Assembly: GCA_038363925.1 (NCBI GenBank)
Contig: JAQQWL010000013.1
Coordinates: 1,364,001-1,428,000 of the forward strand
Direction of reading: 5' to 3'
DNA: 64,000 bases
Source: Apiospora phragmitis
Lineage: Eukaryota; Ascomycota; Sordariomycetes; Amphisphaeriales; Apiosporaceae
Shown here: piece by piece, positions 1 through 64,000 of the stretch
Position numbering within the stretch: the stretch's first letter is position 1
How the letters are laid out: each line of letters starts with the position of its first letter
Translations under genes and position numbers: made by a program
The notes under the pieces: generated by a model
Databases searched by the model: none
Told to the model about the DNA's origin: nothing
What the model saw: the letters and a program-made list of their open reading frames with translations, nothing else

Positions 1-1225
1 GGGAGAACCTCATCTGGTCATCCGTGTTTATAAGTTGATGGAACAATGCGGCATCCAAGCCACCTCGTCGTCTATGACCCAGATTATGACGGCCTTGGTA
101 CAATGGCAGCAGATGCCTCCGCAGATCCGTCGCAATACATCTTTCACGCAATCGGTCGAGAAGTCAATCCAGGAGTTCTATAAAACGTTTGGACCCTCGA
201 CGAATGAAGCCCCACGGCGATGGCCGACACACAACTCTCAGGCACCCACTGAGAGTCACCTATTGCAGTCACATCGTGCCACTTTTCAAATCAGCAGGAT
301 GGTCTACCTCTGCACGCAGATGAAGAATATGGCAAAAGTTCAAGAGCTGGTAGACCTTTACCGCCAGGTCGTCTTTGGCAACAAGAACTCCTCCAGACCG
401 CTTCCAATCCAACTGCTTGATTCCATGATATGGGCAGAGTACTCGGAGCAGAATTACGAGGGGGTACAGGCAATATGGGACATGATGTTTGCCAATGCCA
501 AAAAGGGCGGAGTCTCAGCCGACTGGATAGAGGGCTACGACAGATCCCCCAAGGTCTCGCCGCGCCACGCGTACGTGCTGTCCGGCGGCCTCGAGGTCAT
601 GCAGCACATGTGCATGGCGACGGAGGACGCCGACAAGCTGCAGAAGCTGATGGAGGAGGTGCGCGCCGAGGGCTTCGAGGTCGACTCCAAGAACTGGAAC
701 CTGCACGTGCAGTACCTCGTGCGCCTCAAGGCCTACGAGCAGGCCTTCGACCTCTGCGAGGAGTGGCTCATGCCCAACTGGACCGGCTGGGCCGTCGAGC
801 GCGCCCGGACCAACATGAAGAACGAGCTGCCGCTCGACCTGCGCCGCCGCGGCGCCGCCCGCCGCTATATGCGCATCGTCACCCACACCCTCTACTACCT
901 CGCGCGCGGCTACATGGAGCTCGAGCGCATGAGCCCCTGGTCCGGCGAGGCCGCGCGCCTCGTGCGCCACATCGAGCACGGCACCCCGCGCTGCTACCGC
1001 GCCATCATGACCATGACCGCGGTCAACAGCGACGTCGAGCGCCGGATCCTCGAGGGCGCCGAGCCGGGCGATGTCTTGGTGCGGCGTGGCGAGGGAGATG
1101 GGGAGGGTGATGGAGATGTGTATACCGGTTACGAGTACCTCGGCGAAGCAGAGGGGGAAGACGGCGAGGAGCCTTATGACGAGCATGCCCATCGCGACGA
1201 GACCACGGATGATAATACTCAATAA
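1..1225 (+). CDS. PPR-type mitochondrial protein, C-terminal part (5' end outside window)
   Basis: The frame is open from base 2 (GEPHLVIRVYKLMEQCGI...) to TAA at 1223-1225, so the gene begins left of the window; the ATG at 35 is internal. About 407 residues are visible. The first 250 are mostly helical, with degenerate pentatricopeptide-like pairs such as VQELVDLYRQVVFG and KLQKLMEEVRAEGFEVDSKN followed by WNLHVQYLVRLKAYEQAFDL. The last 60 residues are acidic and low-complexity (GEGDGEGDGD, EGEDGEEP). The resemblance is to fungal Cya5-like PPR proteins, which act in mitochondrial mRNA expression, but the diagnostic N-terminal half is missing. The 3' half (from about 550) is much more GC-rich than the 5' half while the frame stays open. 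It converges on the next gene, whose stop lies 876 bp away. PPR-like is fairly likely; the Cya5 assignment is a guess. Confidence 0.6.
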   Translation, partial: GEPHLVIRVYKLMEQCGIQATSSSMTQIMTALVQWQQMPPQIRRNTSFTQSVEKSIQEFYKTFGPSTNEAPRRWPTHNSQAPTESHLLQSHRATFQISRMVYLCTQMKNMAKVQELVDLYRQVVFGNKNSSRPLPIQLLDSMIWAEYSEQNYEGVQAIWDMMFANAKKGGVSADWIEGYDRSPKVSPRHAYVLSGGLEVMQHMCMATEDADKLQKLMEEVRAEGFEVDSKNWNLHVQYLVRLKAYEQAFDLCEEWLMPNWTGWAVERARTNMKNELPLDLRRRGAARRYMRIVTHTLYYLARGYMELERMSPWSGEAARLVRHIEHGTPRCYRAIMTMTAVNSDVERRILEGAEPGDVLVRRGEGDGEGDGDVYTGYEYLGEAEGEDGEEPYDEHAHRDETTDDNTQ

Positions 1226-2100
1226 CAGTAGATCGGCGGCTTGAGCGGTTTACGTGCAGCCGGTCATGTATATTTTTGCATAAATTTGGGTGGGAACATG
1301 ACATAACGTCGAGAGAGAGGGGGAGGGAGGGGGAGAAGGAGAGGGAGAGAGGATGCGGAGACGCTCCTGTATGATGATGGAAGTGTACAATGTGTTACTG
1401 AATGTGTATAGAGCGCGGTCAAGAAAATAGATCTTCCTTCTGATGGCATATATCAAATCACGCTGACATGAATACAAAAGCTTTTGGTTTTTTAGATTTG
1501 GTTACCTGGCCATTGAATACGTTCTCACTCAATACTCAGCCAGTATAAAACTGGTCTATATCACATTAGTCCTTAGCTTCAGTTCCCTCGAGTTGACTGC
1601 ATATGTAGTATCATCACTGCTGAGACAGCATAGTAAGTTATCGTTGTTCCCATAGTAAATTATCGTTGTTCCCAAATTACCAGGCAAGTGGCGGCTTGTC
1701 AGAAATGAAGGCACTATTGTAGTAGATTTCGCACATTCAAGAGTACTGCCTTTAATCTTGTGTTTTCCAGGAACGCACTACGAGAGCTCGAGGCAACAGT
1801 GAAGCCTTCTATTTGCTTATAGGGGCACCGCCATAGGTACATATGTATGTATAATACACTTGCATACTTTTGTCCGATTGAATGTTGATAGAGGAACTGA
1901 ATGTCACACTCTACTGCCATGGATTGGCTCATCCCGCCGTTGGGCCGACCCTACCCCCGTAACGCCTTTGTCCTTATGGGGGTCTCTGGTGCAAATTCAT
2001 GACTCTCCTAGAAGAATTGTAAAAAAAAAACCTAACGCCGTCGGATCGAAACCCAGTGTAGACTGTATCGAAGTGCACGAGACGAATGACGGTATCAAAA
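1226..2100. other. Intergenic, between convergent genes
   Basis: This 875 bp stretch holds the 3' ends of two convergent genes. A purine-only tract of G and A lies at about 1308-1354. The short reading frames here have no coding character. No RNA gene or repeat was seen. Confidence 0.5.
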
Positions 2101-3339
2101 CTAGTCATGCTTCGGTGTACTAGCAGCCGGGGTCGAAGCTTCCGTTACCGCAACGGAACTCGGTCCGCCGCCACCACTAATGTCCTCGGATATTGACGTC
2201 GACTGCAGTAAGTGGGAAGGGTGTGTAGGTTCACGCGTAACATATGAATGTGCATGTGGGTCGTTCACTTGTCGTTCTGGAGAGACTGTCAGATATGATG
2301 TTCCAAGGAAACTAAACCATAGTTCTCTAACTTACCAAGTTCTCGAATACGATGGCGAAGCATCTGGTTTTCGCGGATCAGGGACTGAGTTTCAGCTTGA
2401 TAGAAAGCACCCTCGTCACGGCCGCCACCCAGAAGCCAGGGCTCGCCACCTTCGACACTGATAGACGTGGACCTTAGCCGTGGAGACGATGTAGCATGGC
2501 TGGATCGACGCGAGGGCCTTTCCGATCTATTGATGTCGAAAGAGCTCCGAGGATGTGAGATGACGGGGGATCGCGGGGTCGAGCTCGATAGTGGGGGAGA
2601 GGCGGATATGGAGACAGGGGCGCAGGGGCGGCTTGCTGTTGAGGTAGCGAGCTCGACAGCTCCGAGGTTGGCGTGCCATCTTCGGCAGCCACGGTCGACG
2701 GGGGCTGGCCTTGGGAAGCTTGCAGGTGTTGCAACTGGACCTGTTGTTGGCGGATCATCTGAAGCAATCGGTTGACCTGGGCTTCCTGCTCAGCCTCGAG
2801 CTCCTGGTGGAGCTCACCCAGGCTCGGAGCTCTGTCGCGGTGATGGGCGTTTCCTCCAGACATCAAGGGCGATCCCATAATGGGCTGGGGGCTGACACTG
2901 CTGTGCCCGCCCGCGACGCCGGTGCTCTCGTGAGCCATCTCGCCGGGGGATGGAATGGACGGGTCGTTCAATTGCAGGTTGTGGAGAACGACGGATCTTC
3001 GACGACCGGCGGAGGACGACTGTCGGTGGCGGGGAAGGGAGCCGCTAGAGGAGCCTAGGAGGTGAGATGACGATTGTGAGTTGGACAAGTCGTTGCAGAT
3101 ACATTGAGGGCGTTTGAGGGGAGCAACTTACGGCGTGAAGGTTCTCGCTGGAGACCTGCATTCATGGTAGCGGCGGCCTGGAGCGAGATGGAGCCGGAGC
3201 GGGACGCATGAGGTGGGGACTCACCGCCCATGGCGATGCTAGCCTCAGCGTGGGAGTTGGATGAGTGCATACTGCGTGAAACTGCGACGGGCAGTGACGG
3301 TGGTGATGAAGGAGGAAGGGAGTTCAAATGAGGAGCCAT
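2101..3339 (-). CDS. Conserved fungal coiled-coil protein of unknown function (frame broken once)
   Basis: Three exons on the minus strand: 3339-3132, 3054-2336 and 2276-2101 (TAG). Introns are 77 nt (GTAAGT...CCTAG) and 59 nt (GTAAGT...TCCAG). The protein is about 367 aa: Ser/Pro-rich ends and a central coiled coil with LGELHQELEAEQEAQVNRLL followed by a Q-rich stretch. A C-terminal block reads GEPWLLGGGRDEGAFYQAET and then SLIRENQMLRHRIRELERQV, a leucine-zipper-like helix split by intron 2. I remember this block as conserved in ascomycetes, without an assigned function. Between the two blocks the frame moves by one base with no canonical splice sites; one extra C in the run at 2617-2620 (G on the plus strand) joins them and gives correct phase at intron 2. 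The start at 3339 is the first good Met but upstream exons cannot be excluded. Confidence 0.6.
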
Positions 3340-6300
3340 ATCCCCGTTGTTCTGCTTCTTCTTTTATGGAATCGAAGTATATGTTGTTGCTGCTGCTGGT
3401 GCTGTTGGAAGGCCCACTACTTCTTGATCTCGGCATTCAGGGTGCGTGACGTCGCCTCGTCTGTTATCGCCTGGGCGGAATGATTCAGCGCTTGTCCTCT
3501 TCTGCAACCCTCGGACGGAAGCGTGATGAAGGAGAGCTTGGAGAAGCTTCCCAAACAGATGCTGATGAAAACTTGCCCATTCGGTGCTGATGTTCAAACG
3601 ATAGGTCGGAGGGATGGTGGGTTCTCTTTCTTACTACCAAGAGTCAATTGGCTTATTATTATGTCACGAGGTCGGCCCGTGTATGTGTAATTTAGGTACT
3701 GCTACGAGGATGAGATATGTCGAATCAAAGAAAGCCCAGGTGACCGAACTTTGTCGAATGATTGTGGAATGTGGGAGACGGGAACGTGATAGATTGATGG
3801 GATTGCTAGAATGGCTGACTCCTTCCTTGTCATCTCGATCTTCAGTCAGGCGGCCGTTGTCTGTTGCTACCGACCCAAAGAAAACAATTGCTTGATCGAT
3901 CCTCTTTGTGAATGGGTTAATCAATCAACACATCAATGGCAAGGGCCAAGAGGGGGGACTCAAAGCCCCAGCTTGCTGTTCCTTCTTGCAGCAGCTAATC
4001 TGCAGCTGGAATGCGGGGTTTTGCTCAGCCTTAACCTGGAATCTATCTTCACTGTTTGAGGAGGAGGGGGAGGAGGAGGGGTCATTAAACAAAACACCAA
4101 GACACCATCAATTGGAGACACATGGCTAGAGCGATCCTTGCCCTGCGAGCCAAAAATTAATAGATTGCACCGCGACATCATCGTCGATCGGCCTGTATTG
4201 ACAAAATAACAGTGACGTATCATTGCTCACTCAACTTCTATCAATTTGTTTACTATATTAAGCTGGTTGCTGCGCAAAATACCATTCGAAAATCCCATCT
4301 GGCGCTCTCGCGAAGTTGCCGCAATAAGGTAAGGTTAGGTACGATTGCACCCACACTATGTTTTCCATTCCTACCTAGATAGGGATTTGCACCAGGTTAG
4401 ACGTTACAGATTCTCACAAGGGCCGCGCCAGGGGTATAGCGCGCTCGGCAGAATCACCAGCAGTCGCTTGAAGCTATATACGAACGGGATGTCATATTGA
4501 TCAACTACATTGTAGTGATGGGGATGTTGTGGCACTAAGAGAGACGTGATCGCATTAGAGAGGCCGAACTGAAAATAGCCACGTCTGAATTACCATCTCT
4601 TCCATGTATGTCCTCGGCCAGGTCGGTGGTTTTGATGGTGAAGAGATCTATTTCCATGCCACACCATAGGCTGGATTGACCCGAGTATAAAACACCCATG
4701 AAACAAAGAGTAGCTCTTTATCCATGACTTAGCTGAGTAGCCTCCACGATCGAAACATCAAGAGTCACAATGCCAGGTAGAGATGTTCATCTACAGAGGT
4801 AGCAGTTTGACGACTTACGAGTATCATATATACACGCAATACGGCTATAATATACTGTATACATATATATGAATAGGCATGGCACCTTAATGAGAAGCGA
4901 CGACATATGTACGACCCGGCCATCAAGAGATTGTTAGCCTTAGGGAACAGCTGATAGTTGCATGCCTATACATGGACCTGACTAGGTAATATAGCGTCCG
5001 CCACAGCCGGGACTTTTTCTCCGTTGGAACTTCTCGTATTCTGTGATGATGTAATTCATCAAGTACAGGCTTGCAGCTGGAAAAGCAAGCCTAGATGTAT
5101 CATTCCGTAGGGCTACTGCATATCACGAGAACGCGAGAATGTTGTGCGGCTAGCCGGCCGAGCTCATCTAGCTCAGACTGCATGTACATACGTACGTACA
5201 TAGTAGGCCGGATTTCCAGCATGCATTGGGAGGCAATGGCCCAGACGTCCACCCCGATGTTAACTTACTAGCAACTTCCAGCTTCGACCTTGAGATAGTC
5301 CCGGAAACATTGGCACCGTCAAATAATTAGTAGGGCAATACCTATATCATTCCTCATAGGGGCGACTAGCATGTGACTGCGGCGATTCGCCTTTTGTAGC
5401 TTACAGCTGATCGTGGCCGGAAAGGGGCGATGCTCTGAACGAAAGCGCCCGATACTACGGGACGTTGCCCATCATGAACACTCGCACTCACACGAAGCGC
5501 AGCTACGTTACCTAGGCTTCGTCAAAGCTTCCTGCTTTGACTCAGAGAAACTCTCGAGTTGTTATGGCGACGAACACCCCACGAGTCACTTGCATTCCAA
5601 GGCAGTTGCTACTAGAGGCAAAGGGCTGCGGGCTTGGTACCGATCCTAATAAGTCACCATCCAGTCTGAAAGTGGTAGTCATTGGACCTAGCTCATAAGC
5701 TGCGGGTCTCGAAGGCTGACACTTCTTTGTCTCTCATGAAGCCACCGTTCGAAGTCTAGGATGCAAGTTAGCAAGACCTGCCTCCATTTTCACAGGGAAA
5801 AGCGGCTAATGCAGGAACACTGAGTCGTCGTCCAGTCGCTGGGCGCAACTAGGCGATTGGTGGGGGTGGATTGGTACAGAGCGCGCAAAGATTGTCTAAG
5901 GTTAGGCCTGTACTCAACGGGGAAGAGGGCTGCAGGTGTCTTAAGAAGAGAGAGGTTGCGTGTGCGCATATATTCCTCAGGAGCATTGGATGCGGCATTC
6001 ATTACGGGCACTTTCTCGAAGAAGGTCTTCGTTGTCTCACTGCGTCTGTAAGTATTGATCCCTTCTTCCGGTGGTCCAAAGAGGCCGGCCCGTTATCGGG
6101 GCACGTAGGAAAGGATACCTATGTAAGTCCGTCGATTCAGCTGACGAATCCTTGGACAACGGACGGGTATCGCAACGGAGAAATACGACTTTCGCTGCAC
6201 GTAATGCTTTCTTCTGCCTGCATGACCACCTGCTGCATCATAGGCAAACCCGATCGATCTCGACAAAGAGCGGATGTCTCGGCCGTGCTTTCTCTTATGG

Positions 6301-9300
6301 CAGGTCTCACCGACGAGACGCATCCAAAGAAAATGGATCTCGAACATTCTGGGTTACTAATAGATATTGAAGACGTCCACAGTAGGTATATAAGCAAGTT
6401 TGTGCTCCGTTACAAGGTCTCTCGTTGTTCAGTAAGATTGAAGTTTGTGGGGTGGCAGAGTCTCCATCACCGCAAGTCGGCAGGAAGTGGAAGCAATCCC
6501 GCAGCGGCTCGTAGCCCGGGACCTAGACTTGGCCTTGGGACGAGCCCGCGTAGGACGGTGGAATCATTGTTCGAGATGGTCGACTATAACCAGCTGCGCG
6601 TTGCTGTATTGAAAATTGTACCAACATCACATCAAGCGCTCTCCACTGAAAACAGGCAGGGATAGCCCGTCACGCTTTTATTATTGTCTGTCGTACACTC
6701 CCAGACTCCATAATAGAAGCACTACGCGGTAGATGTTTGATTAGTTAACTCGATCCATGCAGTCACGCACACATTCTGCACATGCTAGCCTGGCCAAGAC
6801 GTGTTCATCGAGTGGTGGACCAACCAAGTCGCCTCTGTTCCTGCATGAAGTCTGGCAATCTCCGACATCCCATTTTGTTAGTTGCTGCTGGAATCTTAGA
6901 TCCCGTTCTTTGGTGTTGGGCGCCGTTATTTTTGCTCGGCCCTTCTGAAATGCCAGATCTGAGATGATGGAGGTATGGGAAGGGTCGGCGATAGGATTTG
7001 GGGGCACAAGATTCGCGGTGTACAGTCGCCAGTCCAATCACAGCCGTAGCGAACAACAGAACAGCGGCTTCGTCTGAGACTTATGTAAATATACCGAGCA
7101 AGTGCCCGTCAGAGTTGGCCAGATGCCCAAGAGTTTCAAGTCCTCGCAGGGAGGTTAGTGTGCCCTAGCCTCCAGTGAATGACTAAGTTGGCACATGAAG
7201 TGCGTAACGGCGACGAAGGCGGACCCCAGGCAGGTTACCTGGTTGAGTAAAAGACCGTATTGTATGTACATGTGTACGACAAGGCGATGCAGCCTACCGA
7301 AACCTTGGACACCTCGAAACCATGTGAAGTTTGTCCAGATCAAAGTAAGAAGGCGGCAGAGGAGCTTCGATATTCGAGAACAGCCGAGGCGCTATGCCAT
7401 GGGATGTTTGTGGGTAAGAACTCAATGTATCGCGTGGTAGTAAGCAAGCTAGAATTAGAAAGCTCCTCATCTAATAATAATTAATGGTGTTGTTATTGTT
7501 GTTGTACGAGAAAAGGACTGCAGCCTAGCCAATTACATATAGTTGTACATTATCTATCATGCCTCTCCTTGTAAAGGAATTGGATCGCCGCCTCGCTTTG
7601 AGCTCGTAAGTCGTGAGGTGAGGCAAGAGAAGACAGCCACCGAGCAACAGAAGATACCCCTACCCTGTATGCTGCATGGGTGTTTCGGTTGGTGGTTGGC
7701 TGGCAAGACTGGAATCATTAATCGTTATTAATAATAAATGTTGCTTGTGCTTGTGCTTTGCTTGCTGGATCGTACATCCAGCCAACACCTGACGATCTGC
7801 TGAGCTTCTGCGCTGAGTTCTCTAGGGGCTTTGGCGTGTCACACCTCTCGAGGCCAAAAGTCGGGCGGCGTGTAAAGTATGGTACACACAATTGCTTGTG
7901 GGATTCCCTCACCCACTTCAGCGCAACAGAGGCCGAGGCCGCGAGGCGCATCTACCCCCCCCCCCAAAAAAAAGTTTATGTGCGGAAATTGGACGTCAAC
8001 CCATTTCCATTCCATCCATTGAATACTGACTGCGCCCGCAGAGAGAACCAAGAAAACACTCATGTTCCAAAGTTGTTTCCGCTATGACTGGATGTACTCC
8101 CAACCATTGGAACAATCGATCAATGGCGGTGTCGCATGGTCTCCCGCGTGCCGACCTCTGCCACCACGGCAAATACCAGGTAGGTTTGATTTTTCCCGGG
8201 CTGTAGCCTGTGGAGGCCCTGGTTCCCCTCCTCACCCAAGCACCCAGCACCCAGAGAATTGCCGCCGTTTCTTGTACCTCCCTGGTATTGGAGGCTTCCT
8301 GTTGCTTCAATGTTACATCTTTGTGTACATGCATGTAAGGTGAGTGAGACTCCATCACAGCCGGGCCCAGTAGCTGAGTAGGTGGCTCTGTGGGGTTACC
8401 ATGCTGACATAGCTGCTGAACAACTTGATTCTATTACACGTACATACAGACAGAATCTAGTATGGCTTTTACACTGCTGGATACTTACTTACGTGTCCTG
8501 TGTACTGAAGTTGGCATCTATCGTGGAACCCGGGGACTCCAGTTCTACATGTGGGAAAACAAGACTTGGTCAGGTCCCATTTCGGTGCCACCTCCCGGTA
8601 CTTGGGCGCCTAGCACCTGGGTAGCCAAAAGTTAAGGCGTCTGGCTGGCTGGCCCAATAGGGGAAGAGAACACAACGGACCCCAACTAGTCGCACCGGCG
8701 GCTGAAGTCCATGTCCCGGGACCGGGGGCCTTCCTTTGACAGAGAGAGAGGCATAGAGGGACGAAGAGAACCCCCTGTACGTGTTCCTTAGGCATGTATG
8801 TATGTAGATTTATGGGGATCGATCCTCGTCTTGTCACCCTGTCACTACCTTCACATCCCGCATTCTCGTTACTTTTTTCTGCGATTTTCTGCCCATTGTT
8901 GGTCGCCTCCCCAGCTAATAAGCCTGTGTGCTAAGCGAGCTTACATACTGCTGATTGCTGGACGCGGATAGGTGCACAGGGACGGCGTGTCTCCCTCAGC
9001 TTCTCATCTCTCGCACACCTCGTTCCTCGCTCTCGTCCTGCCTCGCTGGGGATTTTGTCGGATACGTCACGGCGATGAGGTTGCCTCATCCATGTCCAAG
9101 TTTTCCATATACTCCCACTACTAAGGCTCAGAAACCAGCTTGGATTCCCATAGAATCACCCATCACCAATCTCCACCCGAAGGTCTAATAAGCTAGTCTG
9201 AGCGGTGCTTTTAACCTTCCGCTTACACGGGGGGCAGCAGGGCTCCCAGAGCACGCACCTGAAGCTTAACAGGGTTGCCTTGACCTCGTCTCAGCTTGGG

Positions 9301-9580
9301 ATTGTTTTCTTTGCAGAATAATAAACCGCTTGTTGTGGTGCTCGAGGGTTTGGCCTTCCTGGTTCTTAATACATGCCTTTGCGAGCTTCGTCCATTCCTT
9401 TGCTGTGCCGTTGTCGAGCGCGTCATCTCATGTCGGTTGGGACGCCGGATATTTGTCGCTCAAGCATTCACTTTAGACATTTGTCTCATCATACACACTC
9501 TCTGCGAGCCTTGGATGTCGTCAACTATAGGAGGATCTTCTCATCTTTGATCGAGCCGATCTAACCTATAGAAGCGCGCC
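3340..9580. other. Gene-poor intergenic region (6.2 kb)
   Basis: No recognisable gene, RNA gene or transposon. The many short ORFs on both strands lack domains and coherent splice sites. Features seen: a G/A-rich block at about 4058-4080, TATA-like AT runs near 4850-4870, short palindromic ACATAC/GTACGT clusters (about 5184-5202 and 8434-8446), and adjacent C10 and A8 runs at 7957-7973. The last few hundred bases are the likely 5' leader of the PH-domain gene, and the first few hundred the promoter of the minus-strand coiled-coil gene. Confidence 0.5.
5871..6665 (+). other. Long open frame of doubtful coding status (264 codons)
   Basis: An ATG-initiated frame of 264 codons in otherwise empty sequence. 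The translation has no recognisable domain, is rich in Cys, His, Arg and Ser, and overlapping frames are open on both strands over parts of it. Such length can occur by chance in GC-balanced DNA. It is noted only because it is the longest frame in the 3.3-9.6 kb stretch. It is probably not a gene. Confidence 0.1.
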
Positions 9581-12222
9581 ATGGAGCAAGAGCGTACACG
9601 CCCTTCTCAACGGTCTCTAAGTGACCTGAAAGCCCAGTCCACCAGCTTGCGACGAGCGCGCCCACCAGACATCCTTACCATGGGGGATGAGAATCGAGCT
9701 CCGTTGCGACAGAATACCGTACCAGACAAAATGCACAAGCGCGAGTCTCTGGTCGGACTTCGATCCATCTTCGGTCGGTCCAAGGTCGGGAAGGATGGAC
9801 AGGAGATAGAGGGCCCCTCTACGCTCCGGGAGACCTCACGATCTTTGGGGATTCGCGCCTCGCTCGCCGAGATCAGTAACTGGCCAAATGCACTCCACAG
9901 CCAGAAATCGGACATTTCGTTACCCACGTTTTCGCCTTCATCACCCCGGCCTGTAGTGTCGTCACCACTCAGGGCACAGCCTTCTACGACTCGCTTGAAG
10001 CAAACAAGCAGCGGTAAAATCAAAGGTCCAGCGGCATCCTTTACCAGCACACCGCGTACCGGCCGAGGCGGTGCAGTGACGAATTGGGAGTCGCCGCCAT
10101 TGTTCCAAGTTTACCCGCAGGCTATCAAGCACGCGACTCTACCGGCCACTACTCTTTCAGCCGACTCGCTTCTCCGCTTGAACGGCTCGCGCAGTAGCAT
10201 TATGGTGCGAGACGATATGTCAACCAGTACAATGAGTCTCGAAACCGACGGGGGAGAGAGAAGAAAGGGGACAAAGCCTGGAAGAAGCACCACCGAAATC
10301 TGGGCTCGAAGAATTTCTTGGAATGGACTACCAAAATATACGTACTCGTCACTTCAGGATATCTCCTCCAGTACGCCACTGAGGGATCCTTCGACCGTCT
10401 ACCGGAGAGGGTACTCCAACTCACAAGAGATTCGGCGGTCTTCGCAAGCGACATGATCCCCGGGAAACACTGGGTTCTCCAAGTCGCCTCCTTAATGGAC
10501 CCGAGCGGCCTACCTGCCAACGACTCGCGGTCACTACTGGCTAAGCTTCGCGGATCCGAGAGGAGGCATGCCTCGAACTTTTTAATGGTCTTTGAGGCTG
10601 CAGAAGAAATGGATAGCTGGCTAGCGCTATTACGGCACGCTATCGAGGCTTTGGGAGGGAAAAAGAAGCTCACAGAGACCGGCAAGCCCAAGGAAAACGA
10701 AATCCCGGCTGGTCTGAGGTCTCAGTCCAGCCAAAGGACACTTGTCGTCCGTGATCCCGAGCGATTCACTAATGTGATGAGGCAAGATTTTGCGTGGGCA
10801 CCTGAGAACAGGCGAAAGAGCCATCAACATGAATCATCAGAAAGGCCGTCATCAGAGTCTTGCGGCGAAATTGCCCTGGACGCTGTGCTTGACGATATAT
10901 CTACAACTGAGAGCCATTGTTCATCCGACGGCCAGGTACTGGACAATCTGCGAGACAGCAACAACCGTCTCTCCTTCATATCATCTGGGCAGCGAACCTA
11001 CCTGACATCTGAAGGTTCTTCGCCGGCCTGCTCGCCTACTCGGGCCAGCTTCACAAGCCACGTTGATGAGCATCACCAGCAACACTCTGAGCATTATCTC
11101 GAGACTCGATTGCGTCCAAATGCCCAAGCTATCTCGAACCGCAGGCAGTCGATGCAGCCATATATGGCTTCTTTCGATTGCCGGGTCGAGCCCATCTCTC
11201 GTCCGCATTCGACCATGTTAAACGTGCCGAATCATAGGGAAGCATCTCCACAGATTTCGGTACGACAGAGCGTCCCAAACTTCAGCGTTCCTAACTCTAG
11301 CCACAAACGGTTTTCGAGCGCGTCGGGTTCCGATATTGCCGACCCGGTCCAGTGGACCGAATCTGAGATGCCTAACAAATACGGCAGAAAGCCTCCCCCA
11401 ACTGCGCTGGCCTTGTCACGCCCTCTGTCCGTTGTGGTTGATCAGCCATCACCGCGCTCTCCAGTCTCGCCTCATGATGTCCTCGCCAGGAAGCTTGACG
11501 CCATCTCTGGCCGCAACGTCGCGGAGGATAAGCCACAGTCGCCTGCTGTCTCGGTCTTTTCGACTTGGGTCCTTAATCAGTCGGACCGTTCCTCCGAACA
11601 GGAGAGGCTGCCGTCGCGAGGATCGAGCCTCACCAATGAGTCGAGCTCTTCCACCATCACACTCTCTGATAGCAAGAACTCGAAAAGATATCGGAGCATG
11701 ATTAGTATGTGCCCTAATAAAGAGCTGGCTGCCGAACCTTCTCCAGAAGTAGAGCGGTATATCCTGCCGACTTTCCCACCTTTCAGTCGGGAACTATCCG
11801 AACCATCGATTCATTCCCATGATGTAACATCGAGAGCTGTCTCTTCTCTGGGAAGTCATGATGCGGACCGGCGGCGCTCAATGATGGCAAGAAGCCATGA
11901 TGGCAGCCACAAGAGAGCCAGCTTCACGGTTGAGGAGAGAACGCCGCGCAGGTCCATAATACGTCTTAGCGAGCATGCCTCTGGGGACTCCGAGGCTCCC
12001 TCATTACCACCAAAGTCGACCGCACGTATCTCGTCTATATCACCAAATCGAGACAACTCGCCCAGGCCACTGTCATCTGCCGAGCAGAACAAACTTCTTC
12101 TGAGCCGCAGAAGCATGCCGCATCTAAGCAATGTGCCACCGCCTGCTCCGCCGCCAACTTGTGCTCTTCCGCCTATACCGAAGAAATACCAAGAACCGGC
12201 TCCTCGGAGCCTCAAAACCTAA
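9581..12222 (+). CDS. PH-domain protein with long disordered tail (frame broken once)
   Basis: Starts at ATG 9581 and ends at TAA 12220-12222; about 880 aa once a one-base break is allowed for. Residues 1-240 are basic, Ser/Pro-rich and disordered (SRSLGIRASL, GRSKVGKDGQ). A pleckstrin homology domain follows at about 243-360: RRISWNGLPK, then KIYVLVTSGYLLQYA, FDRLPERVLQL, HWVLQV, and a closing helix with the conserved Trp in EEMDSWLALLRHAIEAL. The remaining 500 residues are Ser-rich and disordered, ending in a polyproline stretch (PPPAPPPTCALPPIPKK) that could bind SH3 domains. The frame jumps inside the PH domain at AAAA 10333-10336 with no room for an intron; one more A gives GLPKIYVLV. 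PH domains bind phosphoinositides or protein partners, so a membrane or cortex adaptor role is plausible but inferred. No operon-like context. Confidence 0.72.
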
Positions 12223-13263
12223 TCCCATTTTCTTGTCTTGATTTTGATCTGTGATCAAGTTTATTGTTTGTGATACCACCTCGGACTGCGGTTCCTTTTA
12301 CTATGTTGTTTCCCTGTATCATTGCTACTACTATTATTATTAACGTGGCCTATGACGGATGATGATCACGATGGCGTTGTTATGTTTTGGAGCCGGCTGC
12401 AAGATACCTACTTGGGCATTTCAGACTAGCATCATCCGGTCTGGGCATAAAAGGGGATGGGGGCGGGCAGGGGCGTCGACTATATCACCTCCAAGAGGTC
12501 TGGAGCCTGCCACGAATGCGCTTACCAATCGATCTGGACTACCTGATTGATTAGAAGGCGAGCGGACTTTTTTGTACGCAATCATAGTGAGCTTACGAAG
12601 TACACAACCATGTATGCGTCTGGTCGATAGCTGTTATTGCAAAAGTTGTCAACCAATCTGTCCCATGAGTGCCGTCGGTAACAAAATTGAAACGTCGATA
12701 TCCTCTCTACGCACGTACATTGAGTGAGTAAACGAATAAAACTTCGAGCACCAACTGTGAGAGGTATTTGACTGCATTGCGGGTGTTCTATGGAGTACTA
12801 CGAGGTGCGTCGCACATAGAATCCCGAAGAATGTATCCGTACGAGCTACCCCTCTTACCTTTGCTTTGGTAATGGCACGAACAAACCTATTAAGGAAAAG
12901 AAACAGGATATAGATTATGAGGCATGCAAGGTGTACGTGCTGTCGATTCAAAGCATGTGCCTTTAGGAGATAGGAGAGAAGCTCGGGGATGACTAAGAAA
13001 GGCCTGGGTAAAAAAGCGGCTTCCTCTCTCCTCAGCTCAGGCGGGATGGAGGGGCGATACTGAGACTGATCGATTTGCCCCACATTTCAAAACTGCACTT
13101 TCTAGTAAAATAAAACTCTCCCACCTCCAAAATCCAACGACGACGAGCTCTGCCGAACCTCAGCGAGACAACAACCATTGAATTCGGACATCCCCAAGCA
13201 GTCTTCACAGCTAAACATATAACGAATAATCGTTTCGCTGCTGGGACCAGAATTACCGCCAAG
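12223..13263. other. Intergenic
   Basis: 3' flank of the PH-domain gene and promoter/5' leader of eIF3g. A TA-rich trinucleotide stretch (ctactattattatta) lies at about 12327-12341. Short frames on both strands are not convincing. Nothing else was seen. Confidence 0.5.
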
Positions 13264-14334
13264 ATGTCGAACAAAGCCAGGTGCGCACACACACCCACAC
13301 AAATTTGCGACCACCACCAAAATTGCTGAAAACTGACCTTCGTTCGATTGCAGAGATTGGGCCGACGACGACGATCTCGATGAGACCACCTCCACCGAGC
13401 TGCCCCTTCCCCAGACCATTCAGAACAAGGACGGCACCAAGACGACAATCACATACCGCTTCGATGAGGACGGCAAGAAGGTCAAGACGACGCGACGCAT
13501 CCGCATGGTGACGCACCGCGAGGTCGTCAACCCCCGCGTCGCCGAGCGCAAGGTCCTGCCCAAATTCGGCCTGTCCGAGAAGGACCCCAAGGGCCCCCAG
13601 ATGGACACGACGAGCGTGGGCGAGAACATCATCTTCCGCCTCTCGCCCAACTGGAAGCGCGACGCCAAGGACGAGTCCAAGGACGCCAACGCCAACGCCA
13701 TGAAGGAGAAGCTCAAGGACAAGACCGTCAAGTGTCGTATCTGTAACGGCGAGCATTTCACCGCCCGCTGTCCCTACAAGGACACCATGGCCCCCGTCGG
13801 CGCCGAGGGCTCCGCCGACCCCGCCGCCGGCATGGCCGACGAAGAGGCCGCTGCCGCCGCTGGCGGTGCCGGTGCTGGCAAGAAGGGAAGCTACGTCCCG
13901 CCTGCGCTCCGAGGAGGACCGGGTGGCGCGGCTGCGGGCGAGCGCATGGGCGGAAGCAAGTACGGCGAGAGAGACGACTTGGCTACGCTGCGTGTCACAA
14001 ACGTAAGTTCTTCTTCTTCTTCTTCTTCTTCTTCTTCTTCTTCTTCTTTCTTCCCCAAAACACTACTTGCAAGCATTGGCACTCATGCTGACTTCCTCCA
14101 TTACAGGTTTCCGAGATGGCAGAAGAAGCCGAGCTTCGCGACATGTTCGAGCGGTTCGGTCGCGTCACCCGTGTGTTCTTGGCCAAAGACCGCGATACCG
14201 GCATGGCCAAGGGCTTCGCTTTCATCAGTTTTGCGGACAGGACGGATGCTGTCAAGGCGTGCAACAAAATGGATGGTTACGGTTTCAAGCATTTGATTCT
14301 GCGCGTGGAGTTCGCCAAGAAGGCGGCCACGTAG
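13264..14334 (+). CDS. TIF35: Eukaryotic translation initiation factor 3 subunit G
   Basis: Three exons: 13264-13280, 13354-14002 and 14107-14334 (TAG). The first exon is only 17 nt (MSNKA plus part of an Arg codon). Introns are 73 nt (GTGCGC...TGCAG) and 104 nt (GTAAGT...TACAG). The 297-aa product matches eIF3g in length and layout. The acidic N-terminus ([11 protein letters not shown]) and [17 protein letters not shown] precede the [17 protein letters not shown] zinc knuckle (about residues 131-147), a Gly/Ala-rich linker with [10 protein letters not shown], and a C-terminal RRM (about 217-295) with RNP2 (LRVTNV) and RNP1 (KGFAFISF). eIF3g is a cytoplasmic subunit of the eIF3 complex that promotes scanning and reinitiation on 40S subunits. 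No frame damage is visible. Intron 2 begins with a long TTC microsatellite. The assignment is secure. Confidence 0.95.
14008..14046 (+). repeat. (TTC)13 microsatellite inside eIF3g intron 2
   Basis: Thirteen uninterrupted TTC units start directly after the GTAAG of the 5' splice site and end about 60 nt before the acceptor. It is a polypyrimidine tract on the coding strand, at the unusual (donor) end of the intron. Confidence 0.95.
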
Positions 14335-15490
14335 AGGATCAGCTGCGGCGGATGGGCATACTTCTTGAGATTTACGGCAGTAACGATTCGATACGAATTT
14401 GGTGTTGCAGGATGGTTCATGGGACAACCAGGGTAGACTGCACACTGCTGTGTAATGGCTTACGATTTCATACAGTATATACGTCGTTTAAGAAATTGCC
14501 GTCCAGTAATGCAAACTCGGGTTTTGTGTATTAAAACACCACTACCGGCCTCTTGTGGGATCAGATACATGCAGGTTGTTTTGGTCGCCTCGTTGAAACC
14601 TTGTAGCAGGTCAAGATGAAGGGTCTCGAGGTTCATGTATTACGTCTCGCAGCGGTCTCTCCAACTGAGGTCTCCCCTCTGAGCGACATTATCACTGGGG
14701 TTTCAACAAAGGCCTGATATACAGAGCACGGAAAATAATGTCGAGTGAGATATCGAACTGCAATATGCAGTTAGAAGTGATATTGGTATTGTTTGCCCGA
14801 TGACAAATCTAGTCTTTACCGGGTGCCTCCTCCCTTCCAAGTCACCGAGCGAGCGGTACTTCCTCCCTCCCCCTGATACGTTGGAAATAAGAACAAGTGT
14901 AGTAGATGCTAAAATGAGAAGACAAGATCAGTTTCCCGGGAAAACTCATGAACATGAAGGTCCCTTCCCCACCTCTCCCCAAGTCTTGCTAAGTGTATAT
15001 GTAGGATAACTATATATGGTAATAAAATTCTTCCATAACCACCGCCTCGGATGACTGAAAGAGGTCCGGAATTGCGCTTCGCTGCTTTTCCGTTCCCTCC
15101 CGTCCTGACTCATCCAGAAGAGAGGTATCAAAAAGAAAACTAAGATTATAGTTTTGTTGGGTATTGGTGGAATATTGGTGTTCATGCCGTGGTTTTCATT
15201 ATGAAACGTTTGTCTCGTCATATCGTTAAAAAATGAGAAAAACTGAAGAAAAGTGAGAGTAAGAAAAAGGAAATTGATGGGTATTTGAAAGTTGGTCGAT
15301 GTGTATCTCGCCGTGTAAGTTGGGGGTTTGTTGTATTGGTTTTTGAAACGATTGTGTGCGATGCCCCTGGTTTGGGCCGCGTAGCGACTGTGGTGGTTTG
15401 TCGATCTTCGAAGAGAGCAAGTGGTAGGTTGGTTATATGCCACTAACAACAAGTGCAGTGGGCATATGAAGGTGAACGAGTGCGTTTCGA
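14335..15490. other. Intergenic, between convergent genes
   Basis: Holds the 3' ends of eIF3g (+) and of the small basic protein gene (-). AT-rich in the second half (about 15120-15350). No RNA gene, repeat or credible ORF. The 168-codon minus frame at 14946-15452 has low-complexity, codon-unlike content. Confidence 0.5.
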
Positions 15491-15970
15491 TCAGGACATA
15501 TCGGACCGATCGTCGTCGTCGACGGTGTTCTGGCGGGCGAGGGCCTCCTCGAGCTTCTTCTTGCGCTCGAGGTCGCGCTGGCGCCGGGCCTGGTCGCGGG
15601 CGCGGCGCCGGGCCTCCTGCTTCTCGCTGACGAGGTAGGGCACGGCGCGGACGACGGTGAAGATGCCCTTGCAGCCCCTGGCGAAGTGGGCGCGGGCCTC
15701 CTTGAAGTGGGCCTTGGTCTCGTTGTAGTTGGCGCGCGCCGCCGTGGCGTGCTTCTTGGCTCGGTACGCCTTCTCGGCGCGCGCGGCCTTCTGGAACTGC
15801 TCCGACGCCTGCCGCCGGTTCGTGATCAGCACGTTCTCGGTGCCCGAGGTGCCGGGCCGCGGCGTCGGGAGCGGCTTCTCCGAGACTTCGGCCTCGGCCT
15901 CCTTGCCCTTGCCCTTGCCCTTGCGGTCCTTCTTGGATGTCGAGTCCTTGGCCATCTTGAACAGAGGCAT
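15491..15970 (-). CDS. Small basic coiled-coil protein, unknown function
   Basis: A single intron-less frame of 159 codons with strong coding bias: most third positions are G or C, unlike the AT-richer flanks. The N-terminus is Lys-rich and disordered (STSKKDRKGKGKGKEAEAEV). The central and C-terminal parts are Ala/Arg/Lys-rich helix (KAARAEKAYRAKKHATAARA, then KQEARRRARDQARRQRDLER), ending with an acidic DDDDRSDMS tail. A short hydrophobic patch, GIFTVVRAVPYLV, interrupts the helix. A second Met at 15955, in good context (AAGATGGCC), may be the true start and would give 154 aa. I do not recognise the family. The composition suggests a nucleic-acid- or ribosome-associated protein, but that is inference only. 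Confidence 0.55.
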   Translation of the reverse strand: MPLFKMAKDSTSKKDRKGKGKGKEAEAEVSEKPLPTPRPGTSGTENVLITNRRQASEQFQKAARAEKAYRAKKHATAARANYNETKAHFKEARAHFARGCKGIFTVVRAVPYLVSEKQEARRRARDQARRQRDLERKKKLEEALARQNTVDDDDRSDMS

Positions 15971-17499
15971 AACCTAGGTGGTGGATGGGATTGTGTGGTG
16001 GTGTTTGGTGTGTGTTTGGTGAGTGAATGGCTGACTGGATGAGCTGAAGAAGGCTTCAGAATCTCAAGGTCGTATAGTAATACTATATATAGTCGGTGTA
16101 AACGAGTGACTGATGGGACAAAACCGCACGAGGAGTGAACACCAAAGTATGAGTCACTAGCGATCTTAACTATCAGTTATATATGTTGCCCTCGCGGAGA
16201 AAAAAAAAACCACTAGAAGGCGATATCGCATAAACCGTTCCAAATTTGTCATTCCCCTTTCAGGGGTCCATCTACGGACTTGCCTTATGGCTGCTCGTGG
16301 ATTCATGCAGACCGTGCTCTCATCTGTCCAATCTGTCCAATCTCTTCGGCCAGGGGTGGTGAAGCGGAGAGGATTGACACTTCACACGTTGGTGGGTGCG
16401 GATGGTGCTAAGGTTGACGGGCAGAAAACAATTCGTTGTTTGTGGGCGATGTTTCGCTGGGTGGGTGCATAAGAATCCAATCAAACGCGTGCCTTGAAGA
16501 TGGACGCGAACAGCATGGAACGCCCGCCACAATCCCTGTCGCCACGGCCATCTCCAGACCTGATCCCCGTCAAGGATGCGGGTCAGTTATAAATGGCATA
16601 GAAGCCTTGGACCGGGCGATACATATATCGTCGCATTGCAATTTGGTAGTGCATTGAGGCCTTGATGATGGTATAAGTGCCTGGGTGCGTTCCCATCTCC
16701 ATGAAATGCATCTATGCTGTGGAATCCATGGAAGAAGTCGGCGTGAAACGGACAAGGCCCGGTTCGGTTCGTTCGCCGGGCTCCAACCCACTGCCAGCAG
16801 CCAACAGCTGAGCTGGTTGCTGCTAGGGATGCAGCATGCATGCATATATGCAGATTAGCCATGGAAACGGCGCCTAGATACATAAGTGTTGGTAAACATA
16901 CGAAAACACAAATCGAATCACATGTCTTTCTTTGGTGGGAGTGGCTTCTGCCCTGTCCAGCCCTGCCGTGCCACCTCGCTCGCTTAGCTACGGCAAGGCA
17001 ATCCAATCCAATCCAGCCCCTCTGGATTCCAAGGGACCTCAAAAGGCGTTCCTGTCAGTCAATCAATCAAGCACATGTCGGAGAAAAAAAGGAAGCAATC
17101 TAACGGACGCCCATCTTCGATCTCGCATCTATCATCAAATGCAAAGGAGACTATACTTTCCCACAAGTTCCCGTCTTTTGATCCCCCACGTTTTATGTCA
17201 TAAAGTGACGTAGGTTCCACGGCCTTCTGGCCAAGCTGGGCAACCGGCAATTCGCCCGTCAATCTCCACAACCACTGCGCCATTTGGAAGCAGCACTTAG
17301 CCGATGCGGAGGGAATTACGGGGTAGTCCAAGCTTGGAAGCCCATGGTCACTTTGGACAAAGGCGTCTGTGACGACAGAGGGTATTTGGGCCCCAGCCAG
17401 TGGCGGTCTTGATTTAATCCCTTTGTTTTCCCGTTCTTTCTCTTCTTCTCTTCTTGCTTCACTCTACAGCTACGATATTCTGGCCAGGCCATCCTCACC
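15971..17499. other. Intergenic, divergent promoter region
   Basis: Lies between the small basic protein gene (-) and CHO2 (+), so it should contain both promoters. A TATATATA-like stretch occurs at 16082-16091, about 112 bp upstream of the minus-strand start. A pyrimidine-rich stretch (ctcttcttctcttcttgcttc) at about 17440-17460 lies 40-60 bp upstream of the CHO2 ATG, as is common in fungal promoters. No other gene was seen. Confidence 0.5.
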
Positions 17500-20400
17500 A
17501 TGTCTTCTCCAGCAAATCCCTCAACGGATGTTGGCGAACTGCGCCAGAGACACGCCGCACCCCCTTCAACAGCCAATGACTCGCTAGACTCCCCGCGCCC
17601 GGACAATGCTTCCTCCAACAGCGGCCCGGACACGGACCCGGAACCGAAAGCCCCGAAGACCTTTGGCCGCACTCCGGACGGAACAAGTCAGTAAGGAAAA
17701 TTGACCAACGCTAGATGTGATACTAACCTAGGGCTCGTGTACATAGTATTTACCGTACCAACCACTCATGACATGGTCTCTCAGCTGCTAGACCCTAGAC
17801 AGCCCAAAAACCTGTCAGATGCCATTGTGCTGGCCATACTCGCTGCTCATATAGCCTTGCTCTACTTCCTTCCTGCATCTGTGAAGCAGTATGTCTTCGG
17901 TGTCGTGTTTCTCTTGTGGCGTGCGTCCTACAACTTGGGCATTGGTCTGCTGCTTAGAGCGCAATCGAACGATAACAAGCTCGTCGTCTGGGCGCAGAAG
18001 TGGAAGCTCTTTGTGAACCCTGCTACTGGTGAGAACCCGCGGCCTTGGCTCTACGGGCTTCTGAAGAAGGAGCTAGAAGCCAAGATCCCCGAGGACTACC
18101 AGTTTGAGAAAGCCCCTCTCGAGTACAACACCTGGCTCGTTTTCCGCAGACTCGTCGATCTTATTCTCATGTGTGACTTTGTGTCGTACTGCTTGTTTGC
18201 GATTGCCTGCTCCCACACGCCCGAGGGTGAGTCTGCCCTCACCGGCATCGGCCGCTGGGTATTGGGCTTGATGCTTGTCGGCTTCAATCTATGGGTGAAA
18301 CTTGACGCTCATCGAGTCGTGAAAGACTATGCATGGTACTGGGGCGACTTCTTCTACCTGATAGACCAGGAGTTGACGTTCGATGGCGTCTTTGAGATGG
18401 CCCCCCACCCATGTACTCGATTGGCTATGCCGGCTACTATGGTATTTCCATCATGGCGGCCAGCTACCAGGTCCTGTTCATTTCCATGCTTGCCCATGCG
18501 GCGCAGTTCGTCTTCCTCGTCTATGTGGAGAACCCTCACATTGACAAGACTTACAACCCCCCACCACCTCGCAGACGTGGAGATCCCCAGACGGCAGTGG
18601 ATACTTCAGAAGCAGAACAGACTTATTCTGCGGAGCCCAGAGATGCACCGCCGAGTGACTATCCGTCGGGACCCTCTTCTCAAACCTCTCCCGCTCCGAT
18701 TCATAATCTGCTTGGGCTCAACAATGTCGATCTCTTCCGCACTACCGACTTTTCCTCGTTGCTCATCGTTTGCTACCTCATAGTTGTGGCAGTTGTGACG
18801 CCGGACACGCATTTGTTTCAGCTGCTCTTTGCCTTTCACGCAACGGCCTGGAGACTGTGGTACTCTGTTGGCCTCGGTGCCATTCTGTCCCAACAGTCTG
18901 CGAACAAGACTTGGACGCGCCACTTCCTTAAGTTTGGCGAAAATGTCGACGAAGCATGGAGACAATGGAAGGGGATGTACCATATCTCTCAAGTCATGAC
19001 GTACACGTCCTTCATTGCTGCGTGCTGGAAGATGTACTCGTTCCCGGGCGACTGGGAAAATGGCCCCGCATTGTTGAAGCACGTTCTCGGCGCTGCCCTC
19101 ATTGCTCTCCATATATGGACGGCCGTCAGCATCCACGAGTCGCTTGGAGAATTCGGCTGGTTCTTTGGCGATTTCTTCCTTGACCAGGGCGCGAGACTGA
19201 CATACAAGTCCATCTACCGCTTCTTAAACAACCCCGAAAGGTTTCTTGGCACGGCTGGCCTATGGGGAGCGGCATTGATCACCTGGAATAAGACGGTATT
19301 CCTTCTGGCCTTGACAGGACACCTGTGTACCTTTGGTTTCCTACAATTTGTCGAAAAGCCGCACATGCGGAAAATCTACGGCCGGGAGATTCGCAAAGAA
19401 GCTGGTCTCACCAAATTCTTGCGCTCCTCGCTTCCACCGCCGGTCAAGAACTACTATTCAAGCGTCAACCGAGTCGTGGATGGCACTTCGAACTTCGTGG
19501 AGGACTTTCTGGAGTCCGCTCGCCCAAAGCTGGCTGCTGGTGTATCCACTATCGTCCGAGATACTACTGCCCTATTCAATAATGTCCCGGCTCGCCTAAC
19601 GCTGACCAAACTGTCTCCCGACTTGGCAGGGTTTGACCCGAAGGACTATTCCTTGGAAGTGCGGGGTGAGTCGGCTGTGTATTCGACTCTGACGGAACGG
19701 TCGACCGGCAAGGAGGCGACTAGGGCTCGCTTCCCAGGCGAGCTCAAGACGATGATTCTGGAATATGGCGCCCCTATCAAGGTTAAGTGGACCGCACCAG
19801 CCAACCATAGCAAGAAGGACTGGATCGGACTGTACATGGTTGCGGACAATCGATCTCGAGACGCCACCGAGGTCTCTTCTCTTGGACGTTGGGTGCCAAC
19901 GACGCCTGGCCAATTCGACTCTCCCAGCGCTGACAAGGGCATCCTAATCCACGACCAGCCCGTCACTGGCACCGATGTCGACTTGGTCCGAGGGGAGGTC
20001 GTATTCGAGGGCGACAAGTTATGGTGGACCCGCGGTGTCTTCGAGTTCCGCTACCACCACGACGGCAACCACAACGTCATGTCCATCTCGCAGCCCTTCG
20101 AAATCCAGATCGGTCGGTTCGACGAGGACGACGTCGAGGTGGACACCAAGGGCATGTACGAGACGGCCGTGCAGGACTCGCTCCTGCCGCTGGTGAAGAA
20201 CTGCTTCGACCGCGACCCGGACATTGCGCCCAACACGCCCGACGAGCCCTTCGGGAGCCACGTGGAGCGGGACGGCAAATACGCAAAGCGCGTGGTTTAT
20301 GCGATCCAGCAGATGTTCGGTATTGAGTTCGCCCCCGCCGTGGTCCCCGTCGACGGAAACGTCCGGAAGCTGGCCTGGAGAATCTGCAATGCTAAGAAGG

Positions 20401-20556
20401 CTCTTGTAAGTGACCGCTCTTCTATGATTTAAATTTTGGAGAGCTCGCTCCATTGATCCGTGATCCGTGCAACAGCTAACGTTACTTGTCTGGTAGGCCC
20501 CATATAGTATGTCGCACTCCAAGGGTTCAGCGACGCCCGCAGCCGAGAAGGAGTGA
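17500..20556 (+). CDS. CHO2: Phosphatidylethanolamine N-methyltransferase (frame broken once)
   Basis: Three exons: 17500-17686, 17747-20405 and 20497-20556 (TGA), about 968 aa, the usual length for fungal CHO2. Introns are 60 nt (GTCAGT, branch ACTAACC, CATAG) and 91 nt (GTAAGT...GGTAG). A disordered N-terminus precedes [20 protein letters not shown] and a polytopic membrane protein with two homologous halves. Each half has the PEMT-type pattern: [27 protein letters not shown] in half one; [14 protein letters not shown] and a later [17 protein letters not shown] in half two. The C-terminal third is soluble. The enzyme makes the first SAM-dependent methylation of phosphatidylethanolamine toward phosphatidylcholine in the ER membrane. 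The frame breaks at CCC 18408-18410; one more C gives [15 protein letters not shown] and keeps the rest of the gene in phase. Identity is secure. Confidence 0.93.
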
Positions 20557-21452
20557 TTGAAGTGGAAGAGAGTAGCACATGAGGAGGCCCTGTACTACAC
20601 ACGATTTCCTCCGAATAAAAGCTCCCCCATGTTGGGTCGACTTGCAGGCATTATCGCTTTAGACCAGAAAATAATGAGCGGACAGCGGTGCCTCTATTGT
20701 TTTGGTGGGGTTTATCACAGCGTCATTCTGTATATGAATCCGTATAGTTATTGAAATACCAATTAAGGAGATGTTCCTGCTATCTACTCGTCAGTTTCAC
20801 CCTGGCACGAACAACGTGGACGGTGGGCTTCAGTGTCAGCGTACTGTGTCAAGTGAATGCATGACACCCTTCTCTGCCCCTTCCAACACCCGTGCTTCCC
20901 CGCAATCTCAGTCTCGGGATGCGCGTTCCTAAACCCCAAGATTGTGTTGAAAGGAGACTTAACTGCTCGTTGTGTCTTTCGGCAGGAGGAAGGGGTCTTG
21001 TGGCCATAGTGACAAATGTGTTGTATGACTGAATAGGTGTGTAGGTAAGTAGGCAACGAATAGGCTGTTTATTATACGTAAGTCGAGGTCGTCTCTGCGG
21101 TCCGCAGTGCAGATATCGTCTGCGACTGGCTGCTCTGTCCTATTGGGGCAATTTGATGCGGCCCAGGTCGTGATTTCCCCGCATCTCGTCCCGGAGACGA
21201 GTAGCTTGGTAGAGAGCTCGGGGAGGCCCATTATTTGTCTGGTAAAAGCATTTCCCCCCTTTGTGCTCCCCATCTCGGTTTTCTCCAACTATTTTGAACA
21301 AACCTCACAGTAAATCCATCAGGTGCTACACTGCGGAGATTTGTTGAGAATCGGACGTTGCTGGGTCTGTACACAAGTGTATAGAAAGTTTGTGCTCCAG
21401 AACCGAGCTATCATCTGTACATTTCATATATTGTACCCGCAGGACATCAACA
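20557..21452. other. Intergenic
   Basis: 3' flank of CHO2 and 5' region of the MOSC gene, which is on the same strand. No RNA gene, repeat or credible ORF was seen. Confidence 0.5.
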
Positions 21453-22732
21453 ATGAAAGTCACACAGGCATGTTACCAGATATTAATCCAGAACATGTTG
21501 TTATCAAAGAAGAGTAAATTACTGATCAGACAACACTAGATTTATGCATATCCTATCAAGGCGCTGCGGCCTATGCCGTTAAAGACCGCCCGGTTAAACA
21601 AGCAAGGTCTTGAGTACGACCGCCGGTTTATGCTCCTCAAGGTGCGTGAGGATGGAAGTCTGCAGAACGTACAGGTACTCTACTTTCCAGAATGTACTCG
21701 CCTGTTTCAAGCCATCGACGGAGACGACATTGTGGTGACGCATCGGCCGCCCGAGACCGGGGACAACGGAGTCAAAGCGTCGGAGCAGCCCCGCGATGAT
21801 ACCGAACTCCGCGTGCCTCTGGAACCGAACACGGCGGGCCTTGAGCCAATCGATATACAACTTTACGGCGCCGATGCTCGTGCATACCGGATGGGCGCAG
21901 AACCGTATGACCGATGGTTCTCGGCGTGCCTAGGATACGACGTTCTACTAGTGTACATTGGCGACGGCCGACGTCGAATACTTGCGCATTCGCCCCGACA
22001 AGAGGCTGAGGCGGAGAAGACGAACATGACACCAATCACGGCAACATCATCGTCCTCCTGGATTTCGTCAATTACTTCGTACATTATAGGTACACCTCAT
22101 CGAAGTGGAGGGGAGGGGTCGGGCGATGATACCGAGGAAGACGATGACTGGCTCACCTTCAACGAGGCGGCGCCTTACCTGATCGCATCACAAGCGTCGC
22201 TGCGCAATGTGAGCTCCCGCCTACCTCCAGGTGAAACTGCCGACATGATGCGATTTCGGCCCAACATCGTCGTAGACGGCGATGAGGTCACATGTTGGGA
22301 TGAAGATTATTGGGGCGAGCTCGTGGTCAGCCCCAGCTCGTGCGATGGCAGTGGTGGCGCTGGTGACGAAAGAAGCAAACAAGCGAATGACGACATCGGC
22401 GACAGGAACAGAAAATGCAGGCTGGTGCTCACGGCCAACTGCGGACGCTGCATATCTGTCAATATCGACTACGAGACAGGGCGAATGGCAGAGGGCGAGG
22501 CGGGCATGGTACTGAAGAAGCTGATGTGCGATCGTCGCGTGGATGCTGGCCACAAGTGGTCCCCCATTTTGGGCGGTATGCACACCTCCTGCCGACTCCA
22601 AGAGGAGATGCCGTCATCACTGCCGCAGGCCATCGAGATGCCTCGTCAGTGGCAGTGATATCCGTTGGCGACGAGGTGAAGGTGACAAAACGCAATGCCG
22701 AGCTGACTGTTTGGCGGTGGCCCAAAACGTAA
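21453..22732 (+). CDS. MOSC-domain protein (mARC-like), GC-AG first intron, frame broken once
   Basis: Exon 1 is five codons (MKVTQ, 21453-21467); exon 2 is 21540-22732 (TAA). The intervening 72 nt start with GCATGT after CAG and end in ACTAG. Splicing gives MKVTQ-IYAYPIKALRPMPLK, the classical start of a MOSC N-terminal beta-barrel, followed by EYDRRFMLLK. The C-terminal MOSC domain shows FRPNIVVDG, TCWDEDYWGELVV and NCGRCISVNIDYETG; the Cys of the C-x-R-C-like motif is the usual molybdenum-cofactor ligand region. Length is about 402 aa. Near the end the frame moves at TTTTGGG 22567-22573; one added base gives GRYAHLLP and the standard ending SVGDEVKVTKRNAELTVWRW. Relatives include mitochondrial amidoxime-reducing components and molybdenum cofactor sulfurase C-termini. 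Substrate unknown. Confidence 0.8.
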
Positions 22733-25700
22733 CAGATAATAGGAGGGCGAGCAGCAACACATCGGCCATAACAGCCAGATATCATGGCGTCTGTGAAAGT
22801 GTGTGGTGCCAACGCAGCGATCTCGGCGGTGGACACGGATAGGAAGAAAAGTCGAATAACGCACTTTTCCTCCTCACATCGGACGGACGGAGGACTTGAG
22901 GTTGCTTGTCGTGTTGTATGTATAGGTATGCGTATGAAGTTGGGGTGGGCGTGGGTGAAGCAAGCACGCGAGCAATCAAGCAATCATAGACGTAGCAATA
23001 GAAGTAGCTGATGGGTCTTCTAGATGTTGTAGGTTGTGTGTTCCTAGGCGTCGGCGGCGGCGCATGGGGGCCCAAAGATGTCAGCAATCATGAAACCCAA
23101 CCGGTTGTGTGCGCGCGTGGCTCATCCCATTGCTGTTCCGTCCATGGCGCTCCCGTCCAGGTACCATCCACGTGTTTGGGCTGTTCCTGGTTTCCCCATT
23201 GAGCAGCGGACTTTGAAACGACAGATAAGGAAGCGCATGTGAGAAATGATGAGGAAAGGGCCAGATGTGACAAGACGAGACGAGGCGGGTATGTATAACG
23301 CCAACACGGGTAAACGTCCGGGGCTTCTTTCTTATTTTGCCCAAAACCCCAGGAGACAAGTCATTCGGGCCATAATCGGATGTCACGTCACGTTGACGTT
23401 GGCGTTGGTGTTGGTGTTGGAATGGCCGGCGTAGGCGTCGTTGCAGGTGCAGGTGCGATTTCAAATCAAGCAAAATCAAGCTTCAAATTGATGTTGTGCT
23501 TGTGGGTGTTGAGAGTGTCAAACCCCGTTGGGCTGATTTATTATTACCTTAGGTGCATGGCTTGGGATTGGGATGCCTTCAATTGATTCCCTTCAATTTC
23601 ATGCTTGATGGATCGGAGAAGGAAGGTACGTATTTAACCTAGTCCGTACATGTATCAATTCAAAGTTGTAGCTGACCGGGAAGCGACAGGTCGCTCAACT
23701 GACTTGCATTTGGATCAATGGGACTTCGCATCATCTTAGGCACATTGACAGGTTACACAACGTCAAGCCTTTATTCCGGGGACGAGAGCCCCTCTATGCC
23801 TGCGCATACACCTACCTCACCTGATGGAGTCCTAGAAGCCTGATCCTTCCAACCATCCATATCATTGACAAGCCGTTGTGTGCAGAGTGATATTATGTCT
23901 ACCCTGAGCTTATGTGGATACAAATGTACATGGCTGGGATCAGCATCTTGTCCGAGATCAGGATGACATATCATGTGTCTGCTGTCGAAGCCTCAACCAT
24001 ACAGCGCGGGAAGAGATGAACTGCAGTGCTGATATGTAAAGGAGCTAGCAATTGCAGTAGTCAATATTCAAGTGAAAAGGCGAAAGTCCAGGTGGCACTG
24101 CCTGCCTTCCATTGACATCACTTTGTTTCCTTAAGCGTACATGACAAGGCTGCAAAAACGCCATTGTGAATCCCCCATTTTTTGACTCCTGTAAACCCCA
24201 AGGTCGGTTCCGTAAGACCGCAACTTTTCTTTTCCCCTAGAGTATGCGCCAACAACCAAGTCTAATGAGTGAGAGTGGGAAAGAAAGGAAGGAAGAAAGA
24301 ACCGTGTCCGTACGCCAGTCCATAACCGTGCCAGTCTGTAGAGGCATCCATCTATGTCTGCAGTCCTGCAGAAAGCCAAGTGCACCAAACACCAGAGAAA
24401 GGAGACTAGAGTACAGTAAAGTGTTGCTGGCCATGTAGGCTTTGTCGCTAGGTCGAAACGCTTCAAGAGAATAAATACCGAGACGTCTTGGATTGTGGGA
24501 TCCGTACCACCTTCGCTGCCGACGGCTCGCTGCAGTTGCTGGTACACCAAGAATTTGCGCGTAGCTAAGAGAAGCTTTCCAGAAGGCCTCTTCCGCAACT
24601 TTGCATTGGTATCAGAGAGCCACCAGGGGGTAGGCCTGCACCGACGAGCAGTGAGACATGGCCGCCGTACTACTATGATCATGTCAGTATTCACTTGTAA
24701 ACACAAGGACTATAGTAGGTCGGCCGGTAGGGCCACGGATATCCCCTAAGGACATGGCCAAATTGGAGTGAATATGGGTGTTTCCCTCCCGATCTCGTTC
24801 CCACTCACCTTAAAACCCAAGACTCTCAACCTTCGCTCGGAGCACCTAACGAGCTGTTGCCAAGTGCTGGCATCAGATGTTATGGACGCAAGCTCGACAT
24901 GCGTGTACCTTGCAGTAGCGACACTCGAATATCCACCAAGACGGTCCAGAATGGCATAGGTTGCAAGTCCACTGAATGAGTGTGCTGTCTGATTTAATCA
25001 TCTTGAATGAATGGGCGCAGTTGTTGGCAACAGCCATGGTGATGGAGCTGTGAAGTGGTGTCTGTCGAGTGACCGTTCTTTTACGAGGGTGTGTGGTAGG
25101 TTATGAGGACAAGCCCGTGCTAGTTTCTGTGGATGGGTCAGGATGGGTTCTCAACGATGCTCTGCACTCAGAGATTGTCCTTACCTTGCCGAGGGGTAGA
25201 TGTTCTGGAGAGGATGCTTCTTGGACGTAAGGAAAGTGGTCTGCAGAGTGGAATAGACAGTCGGTAACATGTAACGAGGACATAGGGCCTTTTATGTTCC
25301 TCACATCGGCCCCAGAAACACTGTCAATGCTTCCTGAAGCTCCACCAGTCGTGTTTGCGGCGGTTGGACACCAACGCGGCAAAGTGAGGATGTGTGTTTG
25401 TAGGGCTGGCAATGAAAGATGGGGCGGCGGGTGGACGGAGATCAGAAACTTGTGACGATAGGGAGATGGACAGAACAGATTTGGGTAGTCGAGGCGAGGT
25501 GGTGAAGTGTCAGGTGTATCTCGATGTATTGTTCATGGGGGCCTCGATAGAGAAAAGGCGTGGAGATGCGTAGCACGGTACTCAAGAGGAAGAAGGAGGC
25601 TCAAGCTGGGAGAGTGATGTCGTACAGGTCAAGGCTTGTCTCAGTATATCAAGCTCCATGGCCGTACCTAAGTAGCTATATACATGTCATGTAGTTGGCA

Positions 25701-27256
25701 GACGGAAAGCCTCCCGGAGGGACCAACTCCATCTTCCGGCAAGGCAAGGGGTCCAGGGAAAGGCATCAATTGGGCTACCGGGCGAGGTTGATTGACATGA
25801 CAGGAGGCCATGGTGGAACAAATCCTAATTTTGACGACATGGGGAGCAGATATGTGGGTTCGTCGAAGTCTATGTCAGTCGCTCGACTGGACTTGAGGAG
25901 GGACAGGGATCAGGGGAGTATGCTAGAGCAGTCAGGCATGGAATGGAGTCTGTCGATTTAGCAGCACGGTAGTAGTGATAGCAGGTCGCGACGTCAAAGC
26001 AAGTCACAAGCCGTTTACTTGTATTTCTTGATTTATCGGCGAAGTCATTTCGAAAGGGACCATGTCCCTGTTCTTCCCCTAAGTTACAGGTACACCCAAT
26101 GCCACTCGCATCTGATTGGCCAAGGCAGATATACCCTATGTACCTACGTTGACGGGGCAGGGCATGTACGTATAGACGGATGTACATACATCGGGAGATG
26201 AAGATGAGGATATGACGTGACGTGACTGGCCCCCCGATGAGAATTGCCCAGGGCCGGTCAAGGAAAAGGCCTAGACGGATTGCTTTGCTCTGCGGCGCCA
26301 GGGCGTGGCATGGTCAATTCGAGTGCAATAGTTCGCGGGTATGCTGCCTGCAAGGACTTCCTGAAAGGACAGGGCGGCGCGGGATGGTGTGTAGACGGAT
26401 TCTTTACCGGTCGATGTAGGTCAACCCTACAACTTGAAGGAATCATGCCGGGAGGGACGAATTGGAAGAGGGCATTGATAGGCACATCTCAGAAGTACCT
26501 AAATCACGCATTCATGGGCCGAGAAAGAGACATATCAAACAAACCAAGTCTGGTCACCCATATAGTCAAAAAATAAATAACCAAGGCCAGAGATTGCGAG
26601 AGGGCACGGGGGAAAGGAATAGAGAAGGAAAATGTAAAAAACAGAGAGGCCCAAAAAGAAACAAAACACAGCGGGCTCGACTATAACAGTCTAAAAGTAA
26701 GTTTGTAACCCAGGGTTGTAACTTGGGAGGTGAGAGAGTGAGAGAAGGTTCAATAAGGTGGATTAGCGTTGTTTCCATTTTGAGGTCCTACGCTAGCCAA
26801 GTAGTACAGGTACCAAGCCAGTCGGATTACTGGGCATTACGGGGGGGCCCTTCCAACAGAAGCCCAGCAAATCCAGAATGCTTCCTGATCAGATTGTTTG
26901 TTATACTACATACTTCGCTATCTTTTGGGGTTTGGGATTTCCCAGGCTAGGTCAAAGCCTAATCTGGCACCCTTGGCATTTGGCATTCCTGTATGTAATG
27001 TGTGGTAAGCAAATGCCTGCTACCTTGAGGCCTGCCCCTGTGATCCCTAGAATAGGTAGGTAGGTAGGTAAATACCAAGTACCTTGCCTTGGGTACATAT
27101 CTTGCTTGTGCAAACGCTCGACTTGTCGATGGGTTGCAAGGTCAGGGCACAATAAACGAGAGACAGGGGACATATGACAGGGGCAGGGACAGGGGAGCCA
27201 GACCGGCACGGCAATCCACGGCACGAATACGGAAGCAGAGCCATGTGTGCGTGTGC

Positions 27257-27306
<50 letters not shown>

Positions 27307-30300
27307 CCTCATTGCCATGCTGGATCGACAGAAAGCATGACTGGAATCTACAGCTATCGAGACCGTATCTGCCAGCCACGGGCAGATCGGATGGCCGCCC
27401 ATTCATGCACGCATCGGTATGCGTGCATACATATCCATACCCTACACCTACACTACATACTACATATATGCATGTCGCTTGACGTGTTTAGACAAGACAA
27501 GATGGATCGCGGTTGGTTCCGAGTCCTCTGAGACATGCCACTTTTCCTTCCTCATCTGCCAAAAATCTAGCCATATTGAACGGTTTGTTTTGGAAATAGC
27601 CGGCCACATCGACAAACAATCCGGTGTGAGATTTTTGCTGCGAGATATATAGGTGTCCAAGACACGTCACCTTGGGACTCCAGTTATTTACCACCACCAC
27701 CCTCTCCGTGTTACAAGCGTATTGTTATCATTGGGTGCTGTCAAATCCGTAGTCGTCCGTATCACTCACATCCTGCCCCGCATCCCACCAAGCTCAATCA
27801 AATCTATTAGATAGAATTTAGCAATCCCCGTTGACCGTTGACCGATAGATACCTCAAATACTTCACATACATACATACTTACACGCGTAGTCGGGTCCAT
27901 TTGATCCAGCCCTTCCTCGGGCAGTGATGACAGCTGCAGTTGGAAGAATAAGTCAATCTTGAGGAAAAGGGCCAAAGGACGGAGTAATCGCATCGCATCT
28001 CCCACCACCTCCACTGAGACAAACGCGGAATGCATCTCCACAATCCACAACCATACCCAGTTCCATATACCCAAGCGACCGCGGATCCGCTATCATAATA
28101 CTATTTGGTCGCGTAGGCCGTTTTTGAGCCCGTCAGCATCTTTATTGTTACTATTAGCATGGGCGCCGTAGCGACAGGCGCGGCATAAAATGGCATGGGA
28201 TGGATGAGATGGATCAAATCGGAAAGGATAGGGTCAAACAGGCGAGTTCGCTTTCCTCCCTACAACACATGTGCCGACTACTGTATATTTTGCAATCTCC
28301 CTCAGCAAACAGAACAGGAATCGTGCCTGGGAGTAGCCATTTGCTGGACAAGGCGAGCCATAAGCGAACTTTTTTGCTCCGCCAAGCTCCGACGGTTGCG
28401 TTGCCTGTCATCTCCAAGGATTTATTACAGGAGGGGCATGCCCTGCTGCTGAGACGGCATAAGAGTCCAAGCTCATCGATCGCCGCCATTGCTGTCGTTG
28501 ACCCCTCCTCTCCTCGACCTACCAACATTGGCTCGCGTGACTACCATCCGTTGATAGACACGGATTTCATCACCGTAATAGAACAGACGTGCCCGGGGCT
28601 CCAAATTACAATTTCCCTGCTGAGCTTCCCCAGTTCTGGTCTAGCCTCGCGTTGCCGATCAACAACAAAGCAAACAGCCTTCTGGAATACTACCTGCAAG
28701 CAAACCGATCTATCTCTATAGAGGTGCCAGGACCGACGTTAAGGGAACAAACACGATGTGACCAATCCCTCTCTTGGGCAGCACGGCCATCGTGTTTGCG
28801 ACCAATACCTTATTGTACAGGCACCGGATGTACCCAAGTATCATCGAATCTGGCCAATCTGACCAGCACTAGGGACTCGGTTGATCTCGAATCTGATGCT
28901 GACTACTGATGCCGCTACCACGAACCAGCGCCGGAAGCCTTTCCGACCGGCGGCACGATCCATCAACCGCTCCCTGTCCAATCACAAAACGTTGGCCGTC
29001 TAAGGTGAGATCCCACTCGTCAGTCAGTCACATTTCTTCTTCCTCTTGTCACAGATCTTGGGAGACTATTCTCAACCAGGGCGACCTGCTGTATCTTGAT
29101 CACCGATACGAGGCTTACCGATACAGATGGGTGGAGAACATCATACGGTAAAGAACACACCCTGTGGAAGTCGGTACTAGTTTCACGATGCCCCGGCACG
29201 GCTGCTACTGTACGTACCGAGTACATACCATATGTACATACTTATGGTTCGAACACTCCATGATGTAGCCGACCAATCATGAGGTATATCGTCGGGCTTC
29301 TGGCCAGGCTGCGTAGGACACCCAAAACAGAACGCTCCACAACTCCCCGTGGCCTTCCAGCCCTTGCTTTATTACCACGAGGGGGCCCTTGCATCTCGTA
29401 AGCGACCCTGAGTGGCGCTCTACGAAAGAACAGGCGATTTTCTCGATTGTTCTTCGTCAACGCATGTACAGAAGCAGCAGTTTGTTGCTCGGCACTCACT
29501 ACTACACGAGAATAGTCTCAGCATTGACATTGCAAGCCTGTTGGTTGTTGTGATGATACTGGACCACCCCCATAATAGTCTCCGCAACCATTGTGAGAGG
29601 CTCGGTTGTCAATGCTAGTGCATTATCGACTTCAGTTGATGTTTGCAGGCAGGACATACTACTACCAGTTCACCCATCAGCCAACATGATGTTGCACAGA
29701 ATGGTGAAATGGTAACCGAGGTGAACTCGTCTGATGATACCCTGCAAAGTACCAGTAGAGCGAGCCCACATGCATGCGCATCATTATCATCCTAGTTTGA
29801 CAGCAGCCTTTAGGAATGACTGCCGACCTCTTGCACTGTAGAGAGGAAGAAAGAAGAGAGAGAGACGACTGCTTACGCGGCCCGAAAACCACGCCCTTGT
29901 GCGTTGAATTAGGAATGACGTGGCTATGACTTGAAACAGCCTCGAACGTTAATATATCAATCACGGTGCTGCTTCTCACCCCGAGCTCTGGTTGGCTGCT
30001 CCAGTATGCAGTTGGCCAAATCGGGAATCTGTCTTTGTGGGGGAGAAGGGAAACAACGGGCAAAACACCCCTTCACACACACACACAACCTGAAATCAGA
30101 TCGATCGTGGCCGTTCACAGCCAACAGTCAACAGTGGCCTCAAAAGATCCAGACTATTAGAACACTATTATCAGCATACGCCAGACCGGTCGGCCTCATT
30201 GGGATAGGGGGGCAGTCTTTGCTTGCATCGGTCTGCATGGAAGGCATGCTGAGTACATGACGTACTGTATATCTACCCCAAATTTCTTCAAGTTTATTGG

Positions 30301-33300
30301 GAGTTACTCACTTGACATGAACACAATAAAAGGAATTGCTCGGTTGAGGCAATTTTCCCCATCACTATCCCCTTTCCTTGTGGCGTATATCCACAGAATT
30401 GCCCTTCGAGAATCTCCCAGGTTTCGAAGCTATGGAGTATGGACCAGCCCGCACCGGCGAACTGTGTCGGTTGCCCGAGGGCCGACCAAGCGGCCCAAGT
30501 AAGCTCGATGCGAGATCCGTAGCAAGTGCTCCTCGCTACCCGACCTGACAGCGGTGATGAAAAATTAACACACACAGTCCACTAGCGAGTTTTGAGTAGT
30601 GACGAGGAAAAGCTGATATGTCATGATGGAAGGTTGATTGCTCGACCGCCATCTCCTTACTTGATCCCTTCCCATCTATGCCCAATGGAGGCAGATCCAG
30701 GGAATGATAGGTGGAGTGGTTTGGACCAAGTGGTCGGGAGCGCTATTCATAAAGCAGCCCCTTGTCCATGTCAAAAGCAAATTTGACAGAGCCTTCTGCT
30801 GCTTTGCGTGGTGGCATGTGGTGTGGTGTAGCAAAAGCCACATGGCGCGTGCAAGGATGACCCAGGCAGCTTGTTTTGTGAGATGTTCTCGAAAAACCGT
30901 TGGAAGCAGGCGCCGATCCATCTTGGTCGCTTGTCGCTTGAAAGCAGGTCACCCACCAGTGGATCTCGGGATTTTCAAACCCACGCCCCGGCTCTGGCTC
31001 TCTCTGGCTCTCTCTGGCTCAGTGGGTGGTGAGTGGTGAGTGGCTCTCTGGGGCGGCACCCATTCTGAAACGCCCGTTTTTCTTCCTCCCCCAGTAAAGG
31101 ACGGGACTGCCACCGAGAAATGCACAGTCTGCATCAATGCATGGCGAAGGTAAATGTGATAAAAGCCGAAGCCAGAACCACCCTCTGGTCCCTATCTTGC
31201 TTCACCGCCCTCTTTCCTTCCCTTTATTACAAAAGAGGTCTCAGATGGCTGCCCGGGAGCCAGTCTGGCCTGATAGCATGGTTCATGGGTTTTCGAACAG
31301 GCCGCCGCGGACCACGGAAGCGCTTCTTAGTTAGCCACCCATCCTGAAGCGAGGTACCCGGGGCGGCTCATTAGCATCATTCAATCAAGCGGCGCATATA
31401 CATGCTGCCCGGCAGCTATATCGGATCATCGTTGCATGAGCTCGGCAGCAAGGAGCCCCAAAGCCAAAACACAGCGGTTCGTTCATCTGGCCATTTCCAT
31501 GATCTGTGTCGGGGGGTGGGGGATATTACGTCGTTATCAAGTCACTCAGCATACCCTAGCAGCCGGCTCCGAGCCGGACGGGCCATTCTGAGCTCGACAA
31601 ACAAGACATGATCTGTTTCGCAGCAGCAAATGCATGCGGCTCTGGCTGTTTGACGAGTGGATGTTCAAAGACACTAACCCATGCACTCTTGACTCATTCA
31701 CTCCAAGTTTCCTTTTGCTTGCAACGGCGAAGTAAATCAACAGCAAGGAAGAGGTGCTCAGATCGCCTGTGTCTTCCTCAAGTATGTACTTTACCAACCA
31801 CAACTGCCGCCCGCGCCCCCCTTTCATTATAATATACAGCATTCGGGTTTTCAGTAACGGCCCGTACGAGCGGACGAGACAGACCGGTGAGGAAAAGGAG
31901 GCTCGAAGGATTTCGAGAAGTTCGCTGTGCCTCGATGCCGCTGCATGCGAGCCCGGGGAGTTTTCTCTATACATCCTATCAACATATCCTGCGATCCTCA
32001 GACCCCGTTAGGCCGCCATCCCTCCCTCAAATCCCGTCCCCAGGATCAAGTCGCCCAGCCCAGCTTACCGGCTCTGGCAACAACTCAATGACTATATACG
32101 TATTAGCCCGATGCTCATGTATTGTATTTTAGGGATGCGATAACCTAACTACAACCTAGTAGTTGTGATCACAGATGACAGACAGGGTTGTCTATTGCTA
32201 CCGGCCATGTCCCTCCATCCCTCCATCCTCTATACCCCCTGCGCCCCCAAGCCAATTGATTCACTAGTGTAGCCCTACGAGGAAACGAAATGCCGACCAG
32301 ATAGGCACTCGCCTGCGTCCGCGAATGGAGCATCCTGTCCTGACCATGCCGCTGCTGTCAGCTTGCCATCCAACAGGGAAATTTTCCAATTAGGAGCGTT
32401 AAGGACTGGCATGCTTCCCGTTTTGATCCGAAATGGCATGTGATGTGCGCATGGTATTGAGTTAAGAGGGAAAAAATGTTTCAATAAGCGAGGTCGTAAT
32501 ATCCCTCCCCCATATCAAGTATAGGCCAACGAAACGAAACTATGGTGCTATAGGCCCTTTAAGCCCCCTCCATCCCTTCCTTCATCCATCCATCCGTTCG
32601 CCCATTCAAAAGAACACCACCGATGGACAAGGATCGAGTGATCAAACAAACAAATAAATAAACAACGTGTTTGCGATCTACGATCTGACGAGTATAGCAA
32701 GTCCTGTCGCATCGCATGTAACAGTTGAATCAACATTACAACGACAACAAGGCAAGGGAGCAATTGATCTCACATATGGACGAATCGATGAAACATCGCC
32801 CGTCACTCTTATCATGATCCCAGGTGTCTCTCTACCCCAGAAAGGAACCAATCGGAAGGCTTCGCGCACCGGGACTTGAGATTTCAATATGATGAGAAAA
32901 AACGAATTTGGCGGTGAACAAGAGAAGAAAAAACAACAACACTACAATTAGGTATGTACTTTATGACATAAGTCTCAATGACGCGGCGGCGCGGCAGTTG
33001 GGGGGCGACGGAGGCATTTCTCACACTTTGCTTTTCTCCCCTTCGCCTCTCTCACTACTGCTATTTCCTTTTTCTGCTGCTTTCTGTCAGTGCGTACTTC
33101 GTAGAGGGCTAGCAGCGAGGTACATAGGCTTAGAGATGACAGATCTCACGCGTGCAGGATTAAGAAGAAAACCGTTTAACGCATGGGGCTTCACTGTTTA
33201 GTTGGAATCCGAGAACCCGGTTGCTTTCCCTACCGGCGTGGTAGCACAACAGCAGTCCAACGAACGAGTGAGCTCTAGTATACGAAGCAGTGGGGAGAAT

Positions 33301-33924
33301 AACGTAGAGTAAAAAGAAAAGAGTTGCAGTCGCTAAGACAAAGCAACAATACGTGGTTCCAACTCCCATTCTCCTATCTAATGCTGCTTTGTATGTTCGC
33401 TATACTGGATGCAGACATACCGTCTCTCGCCTTTACCGTCTACCTGCGTAAGTCGCTCTAAACTTCATTGAGAAGGAGACAGCACCAATCAACCTGTCTT
33501 CAACGAGGAGTCTTGGTCTAAGTATTGTTTCCATACGACTTGATATTTGACATATAACCGCTTCTCGCTGCCGCAGGCTTTTTCATAGCCAAGCCTGCAG
33601 TAACTGGAGGAGCCCGCACTGTCGTTCCCTTTTCCTTCAAGGTGGTCCCACCCAAATTATTCGAGGAGCAGCGACAACCTCACCGCTTAATTTCTTCCTG
33701 ACACAAGCATGACCAAATCGCGATAGCAATGATGACGATACTGGCAGGTAGTGGCTCCCAAGCCGCAAGTTCTGGGCCGTCGAGATGGATGCTGTAATAG
33801 CCACGGGGTGTCTCTTGGTATATGCTGTGCGACATCGGCTGATGGTGTGTCTCTAGGTCGAACTCTGAACGACATATGCGGTTGCTAATTCTGGCGCCTC
33901 AGCCGTTGCATGAGTTGTAGCCTC
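22733..33924. other. Gene-desert-like intergenic region (11.2 kb)
   Basis: No recognisable protein gene, tRNA, rRNA or intact transposon on either strand. The longest frames (191 codons at 24131-24706 minus; 173 at 28200-28721 plus) have no domains and no coherent splice signals. Visible structure: TTGGTG/TTGGCG repeats at about 23396-23422, a GGTA run at 27055-27068, a long CG/TG alternating tract at 27244-27305, a short CA run at 30074-30086, ACATAC-rich patches (about 27428-27474, 27865-27885, 29213-29240), and a duplicated tctctctggc at about 31000-31020. Base composition is mixed, without the strong AT bias expected of heavily RIP-mutated repeats. It may hold regulatory DNA or unannotated non-coding transcripts for the flanking genes. 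Confidence 0.45.
27244..27305. repeat. Alternating purine-pyrimidine tract (CG)n(TG)n
   Basis: About 62 bp of near-perfect purine-pyrimidine alternation: TG-rich start, about 18 bp of uninterrupted CG, then about 36 bp of uninterrupted GT. CG and CA/TG alternation is the sequence class that most readily forms left-handed Z-DNA under negative supercoiling. Confidence 0.95.
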
Positions 33925-36900
33925 TTATTCCTTCGGTCCAGGAATCGCCTGTCCAGCCACCGGTGCGGATTCAGGCACCGGCTCGCCCTCGGTTGGTTCT
34001 GGAGCAACGGAGTGTTCGACGGTTTTCATTTCGAGCACGTCGCCCTCGGAGTTCTGACGCTCCTTTTCCTGGAAGGTGAAGGCATCCGATAGGTTGACGG
34101 CGAGGAAACTCTTCGGCAATTTGACTCTGTTGCATGCGTCTTAGCGACTGGCCATTGGCGGCAAAACAATAGCAACAAAATTGGTAGGTCATTCCAGTTT
34201 CCGGCCTCCAAGTCCGCGAATCCAGGTGATCCCAAGGGTACTTACTGGTGAAATTTAGCCCGAAGCGTCTCAATGACTTCCTTCCAATCACCGTGAGGAG
34301 TCAGGCTCCGTCGGGGGGCACATCCAATGCAATGCTTGCTGTCAAGCTGAATGTCGAGTGGGTCATAGATATGACAACCTGGGCTGATGGTGATGCGAAT
34401 GCTGTAGGCGAATTCACGGGGCTCATCCGGATCGACTGCTGCGGGCTGCTTCACCTCCGATTCGTACAGCTCGAAGCAAATCTGCGAAAGATAATCAAGC
34501 TCTGGAATCGTGGCTCGGCTGATCTTTGTCTCAATACCGCCCTCAAGGATACAGTTGAGCAGGGTGTAGATGTGCGACTCCTTGGTAAAGTAGAAGTAGG
34601 ACTTGGCATCGTCCGCCTTTTGCATAAGTTCCAGATCTTGCACAATCTGCTTGAGTAGCGGAAGGGAGGTCAACAAGCCGATTTCGAGCTGTCACAAGGT
34701 TAGCGCCGACACCACCGAACTGGCCACAAGACCGAATACTGACTTTCTCGCTGTCGGATATGCCGTATTCCTGTGGGCAGATGAAATCAAACAAGACCTT
34801 TGCCAATTGATAGAGCTCACGGAGGGGCTCAAACCTGGCATCCGTCTTCGCCTTCGTTGGTCCACTGCCTTTGTGTAGATGGAAATACTGCTCCGGCGCC
34901 GCTTCACTAGAGGGGCGCACATTCATCCACGAGCGCCTCTTGAAGATGCGCTTGACGGACCGCTGTGATTCGGATTTTTCAGACTTCTCCGATCTGTCTG
35001 ACCGTTCGTTCGGAGGGGATGCAACGCCCCGGCTTGTTTCCGACTTGCTGTCCGAGGCCTTGGTTTCCTCTTCAGCATTGTCCTTTGGTGTAACCTTACC
35101 ATCGCGGCCCATTACGATGCCATATTCCTCCTCCAACATATGTTTCGGGAAGTAAAGACCCATTCAAGGAATTGACGGTTGTGTAGAGCATCAAACTTCA
35201 TGGTATCGTACAGCTCTGAAATCTTACTGGGGTCGACTTTCTCGTGGTCGCAGAATTCGCTGAAGAGCTTCTCCCAGCGCTCTCGGAACAAGTCAGGGTC
35301 CTCGCCACAGCACCATCTGGCTTGGATCGCGTTGACAGCATTGGCCTGCGCGAGTGAGGAGCTGGATATTGAGCCCGGACTCCCTTCTCCCATCAGTTTC
35401 TCACTACTAGGGTTGTTGATGGCATTGAGCGAGTTGAAGGCACTGCTTTTCAGCTTGTTATAGTTGTACTGCATGACTCGACGATGGAATTGCATCAGCT
35501 GAACAACTCTTGCCTGAACCTCGAAAGGTTCTGGCATATTTTCTGGCCAGGCGAATTGTGACGGACGTTCATTGCCCTTGCGAAGGAGACCCTTAAGCTT
35601 CTTCTTGACTTTGTCCATCTCGTCCTTGGCTGCATTCGAGTCATCCAGAAGGTCTTTCCTTTCCCGGATGAAATCTGCGCTGAGCCCGTCTGCTTTATCC
35701 AGGAATGCCCCAGTCCAGATCTGGGCACTTGCAGTAACGCGTCGCTCAGAACTGCTATAGACGGAGACGTCATCTAAGACCTCGCGGTTGAGTAATAGAT
35801 AGTCGTTACGCATGTTCTGAGCCAGCTCAATAGCTTGATGCCGAGCTGAATGTGTTGGTTCACCACCCCATTTCACAATGAGCTGCAACTTGTCCAAAAC
35901 AAGGCTGTTTTCGGCGGCAGTAAACTTTGACATCGTTACTCCCGACATGGAATCGCTTCGCTTAGCTAAGCCCCGAACCTTGCTTTCTCCACTTGGCTTT
36001 TCGTCCGCATCACTTGGTGCGGCGTCTTTATCAGCTTGCTTCTTGGGAGGGTCGGATGCCTCTGTTGCTGATGCTGGCGAGTCCGACTCAAGCTTCAGCC
36101 CCTCGGTGACCTTAGGTGTGGACAAAGGGACAGACTCCTCCGTTTTCTTCTTACGAAACATCGGCTTAATCTGTACCTTTGTCCCAGCCCACCCGCCTTT
36201 CTTCACCAGAACGTTGCGGAGGCTCCTCAGCTTTGCTTCATCTTCTTCACCCTCTCGCAGAGCAACATCGACAGCAGCAATGACACTGGCGAGAGCAGCA
36301 TCTCCTATGAGAAGTACTTCTTCTTGGTGTCCTTTGAGCAGGTCAATGAAGGGTTGCGTGTGAAAGGTGAACTTGTACTTCTGCTTCGGAGTTCGGTCTG
36401 CGTGACGGATAACGGATACCAGGCCCTTGAGCTTCCAGGAGTGCTTCGGCGGTGGCGGGGGAGGCTCGGATTCCTCAGGCTCGGCCTCGGGTTTGTCCTC
36501 GCTTGCCATTGATGGGGTTGCAGGATGTGTCGGGGGCGCGGTCGGGGGCGCTGTCTGGGGTGCGGTCGTTGGTTGGCTCGGGGTATTTGTCTCTCCAGCG
36601 AGGCTAGCTGAAGCACTCATGATCCCACTTTGTATCATTGAGACTAATCCAGTAACACTCGACTCGGACTTCGGCGGTGACATATTCCCGCTCGACTGTT
36701 CATCTCCTGGGGACACTTCCAGCGAGGATCTGCTACCTTTCACGTTGGGCACAGCAGTGATGGGTAGGTTTGTTTGACTTAAATGTCGACCGGACCCTTG
36801 AACATCTTTCTCACGAGTCCCGGACGCGCCCCTGAAAGGGTCCGTAACATCCGACATAGTAGGAGAAGGTAGAGGTGGGGTGATTGCTCCTCGCCGAACC

Positions 36901-38775
36901 CTTTCTTTGATGAAAATGTCCTTCAGAATGCTGGCACAGTGGTTGTAGTAATCATCATTGTCCTTGACGAAGCTCCAGCCATTGACATCGATCACATAGC
37001 TTTTGCCTTCTGCCCTGAGTAGGTCAAATCCGCAGACTCGTTGACAGAATGTAGAAGATATTTTCCTGGCGGTTTCCTTCTCGTCACTGGTCAATGCCGT
37101 AACATAGCGAATCTCTTTGCCGTGTGTGTTACGTCTGACAATGCCATCCACGACGGGCGACTTTCTTGTCTCGGCATGGCAGAAGTTGGGCCCTACAGTG
37201 TAGGCCTTCACATCTTCTGCATTTTCCACATGCATAAACTGTTCGTAAACGTAGCTGCCGTCTTTTTCGGTGATTGCTCGGGGGATGGTGAGGTCTTCAA
37301 CGTAATCCGAGCTTTTGTTGCCGATCTTTCGGAAGAGCTTTCGCGCACCACCGCCGTCTGACTTGGGGAAGTATATGATAATGTTGTGATCCTCTCCACT
37401 GGTGGGTTTCTCAACGAACGGTTTCTTGAGTAAAGTGCCATCAACACTTAATATATCGCCATCGTCGAGAAGCTCAACCTTACGTGGAGCAACGGCCTTT
37501 GCCGGGTCGGTAGGTTCAAGAGCAATGCCAGTCACATCTTTGATATACTTTGCGACTTCCGGCGTCAATATGCTTGGACCCCCGTCTCGGCTGACCTCAA
37601 CTCTTTTGGGGGTTGGAACCCCGACATGATCAAGCAACTTCAGACAAAGGCGCCTGTCCCACAAGATCTTTTGCATCGGCACATCGTTTACGCAGAATGG
37701 CTTTCGAAGCTTCACGTAAGCAATAGCTTTTTCGAGGGGAAAGCCATCCGAGTAGAAGGATATAAGATAGTTGCAAACGGGCCAGTTCTCGACATCTGTT
37801 CAGCATTAGTCATCGCTTTGTGCGCGTCCCTAGTTCGTATGGCGTATTACCTTCGTCAAGAATGGTCTTGTCTCCAAAAACTACCACATCAAACTCTCTG
37901 TTGCCAACCAATCTGTTCAGGATGTTTCTGCTGGGCTTGCTTCTTGCCTTGGAGTCTAGTGCACACACGCCAATGATTCCAAGAGGTGCTGGTTTGGACT
38001 CCTCCTTCTCTTTACCATGCGGGGTCCGGTCACTCGAGGGACTATGACTGCTATTCATCGTGCTCCCGCTGAAGCGTCGCTGGACCTTACTTCTAGATCT
38101 AGGTCGTTGTACCTGCGGCTGGGGTTGCGCTTGTGGCCGTGTGTTGGGGTCTGGCTTGGTTGGCTGGCTTCTCTTGACAAAGTCCGAGGTGTTGCCATTG
38201 TTGCTATCTCGTGGGGCCAACTGATGGCTACTTCCTTGCGTTATCTGGGGATTGGAGGAAGTCGTGACCGTGACGTTCGATAACCCAGCCTCCGACTGGC
38301 CTTGAGATAGCCCCAGGCCACCTTTGTTGGAAGCCATGAAGACGGAGCCTGACCTCTCAGATCCTGCAGCCGAAGCGGAGGAACTTATGCCGCGGGCGGA
38401 AGCCAACGAGTACAACGAGGAGACCGACAATCGTTTCCCTTCGTTTTCTGAGAATGAAGTTCGAGGCTTCAAAGCTTCTGGAGTGTTGGATTGGAGTTTG
38501 GGTGTGTTCTCGTAATCATCAATTGCAGATTCGTCAAGACCCATCCAGGGTTCGGATAGACTCGAATGGCGGCGGAGTGGAAGGGACGAATGAGGGCTAA
38601 GAGATTTCGGAGGCGGTGGCATCGATAAGCTGGCAGGCACAACTGCAACGTCCGTAGTTCCCACGGGTTCGGCGTGCCGGCTCTTGAAGCTGCTTATGCT
38701 GCTGGACAGTGACGAGGAAAGAGCGTGGGAGTACGACCGAGAGCGAGAGCCCGAGCTAGGGTTTTTGGGCTCCAT
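33925..38775 (-). CDS. VIP1: Inositol hexakisphosphate/diphosphoinositol kinase VIP1/Asp1 (PPIP5K; frame broken once)
   Basis: Four exons on the minus strand: 38775-37851, 37795-34744, 34688-34246 and 34126-33925 (TAA), about 1540 aa. Introns are 55, 55 and 119 nt with GTAATA, GTCAGT and GTAAGT donors. A disordered Ser-rich N-terminus (about 250 aa) precedes the ATP-grasp kinase domain: [75 protein letters not shown]. The histidine acid phosphatase-like domain starts near residue 769 with [18 protein letters not shown]. The family makes 1-IP7/IP8 from IP6/5-IP7 and the phosphatase domain reverses this, tuning phosphate signalling, polarity and microtubules. The frame moves at CCC 35147-35149; one more C joins FLEWVFTSP to [11 protein letters not shown] and makes all later intron phases fit. 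Four imperfect 17-bp repeats lie upstream. Identity is secure. Confidence 0.93.
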
Positions 38776-40280
38776 TCTGAGAGTCTAGATTCCCTTTCCA
38801 ATGCAACCGTACGCTGTTATGTCATTGGAATAAGGGATGGGGCAAGTCCACAAGTTATGCCAACGTTCTCCAAAGTTTCCTGTTCCTGACAAGATGGTGG
38901 GGATTTATTACTTAAGTATTCCAGGACGTTTATTCAACATGGATAAACAGTATGTACGCCAGGGTGTTTAGTCGGTGAGCCAGTAGCCAGATGTTTATTC
39001 GGTGCGCTTGTGATATCAGGTACACTGGAGTAGTCGGTACACTGGAGTAGTCGGTACACTGGAGTAGTCGGTACACTGGAATAGCTGGCACCAACTGTTG
39101 TCAATTTGGGCGATTTCTTCTTAGGTACGCTATTGCCAGCACCAAACCCAGCGAGTGTAGAGACGGAACGAGTTTTGCGTGGCAAGCTGTGAGTGCTCTG
39201 TTGGCCAGGAGAGACGGGAGTGTGTGTACTTGTGCGGGCGGTATCAATCGGCCTTGGTCGTTGGCCTAGATCTCGGAAGGGAGAGAGGAAAAAAGGTGGT
39301 TTCGGTCAGATGGAGTTGGTAAAATCGAAAAGATGTTTATCACATGCGCAACATGTAGACATATATGTGAAACATTCGCTCAACGACAGAGTAACAAGGA
39401 CTTCAGCTTGGACCAAGGGCTAAGCATGCAACTCGAAATCTTTGCCATATTCCGAGTTCTCAAGTACGTGTACGTAGGTATGTAGCTTCTATAGACATAT
39501 CTATCTAGGCATGTCAATATTCATGGGATGAGATAGCAAAGAATAAATTTTGCTGGGATGTCGCGCAATGACGTTCGACAAGAGCCAACTGATGGGTCGT
39601 GGACTGCAGGGGGCAGAAGCTTCAGCGAATAGAAATAAGAGACACAGCGCCGGGGCGGTGTGTTGCTCCAGGGGTGCGAGACACATTGGCCTATCTACAG
39701 ATGATGCCTTACTGGTGCCCTGTCGGCGGTATCGGCATAGGCTATGGCATGAACTGTCGCGTGCTCATCTATCCTGCTCTTGATTGGAATATTTGAGCTA
39801 CAAGGGGGATGCTCAGTGGGATGCTCTCCCAACGCTCACTGTCTTACCTATATGATTTGATTTCGATGCTGGAAAAGGCACCACCTCCAATACATCATGT
39901 GCCTATCACTGATAAACACGAGAGTCCACAGTCAGCATTGATTGATTGATCTGGTAGAAAACCCAATTTGCAGTGACATATGCCGTCAACTTGTCAGAAC
40001 CGATCAGCATTTCAATGGCGGGGGAGGGGTAGTCGGCCTGTGCACTTAACTTGTGTTCTGGGTTAGTGGGGTTACGTCTGTACACATGTACATGAAACCA
40101 TGTACCTGATCAGCTTGCCCCCGATAAGATAAGATGAGCTATCTGAAAAAAAGTTGCTTGGAGCGAGCAAAGGCCCAGTTAGAGCAACGCGAGTAGAAAG
40201 CGTCCCTGAATCTCGCTGGCGCTCTGCCTTATTCAGAATCCCGCAAATATCGGGCTATCAATATTTTGTAATCGCCTGAA
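38776..40280. other. Intergenic, divergent promoter region VIP1/UTP21
   Basis: Between VIP1 (-) and UTP21 (+). Contains the 17-bp tandem repeat listed separately. A minus frame at 38934-39185 only reads through that repeat and is not a credible gene. No RNA gene was seen. Confidence 0.5.
39019..39086. repeat. 17-bp tandem repeat, four copies, upstream of VIP1
   Basis: Units of GGTACACTGGAGTAGTC at 39019, 39036 and 39053 are identical; the fourth at 39070 is GGTACACTGGAATAGCT. It begins 244 bp upstream of the VIP1 start codon, so it sits in the VIP1 promoter or 5' leader. Confidence 0.95.
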
Positions 40281-43200
40281 ATGCCTCATTCCGAGCCAGA
40301 TGGCCCTTTGGTCAAGCGTCAAAAAACGGTCTCAAAGCCGGCGTCCAAGTCATCGTCGCAGCGCCAGAGAATTTTCGCTCCTTATAGAGTACGCCGAGCA
40401 ATCCAATGGAAGATCACTCAACAGGCATTGGTGAAGCTAACGTTGAATATAGACGATAGGGCTCGTTTCTTCGACCGACGTGCCATTCACTACGGTCCCG
40501 CTTGGAAAAACGACCTTCCAGTTGACCACCTCGGTGGGCCGATCATTACAGACCTATGATCTGAAGCGCGGTCTGAACCTCGTCTTTATAACCCGACCCC
40601 AAACACCGCACCAGATTACCGCGACCTGTTCCTGGAGACGCCAGGTCCTCGCTGCTTGGGGCGACGGCCGCAACGGCGAATCGCAGGGAATATGGATCTA
40701 CCAGCGGGGAAAGAAGGTCGGCCAGCTCGAGCTGCCGGCCGACCTTGACCAGCCCATCAAGCAACTTCTCGTCTTCGGCTCCTGGATCATAGCATGCTGT
40801 TCCAACAGAATAGAAGTCTTCAAAAACGAAACCCTCGAGCACTACACCACATTGAATGCGCTGGGGGGCCAGAAGGGGGATAACGAGCTTACCCAAGTCT
40901 GCACCATGCAGACCTACTTGAATAAGATTTTTGCTGGCCGCCGAGATGGATGGGTTGAGATCTGGAACGTCTCTACAGGAAACCTGATTTACACGATCCT
41001 CCCGCCCTCGCCCAAGTGCGGCGCCGTGACTTGCCTCCAGCCATCGCCTGCCCTATCGCTAATGGCCATATCATATGCAAATGGTGCCCTGGTTATCCAA
41101 AATGTGCTTACTGACAAGCCTTCTCTGCAAATACTTGCTGGAGATGAGGGCGCACCCGTAACCTCTATCTCGTTCCGAACGGATGGCCAAGGAGCAGGCC
41201 CAGATGGCCGAAAGGATGGTGTTATGGCCACAGCGACCGATGCGAGCGGCGATGTTACTTTCTGGGATCTCAATGGGGGCGGCAGAGTCATGGGCATCCT
41301 TAGGAGCGCACACAATCCTCCTGGAGACGGGCCATTAGTCCGTGGGGGTGTCAACAAGGTCGAGTTCCTTGCTGGTCAACCGGTCATCGTGACCAGTGGC
41401 CACGACAACTCCCTGAAAACGTGGATTTTCGACGAAACCCCATTCTCCCCATACCGCGGATACTTCATTCAAGGAGTGGCCACGCCGGGCCCGTCACATC
41501 TCTTCAGTTCCTTCCTTCAGACTTTGACGGCGCTGAAGGTGGCAACAAGTGGCTGCTCAGTGCTGGCCAGGATCGCAGCCTATGGGGCTGGAGTCTTCGC
41601 CGCGACGGGCAGAGCACGGAGTTGAGCCAAGGCAACATTCGCAAAAAGGCCAAGAAATATGGCATTTTGGCAAACGAAGTTTTGCGACGTGGTCCGACGA
41701 CATCCCTTGACGATCTTAAGGCACCCGAAATCACCTGCATAGCTTGCTCTCTGAACCATGATGGTGGTATGGGTGCCATTCCCGGTAAGCAGGCTCTGTG
41801 GCAGAAGACGCAAAAGCAGAAGAAGCCCGTGGGTGCCGAGATCAGTGGCATGACTGGCTGGGAAAGTGTTGTTACTGCCCACAAAGATGACTCTTTCGCG
41901 CGCACTTGGTTTTGGGGCCGGAAGAGGGCTGGCAGATGGGCTTTCCAGACTACGGACAAGACGAATGTATCCACCGTCGCTATGAGTCCTTGCGGGACGT
42001 TCGCCGTGGTTGGCTCTACCGGTGGCGGGATTGACATGTTCAACCTGCAATCAGGGCTTCATCGACAGCGCTTTCCGTCTGCGCTGACGCCTGCCCAGGC
42101 AAGGCAAGCAAGGCTACAGCAACTCAAACAAGCCAGCGACGTGTTGCAACTTGAGGCGCGCTCTTCCACAGGCTTCGGTCCTGGCATGGGGCGGCATACC
42201 AAGTCGGTCACAGGTATTGCTGTGGATTCCATGAACAAATCCATAATAAGCTGCTCACTCGATGGCAAAGTCAAGTTCTGGGAGTTCTTGACAGGACGAC
42301 TCGTGGGAGAGATCAACTGGTCCCCGATGGTGGCAATCACAGGGTGCCGTTATCATGCCGCCAACGACCTTATCGCATTCTCGTGCGACGATCTTTCGAT
42401 TCGTGTCGTTGATATCGAAACCAAACAAACAATCCGAGAGTTCTGGGGCTGCGAGGGTAATATCAACGATTTTACGTTTTCCAACGACGGGCGCTGGGTC
42501 GTTGCCGCATCGCAAGACGGCCTCATTCGTGTATGGGATCTCCCTACAAGTCATCTTATCGATGCCATCCGCCTGGAGAAGTCATGCACGGCCTTGGCCT
42601 TCTCGGCAACTGGTGAATACCTCGCCGCATCTTGCGAGAACCAGTTGGGCGTCAACATTTGGACGAACAAAACCCTGTTTACCCATGTACCAACAAGACA
42701 GATTTCCGAGAAGGAGATCGCACAGGTCGATGGTCCCACCAGCTCTGGGGAGGGAGGTCAAGGGATCGTGGAAGCTGCGTTCGAAGAGGCCAACGCAGCC
42801 GAAGAGGAAGACGCCGTGGCAGCTCCTACACTTGATCAGCTCAGTGAGGATATGATGACGCTGAGTGTGGTGCCACGCAGCCGCTGGCAGACTTTGTTAC
42901 ATCTGGACTTGATCAAGCAGCGAAACAAACCAAAGGAAGCGCCCAAGTTGCCCGAGAAGGCGCCTTTCTTCCTGCCTTCAGCGACCAGGCCTAGCGTGGA
43001 GAAGTCTGATAAACCTATTGCCGAAGCCACTGCCACTGGTGGCGACGCAAGTCAATCGCGGATCATGAAGTTTGACAGGAACCGACAGGAGGAGGCCTTC
43101 ACCAGTAAACTACGTGCGGGTGCTGCGTCCGGAAACTGTAAGAATTGCTCAACCCTCCCTTTCGGTTTCCACCCAATTCATACGGTCTTTGCTAACATGC

Positions 43201-43548
43201 TCTTCAGATGACGCCTTTATTGAGTACCTGAAGGTCCTGTCTCCATCGAGCGCCGATCTCGAGCTCCGCTCGTTATCCCCCAGCGGTGACGACTCGGACT
43301 CGAACGAGTTGCTTCACTTTATCCGTGCGCTCACCAACCGGCTGAAGGCCAGGCGTGATTACGAGCTGACCCAGGCGTGGATGACCGTATTCCTGAGGCT
43401 GCATTTCGACATGGTTATGGAGAACGACAACCTGATGGCCGAACTGCGGGAGTGGAAGAGGCACCAGGCACAGGAATGCGATAGGATAGACAACTTGGTG
43501 GGCTACTGTGGCGGAGTGGTTGGGTTCCTGAGAAGTCCGCGCACATGA
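40281..43548 (+). CDS. UTP21: U3 snoRNP / SSU processome WD40 protein Utp21 (WDR36; frame broken once)
   Basis: Three exons: 40281-40388, 40453-43137 and 43208-43548 (TGA), about 1044 aa. Introns are 64 nt (GTACGC...AATATAG) and 70 nt (GTAAGA...TTCAG). After a short basic N-terminus (LVKRQKT) come two WD40 propellers: GRSLQTYDL, RDGWVEIWNVSTGNLI, GDVTFWDL, SGHDNSLKTWIFDETPFSP, SAGQDRSLWGWSL, DGKVKFWEFLTGRLVGEI, SQDGLIRVWDLPTSHLIDAI. A C-terminal Utp21 domain follows (DAFIEYLKVLSPSSADLELR, LHFIRALTNRLKARRDYEL, WMTVFLRLHFDM). Utp21 is a nucleolar subunit of the small-subunit processome needed for 18S rRNA maturation. The frame moves at CCCC 41447-41450, between two propeller blades; one more C gives PFSPIPRILHSRSGHAGPVTSL, cited here only as the joined text across positions 41440-41500. 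Identity is secure. Confidence 0.92.
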
Positions 43549-44214
43549 GTGCTGTAGCTTTTATAATAGCTTATGGTGGTGAGTGGCGCATGTAGGTCTG
43601 CTCAGCCAGTGTTTAAACTGTTCTATCCGTGTTATATATCCATACACAGTATCCAGCGTTCATTTGATATCCAAGGATTATGTGATCCAGTTTCTCGACG
43701 CGGACTGAATGGTGCAGTAGCAAGTGGAATAACAACAAACGTAACTAACAGGCAGAATAACGGTTAGTATATGATCTGATACAGGCAACCGACTAGTAGC
43801 CAATCCCAGGAAGCATCGATTAGTCCATTTTACTAACGCAGTGCCGCCATGATTACCCCGTCTACCACGGCAAACCGAATCTGAGCAAGCCCCTCTCCCT
43901 GGCTTGCCTGCCTCAAGAGACCGTCGTCTCTTGAGGAGACGGTCAGGCGACAAGCGGTGATAAAGCCAGCAGAAAGGTTGATGTCACCATCGTCTTGCCT
44001 CGCAACATTGAACGACACTCCTTGATTTCTGCCCGTGTGTTGACACGCTTTAGATACTCCGGATCCTGATGGTTCTGCTGCCATTCTTGCGTTCACGTTT
44101 CAAGTTTGCGAAATTAATGTACAATAATCTTCATTCGTCGCTTGATCTATAATCAACTAGGTAGAGCTAAAAGAGCTCCCTCACTAAGTATTTGTCAAGC
44201 CCTGACAACGACAA
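43549..44214. other. Intergenic, between convergent genes
   Basis: 3' flanks of UTP21 (+) and of the unknown minus-strand gene. An inverted repeat, CTCAAGAGACcgtcGTCTCTTGAG, spans about 43912-43935: ten-base arms around a 4-nt centre, able to form a strong hairpin. No gene was seen. Confidence 0.5.
43912..43935. repeat. Perfect short inverted repeat (10-bp arms, 4-nt spacer)
   Basis: CTCAAGAGAC and GTCTCTTGAG flank the spacer CGTC. It lies between two convergent genes, about 280 bp past the end of the minus-strand gene and about 365 bp past UTP21. It could be a hairpin in a 3' transcript end or chance. Confidence 0.8.
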
Positions 44215-46153
44215 CTACGAATACCGCAAGTAGGACAAGATCTGTCGGACCTGGTCGTTCTCTGGCACCTGGGCAGCCATAACCAAGAAGTACGATTGCC
44301 CTTGTTGCAGCGGCAAAAGCTGCTGCATCCAGGTGGACTTGTGGTCGTGGGGTACTGCGAGTTGTATCTCCGGGACGTTTTCGTTCCAGAGTCTTAGCAA
44401 GTCATCGTATCGCTCCCCGCTGTGTGGTTGGCCACAGGCAAATCCAATCTTGGCGATCAGTTCTTGGCTCTCCATTTGACGCCACGAATGCTCCGAGATC
44501 CGATCCAGCTTGACTCGGCGGTTTCTCGGGTATCTTTCAAGGTGTGTCTTTGCTTTCTTGAAAGCAACGGTGAACTTTTGTCCTTCTGGGGTCGTCTGGA
44601 GGGTATTGTTTACTCGATCCACTACCAACTGGCAGATGTCGTATCGAGACAACTCGGCGCCCGGGTGAATGTCCTGAGTAACGTTTATGGCCGTGCTTGC
44701 GACTAGGAAGGTCATCTGCATGGTCATATAGAAGACGCGACGGAACTCAGCCGACCCATGCTTTCCATACTTGTCGAGCTCTGGATCCACATGTGGGATG
44801 TTGATGAATGCCGTATCGGCGTCGGGACCCTCGCATCCCTCGTCAACCCAGCATCCATTGGAGTAGTATTGGACCGTCAATTCTCCAACATGCTCAATGA
44901 AGCTCGATCGAGGAAGACCAAATTCGTGGAGGAAATTAGCCCGTGCGATACTGCTCACGGTTTTCGAGTAGGTGTTCACGATCAACGGGCCGACAATGAG
45001 GAGGTATTTTTGCAATAGGTCAGTGGCGATCTCCAATGACACATGATTCAGCCACGGTCATAAGTCGTAGAAGTGGAACAGGTGTGCTGGTGTCGAATGT
45101 TCCAGTCCAATCATCCTCCTCCGCAAGATCGAGACGTTGCAATTCCATGCGCGCAAGATTGCTCAAGGTGTCCTTAGTCAGGGCAGCTGCTCGGCTTTTG
45201 CCCGTCATGAAGCCTCGCTGGCCAACGTAATCCTCGAGGGCAATCCCGTTTCCGATGAATACCATTAGAGTTCCCAGGTTGCGGCACTGAGGTGTCGGGG
45301 TAGCTTGGTTCAGTTGAACCCGCTTGATTGGATCTGTCAGCGGATGGATTTCAGTTCCGGTATCTGCAGACAATATGTTCGCCTGTGCTTGTATTGCGTC
45401 GAAGGAGCGTTCCAGAGCTTCCAATCGAATCGCAGGAAATAGACCAGAGACTTGAAAAGCGCGATGGTAGTAGTTGGTCTTCAAGTTCCAGAATATGGTT
45501 CTATCCTTGTTTGTTGGCAAGTAGTGTGGGGGAGACCAGCAAGATGTCGGTTCAGAAGAGAATCAGGATCAAAGAACTCGACCAGAACTCGTTCGGCATC
45601 TTCAACGTTATGGGAACATGTCCCGTTGACATTTGCATCCACCAGAATATGGATCTGGCCAGAGATGTCGGGATAGAGAAACTCGAGAGCTGTCTGAAAC
45701 TCAGGTAGGATACCAGACGTTCCACTAGCCAGGTCAACCTGGAAACAGTCAATGGGTCGCTTGGGTAGCTGACATGTTCCGATGAAACGAATCGTGAACT
45801 TGTTCCTTCTTCTGCGTAGGCCTCATGTTGTGACAAGACTTTGCACCACGCCTCTAACTCTTCACGCTCTTTTCCTTCCCGGACTAGAAACTCCATGATG
45901 CCCTGGAGCTGTTGACCAGTGAGAGCCCACGACCTGACGTAGAAATCGTCTCCATCGTCTGTCGAAAAAGGTGGCGATAACAAGATTCAGATATGTAAAA
46001 ATCTTGGTATTGAGTGCCGAGCAGGGCATAAAAAAGGAAAAAAAGAAAAAGAAAAATTACTTACTCTTGAACGTTGAATGAAGCCGACACGTCACTTTCC
46101 GGTGGGACTGGGTACTCACCAGGAATGCCAGAGAAACTGGCCGACAACGACAT
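44215..46153 (-). CDS. Conserved fungal protein of unknown function (several frame breaks)
   Basis: Two exons on the minus strand: 46153-46120 (MSLSASFSGIP) and 45958-44215, joined through a GTGAGT donor and GACAG acceptor (161-nt intron), giving about 592 aa. Exon 2 continues DDGDDFYVRSWALTGQQLQG. Later blocks read TIRFIGTCQLPKRPIDCFQ, ALEFLYPDISGQIHILVDAN, NKDRTIFWNLKTNYYHRAFQ, LLQKYLLIVGPLIVNTYSKT and YDICQLVVDRVNNTLQTTPE, ending ILSYLRYS. I do not recognise a named domain. The hydrophobic stretch YLLIVGPLIV is too short for a clear membrane span. The frame moves at TT 45800-45801 and GGGGG 45528-45532 (each equals one missing base) and near 45035-45055 in the opposite sense. Continuous sensible protein on both sides argues for damaged data, not decay. 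A second donor at 46064 (GTAAGT) would shift the frame. Confidence 0.55.
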
Positions 46154-48593
46154 GGTGATGTCGATGACTATGAGGAGAGGATGGAGGGGGGATGGGAGGG
46201 TAGATGGTCGTCGGTTTGTTTGCTGCAAGGGGGATCTTGGGTTAACATCAAGGGCCTGGTTCCTATGAATAGAAACAAAATTTTGGTGTATCAAGACTGT
46301 GGCCTGTCTTGAATGGGCGTTGACACTCCCGGTAGATCAGTCGAGGGACGTTGGAATTGGTGCTCCAGAAGTGCATGAAGTAAATCACTCACGACTAGCA
46401 AGTTACCAATGTAACTATCGCAATCGAGTAGACAAAGACTGGTGAAAAAAGGCCTGTATCCCCAGCAAAACAATACTTGACGAGCGTGGGTGGTGTGGTG
46501 TTGTGTTGTGGTGGAATTTATTTTTATGGGAGGGGAGGTAGAAATCTGATCATATGGATACTGGGGCATCGAAAAAAAACCCCAAGCTGCATTGAATAAT
46601 ACAATCTTCCTTAGGCATTGGACACGAATTTTTTCTGTGTGGCATTCAATAAGCTACCTTGGACATCGAAAGTAAGCCACCATCACCTCACCATCACCAA
46701 TACATCACCTTATAGGATATTCCTTAGCTGCTATTGCACTTTACTAGAATTTTTGCCAATCCAAGTACTACGATAAGTATTATTATTAACACAGCATCAA
46801 GCTGTCACATCTCTGGTAACCAATAGTCAGTCCCTTTTGAGAAGAATAGAAACCGTGGTTGTTGCCTTACATGGAATTGCCTACAGCTAGAATACGTCCT
46901 AGACGCCATGAAATGATTCAGCATATCCCACATCCATCAACTGCCAGTGGCTTCCCAGCTAAGGGGCGCCAGAGCTCGCCTCAGAGCAAGACGTAGATAA
47001 AACGAAGGAAATGGGGAATAAGAGGCAGAAATTACACCCTAGAGAACTGGGAACTGGTGAGTCTCGACGGAAGAGGAAACACAGGAGAAGTCAGTCAAAC
47101 AGTGATACAGCCTGTTCCCGTCTACGCATACCCCTTAGGATATCAGAAAAACCTCCGGCCACTTTTCACATACTACAGTCGAACCCATTTTGGTTGCTTT
47201 TCGAATCAATACCATGTCAGCCCAGGAGAAACAAAGGAGTCATGGGGAGCAGGTTGCCCTTAAATAATAATAAACTCAAAAGGAAGCCATCATCCTAACG
47301 CCCTTGAATGTCTTAGAAGCTTCCCAAAATAGTTCGGCTCCTATGAATCAATAAAAGCTTGATATCCAGGGACGGGGAGAGGGCACGCGTCTTTGAACGA
47401 AATCCGCTATGCGTAATCCCGCGCAGAATGTTTAGTAGACCGAGGTCTATCACACAGGACGTACTACTCATACATACTGTGCAGTTTACTCCCAAGTCAG
47501 CAAGCAGGAAATCAGGACTGAGGTTGCCAACGACTTCAAGGACTCTCTCTCATAAAGGCTTCCGAGTTACTGTGCCATGTACGGTCTTGACGAGATGGAA
47601 GATGTCTTCGGCAGGCCTTGGCTGCACTGCCATTGCGGCACTGTCGTCGTAACAGGAGAGGGACCATAATGTTTCTTGAAGAGATGGGTCCAGCCAAGCT
47701 GTGGATGTGTCCAGTGACTACAGATGAAGATCGAGCCGGGAAGCGCCTCAAGACAGATATCAGGAACTGCATATATGAAAGCGGAAAAGGCGATGTGTTG
47801 AAATAGGGCTAGGGGTCAGAGCACTCTGGCAGTTGTGCGCTGGCCAATAGCATTCTCTTTTGTCGGGATTCTCGCCTTCTTTTTGGTAGACAACGCTTCA
47901 CTACTACTTACTTGCTCAACATTATCTACATATCTGCCACCAGGCGCTCTCCGTGATGCAACAAGATGCCCAACTCGAATCTCTGAGTCCTTGAATATCA
48001 GGGTTCAGTATGCCTGATTTTGCACGACCAGTCCTTGTTTGGGGCTGACAGAATATCAAAGAGATGAGCCAGAAGTCTGGCGTGTTAGACCAAGGTATCC
48101 AAATTATCCCCCCCCTTTTTTTAAAAGAGTATGAACTACAATATCTCGAGTCTACTGCTCTAATGCAGTCCTCTGTGACTTTGCTTACTTAGATGCTTCT
48201 TTGCTCAGGGGGCACCACAGATATTGACACCAAGTACCGCCAGCCACCGGTACCCCACTGCCACCATCCAAGCCAGCTTCTTGGCTAGGTATCTATTCCA
48301 CCAAAGCCCAATCATTACATACATAGCCATCCTCCGGCTGTTGAAGGACCCTACTCCCAACTGTGCAGAGCCTGCCTGCGTCGTTGGATTTGCTGTACCG
48401 GAACCCGCAAATGTGTAAGTCAATTGAAGTCTGCATATGCCCACACTTAAAACAAGGTGGGCCAATCGGCTAAGGCCGGTCCCACCCATGCACCCAATCA
48501 GGCTAGGGCTGGGTCCAATAATCCATAAGCACTCAGCCACTGGCAGTTCTCAATATATTGTTCAATATCTCACCATCTTTTCATCAAGCAAGC
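46154..48593. other. Intergenic (2.4 kb)
   Basis: Promoter side of the unknown minus-strand gene, then AT-richer DNA up to the tRNA. An A/G-rich tract and several T8-10 runs occur. Short frames here are not convincing. A TATA-like caatatattg lies at 48551-48560, 34-43 bp upstream of the tRNA, at the distance expected for TFIIIB. Confidence 0.45.
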
Positions 48594-48741
48594 GGCCTTG
48601 TGGTCTAGTGGGTAAGTTACTATCCTGTACTTCTACCACGGATATGCAGCTAACTCAAAAAAGTATGATTCGTCCTTCGGGATAACCTTCGGATAAACTC
48701 TGAAATGGACGAGGCCCCGGGTTCGAATCCCGGCAAGGCCC
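48594..48741 (+). tRNA. tRNA-Pro(CGG) with a 24-nt anticodon-loop intron and a 52-nt D-loop insert
   Basis: Acceptor stem GGCCTTG (48594-48600) pairs perfectly with CAAGGCC (48734-48740); discriminator C 48741. A box TGGTCTAGTGG (48601-48611) and B box GGTTCGAATCC (48720-48730) are intact. The anticodon stem CGTCC (48671-48675) pairs with GGACG (48707-48711). The loop reads TT-CGG-G, then a 24-nt intron (48682-48705) at the canonical 37/38 site, then T. The T-arm is CCGGG-TTCGAAT-CCCGG. Between D-loop TAGTGG and TATGATT sits an extra 52 nt (48612-48663). Without it the D-arm reads TAGTGGTATGATTC, the usual tRNA-Pro form. A T6 terminator follows 3 nt after the end. The Pro(CGG) assignment is firm; whether the gene makes functional tRNA depends on the D-loop insert. 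Confidence 0.88.
48612..48663 (+). other. 52-nt spliceosomal-intron-like insert in the tRNA D-loop
   Basis: Begins GTAAGT, the preferred fungal 5' splice site. It has GCTAAC at 48649-48654 with the candidate branch A at 48653, ten bases before the end, and ends in AAG at 48663. Length (52 nt) matches the protein-gene introns of this window (51-161 nt). Precise removal restores the conserved tRNA-Pro D-loop. The weak point is the 3' end: AAG instead of CAG/TAG. Confidence 0.7.
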
Positions 48742-50775
48742 CAATTTTTTATCAATTTATTACCTTCTCTAGGTTTGTTCCTATGTCAGATATTTTGCCT
48801 GGTGACTTGGGCACCTATTAATGTAGAGATCATACACGCCCATATCTTGTGCTAGTGGCAGGTCATGAATCGCAAAGGCATTACCTTCCTTCTCAGCTGT
48901 CTAGGTTAGCATATTCTAAGCTAGTATTCCTTTCCTATGGCTACCAGTCTAGTTGGTAGAGAAGCATGTATTAGTGAACTTTTACACGTGGTTGTTGGAA
49001 CTAGCTCGTTTTGCCGTCAATGTGGGGTCTGGATAGGAGGCAAGGGGTTTGCTAGACTGCCCTCAGCAGATGAGCCAAATGATTTCTGGAGCTTTTCGCG
49101 AATTGCATGCGGCGGTTGATAGACCGCTTCGGACATGCCCTCTATAGAATGGCGAAACTCACATTGATGGATCCCATCCATCGTCTCAGTTCGCCCTGAT
49201 GAGCTCCGATGCCTTGAGATCAATGCGCCGGAGGTTATGCGAGATGGAATGGACATCCTGATCAAACCTAGCCACGAGATTAAGGCAAACGAACTCGTTT
49301 GCAAGGCAGAACGCGAGATGCGCGATGGGGTCCTGTTCGGCGCCAACACCTTCATCACCCAACACGTACGACCCAGGATGATTCCGGCTCTGCCCATTGT
49401 CCCGAACATCCAGGTACCAGGCAAATGGCACAACAAGAAGGCTGGCCGCGTCGCCGGGCCGGACATGGCCTCTTTCAGCGACCTCGGCAGCGGCAGCGGC
49501 AGGTTAAGCAGATGCATGACGGCGTGGAGGCGGGATTCACCTGCATACCTATCTGGGCCTTCGTAGCTGGGATATCTTATTCGTGCTGGGCCAGAAGAGA
49601 GAGTCGCCTAGCGCCACGGCTTCGAAGTATGACATGGCCCAATGGACGGCTTCGAAGATGAGTATGTTTCTGGCTCCTCATCCCTGGCCAATGGTGGTGT
49701 TTTGGATAATGCCTTCCACGATGAGCTCCCCGGGAGGTGGATGTTACACCCGCCACCACCTACCCCGACTGGTGGTAGTGGGCAGTAGTAGTATGCTTAA
49801 CAACGTTGCCTCTTGACCTCGAAAGAAGCGAACGTCGTTAGATCTACCCGAGATACCTTCTGTATGTCTGGATTGATTGGCCAGGATCAGTATGTAGTTA
49901 CCTACTTGGGTGTTTTCGATTGCAAGCATATCTGCAGTCATGGGTAGAAACACATGCCAAGAAGGGTTCGAGGTTTCCGCTACAAGCCCGCCAACATGAA
50001 GCGTGGGAGAGACAAGAAAGAACGGCCTTACTGCATATTCGGTTGGTTGGACTACGACAAGATCACTTGCACAGGGGGGACAGCGTGAGAACTGAAGAAA
50101 GACACCCCCGGCATACAAAATAACTATCACAAGGAACAGGATGCCTTACGGACTGACCGAGCGTCTGTACCTACTTACCTTTTCCTCAATGTAAGGACAG
50201 CATTGGCGAGACGAGCATTCCGGGTCTACAATCCAATAAGAACGCGGTCAATCTGGGCAGTTCTGCATTACTGAGATATGATTGTCGTTCATCTTGGAGC
50301 GGCGTAGCAGGACATTGGAGTTCTGTTCCGCCATCATTCATCCAAAACAAGTGCATTCTTTTGCAACTTTTCACCTTACTGGGTTTACTCCCCCAGAAGC
50401 TCACTCGATTCTCACATTCTCTTAGCATTGGAATTGGTAGGCCTTAAGCAAAAATTTTCATTTCGCTTGTCGTTGCCTTACCTTCAAAATCAACAACCAC
50501 ATTTTCCCTCCTCCAGTCCAACCACACACAATCAACCCATCTTCATCAAAGAAATCTTCTGGATTTTTTTCTTCTCACTCAGAAGACATTCTTACTTGGG
50601 AATTGCATTTACATTTCTAAACCCTTAGAATTTGCATTTGCCTTCCCAAATCCCTCTGAGTTGCAGCTGCATTTCAGAGTCAACTTACCTCCGCCCTTCT
50701 CACTCCAAGTTCCTCCCACCAAACCATACATACTTACCTACCTACTCACAGTCCACCTTGCATTATTCTCTAATC
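48742..50775. other. Intergenic (2.0 kb) with one possible gene remnant
   Basis: Mostly empty. From about 49172 to 49566 a plus-strand frame shows more protein-like text than its surroundings (WIPSIVSVRPDELRCLEINA, then SHEIKANELVCKAEREMRD, FGANTFITQHV). The frame then seems to shift to QVKQMHDGVEAGFTCIPIW. I cannot name a family; it may be a decayed gene or chance. The stretch 50430-50775 is rich in CA/CT and is the likely old 5' leader of the helicase relic. Confidence 0.4.
48745..48750 (+). terminator. RNA polymerase III T-run terminator
   Basis: Six consecutive T residues start four bases after the discriminator base of tRNA-Pro. Confidence 0.85.
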
Positions 50776-53700
50776 ATGGATCTCGGAAATATTCCGCGGC
50801 GTCACAGCAACGGAATTGTTGTTCAAGTCACAAGTCATCCTGCGAAAAATCAAGCATCCGACAACGGATCTGATGTCCCGAAACACCAAGAACAATCTCA
50901 AGACTCCGCTTGGGGACAGCAAGTACATGAGCAAACCGGCAACCATAAAGTCAATCAATCGCAAGATTCCGTCTGGGGACCGCAAGAATCAGTTCAAACT
51001 GGAAGCCAAGAAGTCCAACCATCTCCATTTGGTAAGGAGAAGTTCAATGTCCATGCTGGCAAAGTCCATTCCCAGTCAGCCTTGATGAATACATCACGTC
51101 GATAGGAAATTCGCGAGATGCTGTCGGAAACCACTCGGTGATACGCTTTTTCGGTGCACGCCTTGGCTATGGCCAGCTGACTATTGCACATAACTTCATC
51201 AGCAGCAGGGGCAAACAATACCAATTTGCAACTACGTCGTTGTCCGTCTTGCATTCCGATATAGACGATAATTTCTATGGTCACGCTAACAAGAACCCGG
51301 GCTCCGATGAACGCAATCCTCATGTCACCAAATGGTATGCTCAGTTGGGTCTCCACCTCTCGAAGCAGGATCTCGAGGGTATAGTTTTGGACGATGTCCA
51401 AGTTTACCAGATGTCCGTCATTGTCGAGGGCAAGGGGTTGAAGCACGCCATTGACCCAGAGGTCATGGCCAAGATGAAGACCATGCGCCTCAGTGGCCAT
51501 GAAGAAGCCGTCGAGGCTGTGAGTAACATGTTCTCCAAAAGACAGAAGACCAGATTCACCTTCTTCTGTCCTGGATTTGATGATCAATGTGCTAGAGAAT
51601 TGTTAACCTTCAGCGAATCTCGTCTCCGCACCGAAGATGATCCTTATGGCGGCATGTTCAACAAGGTCCCTTCCACGATGTACTTCACCAACCTCAACCA
51701 GCTGGCGGACCTCACCGAAGTGCGCGCAGAAGTCCGAGAAAACGCAGTGACCTACTTCGAGAACATCGGTGAGTTCACAGCACGATTCTCGTATGGTTCG
51801 CGCAATGAGCATATCTTGTCCGAGGCCATCTCAGCACTCCTCGAAACCCGTGACCAAATGGGCATATACACCCGTATCCCCTATGCCCAAATCGATGGCC
51901 GGGATGTTGCAGGTCTCATCGGTCTTCCCAAACCCACACGGGTCAACGCACTTCCTCGCATGGACGAAGTCTTCGAGATAGTGCCTCAGGGCTTGACTTA
52001 CAAGACAGACCGCACCTGAATCCAAGCCTAACGCGAGTGAGCAAATCCACTGGCTAGCCAAAACCCTTGCAAACTTCTGGCAGGAGGCAAAAAATAATGG
52101 TGAAGATCAGAAGGGGAAGAAGGCGTATTTCCGTGAAAAGATACAGGAGATTATGAGACCTGCACAGAAGGTTGAGCAGATCAAAGACCGAGAGCGCTAC
52201 CTGGATGCTTGGGCTGCCCACCTCATGCCTACATTCAAGGACAACCAGCGTGAGTCCCCGGCCGATCACAGAGCTAGGCTCGAGAATTATGCCGCCCAAG
52301 CTGTCAAGCTTTTCCAAACAAACGAGGCTCCTCGAGTCATTGGCCGCCGTATTGCTGTTCCCCCGTGGTTGGCAAATTGGGCATCACACTGGTACTATGT
52401 ACTGAACCCTCGACAGCGGAACTGGCCAAAGGATTCGCCTGTCGAGCGACCTCTGGTAGATATACATTGGCCTCTGTTTCCTGCAGAGAAATGTCAGCAC
52501 TACACAAATCAACAAGTGCAGAAGGCACTTGCAACCAAGGCCTTCCCCTTGAAGATCGTGCGAACTTGCCATGACGATACAGTCGTGGCTCAGCTTGGTG
52601 GCATTGCGATAGCGACAAGTGAGCACGGCAAGGAGACATCCTTTGGCAATTATGTGGGTTGTTGCTTACGCTTCGGAGACTGATGATGAACGTGATCCCG
52701 CAGACTTCTTCCCCGTAGCGGAACACATTCGTGATCGCATTGCTGGAAAATACTTTCAATCTTGCGCCTACGCCTCCACTGGAAACAGACGGCACCGGAA
52801 AGCTGCCCCTGTTGAGTCTGCCCTTGAGGCACATAAGGTATCGACTCAGGGTGCTCCTGGCATCGAAGCGGATGTCGTTGAACCAGTACCTCGGAAGCTA
52901 CAAGATTTCGCAGCAGGTGCTCCGTCAGCGGAAACCCTCGAGGAAGATGATCAGATAATTGAATAAGTAACTTCAATACCCCGCATTTCAAAGGAGGCAT
53001 CCAATCGCTTGCTCGAAGCCTATCTCAATTTGTCCGACGAGCAGAAACAGGTCTACCTGAAGAAGGACATGCCGTTCGGAACTCTGCTTTGCAATGGCTG
53101 CCCCGGATCAGGCAAATCAGCTGTGGCATTGACCTTGGGATTGACCATGCAATGCAGTCTACCACCATAGATGAGAATCGCCTCAAGGAGCTCGTGACGA
53201 AGTCCCAGTCAAAGTCCAAGAAGTCTACTCCGGACAAGCTCGCTCACGATACAACAGAGGCGGAACTGGCTGAACATTTCAAGCTCAGCACTGTTGACAT
53301 GATTCAGGCGGAATAAAAGGACACTGAAGGGTATTACAAGCGTAATCCTACTACATACACGAAGGATGACGCCAAGGCATTGAAGGAAAATCTCAGCAAG
53401 CTGGAGCTGATGATCATCAACCAGTCAGATGTCATTCTCGGAACCCCAGCGGCCCTCTCAAAGCTGTCCCGCCGCAAGGGTCTTGCTATCTTCGTCTGCT
53501 GTATCTTCATTGACGAAGCTTACCGCATGAGTGAACCCAACACCTGGGCTGTGCTGTCTGCCTTCAAAGACGCACCCTTCCGAATCATGGCTGGTGACCT
53601 CAAACAGCTGGGACCTTTGGTGTTAACCTCGAGATCCGATCACAATCAGTCCTCCGAGACGTGCTTAACAGGCGTTTTTAGCAGGCAGCTGGCATTACCT

Positions 53701-55057
53701 CTAGCCTCCAGGATGGAACGTGGTGGTGTGCAGCCAGTTACCTTGCGGATCAATCACCGCGCATGTGGGAATGTTTCTAATTTTTGTTCCCAGAAGTTTT
53801 ATTTCGGAGCCATGCTCGAATCCCAACCTGATTCGGCATTCAAGGAAGAGAGAGAGATGCACTAAGATCGTGCGTTCGATGGTGCATAAGGACCTTCGTG
53901 GAAGCGTGTTCAATTTCGATCTCATTGATTCCAAAGAGACCGAGACAGGCAGTAGCTTCGTTAACTTCATGCATGCACGATACATTGCAGAAATCGTCTT
54001 CAGATTGCATTACCAGAATGCCCCAGGACTGCTAGACAGGAAGCTGGGACATGGGAAGCGTGCAACTATCCTGATTGCCGCCTTTTACAGCGAGCAAGTT
54101 CAAGTCATCATCAATGAGCTCGCTCGCCTGCCCAAACAAGTCTGTTGGAAGGATGGCATCAAAGTCACAACAGTAGACGGGGCCCAAGGCGATGAAGCTG
54201 ACATCGTCATCATTGATCATTTCCGTTCATCGAGGCTAGGTTTCACTGGAGAACATCGACGTGTCAACGTGGCATACTCTAGAGCACGATTCATCAATAT
54301 CTCAGTACTCAGCTCCAAGACTGTTTCCCGTAAGGACTATAAGACTGGCGATTCAGGCAAAGACATCATCCTTCGCCAACACAACTATGCCAAAGCCAGG
54401 AATGCCCATACCGAGATCAAGGCCGAAGATACTGTGTTCTGCCAGCGATGCTTCGGAAAACCCCCTAAAGATAAATGCACAAACGATGTGTACTGTCCAC
54501 ATTGTAACCTCAACACCCATCATATCCGTAACTGCAGGCGCGTCAAGGAATGCCTGAATGAAGCCATTCCACTAGACTTGGTAGTCGCCGCTAGCAGTTC
54601 CTGAGTGTGCGATTCCTAACTGAAGGAGTCATCCGAACTGCAAGTATCGAGGATATGCCGGATTCCACAGAAGATGTTGCTGCTTTCGTAGCATCCCTTA
54701 CTTGTCCAGCGTACATTAATCGCCCGTACACTTCTGGATGGCTCGCTAATCTGGATCGACCTGCCCTAAGAATGGTTATTCTGAACCCCATTCTTTGAAT
54801 GCTCCATTCTATTTCCAAAGTGTTAACTAAACGATGGGATTAGAATAGAGGGGAAAAAAGTCAAAACGTGTGAGGAAATAAGCTAGGAGCTTATTAGAAA
54901 TCCCGGCATAGGCAGACCTTGGAGTGAGCGTGCCAGCCGCCCTGCTGACAAGGAGGCTGCTGCCAAGCGGGAGAGCAGAAAACGCGGTCATGGTGGAGAT
55001 GATGATGATGAAGCAGGTCCGTCTTCATCGAAAGGCAAAGGCAAGGCCAAAGCATAA
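50776..55057 (+). pseudogene. Decayed UPF1-like superfamily 1 helicase with C-terminal zinc knuckle
   Basis: Fragments in order: a disordered N-terminus (MDLGNIPRRHSNGIVVQVTS, 50776); an N-terminal domain (about 51075-52015); a linker (52020-52960); the P-loop GCPGSGKSA at about 53095; motif II IDEAYR at about 53512; motif III GDLKQLGP; a motif IV-like RINHRA; motif V TVDGAQGDEADIVIID (about 54172); and motif VI RVNVAYSRAR. A Cys/His-rich region follows (CQRC...CPHC...HHIRNC, about 54440-54550), then a Lys-rich tail ending at TAA 55055-55057. Damage: in-frame TAA at 52964-52966 and 53314-53316, each one C-to-T change from a Gln codon that would fit; several frame shifts of both signs; and apparent loss of the region between motifs I and II. 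After motif VI the text is interrupted at 54604-54900. Such helicases act on RNA or DNA in the NAM7/UPF1 family; this copy cannot encode a complete enzyme. Confidence 0.75.
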
Positions 55058-55564
55058 AATATCCTATTCCTTCGATAATATGGACGAGACATAAGAAACA
55101 ATGATCGTATGCGCTGGCAAGTTGTGGTTTTGGTAGATAAGTACATTAGGTACACAGTTCCCCCGTCTGGCCATGGTTTCCGGGTTTCCATGGCTGTCAC
55201 GCAAATGCGAGATGGCAGCTAATCCCGCAGGACATATTAAATCCTACAATTTGATCTTTACCATGCCGCAGCCATTTGAGATTGAGCCTGTCCGCCCAAT
55301 GAGCATAGCTGACACATGCATTTATCCAGTGTATCTCTGGAGCCGGACTCTCCGCCTAGCGTCCGATAACAATCGGCCTTGGCATCGGAGCTTCTACCGG
55401 TTGAAGGTATACTCACTTTTGAGGGACCTGGCTGCGACTTGATTTCCTTATTGGAAGATTCTGGTTTGACTCATGTTACTGTTTTTCTTTGCCAGGTTTC
55501 TCCAATTAGATGACTACTGAGTCGACTTATACATCATTTTTCAACTCTCCGAAAGGCAAACAGT
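55058..55564. other. Intergenic
   Basis: Short gap between the helicase relic and the aminotransferase. An upstream ATG at 55510 opens a different frame that overlaps the aminotransferase start and runs as a shadow. No other feature was seen. Confidence 0.5.
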
Positions 55565-57113
55565 ATGAGCAGCAATACCATGAAGCCCATAAACCTGCAG
55601 ACAGGCTGGCCCTCCGCACGGCTATGCGCATCAGCCGCTATACTCAACGGCGCTCAACAGGTGCTCACTTCCGAGACGGAAGCAGGCCCCGCAATACTCT
55701 ACGGCCCACGCATCGGACACGCACCACTGCGCGAGAGTCTGGCGACATGGCTGAGCAACTTTTACGCCCAGTCGACGGCTGGGGCCCCGACAACCAAGGA
55801 TCGCATCGCCATCAGCAACGGCGCCTCGGGGAACCTGGCCAACATCCTGCAGAAGTTCGCGGACCCGCTCTACACGCGTGCCATCTTCTTGGCCGAGCCC
55901 ACGTACTTCCTGGCCTGCCCTATCATGGAGGACAACGGGTTCCGCGGAAAGCTGCGGGGCGTGCCCGAGGGCGGGCCGGAACACGGGGGGCTGGATCTCG
56001 AGTTTCTGCGCCAGCGCTTGCACGAAACCGAGACGGAGGCGGTCCGGACAGCCGCCGAGAGTGGGCGCGCGGATGCGCCGGTCCTGAAGGCGGGGCCTTC
56101 GTACCCCAAGGTGTTCAAGTACATCATCTACGTGGTGCCGACGTTCGCGAACCCCAGCGGGAAAACCATGGCGGAGCGGACGCGCCGAAAGCTCGTTCGC
56201 ATGGCACGCGAGTTCGATGCGCTGGTTATTTCGGACGATGTGTATGACTACCTGCGTTGGCCAGCTAGTCCGACAGGAGACGATGGCACGACGGTGGCCT
56301 TACCTCCTCTTCCTCCTCCTCCATCTAGACTAGTGGATATTGACTGCGGGATGGACGGATACGACGGGGACTGGGGAAACACACTTAGCAATGGATCATT
56401 TTCCAAGATCATTGGGCCGGGAGTGAGAGTTGGCTGGGCTGACTGCGCGCCGAGATTGGCTTTTGAATTAGGCGAGGTGTGAGTTTCTTCTCCTGCGATC
56501 TAACACTTGTATCCTGTGCACCAACCCCCCTAGGAGCCAGTTTGGAGGAGCACAATAGAGCTGATTTGATGGTATTAGCGGCTCGTCGAGCTCAGGCGGC
56601 GGTCCTGCGCATTTGTCTTCCACCTTCGTGGACAAGATGATTCGGGGCGGTGAACTAGATGCGCACATCCAGACAGTTTTGATCCCGACGTACAGGAGGC
56701 GGTATCACGCCATGATGGGATGCATCGCGCAAATGTTGCTTCCTCTCGGTGTGAAGGTCGAGTCTAGCATGCCTGAGGAGGAACCTATTACAGCTCTCGC
56801 CGGTGGCTTCTTTGTTTACCTGCGGCTCCCGGATGATGTCCCACATGCGCGGACAGTCGCATCCGTGGCACTGCGGGAACAGGGGCTACGAATCGCCTTC
56901 GGGCACCTGTTTGTTGTGGCTGGGAATAAAGAAAGCATCGCCAGAGCAGAAGGCCCGGGAGGCATCGCGAGATGTTTCCGGCTGTGCTGGGCTTGGCATG
57001 AAGAGGAAGAGATACGGGAGGGGGTGCAGCGGTTAGCGGATACACTTGTGTCTATACGAGAGAGTATATCGAGGGGGGAGGCTATTTGGGAAGAAGCGAT
57101 TGGCGTACGTTGA
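55565..57113 (+). CDS. PLP-dependent class I aminotransferase
   Basis: Two exons: 55565-56478 and 56579-57113 (TGA), 482 aa, with a 100-nt intron (GTGAGT...GTATTAG). The start MSSNTMKPINLQTGWPS was chosen because INLQTGWPS is the usual opening of this family; the ATG at 55510 is out of frame. Fold-type I signatures are present: LYGPRIGHAPLRESLATWLS, ISNGASGNLANIL (cofactor phosphate region), YYV-like IIYVVPTFANPSGKTM, DALVISDDVYDYLRW (Asp and Tyr of the cofactor pocket), and SNGSFSKIIGPGVRVGWADC with the Schiff-base Lys. It resembles fungal Aro8/2-aminoadipate-type aminotransferases, which move amino groups between aromatic or branched amino acids, aminoadipate and 2-oxoglutarate. The exact substrate cannot be read from sequence. 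A proline-rich insert (LPPLPPPPS) lies before the Lys motif. An alternative acceptor at 56533 would leave the frame closed. Confidence 0.85.
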
Positions 57114-58198
57114 AGTAGCCATGTTCTCAGCATGAATTGACTTCGCATTTGTTCATTGGCTTAAGGCTATAATATGCTACCAGGGAAGATTGATCTACGA
57201 CTGATGTATATATTAAGACTTTTATACTTAGGAACTGGCTGCTATGCACCTAAAATGTGCCACTGGACCTCAAGTATAGAAACAACAGCCTACCAACAGC
57301 ACATCCTACCCCGTTGTCTTCTGATCTTCTTTTGATGCATCGATTCCATACTGCTGATGCGTGTTACAGCTTTCTGATAATAAATAACATACTGCTCAAG
57401 TCGGCAGTAGAGTATTCTTTGTCGCATGACTTTTGTTATTGTTGTCATGAAGGCTGCCTAAGTCTTCGAGCATGTATGTATGAGGGGCAACTGTGGCGGG
57501 GCACTATCATCCCCTGCATTCCATGGTTAATAATGCACTGGACTGGGCTGGCTGGATGTAACCGATCCCCCCCCCCCCTGTACCCCAGCAAAAAGAGACC
57601 CTGGATGCATTTATTGCCAAAACACGCGACCCGCGGCCACCCATCCGCTTCCCCTATTTAAATGAATTGAGTCGTCATGCTGAATCGACTTATCATTACT
57701 CTACGGTAGCCGCCTCAAGCACCACTGGACCGACGTATCTGCCCAACCCAAAGTCTGTTAGACTTGGATGTAGCTCAATCAGCTCGTGTGCTGAACTCTG
57801 GCCAGCAAGCTCCAAGCCTGCCACACACACACAGCTGTCCTGCATGTACAACTCAACCTGGCGAACCTTCCAATCAAGCACTTAATGAGGGACCTACTAC
57901 GCTCAAGCTTCACCTAGCCTTTCCCCCACGGAACACCAGAACCCACGACCGAGACCAAAAGCTCCACAAACAACCCACGAGACCTTGCTCAGCCGTTGCT
58001 TTGCTTACTTGGTTACCATCTGGCGAGGCTCGACCGGCGCATGATGCGATAAGCACCCACCTTGGGACAGACGATGCCTCTGGTGCTAGTTGCCACCACT
58101 TTGACGTCCCGGCCTACGAGCAGTTTACGCGACAAATATAGTCGGGAACAACCCGCTCACCCCCGACTGTTGGTCCATAAGAGAACGGTCATGACCAA
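57114..58198. other. Intergenic
   Basis: 3' flank of the aminotransferase and promoter of the RBR ligase. A C10 run lies at about 57569-57578. Short frames are not convincing; the 134-codon frame at 57257-57661 has no domain. Confidence 0.5.
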
Positions 58199-60217
58199 AT
58201 GTTTCGCCGATCATCGCCCCCTATGTTCCTTCCTACTTTCCTGAACCCTTCAGGGAGCCGCAGCAGCTCACACAAGTCCAAGTCTTCGAAGACGTCGCCC
58301 GAGACCACCCCCGTCCGTTCCCGCAGCCCCGATCCGTCTCTGGCCGATTATCTGTACGATGAGTCGCAGCTCGAACCCCCACCGCCATTGCCCAAGGAAC
58401 TCCTGGGCTTGAACACATGCCTGGAGATCCTGGCCACCATCTTCCCCGATGTCCAGGTAGAGGTCTTCCGCGAGATGCTAGCGAGCTTCTCGGAAGAGTC
58501 AAGGTTGGAAGTCATTGCGGATGCTATGCTCAAGAACCCCGCTGCATGGGTCAAAGGACGACGCAGACTGCGAGGTGGCCAGAAAGAGGGCGAGGCAGCA
58601 ATAGACGAGCCCCCGGTGCCACCGGCCGAGGCTTTTAGAGGCTCCGATTACCGAAACGCTGTCAGAACGCTGGCTTGGCAGGAGTTCAAAGGCCTGTCGA
58701 AATCTGCCATCGACGCAGTGCTCTCCGAGTCCAACTATTCATACCTGGACGCCCGGCCGACGCTGGTGAACCTGTCTTCCAAGTCGTGGAAGTTCACAAT
58801 ATCGTCTATGCTGTTTCGGCGGAAACCGGTAACCACTGGCGAAGCACAGAACCACCCCTTGGTCGTGTGGAAGTCATCAGGCCAAGGATACATAGTCCCG
58901 ACGATCAAGTCAACGGGCAACGCTGCGCTGGACAAGGAACTATTCCACGAGCTCATCGTACCACTGAAACAACGCGAAGCGACCACCAGAGAAGAGAGCG
59001 ACCGCACTCTCGCGATGACCCTACACACCGAGGAGGCCGAGGCCGCCGAAGCTACGTATGAATGCGCCTGTTGCTTCACAGAAGCTACGTTTGAGGAGTT
59101 CACAACATGCAATACGAGTGAGGGACACATGATCTGCTTCCGCTGTGTCCAGCACTCCATTACCGAGGCCATCTTTGGACAGGGTTGGCATAGGAGCATC
59201 AACAAAGATACTGGCACTTTACACTGCCCTGCAGTGGCATCCCAGGAGTGCAAGGGCTGTATTTCGGCAGAGCACATCCATCGTGCCATGCTTCAAGAGA
59301 AAACCGGAGCCGAGGTGCTGCGCAAGTTTGATCAGCGGCTCGCGGATCACGATCTTCTGTCGAGCAACCTCCCGCTCATCAGGTGTCCGTTCTGCAACTA
59401 TGCCGAAGTCGATGATTTGTATCTGCCGCAGTCTGCACGAAAGCGGATGAGGCTTCGCGCAAGAAATCTGCCCAACCTGATCTTCCTCCTATTCATAACA
59501 CTCTGCATCTTCCCCGTGTCCGTCCCGCTCATCGTCATCCTGACAGTGGCGGTGTTCTTTCTCTCCAGCATCGGCGTGGCTAGGAATTACGCAGTTTCGC
59601 ATTTCCGTGCTGCCGTCACCCGCCACCAGCGACGCCGTCACGGACTCAGATTTGTATGCCGTAACCCGGAGTGTGTGAAAGCATCGTGCATGTCGTGCTC
59701 GAAAGGCTGGGTCGATATTCACGTATGCCACGAGTCAGAGCTGGTGGCGCTGCGCACGGCGGTGGAACAGGCCATGTCGTTGGCCGTCAAGCGCGTGTGC
59801 CCTCGGTGCTACACGTCGTTCGTCAAGTCGGCCGGCTGCAACAAGCTGACCTGCCCCTGCGGCTACAAGATGTGCTACGTCTGCCGCGCCGACATCGGCG
59901 CGTCGAACCAGGGCTACAGCCACTTCTGCCAGCACTTCCGGCCCGAAGGCGACGGCCGCAAGTGCCTCGAGTGTCGCAAGTGCAACCTCTGGGAGGCGGA
60001 AGACCAGGAGGCCATCCTGCGCCAGGCCCGGGAGGACACGGAGCGCAAGTGGCGGGACGAGAACCGCGACATCTCGGCGGCGGAGCGGGCGTACCTCGAC
60101 ACGGGCGTCGCCAGCGGCGGCGCCGGCAAGGCGATGCAGAAGGTGCTGACGACAGGCCGCCTCCCGAGCGTGAACGACGTCTTTGATTTCTTCGTGGAGA
60201 CGCTGCTCGTGGTCTAG
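58199..60217 (+). CDS. RBR-type E3 ubiquitin ligase, RNF216/TRIAD3-like, with CUE-like region and membrane hairpin
   Basis: One intact exon, 672 aa, from ATG 58199 to TAG 60215-60217. Residues 1-60 are Ser-rich and disordered. Residues 69-115 (NTCLEILATIFPDVQVEVFR...) fit a ubiquitin-binding CUE domain. RING1 starts near residue 287: CACCFTEATFEEFTTCNTSE, GHMICFRCVQHSITEAIFG. The IBR begins CPFCNYAEVDDLY (about 399). Its second half, FVCRNPECVKASCMSCSKGW, comes only after two hydrophobic segments (about 424-440 and 442-460; LIFLLFITLCIFPV, SVPLIVILTVAVFFLSSIG). RING2 (about 533-580) is CPRCYTSFVKSAGCNKLTCP, CGYKMCYVCRADIG, HFCQHF. The Cys in NKLTCPCG is the probable thioester-forming residue. 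The TEAIFG, SAGCNKLTC and HFCQH text is typical of the RNF216 group. It likely ubiquitinates targets at an internal membrane; substrate unknown. Confidence 0.88.
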   Translation: MFRRSSPPMFLPTFLNPSGSRSSSHKSKSSKTSPETTPVRSRSPDPSLADYLYDESQLEPPPPLPKELLGLNTCLEILATIFPDVQVEVFREMLASFSEESRLEVIADAMLKNPAAWVKGRRRLRGGQKEGEAAIDEPPVPPAEAFRGSDYRNAVRTLAWQEFKGLSKSAIDAVLSESNYSYLDARPTLVNLSSKSWKFTISSMLFRRKPVTTGEAQNHPLVVWKSSGQGYIVPTIKSTGNAALDKELFHELIVPLKQREATTREESDRTLAMTLHTEEAEAAEATYECACCFTEATFEEFTTCNTSEGHMICFRCVQHSITEAIFGQGWHRSINKDTGTLHCPAVASQECKGCISAEHIHRAMLQEKTGAEVLRKFDQRLADHDLLSSNLPLIRCPFCNYAEVDDLYLPQSARKRMRLRARNLPNLIFLLFITLCIFPVSVPLIVILTVAVFFLSSIGVARNYAVSHFRAAVTRHQRRRHGLRFVCRNPECVKASCMSCSKGWVDIHVCHESELVALRTAVEQAMSLAVKRVCPRCYTSFVKSAGCNKLTCPCGYKMCYVCRADIGASNQGYSHFCQHFRPEGDGRKCLECRKCNLWEAEDQEAILRQAREDTERKWRDENRDISAAERAYLDTGVASGGAGKAMQKVLTTGRLPSVNDVFDFFVETLLVV

Positions 60218-60995
60218 GAGCTCATGAAGCTAGATTGGTCGCATACAGGCTGACGCCGAACGAAGGAGAGGAATTGGGAGAGTCAAAATATTACACACAG
60301 CAAGGGAGAGACAAGCCAAGCATGCATGGAGTTTCAGGGAGCACACGCCAAACCAAATGGCGAGGGATATCATTATTCGGTTTTTTTTGTTGAACTTTTT
60401 TGGTTTGCATACGTAGATCACTGCCCACTACATCTATAACGAACGTATCAGGGGCTAAGGAGGGGGGGAATCGGGGATAACTGGAAGGGGGGCAGGCACA
60501 TGGGCTGCAGACACGGCACCACAGGACATAGGTTACAAATTAGAAGAGAGAGACGCTGGCATGGCGCGGAACGAGATACCAATGGGGGGCTACGCGGCTC
60601 TAGTTCATCATATATAATCTTTACGAGAAGAAGAGGAACAGAAGGAAGAAGCTATACGCGCTTCGGAGAATTGAAGAAGGTACGGGTGGACCGCATCGGT
60701 ATCATATCATACCCCCAGAGCTTGCTAGAGCAATTTAGTTTTCATCAATAGGAAGAAGCCTGAACACACACTCGAAGTGGGCGAATAATCCTTCCCTTGG
60801 TTCAGTCGCACATGTTGAATAAGAGAACAAATAGTTTGATCCTTTTAGATATCTCAATCTCATTGCGCCTACTCCATCGAAAAGTTGTCAACCTAGGATA
60901 ATCATACAATATCACACACACTCGTCATCTACAACCCCTTCTTTCTCTCCCCGGGCTTCCCCTTTTAATCCCAAACATCGCATCATCCACATTGA
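60218..60995. other. Intergenic, between convergent genes
   Basis: Shared 3' flank of the RBR ligase (+) and FOX2 (-). G-rich patches at about 60460-60495 and a T8 run at 60381-60388. No gene was seen. Confidence 0.5.
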
Positions 60996-63900
60996 TCAAA
61001 TCTTAGAAGACGACGACGACGATCCATCGACCAGCTCAGCCGCGGCGCCCGAGATGGCCATCTTGCCCGTCTCCTTGACCTTGGCCTGGAAGATAACCTT
61101 GTTGCCGTCCTTCCACATCTCGGTAACGAGGGTCTCGCCGGGCAGGACGGTGCCGGCAAAGCGGACCTTGATGTTCTTGAAGGGGCCGAACTTCTCGTAG
61201 ACGGCCTTGCCGGCGATGCCCATGAAGCAGAGGCCGTGCAGGATGGGGCGCTTGAAGCCGCCCATCTTGGCGAAGTCGGGGTCGACGTGCAGCGGGCTGG
61301 TTTTTTGTAGTCGGTTTCTCGTTGCTCATTTTTTCCTCTTCTTTTTAAAGGGGAGGGGAGTGTAATACTTACTTGTAATCGCCACTCAGTCGGTACACAG
61401 CAGCCTGCTCCTCCGTCGTAGTCGACTCGACCACAACATCCGGCATACGCTTGGGCGGGCTGTTGGCCGCCGTCGAAGCGCCGCGGTCCTGGGGCTTGCG
61501 CTGCCCGCCGAAGCCGCCGCAGCCGCGGAGGAAGACGGTGGACTCGTTGTAGAACAGGTCCTCGCCCGTCTCGGCGTTCTTGGTCAGGACGCCGCCCTTG
61601 AGAATGGCCGCCGAGCCCTTGTCCACGACCTCGATCAGCTTAGCGTAGCTCTTGGTCCGCGCGGCCGTCGGGATCGGGTACTTCTTGATCTCCAGGTACT
61701 GCTCGCCGTGCAGCAGCATCATGGGGTTGAAGTTGGGCACCACCTGGTCCATCGAGTAGGGCGTGTTCACGTCGAACGCGGGGATGACGCCGTACGTGGG
61801 CAGGACCTGGAAGTCTTCGTGTCCCTCGAAGACGTAGGGGATCTCGGTCCGCTTGGCGCCGACGCCCAAATTGTACAGCATGCAATCACGTTCCGAGTAA
61901 CTGAACTCGGTCTCGGGCGACTTGGCGTTTTGGGCTGAGGCGATGGCGTAGGTACTTCTTGCCCTCGCTCTCGGGAAGTGGGGCTGGGCTGGGCTTCTTT
62001 TGCTTCTATAAAATACAATAATCGTTAACATTGCTTCATGACTAGTACTAGTAGGTATGTATATAATATACAAATTCGAACATAGACGAGATAGTGTCCT
62101 CATACCTTAGCAGCTCCGCTCCTGTTCTCCATATTCGCCATAACCTTGCCTACAGCATCCGCTGCCTTCTCCGGGTGGTCTGCCCGCTCATCAAAGGTGA
62201 CGATCTTGTCCCACTGCTGGCGCACAGCTTCGGGGGTGAGAGGCACATCGACGGGGAAAGCAGCACCGCCAGATCGCTGCCATCGGGTCTGGCCGCACCA
62301 GCCACTACCGACTTCGTACAGCCCACCTGTCGGGTTCTTTGGCACCTTGTCGCTGCAAAGGGCCAGTACGAGAGGAGCTATGTAGTCGGGCTTGAATGCC
62401 TGGACAAGCTCCTCGGGCAGAATGGTGGCAGTCATCGCAGTACCAGCGTTGGGAGCAATCGTGTTCGTATAGATGTTGTACTTGTAACCCTCCAGAGCGA
62501 GAGCTCTCGAGAAACCTAAGATGCCGCATTTCTAGGATCTTGTCAGTGTCTTGATATATTGACCACGTGTAAATCAACTTACGGCTGCAGCATAGTTGGC
62601 CTGTCCAAAGTTTCCGTAAATACCACTGGTAGAGGTGGTGTTCACAATGCGACCGTACTTCTGCTTCAGCATGATGGGCCATGCTGCCTTGGTGACCTTG
62701 TAGGTACCGCGCAGATGCACGTTGAAGACGGGATCCCACAGCGAGTCGTCCATGTTGGTGAAAGCCTTGTCTCGCAAGATGCCGGCATTGTTGATGATGA
62801 TGTCGATGCGGCCAAAGGCGTCTATGGCACCCTTGACAACCTTTTCGCCTTCCTCAGCAGAGGCCTTGACACCAGCGGCCTTGCCGCCCATCTTCTTGAT
62901 CTCCTCTACAACAGTGTCGGGGTTCATCAGATCGTTAACGACTACCGATGCGCCCGCCTTGGCCAAAGCAAGACTGTAGGCTCGGCCAATACCGGCACCG
63001 CCACCCGTCACCAGAGCTACACGGCCCTTGAAGTCAAGGGGCTCGCCCTTGTCGCTGGGTCCCATTTTCATCGATTCTTCCAGAAGAGACATGAAGTCAT
63101 TCGGTCCCGATGGATATTGAGGATCCGAGAAGTCTGTGACCTTGTCCCACTTCTTCAGGATAGCCCCGGGGGTGTAGCTGTCATCGGCCTTGAGCAGAAG
63201 ACCGCTGGACCGCTCCCAGCGGAACTTGGCGATGTGACCGCCGCCGACCTCGAAGATGCTACCGTTCTCGTCGGTGTTGTTTTTGTGGACCAGAACAGCA
63301 ACGAGTGGGACGACCCAGTCGGGTTTCAGGTTCTCGAGCACCTCTGGGGGCATCACTGTTTGGGTCATGCGGCTGGCAGCGATAGGTGCAATGACATTGC
63401 AAATAATGTTGTATTTGGCGCCCTCCTTGGCCAGCGTCTCGGTGAAGCCGACCTGGGCCAGCTTGGCAGCCGAGTAGTTGCACTGGCCGAAGCTGCCAAA
63501 CAGACCCGCAGCCGAGGCCGTGTTGATCACGCGACCGTACTTCTGCTTGCGGAAGTAAGGCCACGCGGCACGGGCGCACTTGTATGCACCCTTGACGTGC
63601 ACCTTCATAATCAAGTCCCAATCCTGATCCGACATGTTCTTGAAGCTGACATCGCGGAGAATTCCGGCGTTGTTGATGAGGATGTCGATGCGGCCGAAGT
63701 TCTTGATCGCGGTTTCGATGATCTTGTCGCCGTTCTCGACGCTGTCGTAGTTCGCGACGGCCTGGCCGCCAGCCTTCTTAATCTCGTCGACAACGACATC
63801 GGCAGCCTGTCGCAATGAAAGTCATGTTAGGATACTTCATTTGGACTAGTGTAGGATTCGCCCATAGAATGGATAGATTGGTTTGAATGCTGGGCGGTGG

Positions 63901-64000
63901 GGGTTTGGTTTCTTACCTTGGTTGAGTTACCCTCTCCCTTGAAAGAACCACCAAGATCGTTGACGACAACCTTGGCCCCTCTAGAGCCGAAGAAGGTAGC
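60996..64000 (-). CDS. FOX2: Peroxisomal multifunctional beta-oxidation enzyme (5' end outside window)
   Basis: Minus-strand exons: 64000-63917 (partial), 63806-62583, 62531-62106, 62005-61373 and 61296-60996 (TGA). Introns are 110, 51, 100 and 76 nt. About 889 residues are visible; roughly 25 N-terminal ones are missing. Two tandem short-chain dehydrogenase domains: the first with [10 protein letters not shown] and catalytic YSAAK; the second with [21 protein letters not shown] and YAAAK, whose Lys falls after an intron. The C-terminal MaoC-type hydratase 2 domain has the hot-dog motif [20 protein letters not shown] followed by [13 protein letters not shown]. The enzyme hydrates trans-2-enoyl-CoA and oxidises (R)-3-hydroxyacyl-CoA in peroxisomes. 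The C-terminus SSSSSKI ends in SKI, a variant of the SKL peroxisomal signal. A frame change of two missing bases (or one extra) occurs near 61946-61955, between KKYL and AIASAQNAK. Identity is secure. Confidence 0.93.

Follow-up and report, generated by a model that had tools for sequence, protein, structure and literature searches.

Putative spliceosomal introns in the D loop and the T loop of proline and arginine tRNA genes of Apiospora phragmitis

In the textbook division of labour, the spliceosome processes mRNA, and an endonuclease together with a ligase processes tRNA. U6 is a pol III gene, and some nuclear rDNA introns of ascomycetes are spliceosomal and are removed by the spliceosome. 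Several described systems come close to the locus reported here. The fungal U6 snRNA and U3 snoRNA genes resemble it as small structured RNA genes with GT-AG introns; those of U3, termed a pol III gene, show the GTRWGT donor and the RCTRAC motif also seen here, and apart from U3 and U6 no small structured RNA is known, according to the same source, to be frequently interrupted (PMC5832005). Unlike these, the genes interrupted in the present case have their promoters inside the gene and encode tRNAs, which fold into a cloverleaf. The ectopic introns reported for Cyanidioschyzon merolae and for nucleomorphs are alike in lying outside position 37/38, in the D and T arms, sometimes with more than one per gene (PMC4090602). 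However, the C. merolae introns are described as relying on a bulge-helix-bulge and the tRNA endonuclease, and those of the G. theta nucleomorph as measuring 3-24 nt (PMC4090602), whereas the inserts described below are 52-59 nt long and carry spliceosomal signals. Ascomycete nuclear rDNA introns also lie in a non-pol II gene, although there the product is rRNA and the polymerase is pol I (PMC8527467). A described spliceosomal intron in a tRNA gene was not found among the open-licence papers listed, judged by titles and the beginnings of abstracts, and a description elsewhere is possible.

The window analysed here is a stretch of 64,000 nucleotides (C13:1364001-1428000) of the 52.7 Mb, 19-contig genome of A. 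phragmitis; one protein encoded in it, CHO2-like, shares 94% identity with proteins named from Apiospora hydei and A. marii. The window contains a tRNA-Pro(CGG) gene on the forward strand, which an earlier note had described as having paired acceptor, anticodon and T stems, intact A and B boxes and a pol III terminator, a 52-nt D-loop insert that begins with GTAAGT and ends in AG, with GCTAAC near its end, and in addition a canonical intron at 37/38. This anatomy is borne out, with a T6 run as the terminator-like element (Table 1). In our view the tRNA gene, of the pol III class, is probably interrupted in its D loop by an intron of the spliceosomal (U2) type, which the spliceosome would remove, and this insert appears to belong to a small set in this genome, comprising two Pro(CGG) genes interrupted after G19, and a Pro(AGG), a Pro(TGG) and two Arg(TCG) genes interrupted between G53 and T54.

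Table 1. Location of the features of the tRNA-Pro(CGG) gene (window positions) and of the four genes with a T-loop insert (contig positions).
Feature	Location	Strand	Remarks
tRNA-Pro(CGG) gene	48594..48741	+	3 exons; D-loop insert and 37/38 intron
Candidate TATA-like element CAATATATTG	48551..48560	+	43 bp 5' of gene; identical 10-mer 5' of C15 copy
Exon 1	48594..48611	+	5' strands of acceptor and D stem, G18G19
A box TGGTCTAGTGG	48601..48611	+	intact; directly abutted 3' by D-loop insert
D-loop insert, spliceosomal-intron-like	48612..48663	+	52 nt; GTAAGT donor, GCTAAC branch-like, AAG end; sister insert in C15 copy
Donor-like GTAAGT	48612..48617	+	
Branch-site-like GCTAAC	48649..48654	+	second A to insert end, 10 nt
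Exon 2	48664..48681	+	remaining D arm, anticodon stem 5' strand, anticodon CGG, G37
Canonical 37/38 intron	48682..48705	+	24 nt
Exon 3	48706..48741	+	anticodon stem 3' strand, T arm, acceptor 3' strand, discriminator C73
B box GGTTCGAATCC	48720..48730	+	untouched; A-box start to B-box start, 119 bp
T6 run, pol III terminator-like	48745..48750	+	
Pro(AGG) with T-loop insert	C11:5946715-5946856		insert 54 nt
Pro(TGG) with T-loop insert	C6:2113750-2113880	-	insert 57 nt
Arg(TCG) with T-loop insert	C1:929255-929400	-	insert 57 nt
Arg(TCG) with T-loop insert	C6:2865276-2865421	-	insert 57 nt

Exact removal of the D-loop insert, which opens with GTAAGTTAC, restores TAGTGGTATGATTC, and removal of both introns leaves a tRNA of 72 nt with all seven acceptor pairs and all five T-stem pairs formed; the anticodon stem, scored on the sister copy described below and identical in the window gene, is paired over 5 bp. 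The boundary of the inserts is ambiguous by one base at the level of the sequence and is settled by the GT-AG ends: the same tests are passed after a shift of -1, and in the genes with a D-loop insert the loose test of the D loop tolerates a shift of +1 as well. In the window, ARAGORN with its bacterial setting and Rfam at the gathering threshold each returned no tRNA. A covariance model (R1), built from Pro genes and partly from the window gene itself with the insert removed, aligns the gene over its whole length despite the insert, with 84.9 bits.

A search of the genome for other Pro(CGG) genes, the check that the earlier note had named, finds a second one on another contig (C15:522588-522743), interrupted at the identical D-loop position. 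The window gene and this C15 copy are the only two matches in the 52.7 Mb genome of the pattern GTAAGT-N25-55-CTAAC-N45-75-B box, the reversed-pattern control giving none, and the D-loop patterns have no exact match in viral contigs or in bacterial and archaeal genome contigs. The exons of the two genes differ at one of 72 positions, the base directly 3' of the insert. The inserts themselves, 52 nt in the window and 59 nt in C15, both open with GTAAGTTAC, carry ATGCAGCTAAC close to the end and terminate in AG; outside these motifs an optimal alignment finds agreement at only 16 of the 30 positions that the shorter insert has there (Fisher p 3e-8 in comparison with the exons). Conservation of exons and splice signals around a diverged interior is as expected if the exons and the signals are selected and the remainder is unconstrained. 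The likeness of the exons may be due in part to gene conversion, although a conversion sparing only the interior of the insert would be odd. The sequence CAATATATT(G) lies 5' of both Pro(CGG) genes (for the C15 copy in L002), and CAATATATT lies 5' of an Ala(CGC) gene (L074); it is perhaps a candidate upstream TATA element of tRNA genes in this genome.

A search with the Pro D arm led to a Pro(AGG) gene in which the T loop, in place of the D loop, is split by an insert of the form GG/GTAAGT...ACTAAC...CAG/TTC. The corresponding genome pattern, GG/GT...CTRAC...AG/TTC followed by a B box, occurs at five places, against two for the reversed-pattern control, and four of the five are full tRNA genes, all with the insert at the same site (Table 1); the fifth place looks like coding sequence. 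All four inserts carry a GTRWGT donor (GTAAGT or GTATGT) and a CAG end, neither of which the pattern demands. Viral contigs, in which at least 120 stretches fit the T-loop pattern, served as a chance control, and there the two features come together in one of the 124 matches listed. After removal of its insert, the exons of the Pro(AGG) gene match those of the five uninterrupted Pro(AGG) genes letter for letter (72/72 in every comparison). The two Arg(TCG) genes are identical to each other (89/89) after removal and differ from an uninterrupted sibling (L100) at one of 89 positions, inside the 37/38 intron; their inserts agree at 52 of 57 positions, with donor, CTAAC and CAG unchanged. For Pro(TGG) and Pro(CGG) the pattern searches yielded no uninterrupted sibling with which exons could be compared. 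The earlier note's proposal that an intron of the spliceosomal type has entered a tRNA gene is strengthened by the C15 copy and by the four genes with a T-loop insert, splicing itself being predicted from the genomic letters. Its further suggestion of a recently gained, introner-like element finds no support, as the two D-loop inserts are well diverged and relatives of the inserts outside the paralogous tRNA genes reach chance level only (14 nt, E 0.14-0.15) in the window and 277 kb of mutually overlapping loci, less than 1% of the genome.

The same note had offered, as its alternative, that the insert merely silences its copy. In its general form this reading holds that intron-like DNA landed in tRNA genes and left pseudogenes, with other tRNAs doing the decoding, and eukaryotic tRNA genes with insertions in the D or T arm are, according to the literature on such introns, regarded for the most part as pseudogenes (PMC4090602). 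Pro(AGG) and Arg(TCG) also have uninterrupted genes, so that the three interrupted copies of these could be dispensable. Acceptor pairing is complete (7/7) in five of the six genes, but the Pro(TGG) gene forms only five of seven pairs, with adjacent U-U mismatches at 5-68 and 6-67 (L123 1490-1620), and may be impaired because of them. The five insert genes other than that of the window have A and B boxes and a run of at least four T 5-37 nt on the 3' side, the largest of these distances belonging to the C15 copy, which has no nearer run of four T, and the D-loop inserts end in a trinucleotide other than YAG. Against these points stand the exons (71/72) and splice motifs kept around a diverged interior, the interruption of both Pro(CGG) copies at one and the same position, and the pattern searches without any uninterrupted Pro(CGG) or Pro(TGG) gene, which would leave CCG codons lacking a tRNA. 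We therefore disfavour silencing and regard it as unlikely.

The signals of the inserts argue for an intron of the spliceosomal type. A GTRWGT donor with GT-AG ends is present in all six, as is a branch-like (A/G)CTAAC, with 10-14 nt after the branch A, and donor, branch motif and spacing fall within the norms given for fungi (GTRWGT, RCTRAC and 6-36 nt to the acceptor; PMC5832005). The acceptor is CAG in all four T-loop inserts, whereas the D-loop inserts end in AAG (window) and GAG (C15), so that neither has YAG, the form given for every fungal U3 acceptor but one (PMC5832005). A group I or group II intron was rejected, the inserts measuring 52-59 nt, against 250-500 nt given for group I introns (PMC10964413), and the window being without an Rfam match.

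D- and T-loop inserts lie outside 37/38, the position of tRNA-endonuclease introns. It may be asked whether they are ectopic introns cut by the tRNA splicing endonuclease itself, as in Cyanidioschyzon merolae and perhaps nucleomorphs, lineages for which non-canonical introns in the D and T arms are documented (PMC4090602). Five of the six insert genes also carry an anticodon-loop intron, which means that the enzyme meets these precursors, and when the D-loop inserts are folded alone the donor block of each pairs with the CTAAC block in the minimum-energy folds; a similar pairing occurs in one T-loop insert (L122) and is absent from the minimum-energy folds of the other three. Such consensus motifs tend to pair with each other, and the joint conservation of donor and CTAAC in the D-loop inserts could partly reflect pairing. 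Yet the endonuclease has no need of GT, CTAAC and AG, all three of which are found in every insert, and no insert has a fold more stable than expected from its shuffles (z -1.4 to +1.0 over the six, minimum-energy folds), which makes this origin quite improbable. The same folding result, along with the unconserved interior of the D-loop inserts, speaks against a retained insert that would turn the transcript into a long tRNA-like RNA with another role, a reading with nothing direct in its favour and one to which we attach very little credence. The pairing and the other counterpoints do not explain away the signals common to six genes.

Both insertion sites should keep the gene recognizable to pol III. 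The D-loop insert follows G19 and leaves the A box wholly on its 5' side; the T-loop insert splits GGTTC, and its own terminal AG rebuilds the B box as AGTTCGANNCC. B boxes that start with AGTTCGA are also present in uninterrupted genes (L109, L110, L111 and L118). A point on the other side is the distance from A to B box, which at 102-127 bp in the insert genes exceeds the 101 bp of L102, the longest among the few genes measured that have no such insert; an automatic value of 111 bp for L116 was discarded as resting on a spurious A-box match. We propose that pol III would transcribe the gene from the boxes that the insertions leave readable, that the spliceosome would take the insert out of the precursor and the tRNA splicing endonuclease the 37/38 intron where present, and that the end product would be an ordinary tRNA; transcription, spliceosomal removal, the order of the steps and function are what we infer from sequence. 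The spliced junctions to be expected would join TAGTGG to TATGATTC or GATGATTC, and CCGGG, CTGGG or GCGGG to TTCGA.

The inventory of tRNA genes bears on the consequences for decoding. Among the genes found, the insert is present in both Pro(CGG) genes (D loop), in the one Pro(TGG) gene (T loop) and in one of six Pro(AGG) genes. No uninterrupted Pro(CGG) gene was seen at the 28 places matching the A-box 11-mer or at the 12 matching a T-arm pattern with at most one mismatch, all of which were read, nor was a further Pro(CGG) gene seen at the 34 places matching a D-arm pattern with up to three mismatches. Six of these 34 are exact and are Pro(AGG) genes, the remainder having Ala-, Gly- or other-type D arms by their matched letters; 21 of the remaining places were judged by matched letters or by kinship to genes read, and the Gly-type L087, L120 and L121 were read. 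Another Pro(TGG) gene did not appear with one 31-mer pattern, which at up to three mismatches matches a single place. A Pro-like consensus used as the query of a similarity search had no match, and since even the five uninterrupted Pro(AGG) genes escaped it, this search is uninformative. The Rfam tRNA family search lists 63 genes, being the 63 scored of 1715 candidates; none is a Pro gene discussed here, 11 lie on C19, a mitochondrial-looking contig, and no insert outside the anticodon loop was found by eye in these 63, a list that favours uninterrupted genes.

Of the 312 proline codons in nine long open reading frames of the window, 82 are CCG (mechanical ORFs, two pairs of which overlap). 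This codon lies outside the range of an inosine anticodon, IGG. As all the Pro(CGG) and Pro(TGG) genes found are interrupted, CCG could be read only if inserts of one kind or the other are taken out, provided that the inventory is right; being pattern-based and incomplete, the inventory would let a strongly diverged gene or one in an assembly gap escape, which could break the argument. The broader proposal is that CCG decoding depends on the spliceosome, every gene for a tRNA able to read this codon (CGG, UGG) being interrupted by a spliceosomal intron in the D loop or the T loop, with splicing and tRNA supply directly coupled as a result, and that introns entered on more than one occasion and only where the promoter boxes stay readable. 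We hold this proposal tentatively, at close to even chances. The sequences suggest that the mRNA splicing machinery may be needed to make some tRNAs in this fungus. If so, pol III precursors of tRNA can be substrates of the spliceosome, and programs that search for tRNA genes can overlook isoacceptors where such introns occur, as the two that missed the window gene would illustrate. It would also tie splicing to decoding in a way open to direct testing, and would bear on the tolerance of new introns, given that both sites used preserve the internal promoter.

Further inserts were sought with three patterns. The A box followed by GTAHGT occurs at 11 places (control 8), with a B box on the 3' side only in the two Pro(CGG) genes, and CTAAC-N38-68-B box at 18 (control 19), where by the matched letters only these two genes fit a tRNA with an insert. 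The half pattern CTAAC...AG/TTC, with the GG no longer demanded, gives six places (control 10), namely the four T-loop genes, C5:3561548 and C4:102852, and at these last two a 5' tRNA half was not found. The former (L126, C5:3561548-3561574) reads CTAAC...CAG/TTCGAATCCGGGTCGTTGCA and resembles a tRNA 3' half behind an intron end, with no 5' half in the preceding 186 nt. One match of CTAAC-N38-68-B box, at C12:145281-145363, is a tRNA-Glu-like, degenerate-looking sequence (GTGGTGTAGTGGCTAAC...GGGGTTCGAT) that is without such an insert. Elsewhere in the window, a stretch of a CHO2-like gene (17500-20411) was considered as an intron for a consensus from the window's own genes and was rejected, being a frameshift and not an intron: compared with four homologues, the gene shows a one-base change of frame at 18399-18411, near a run of C, which is either a sequencing error or a real frameshift.
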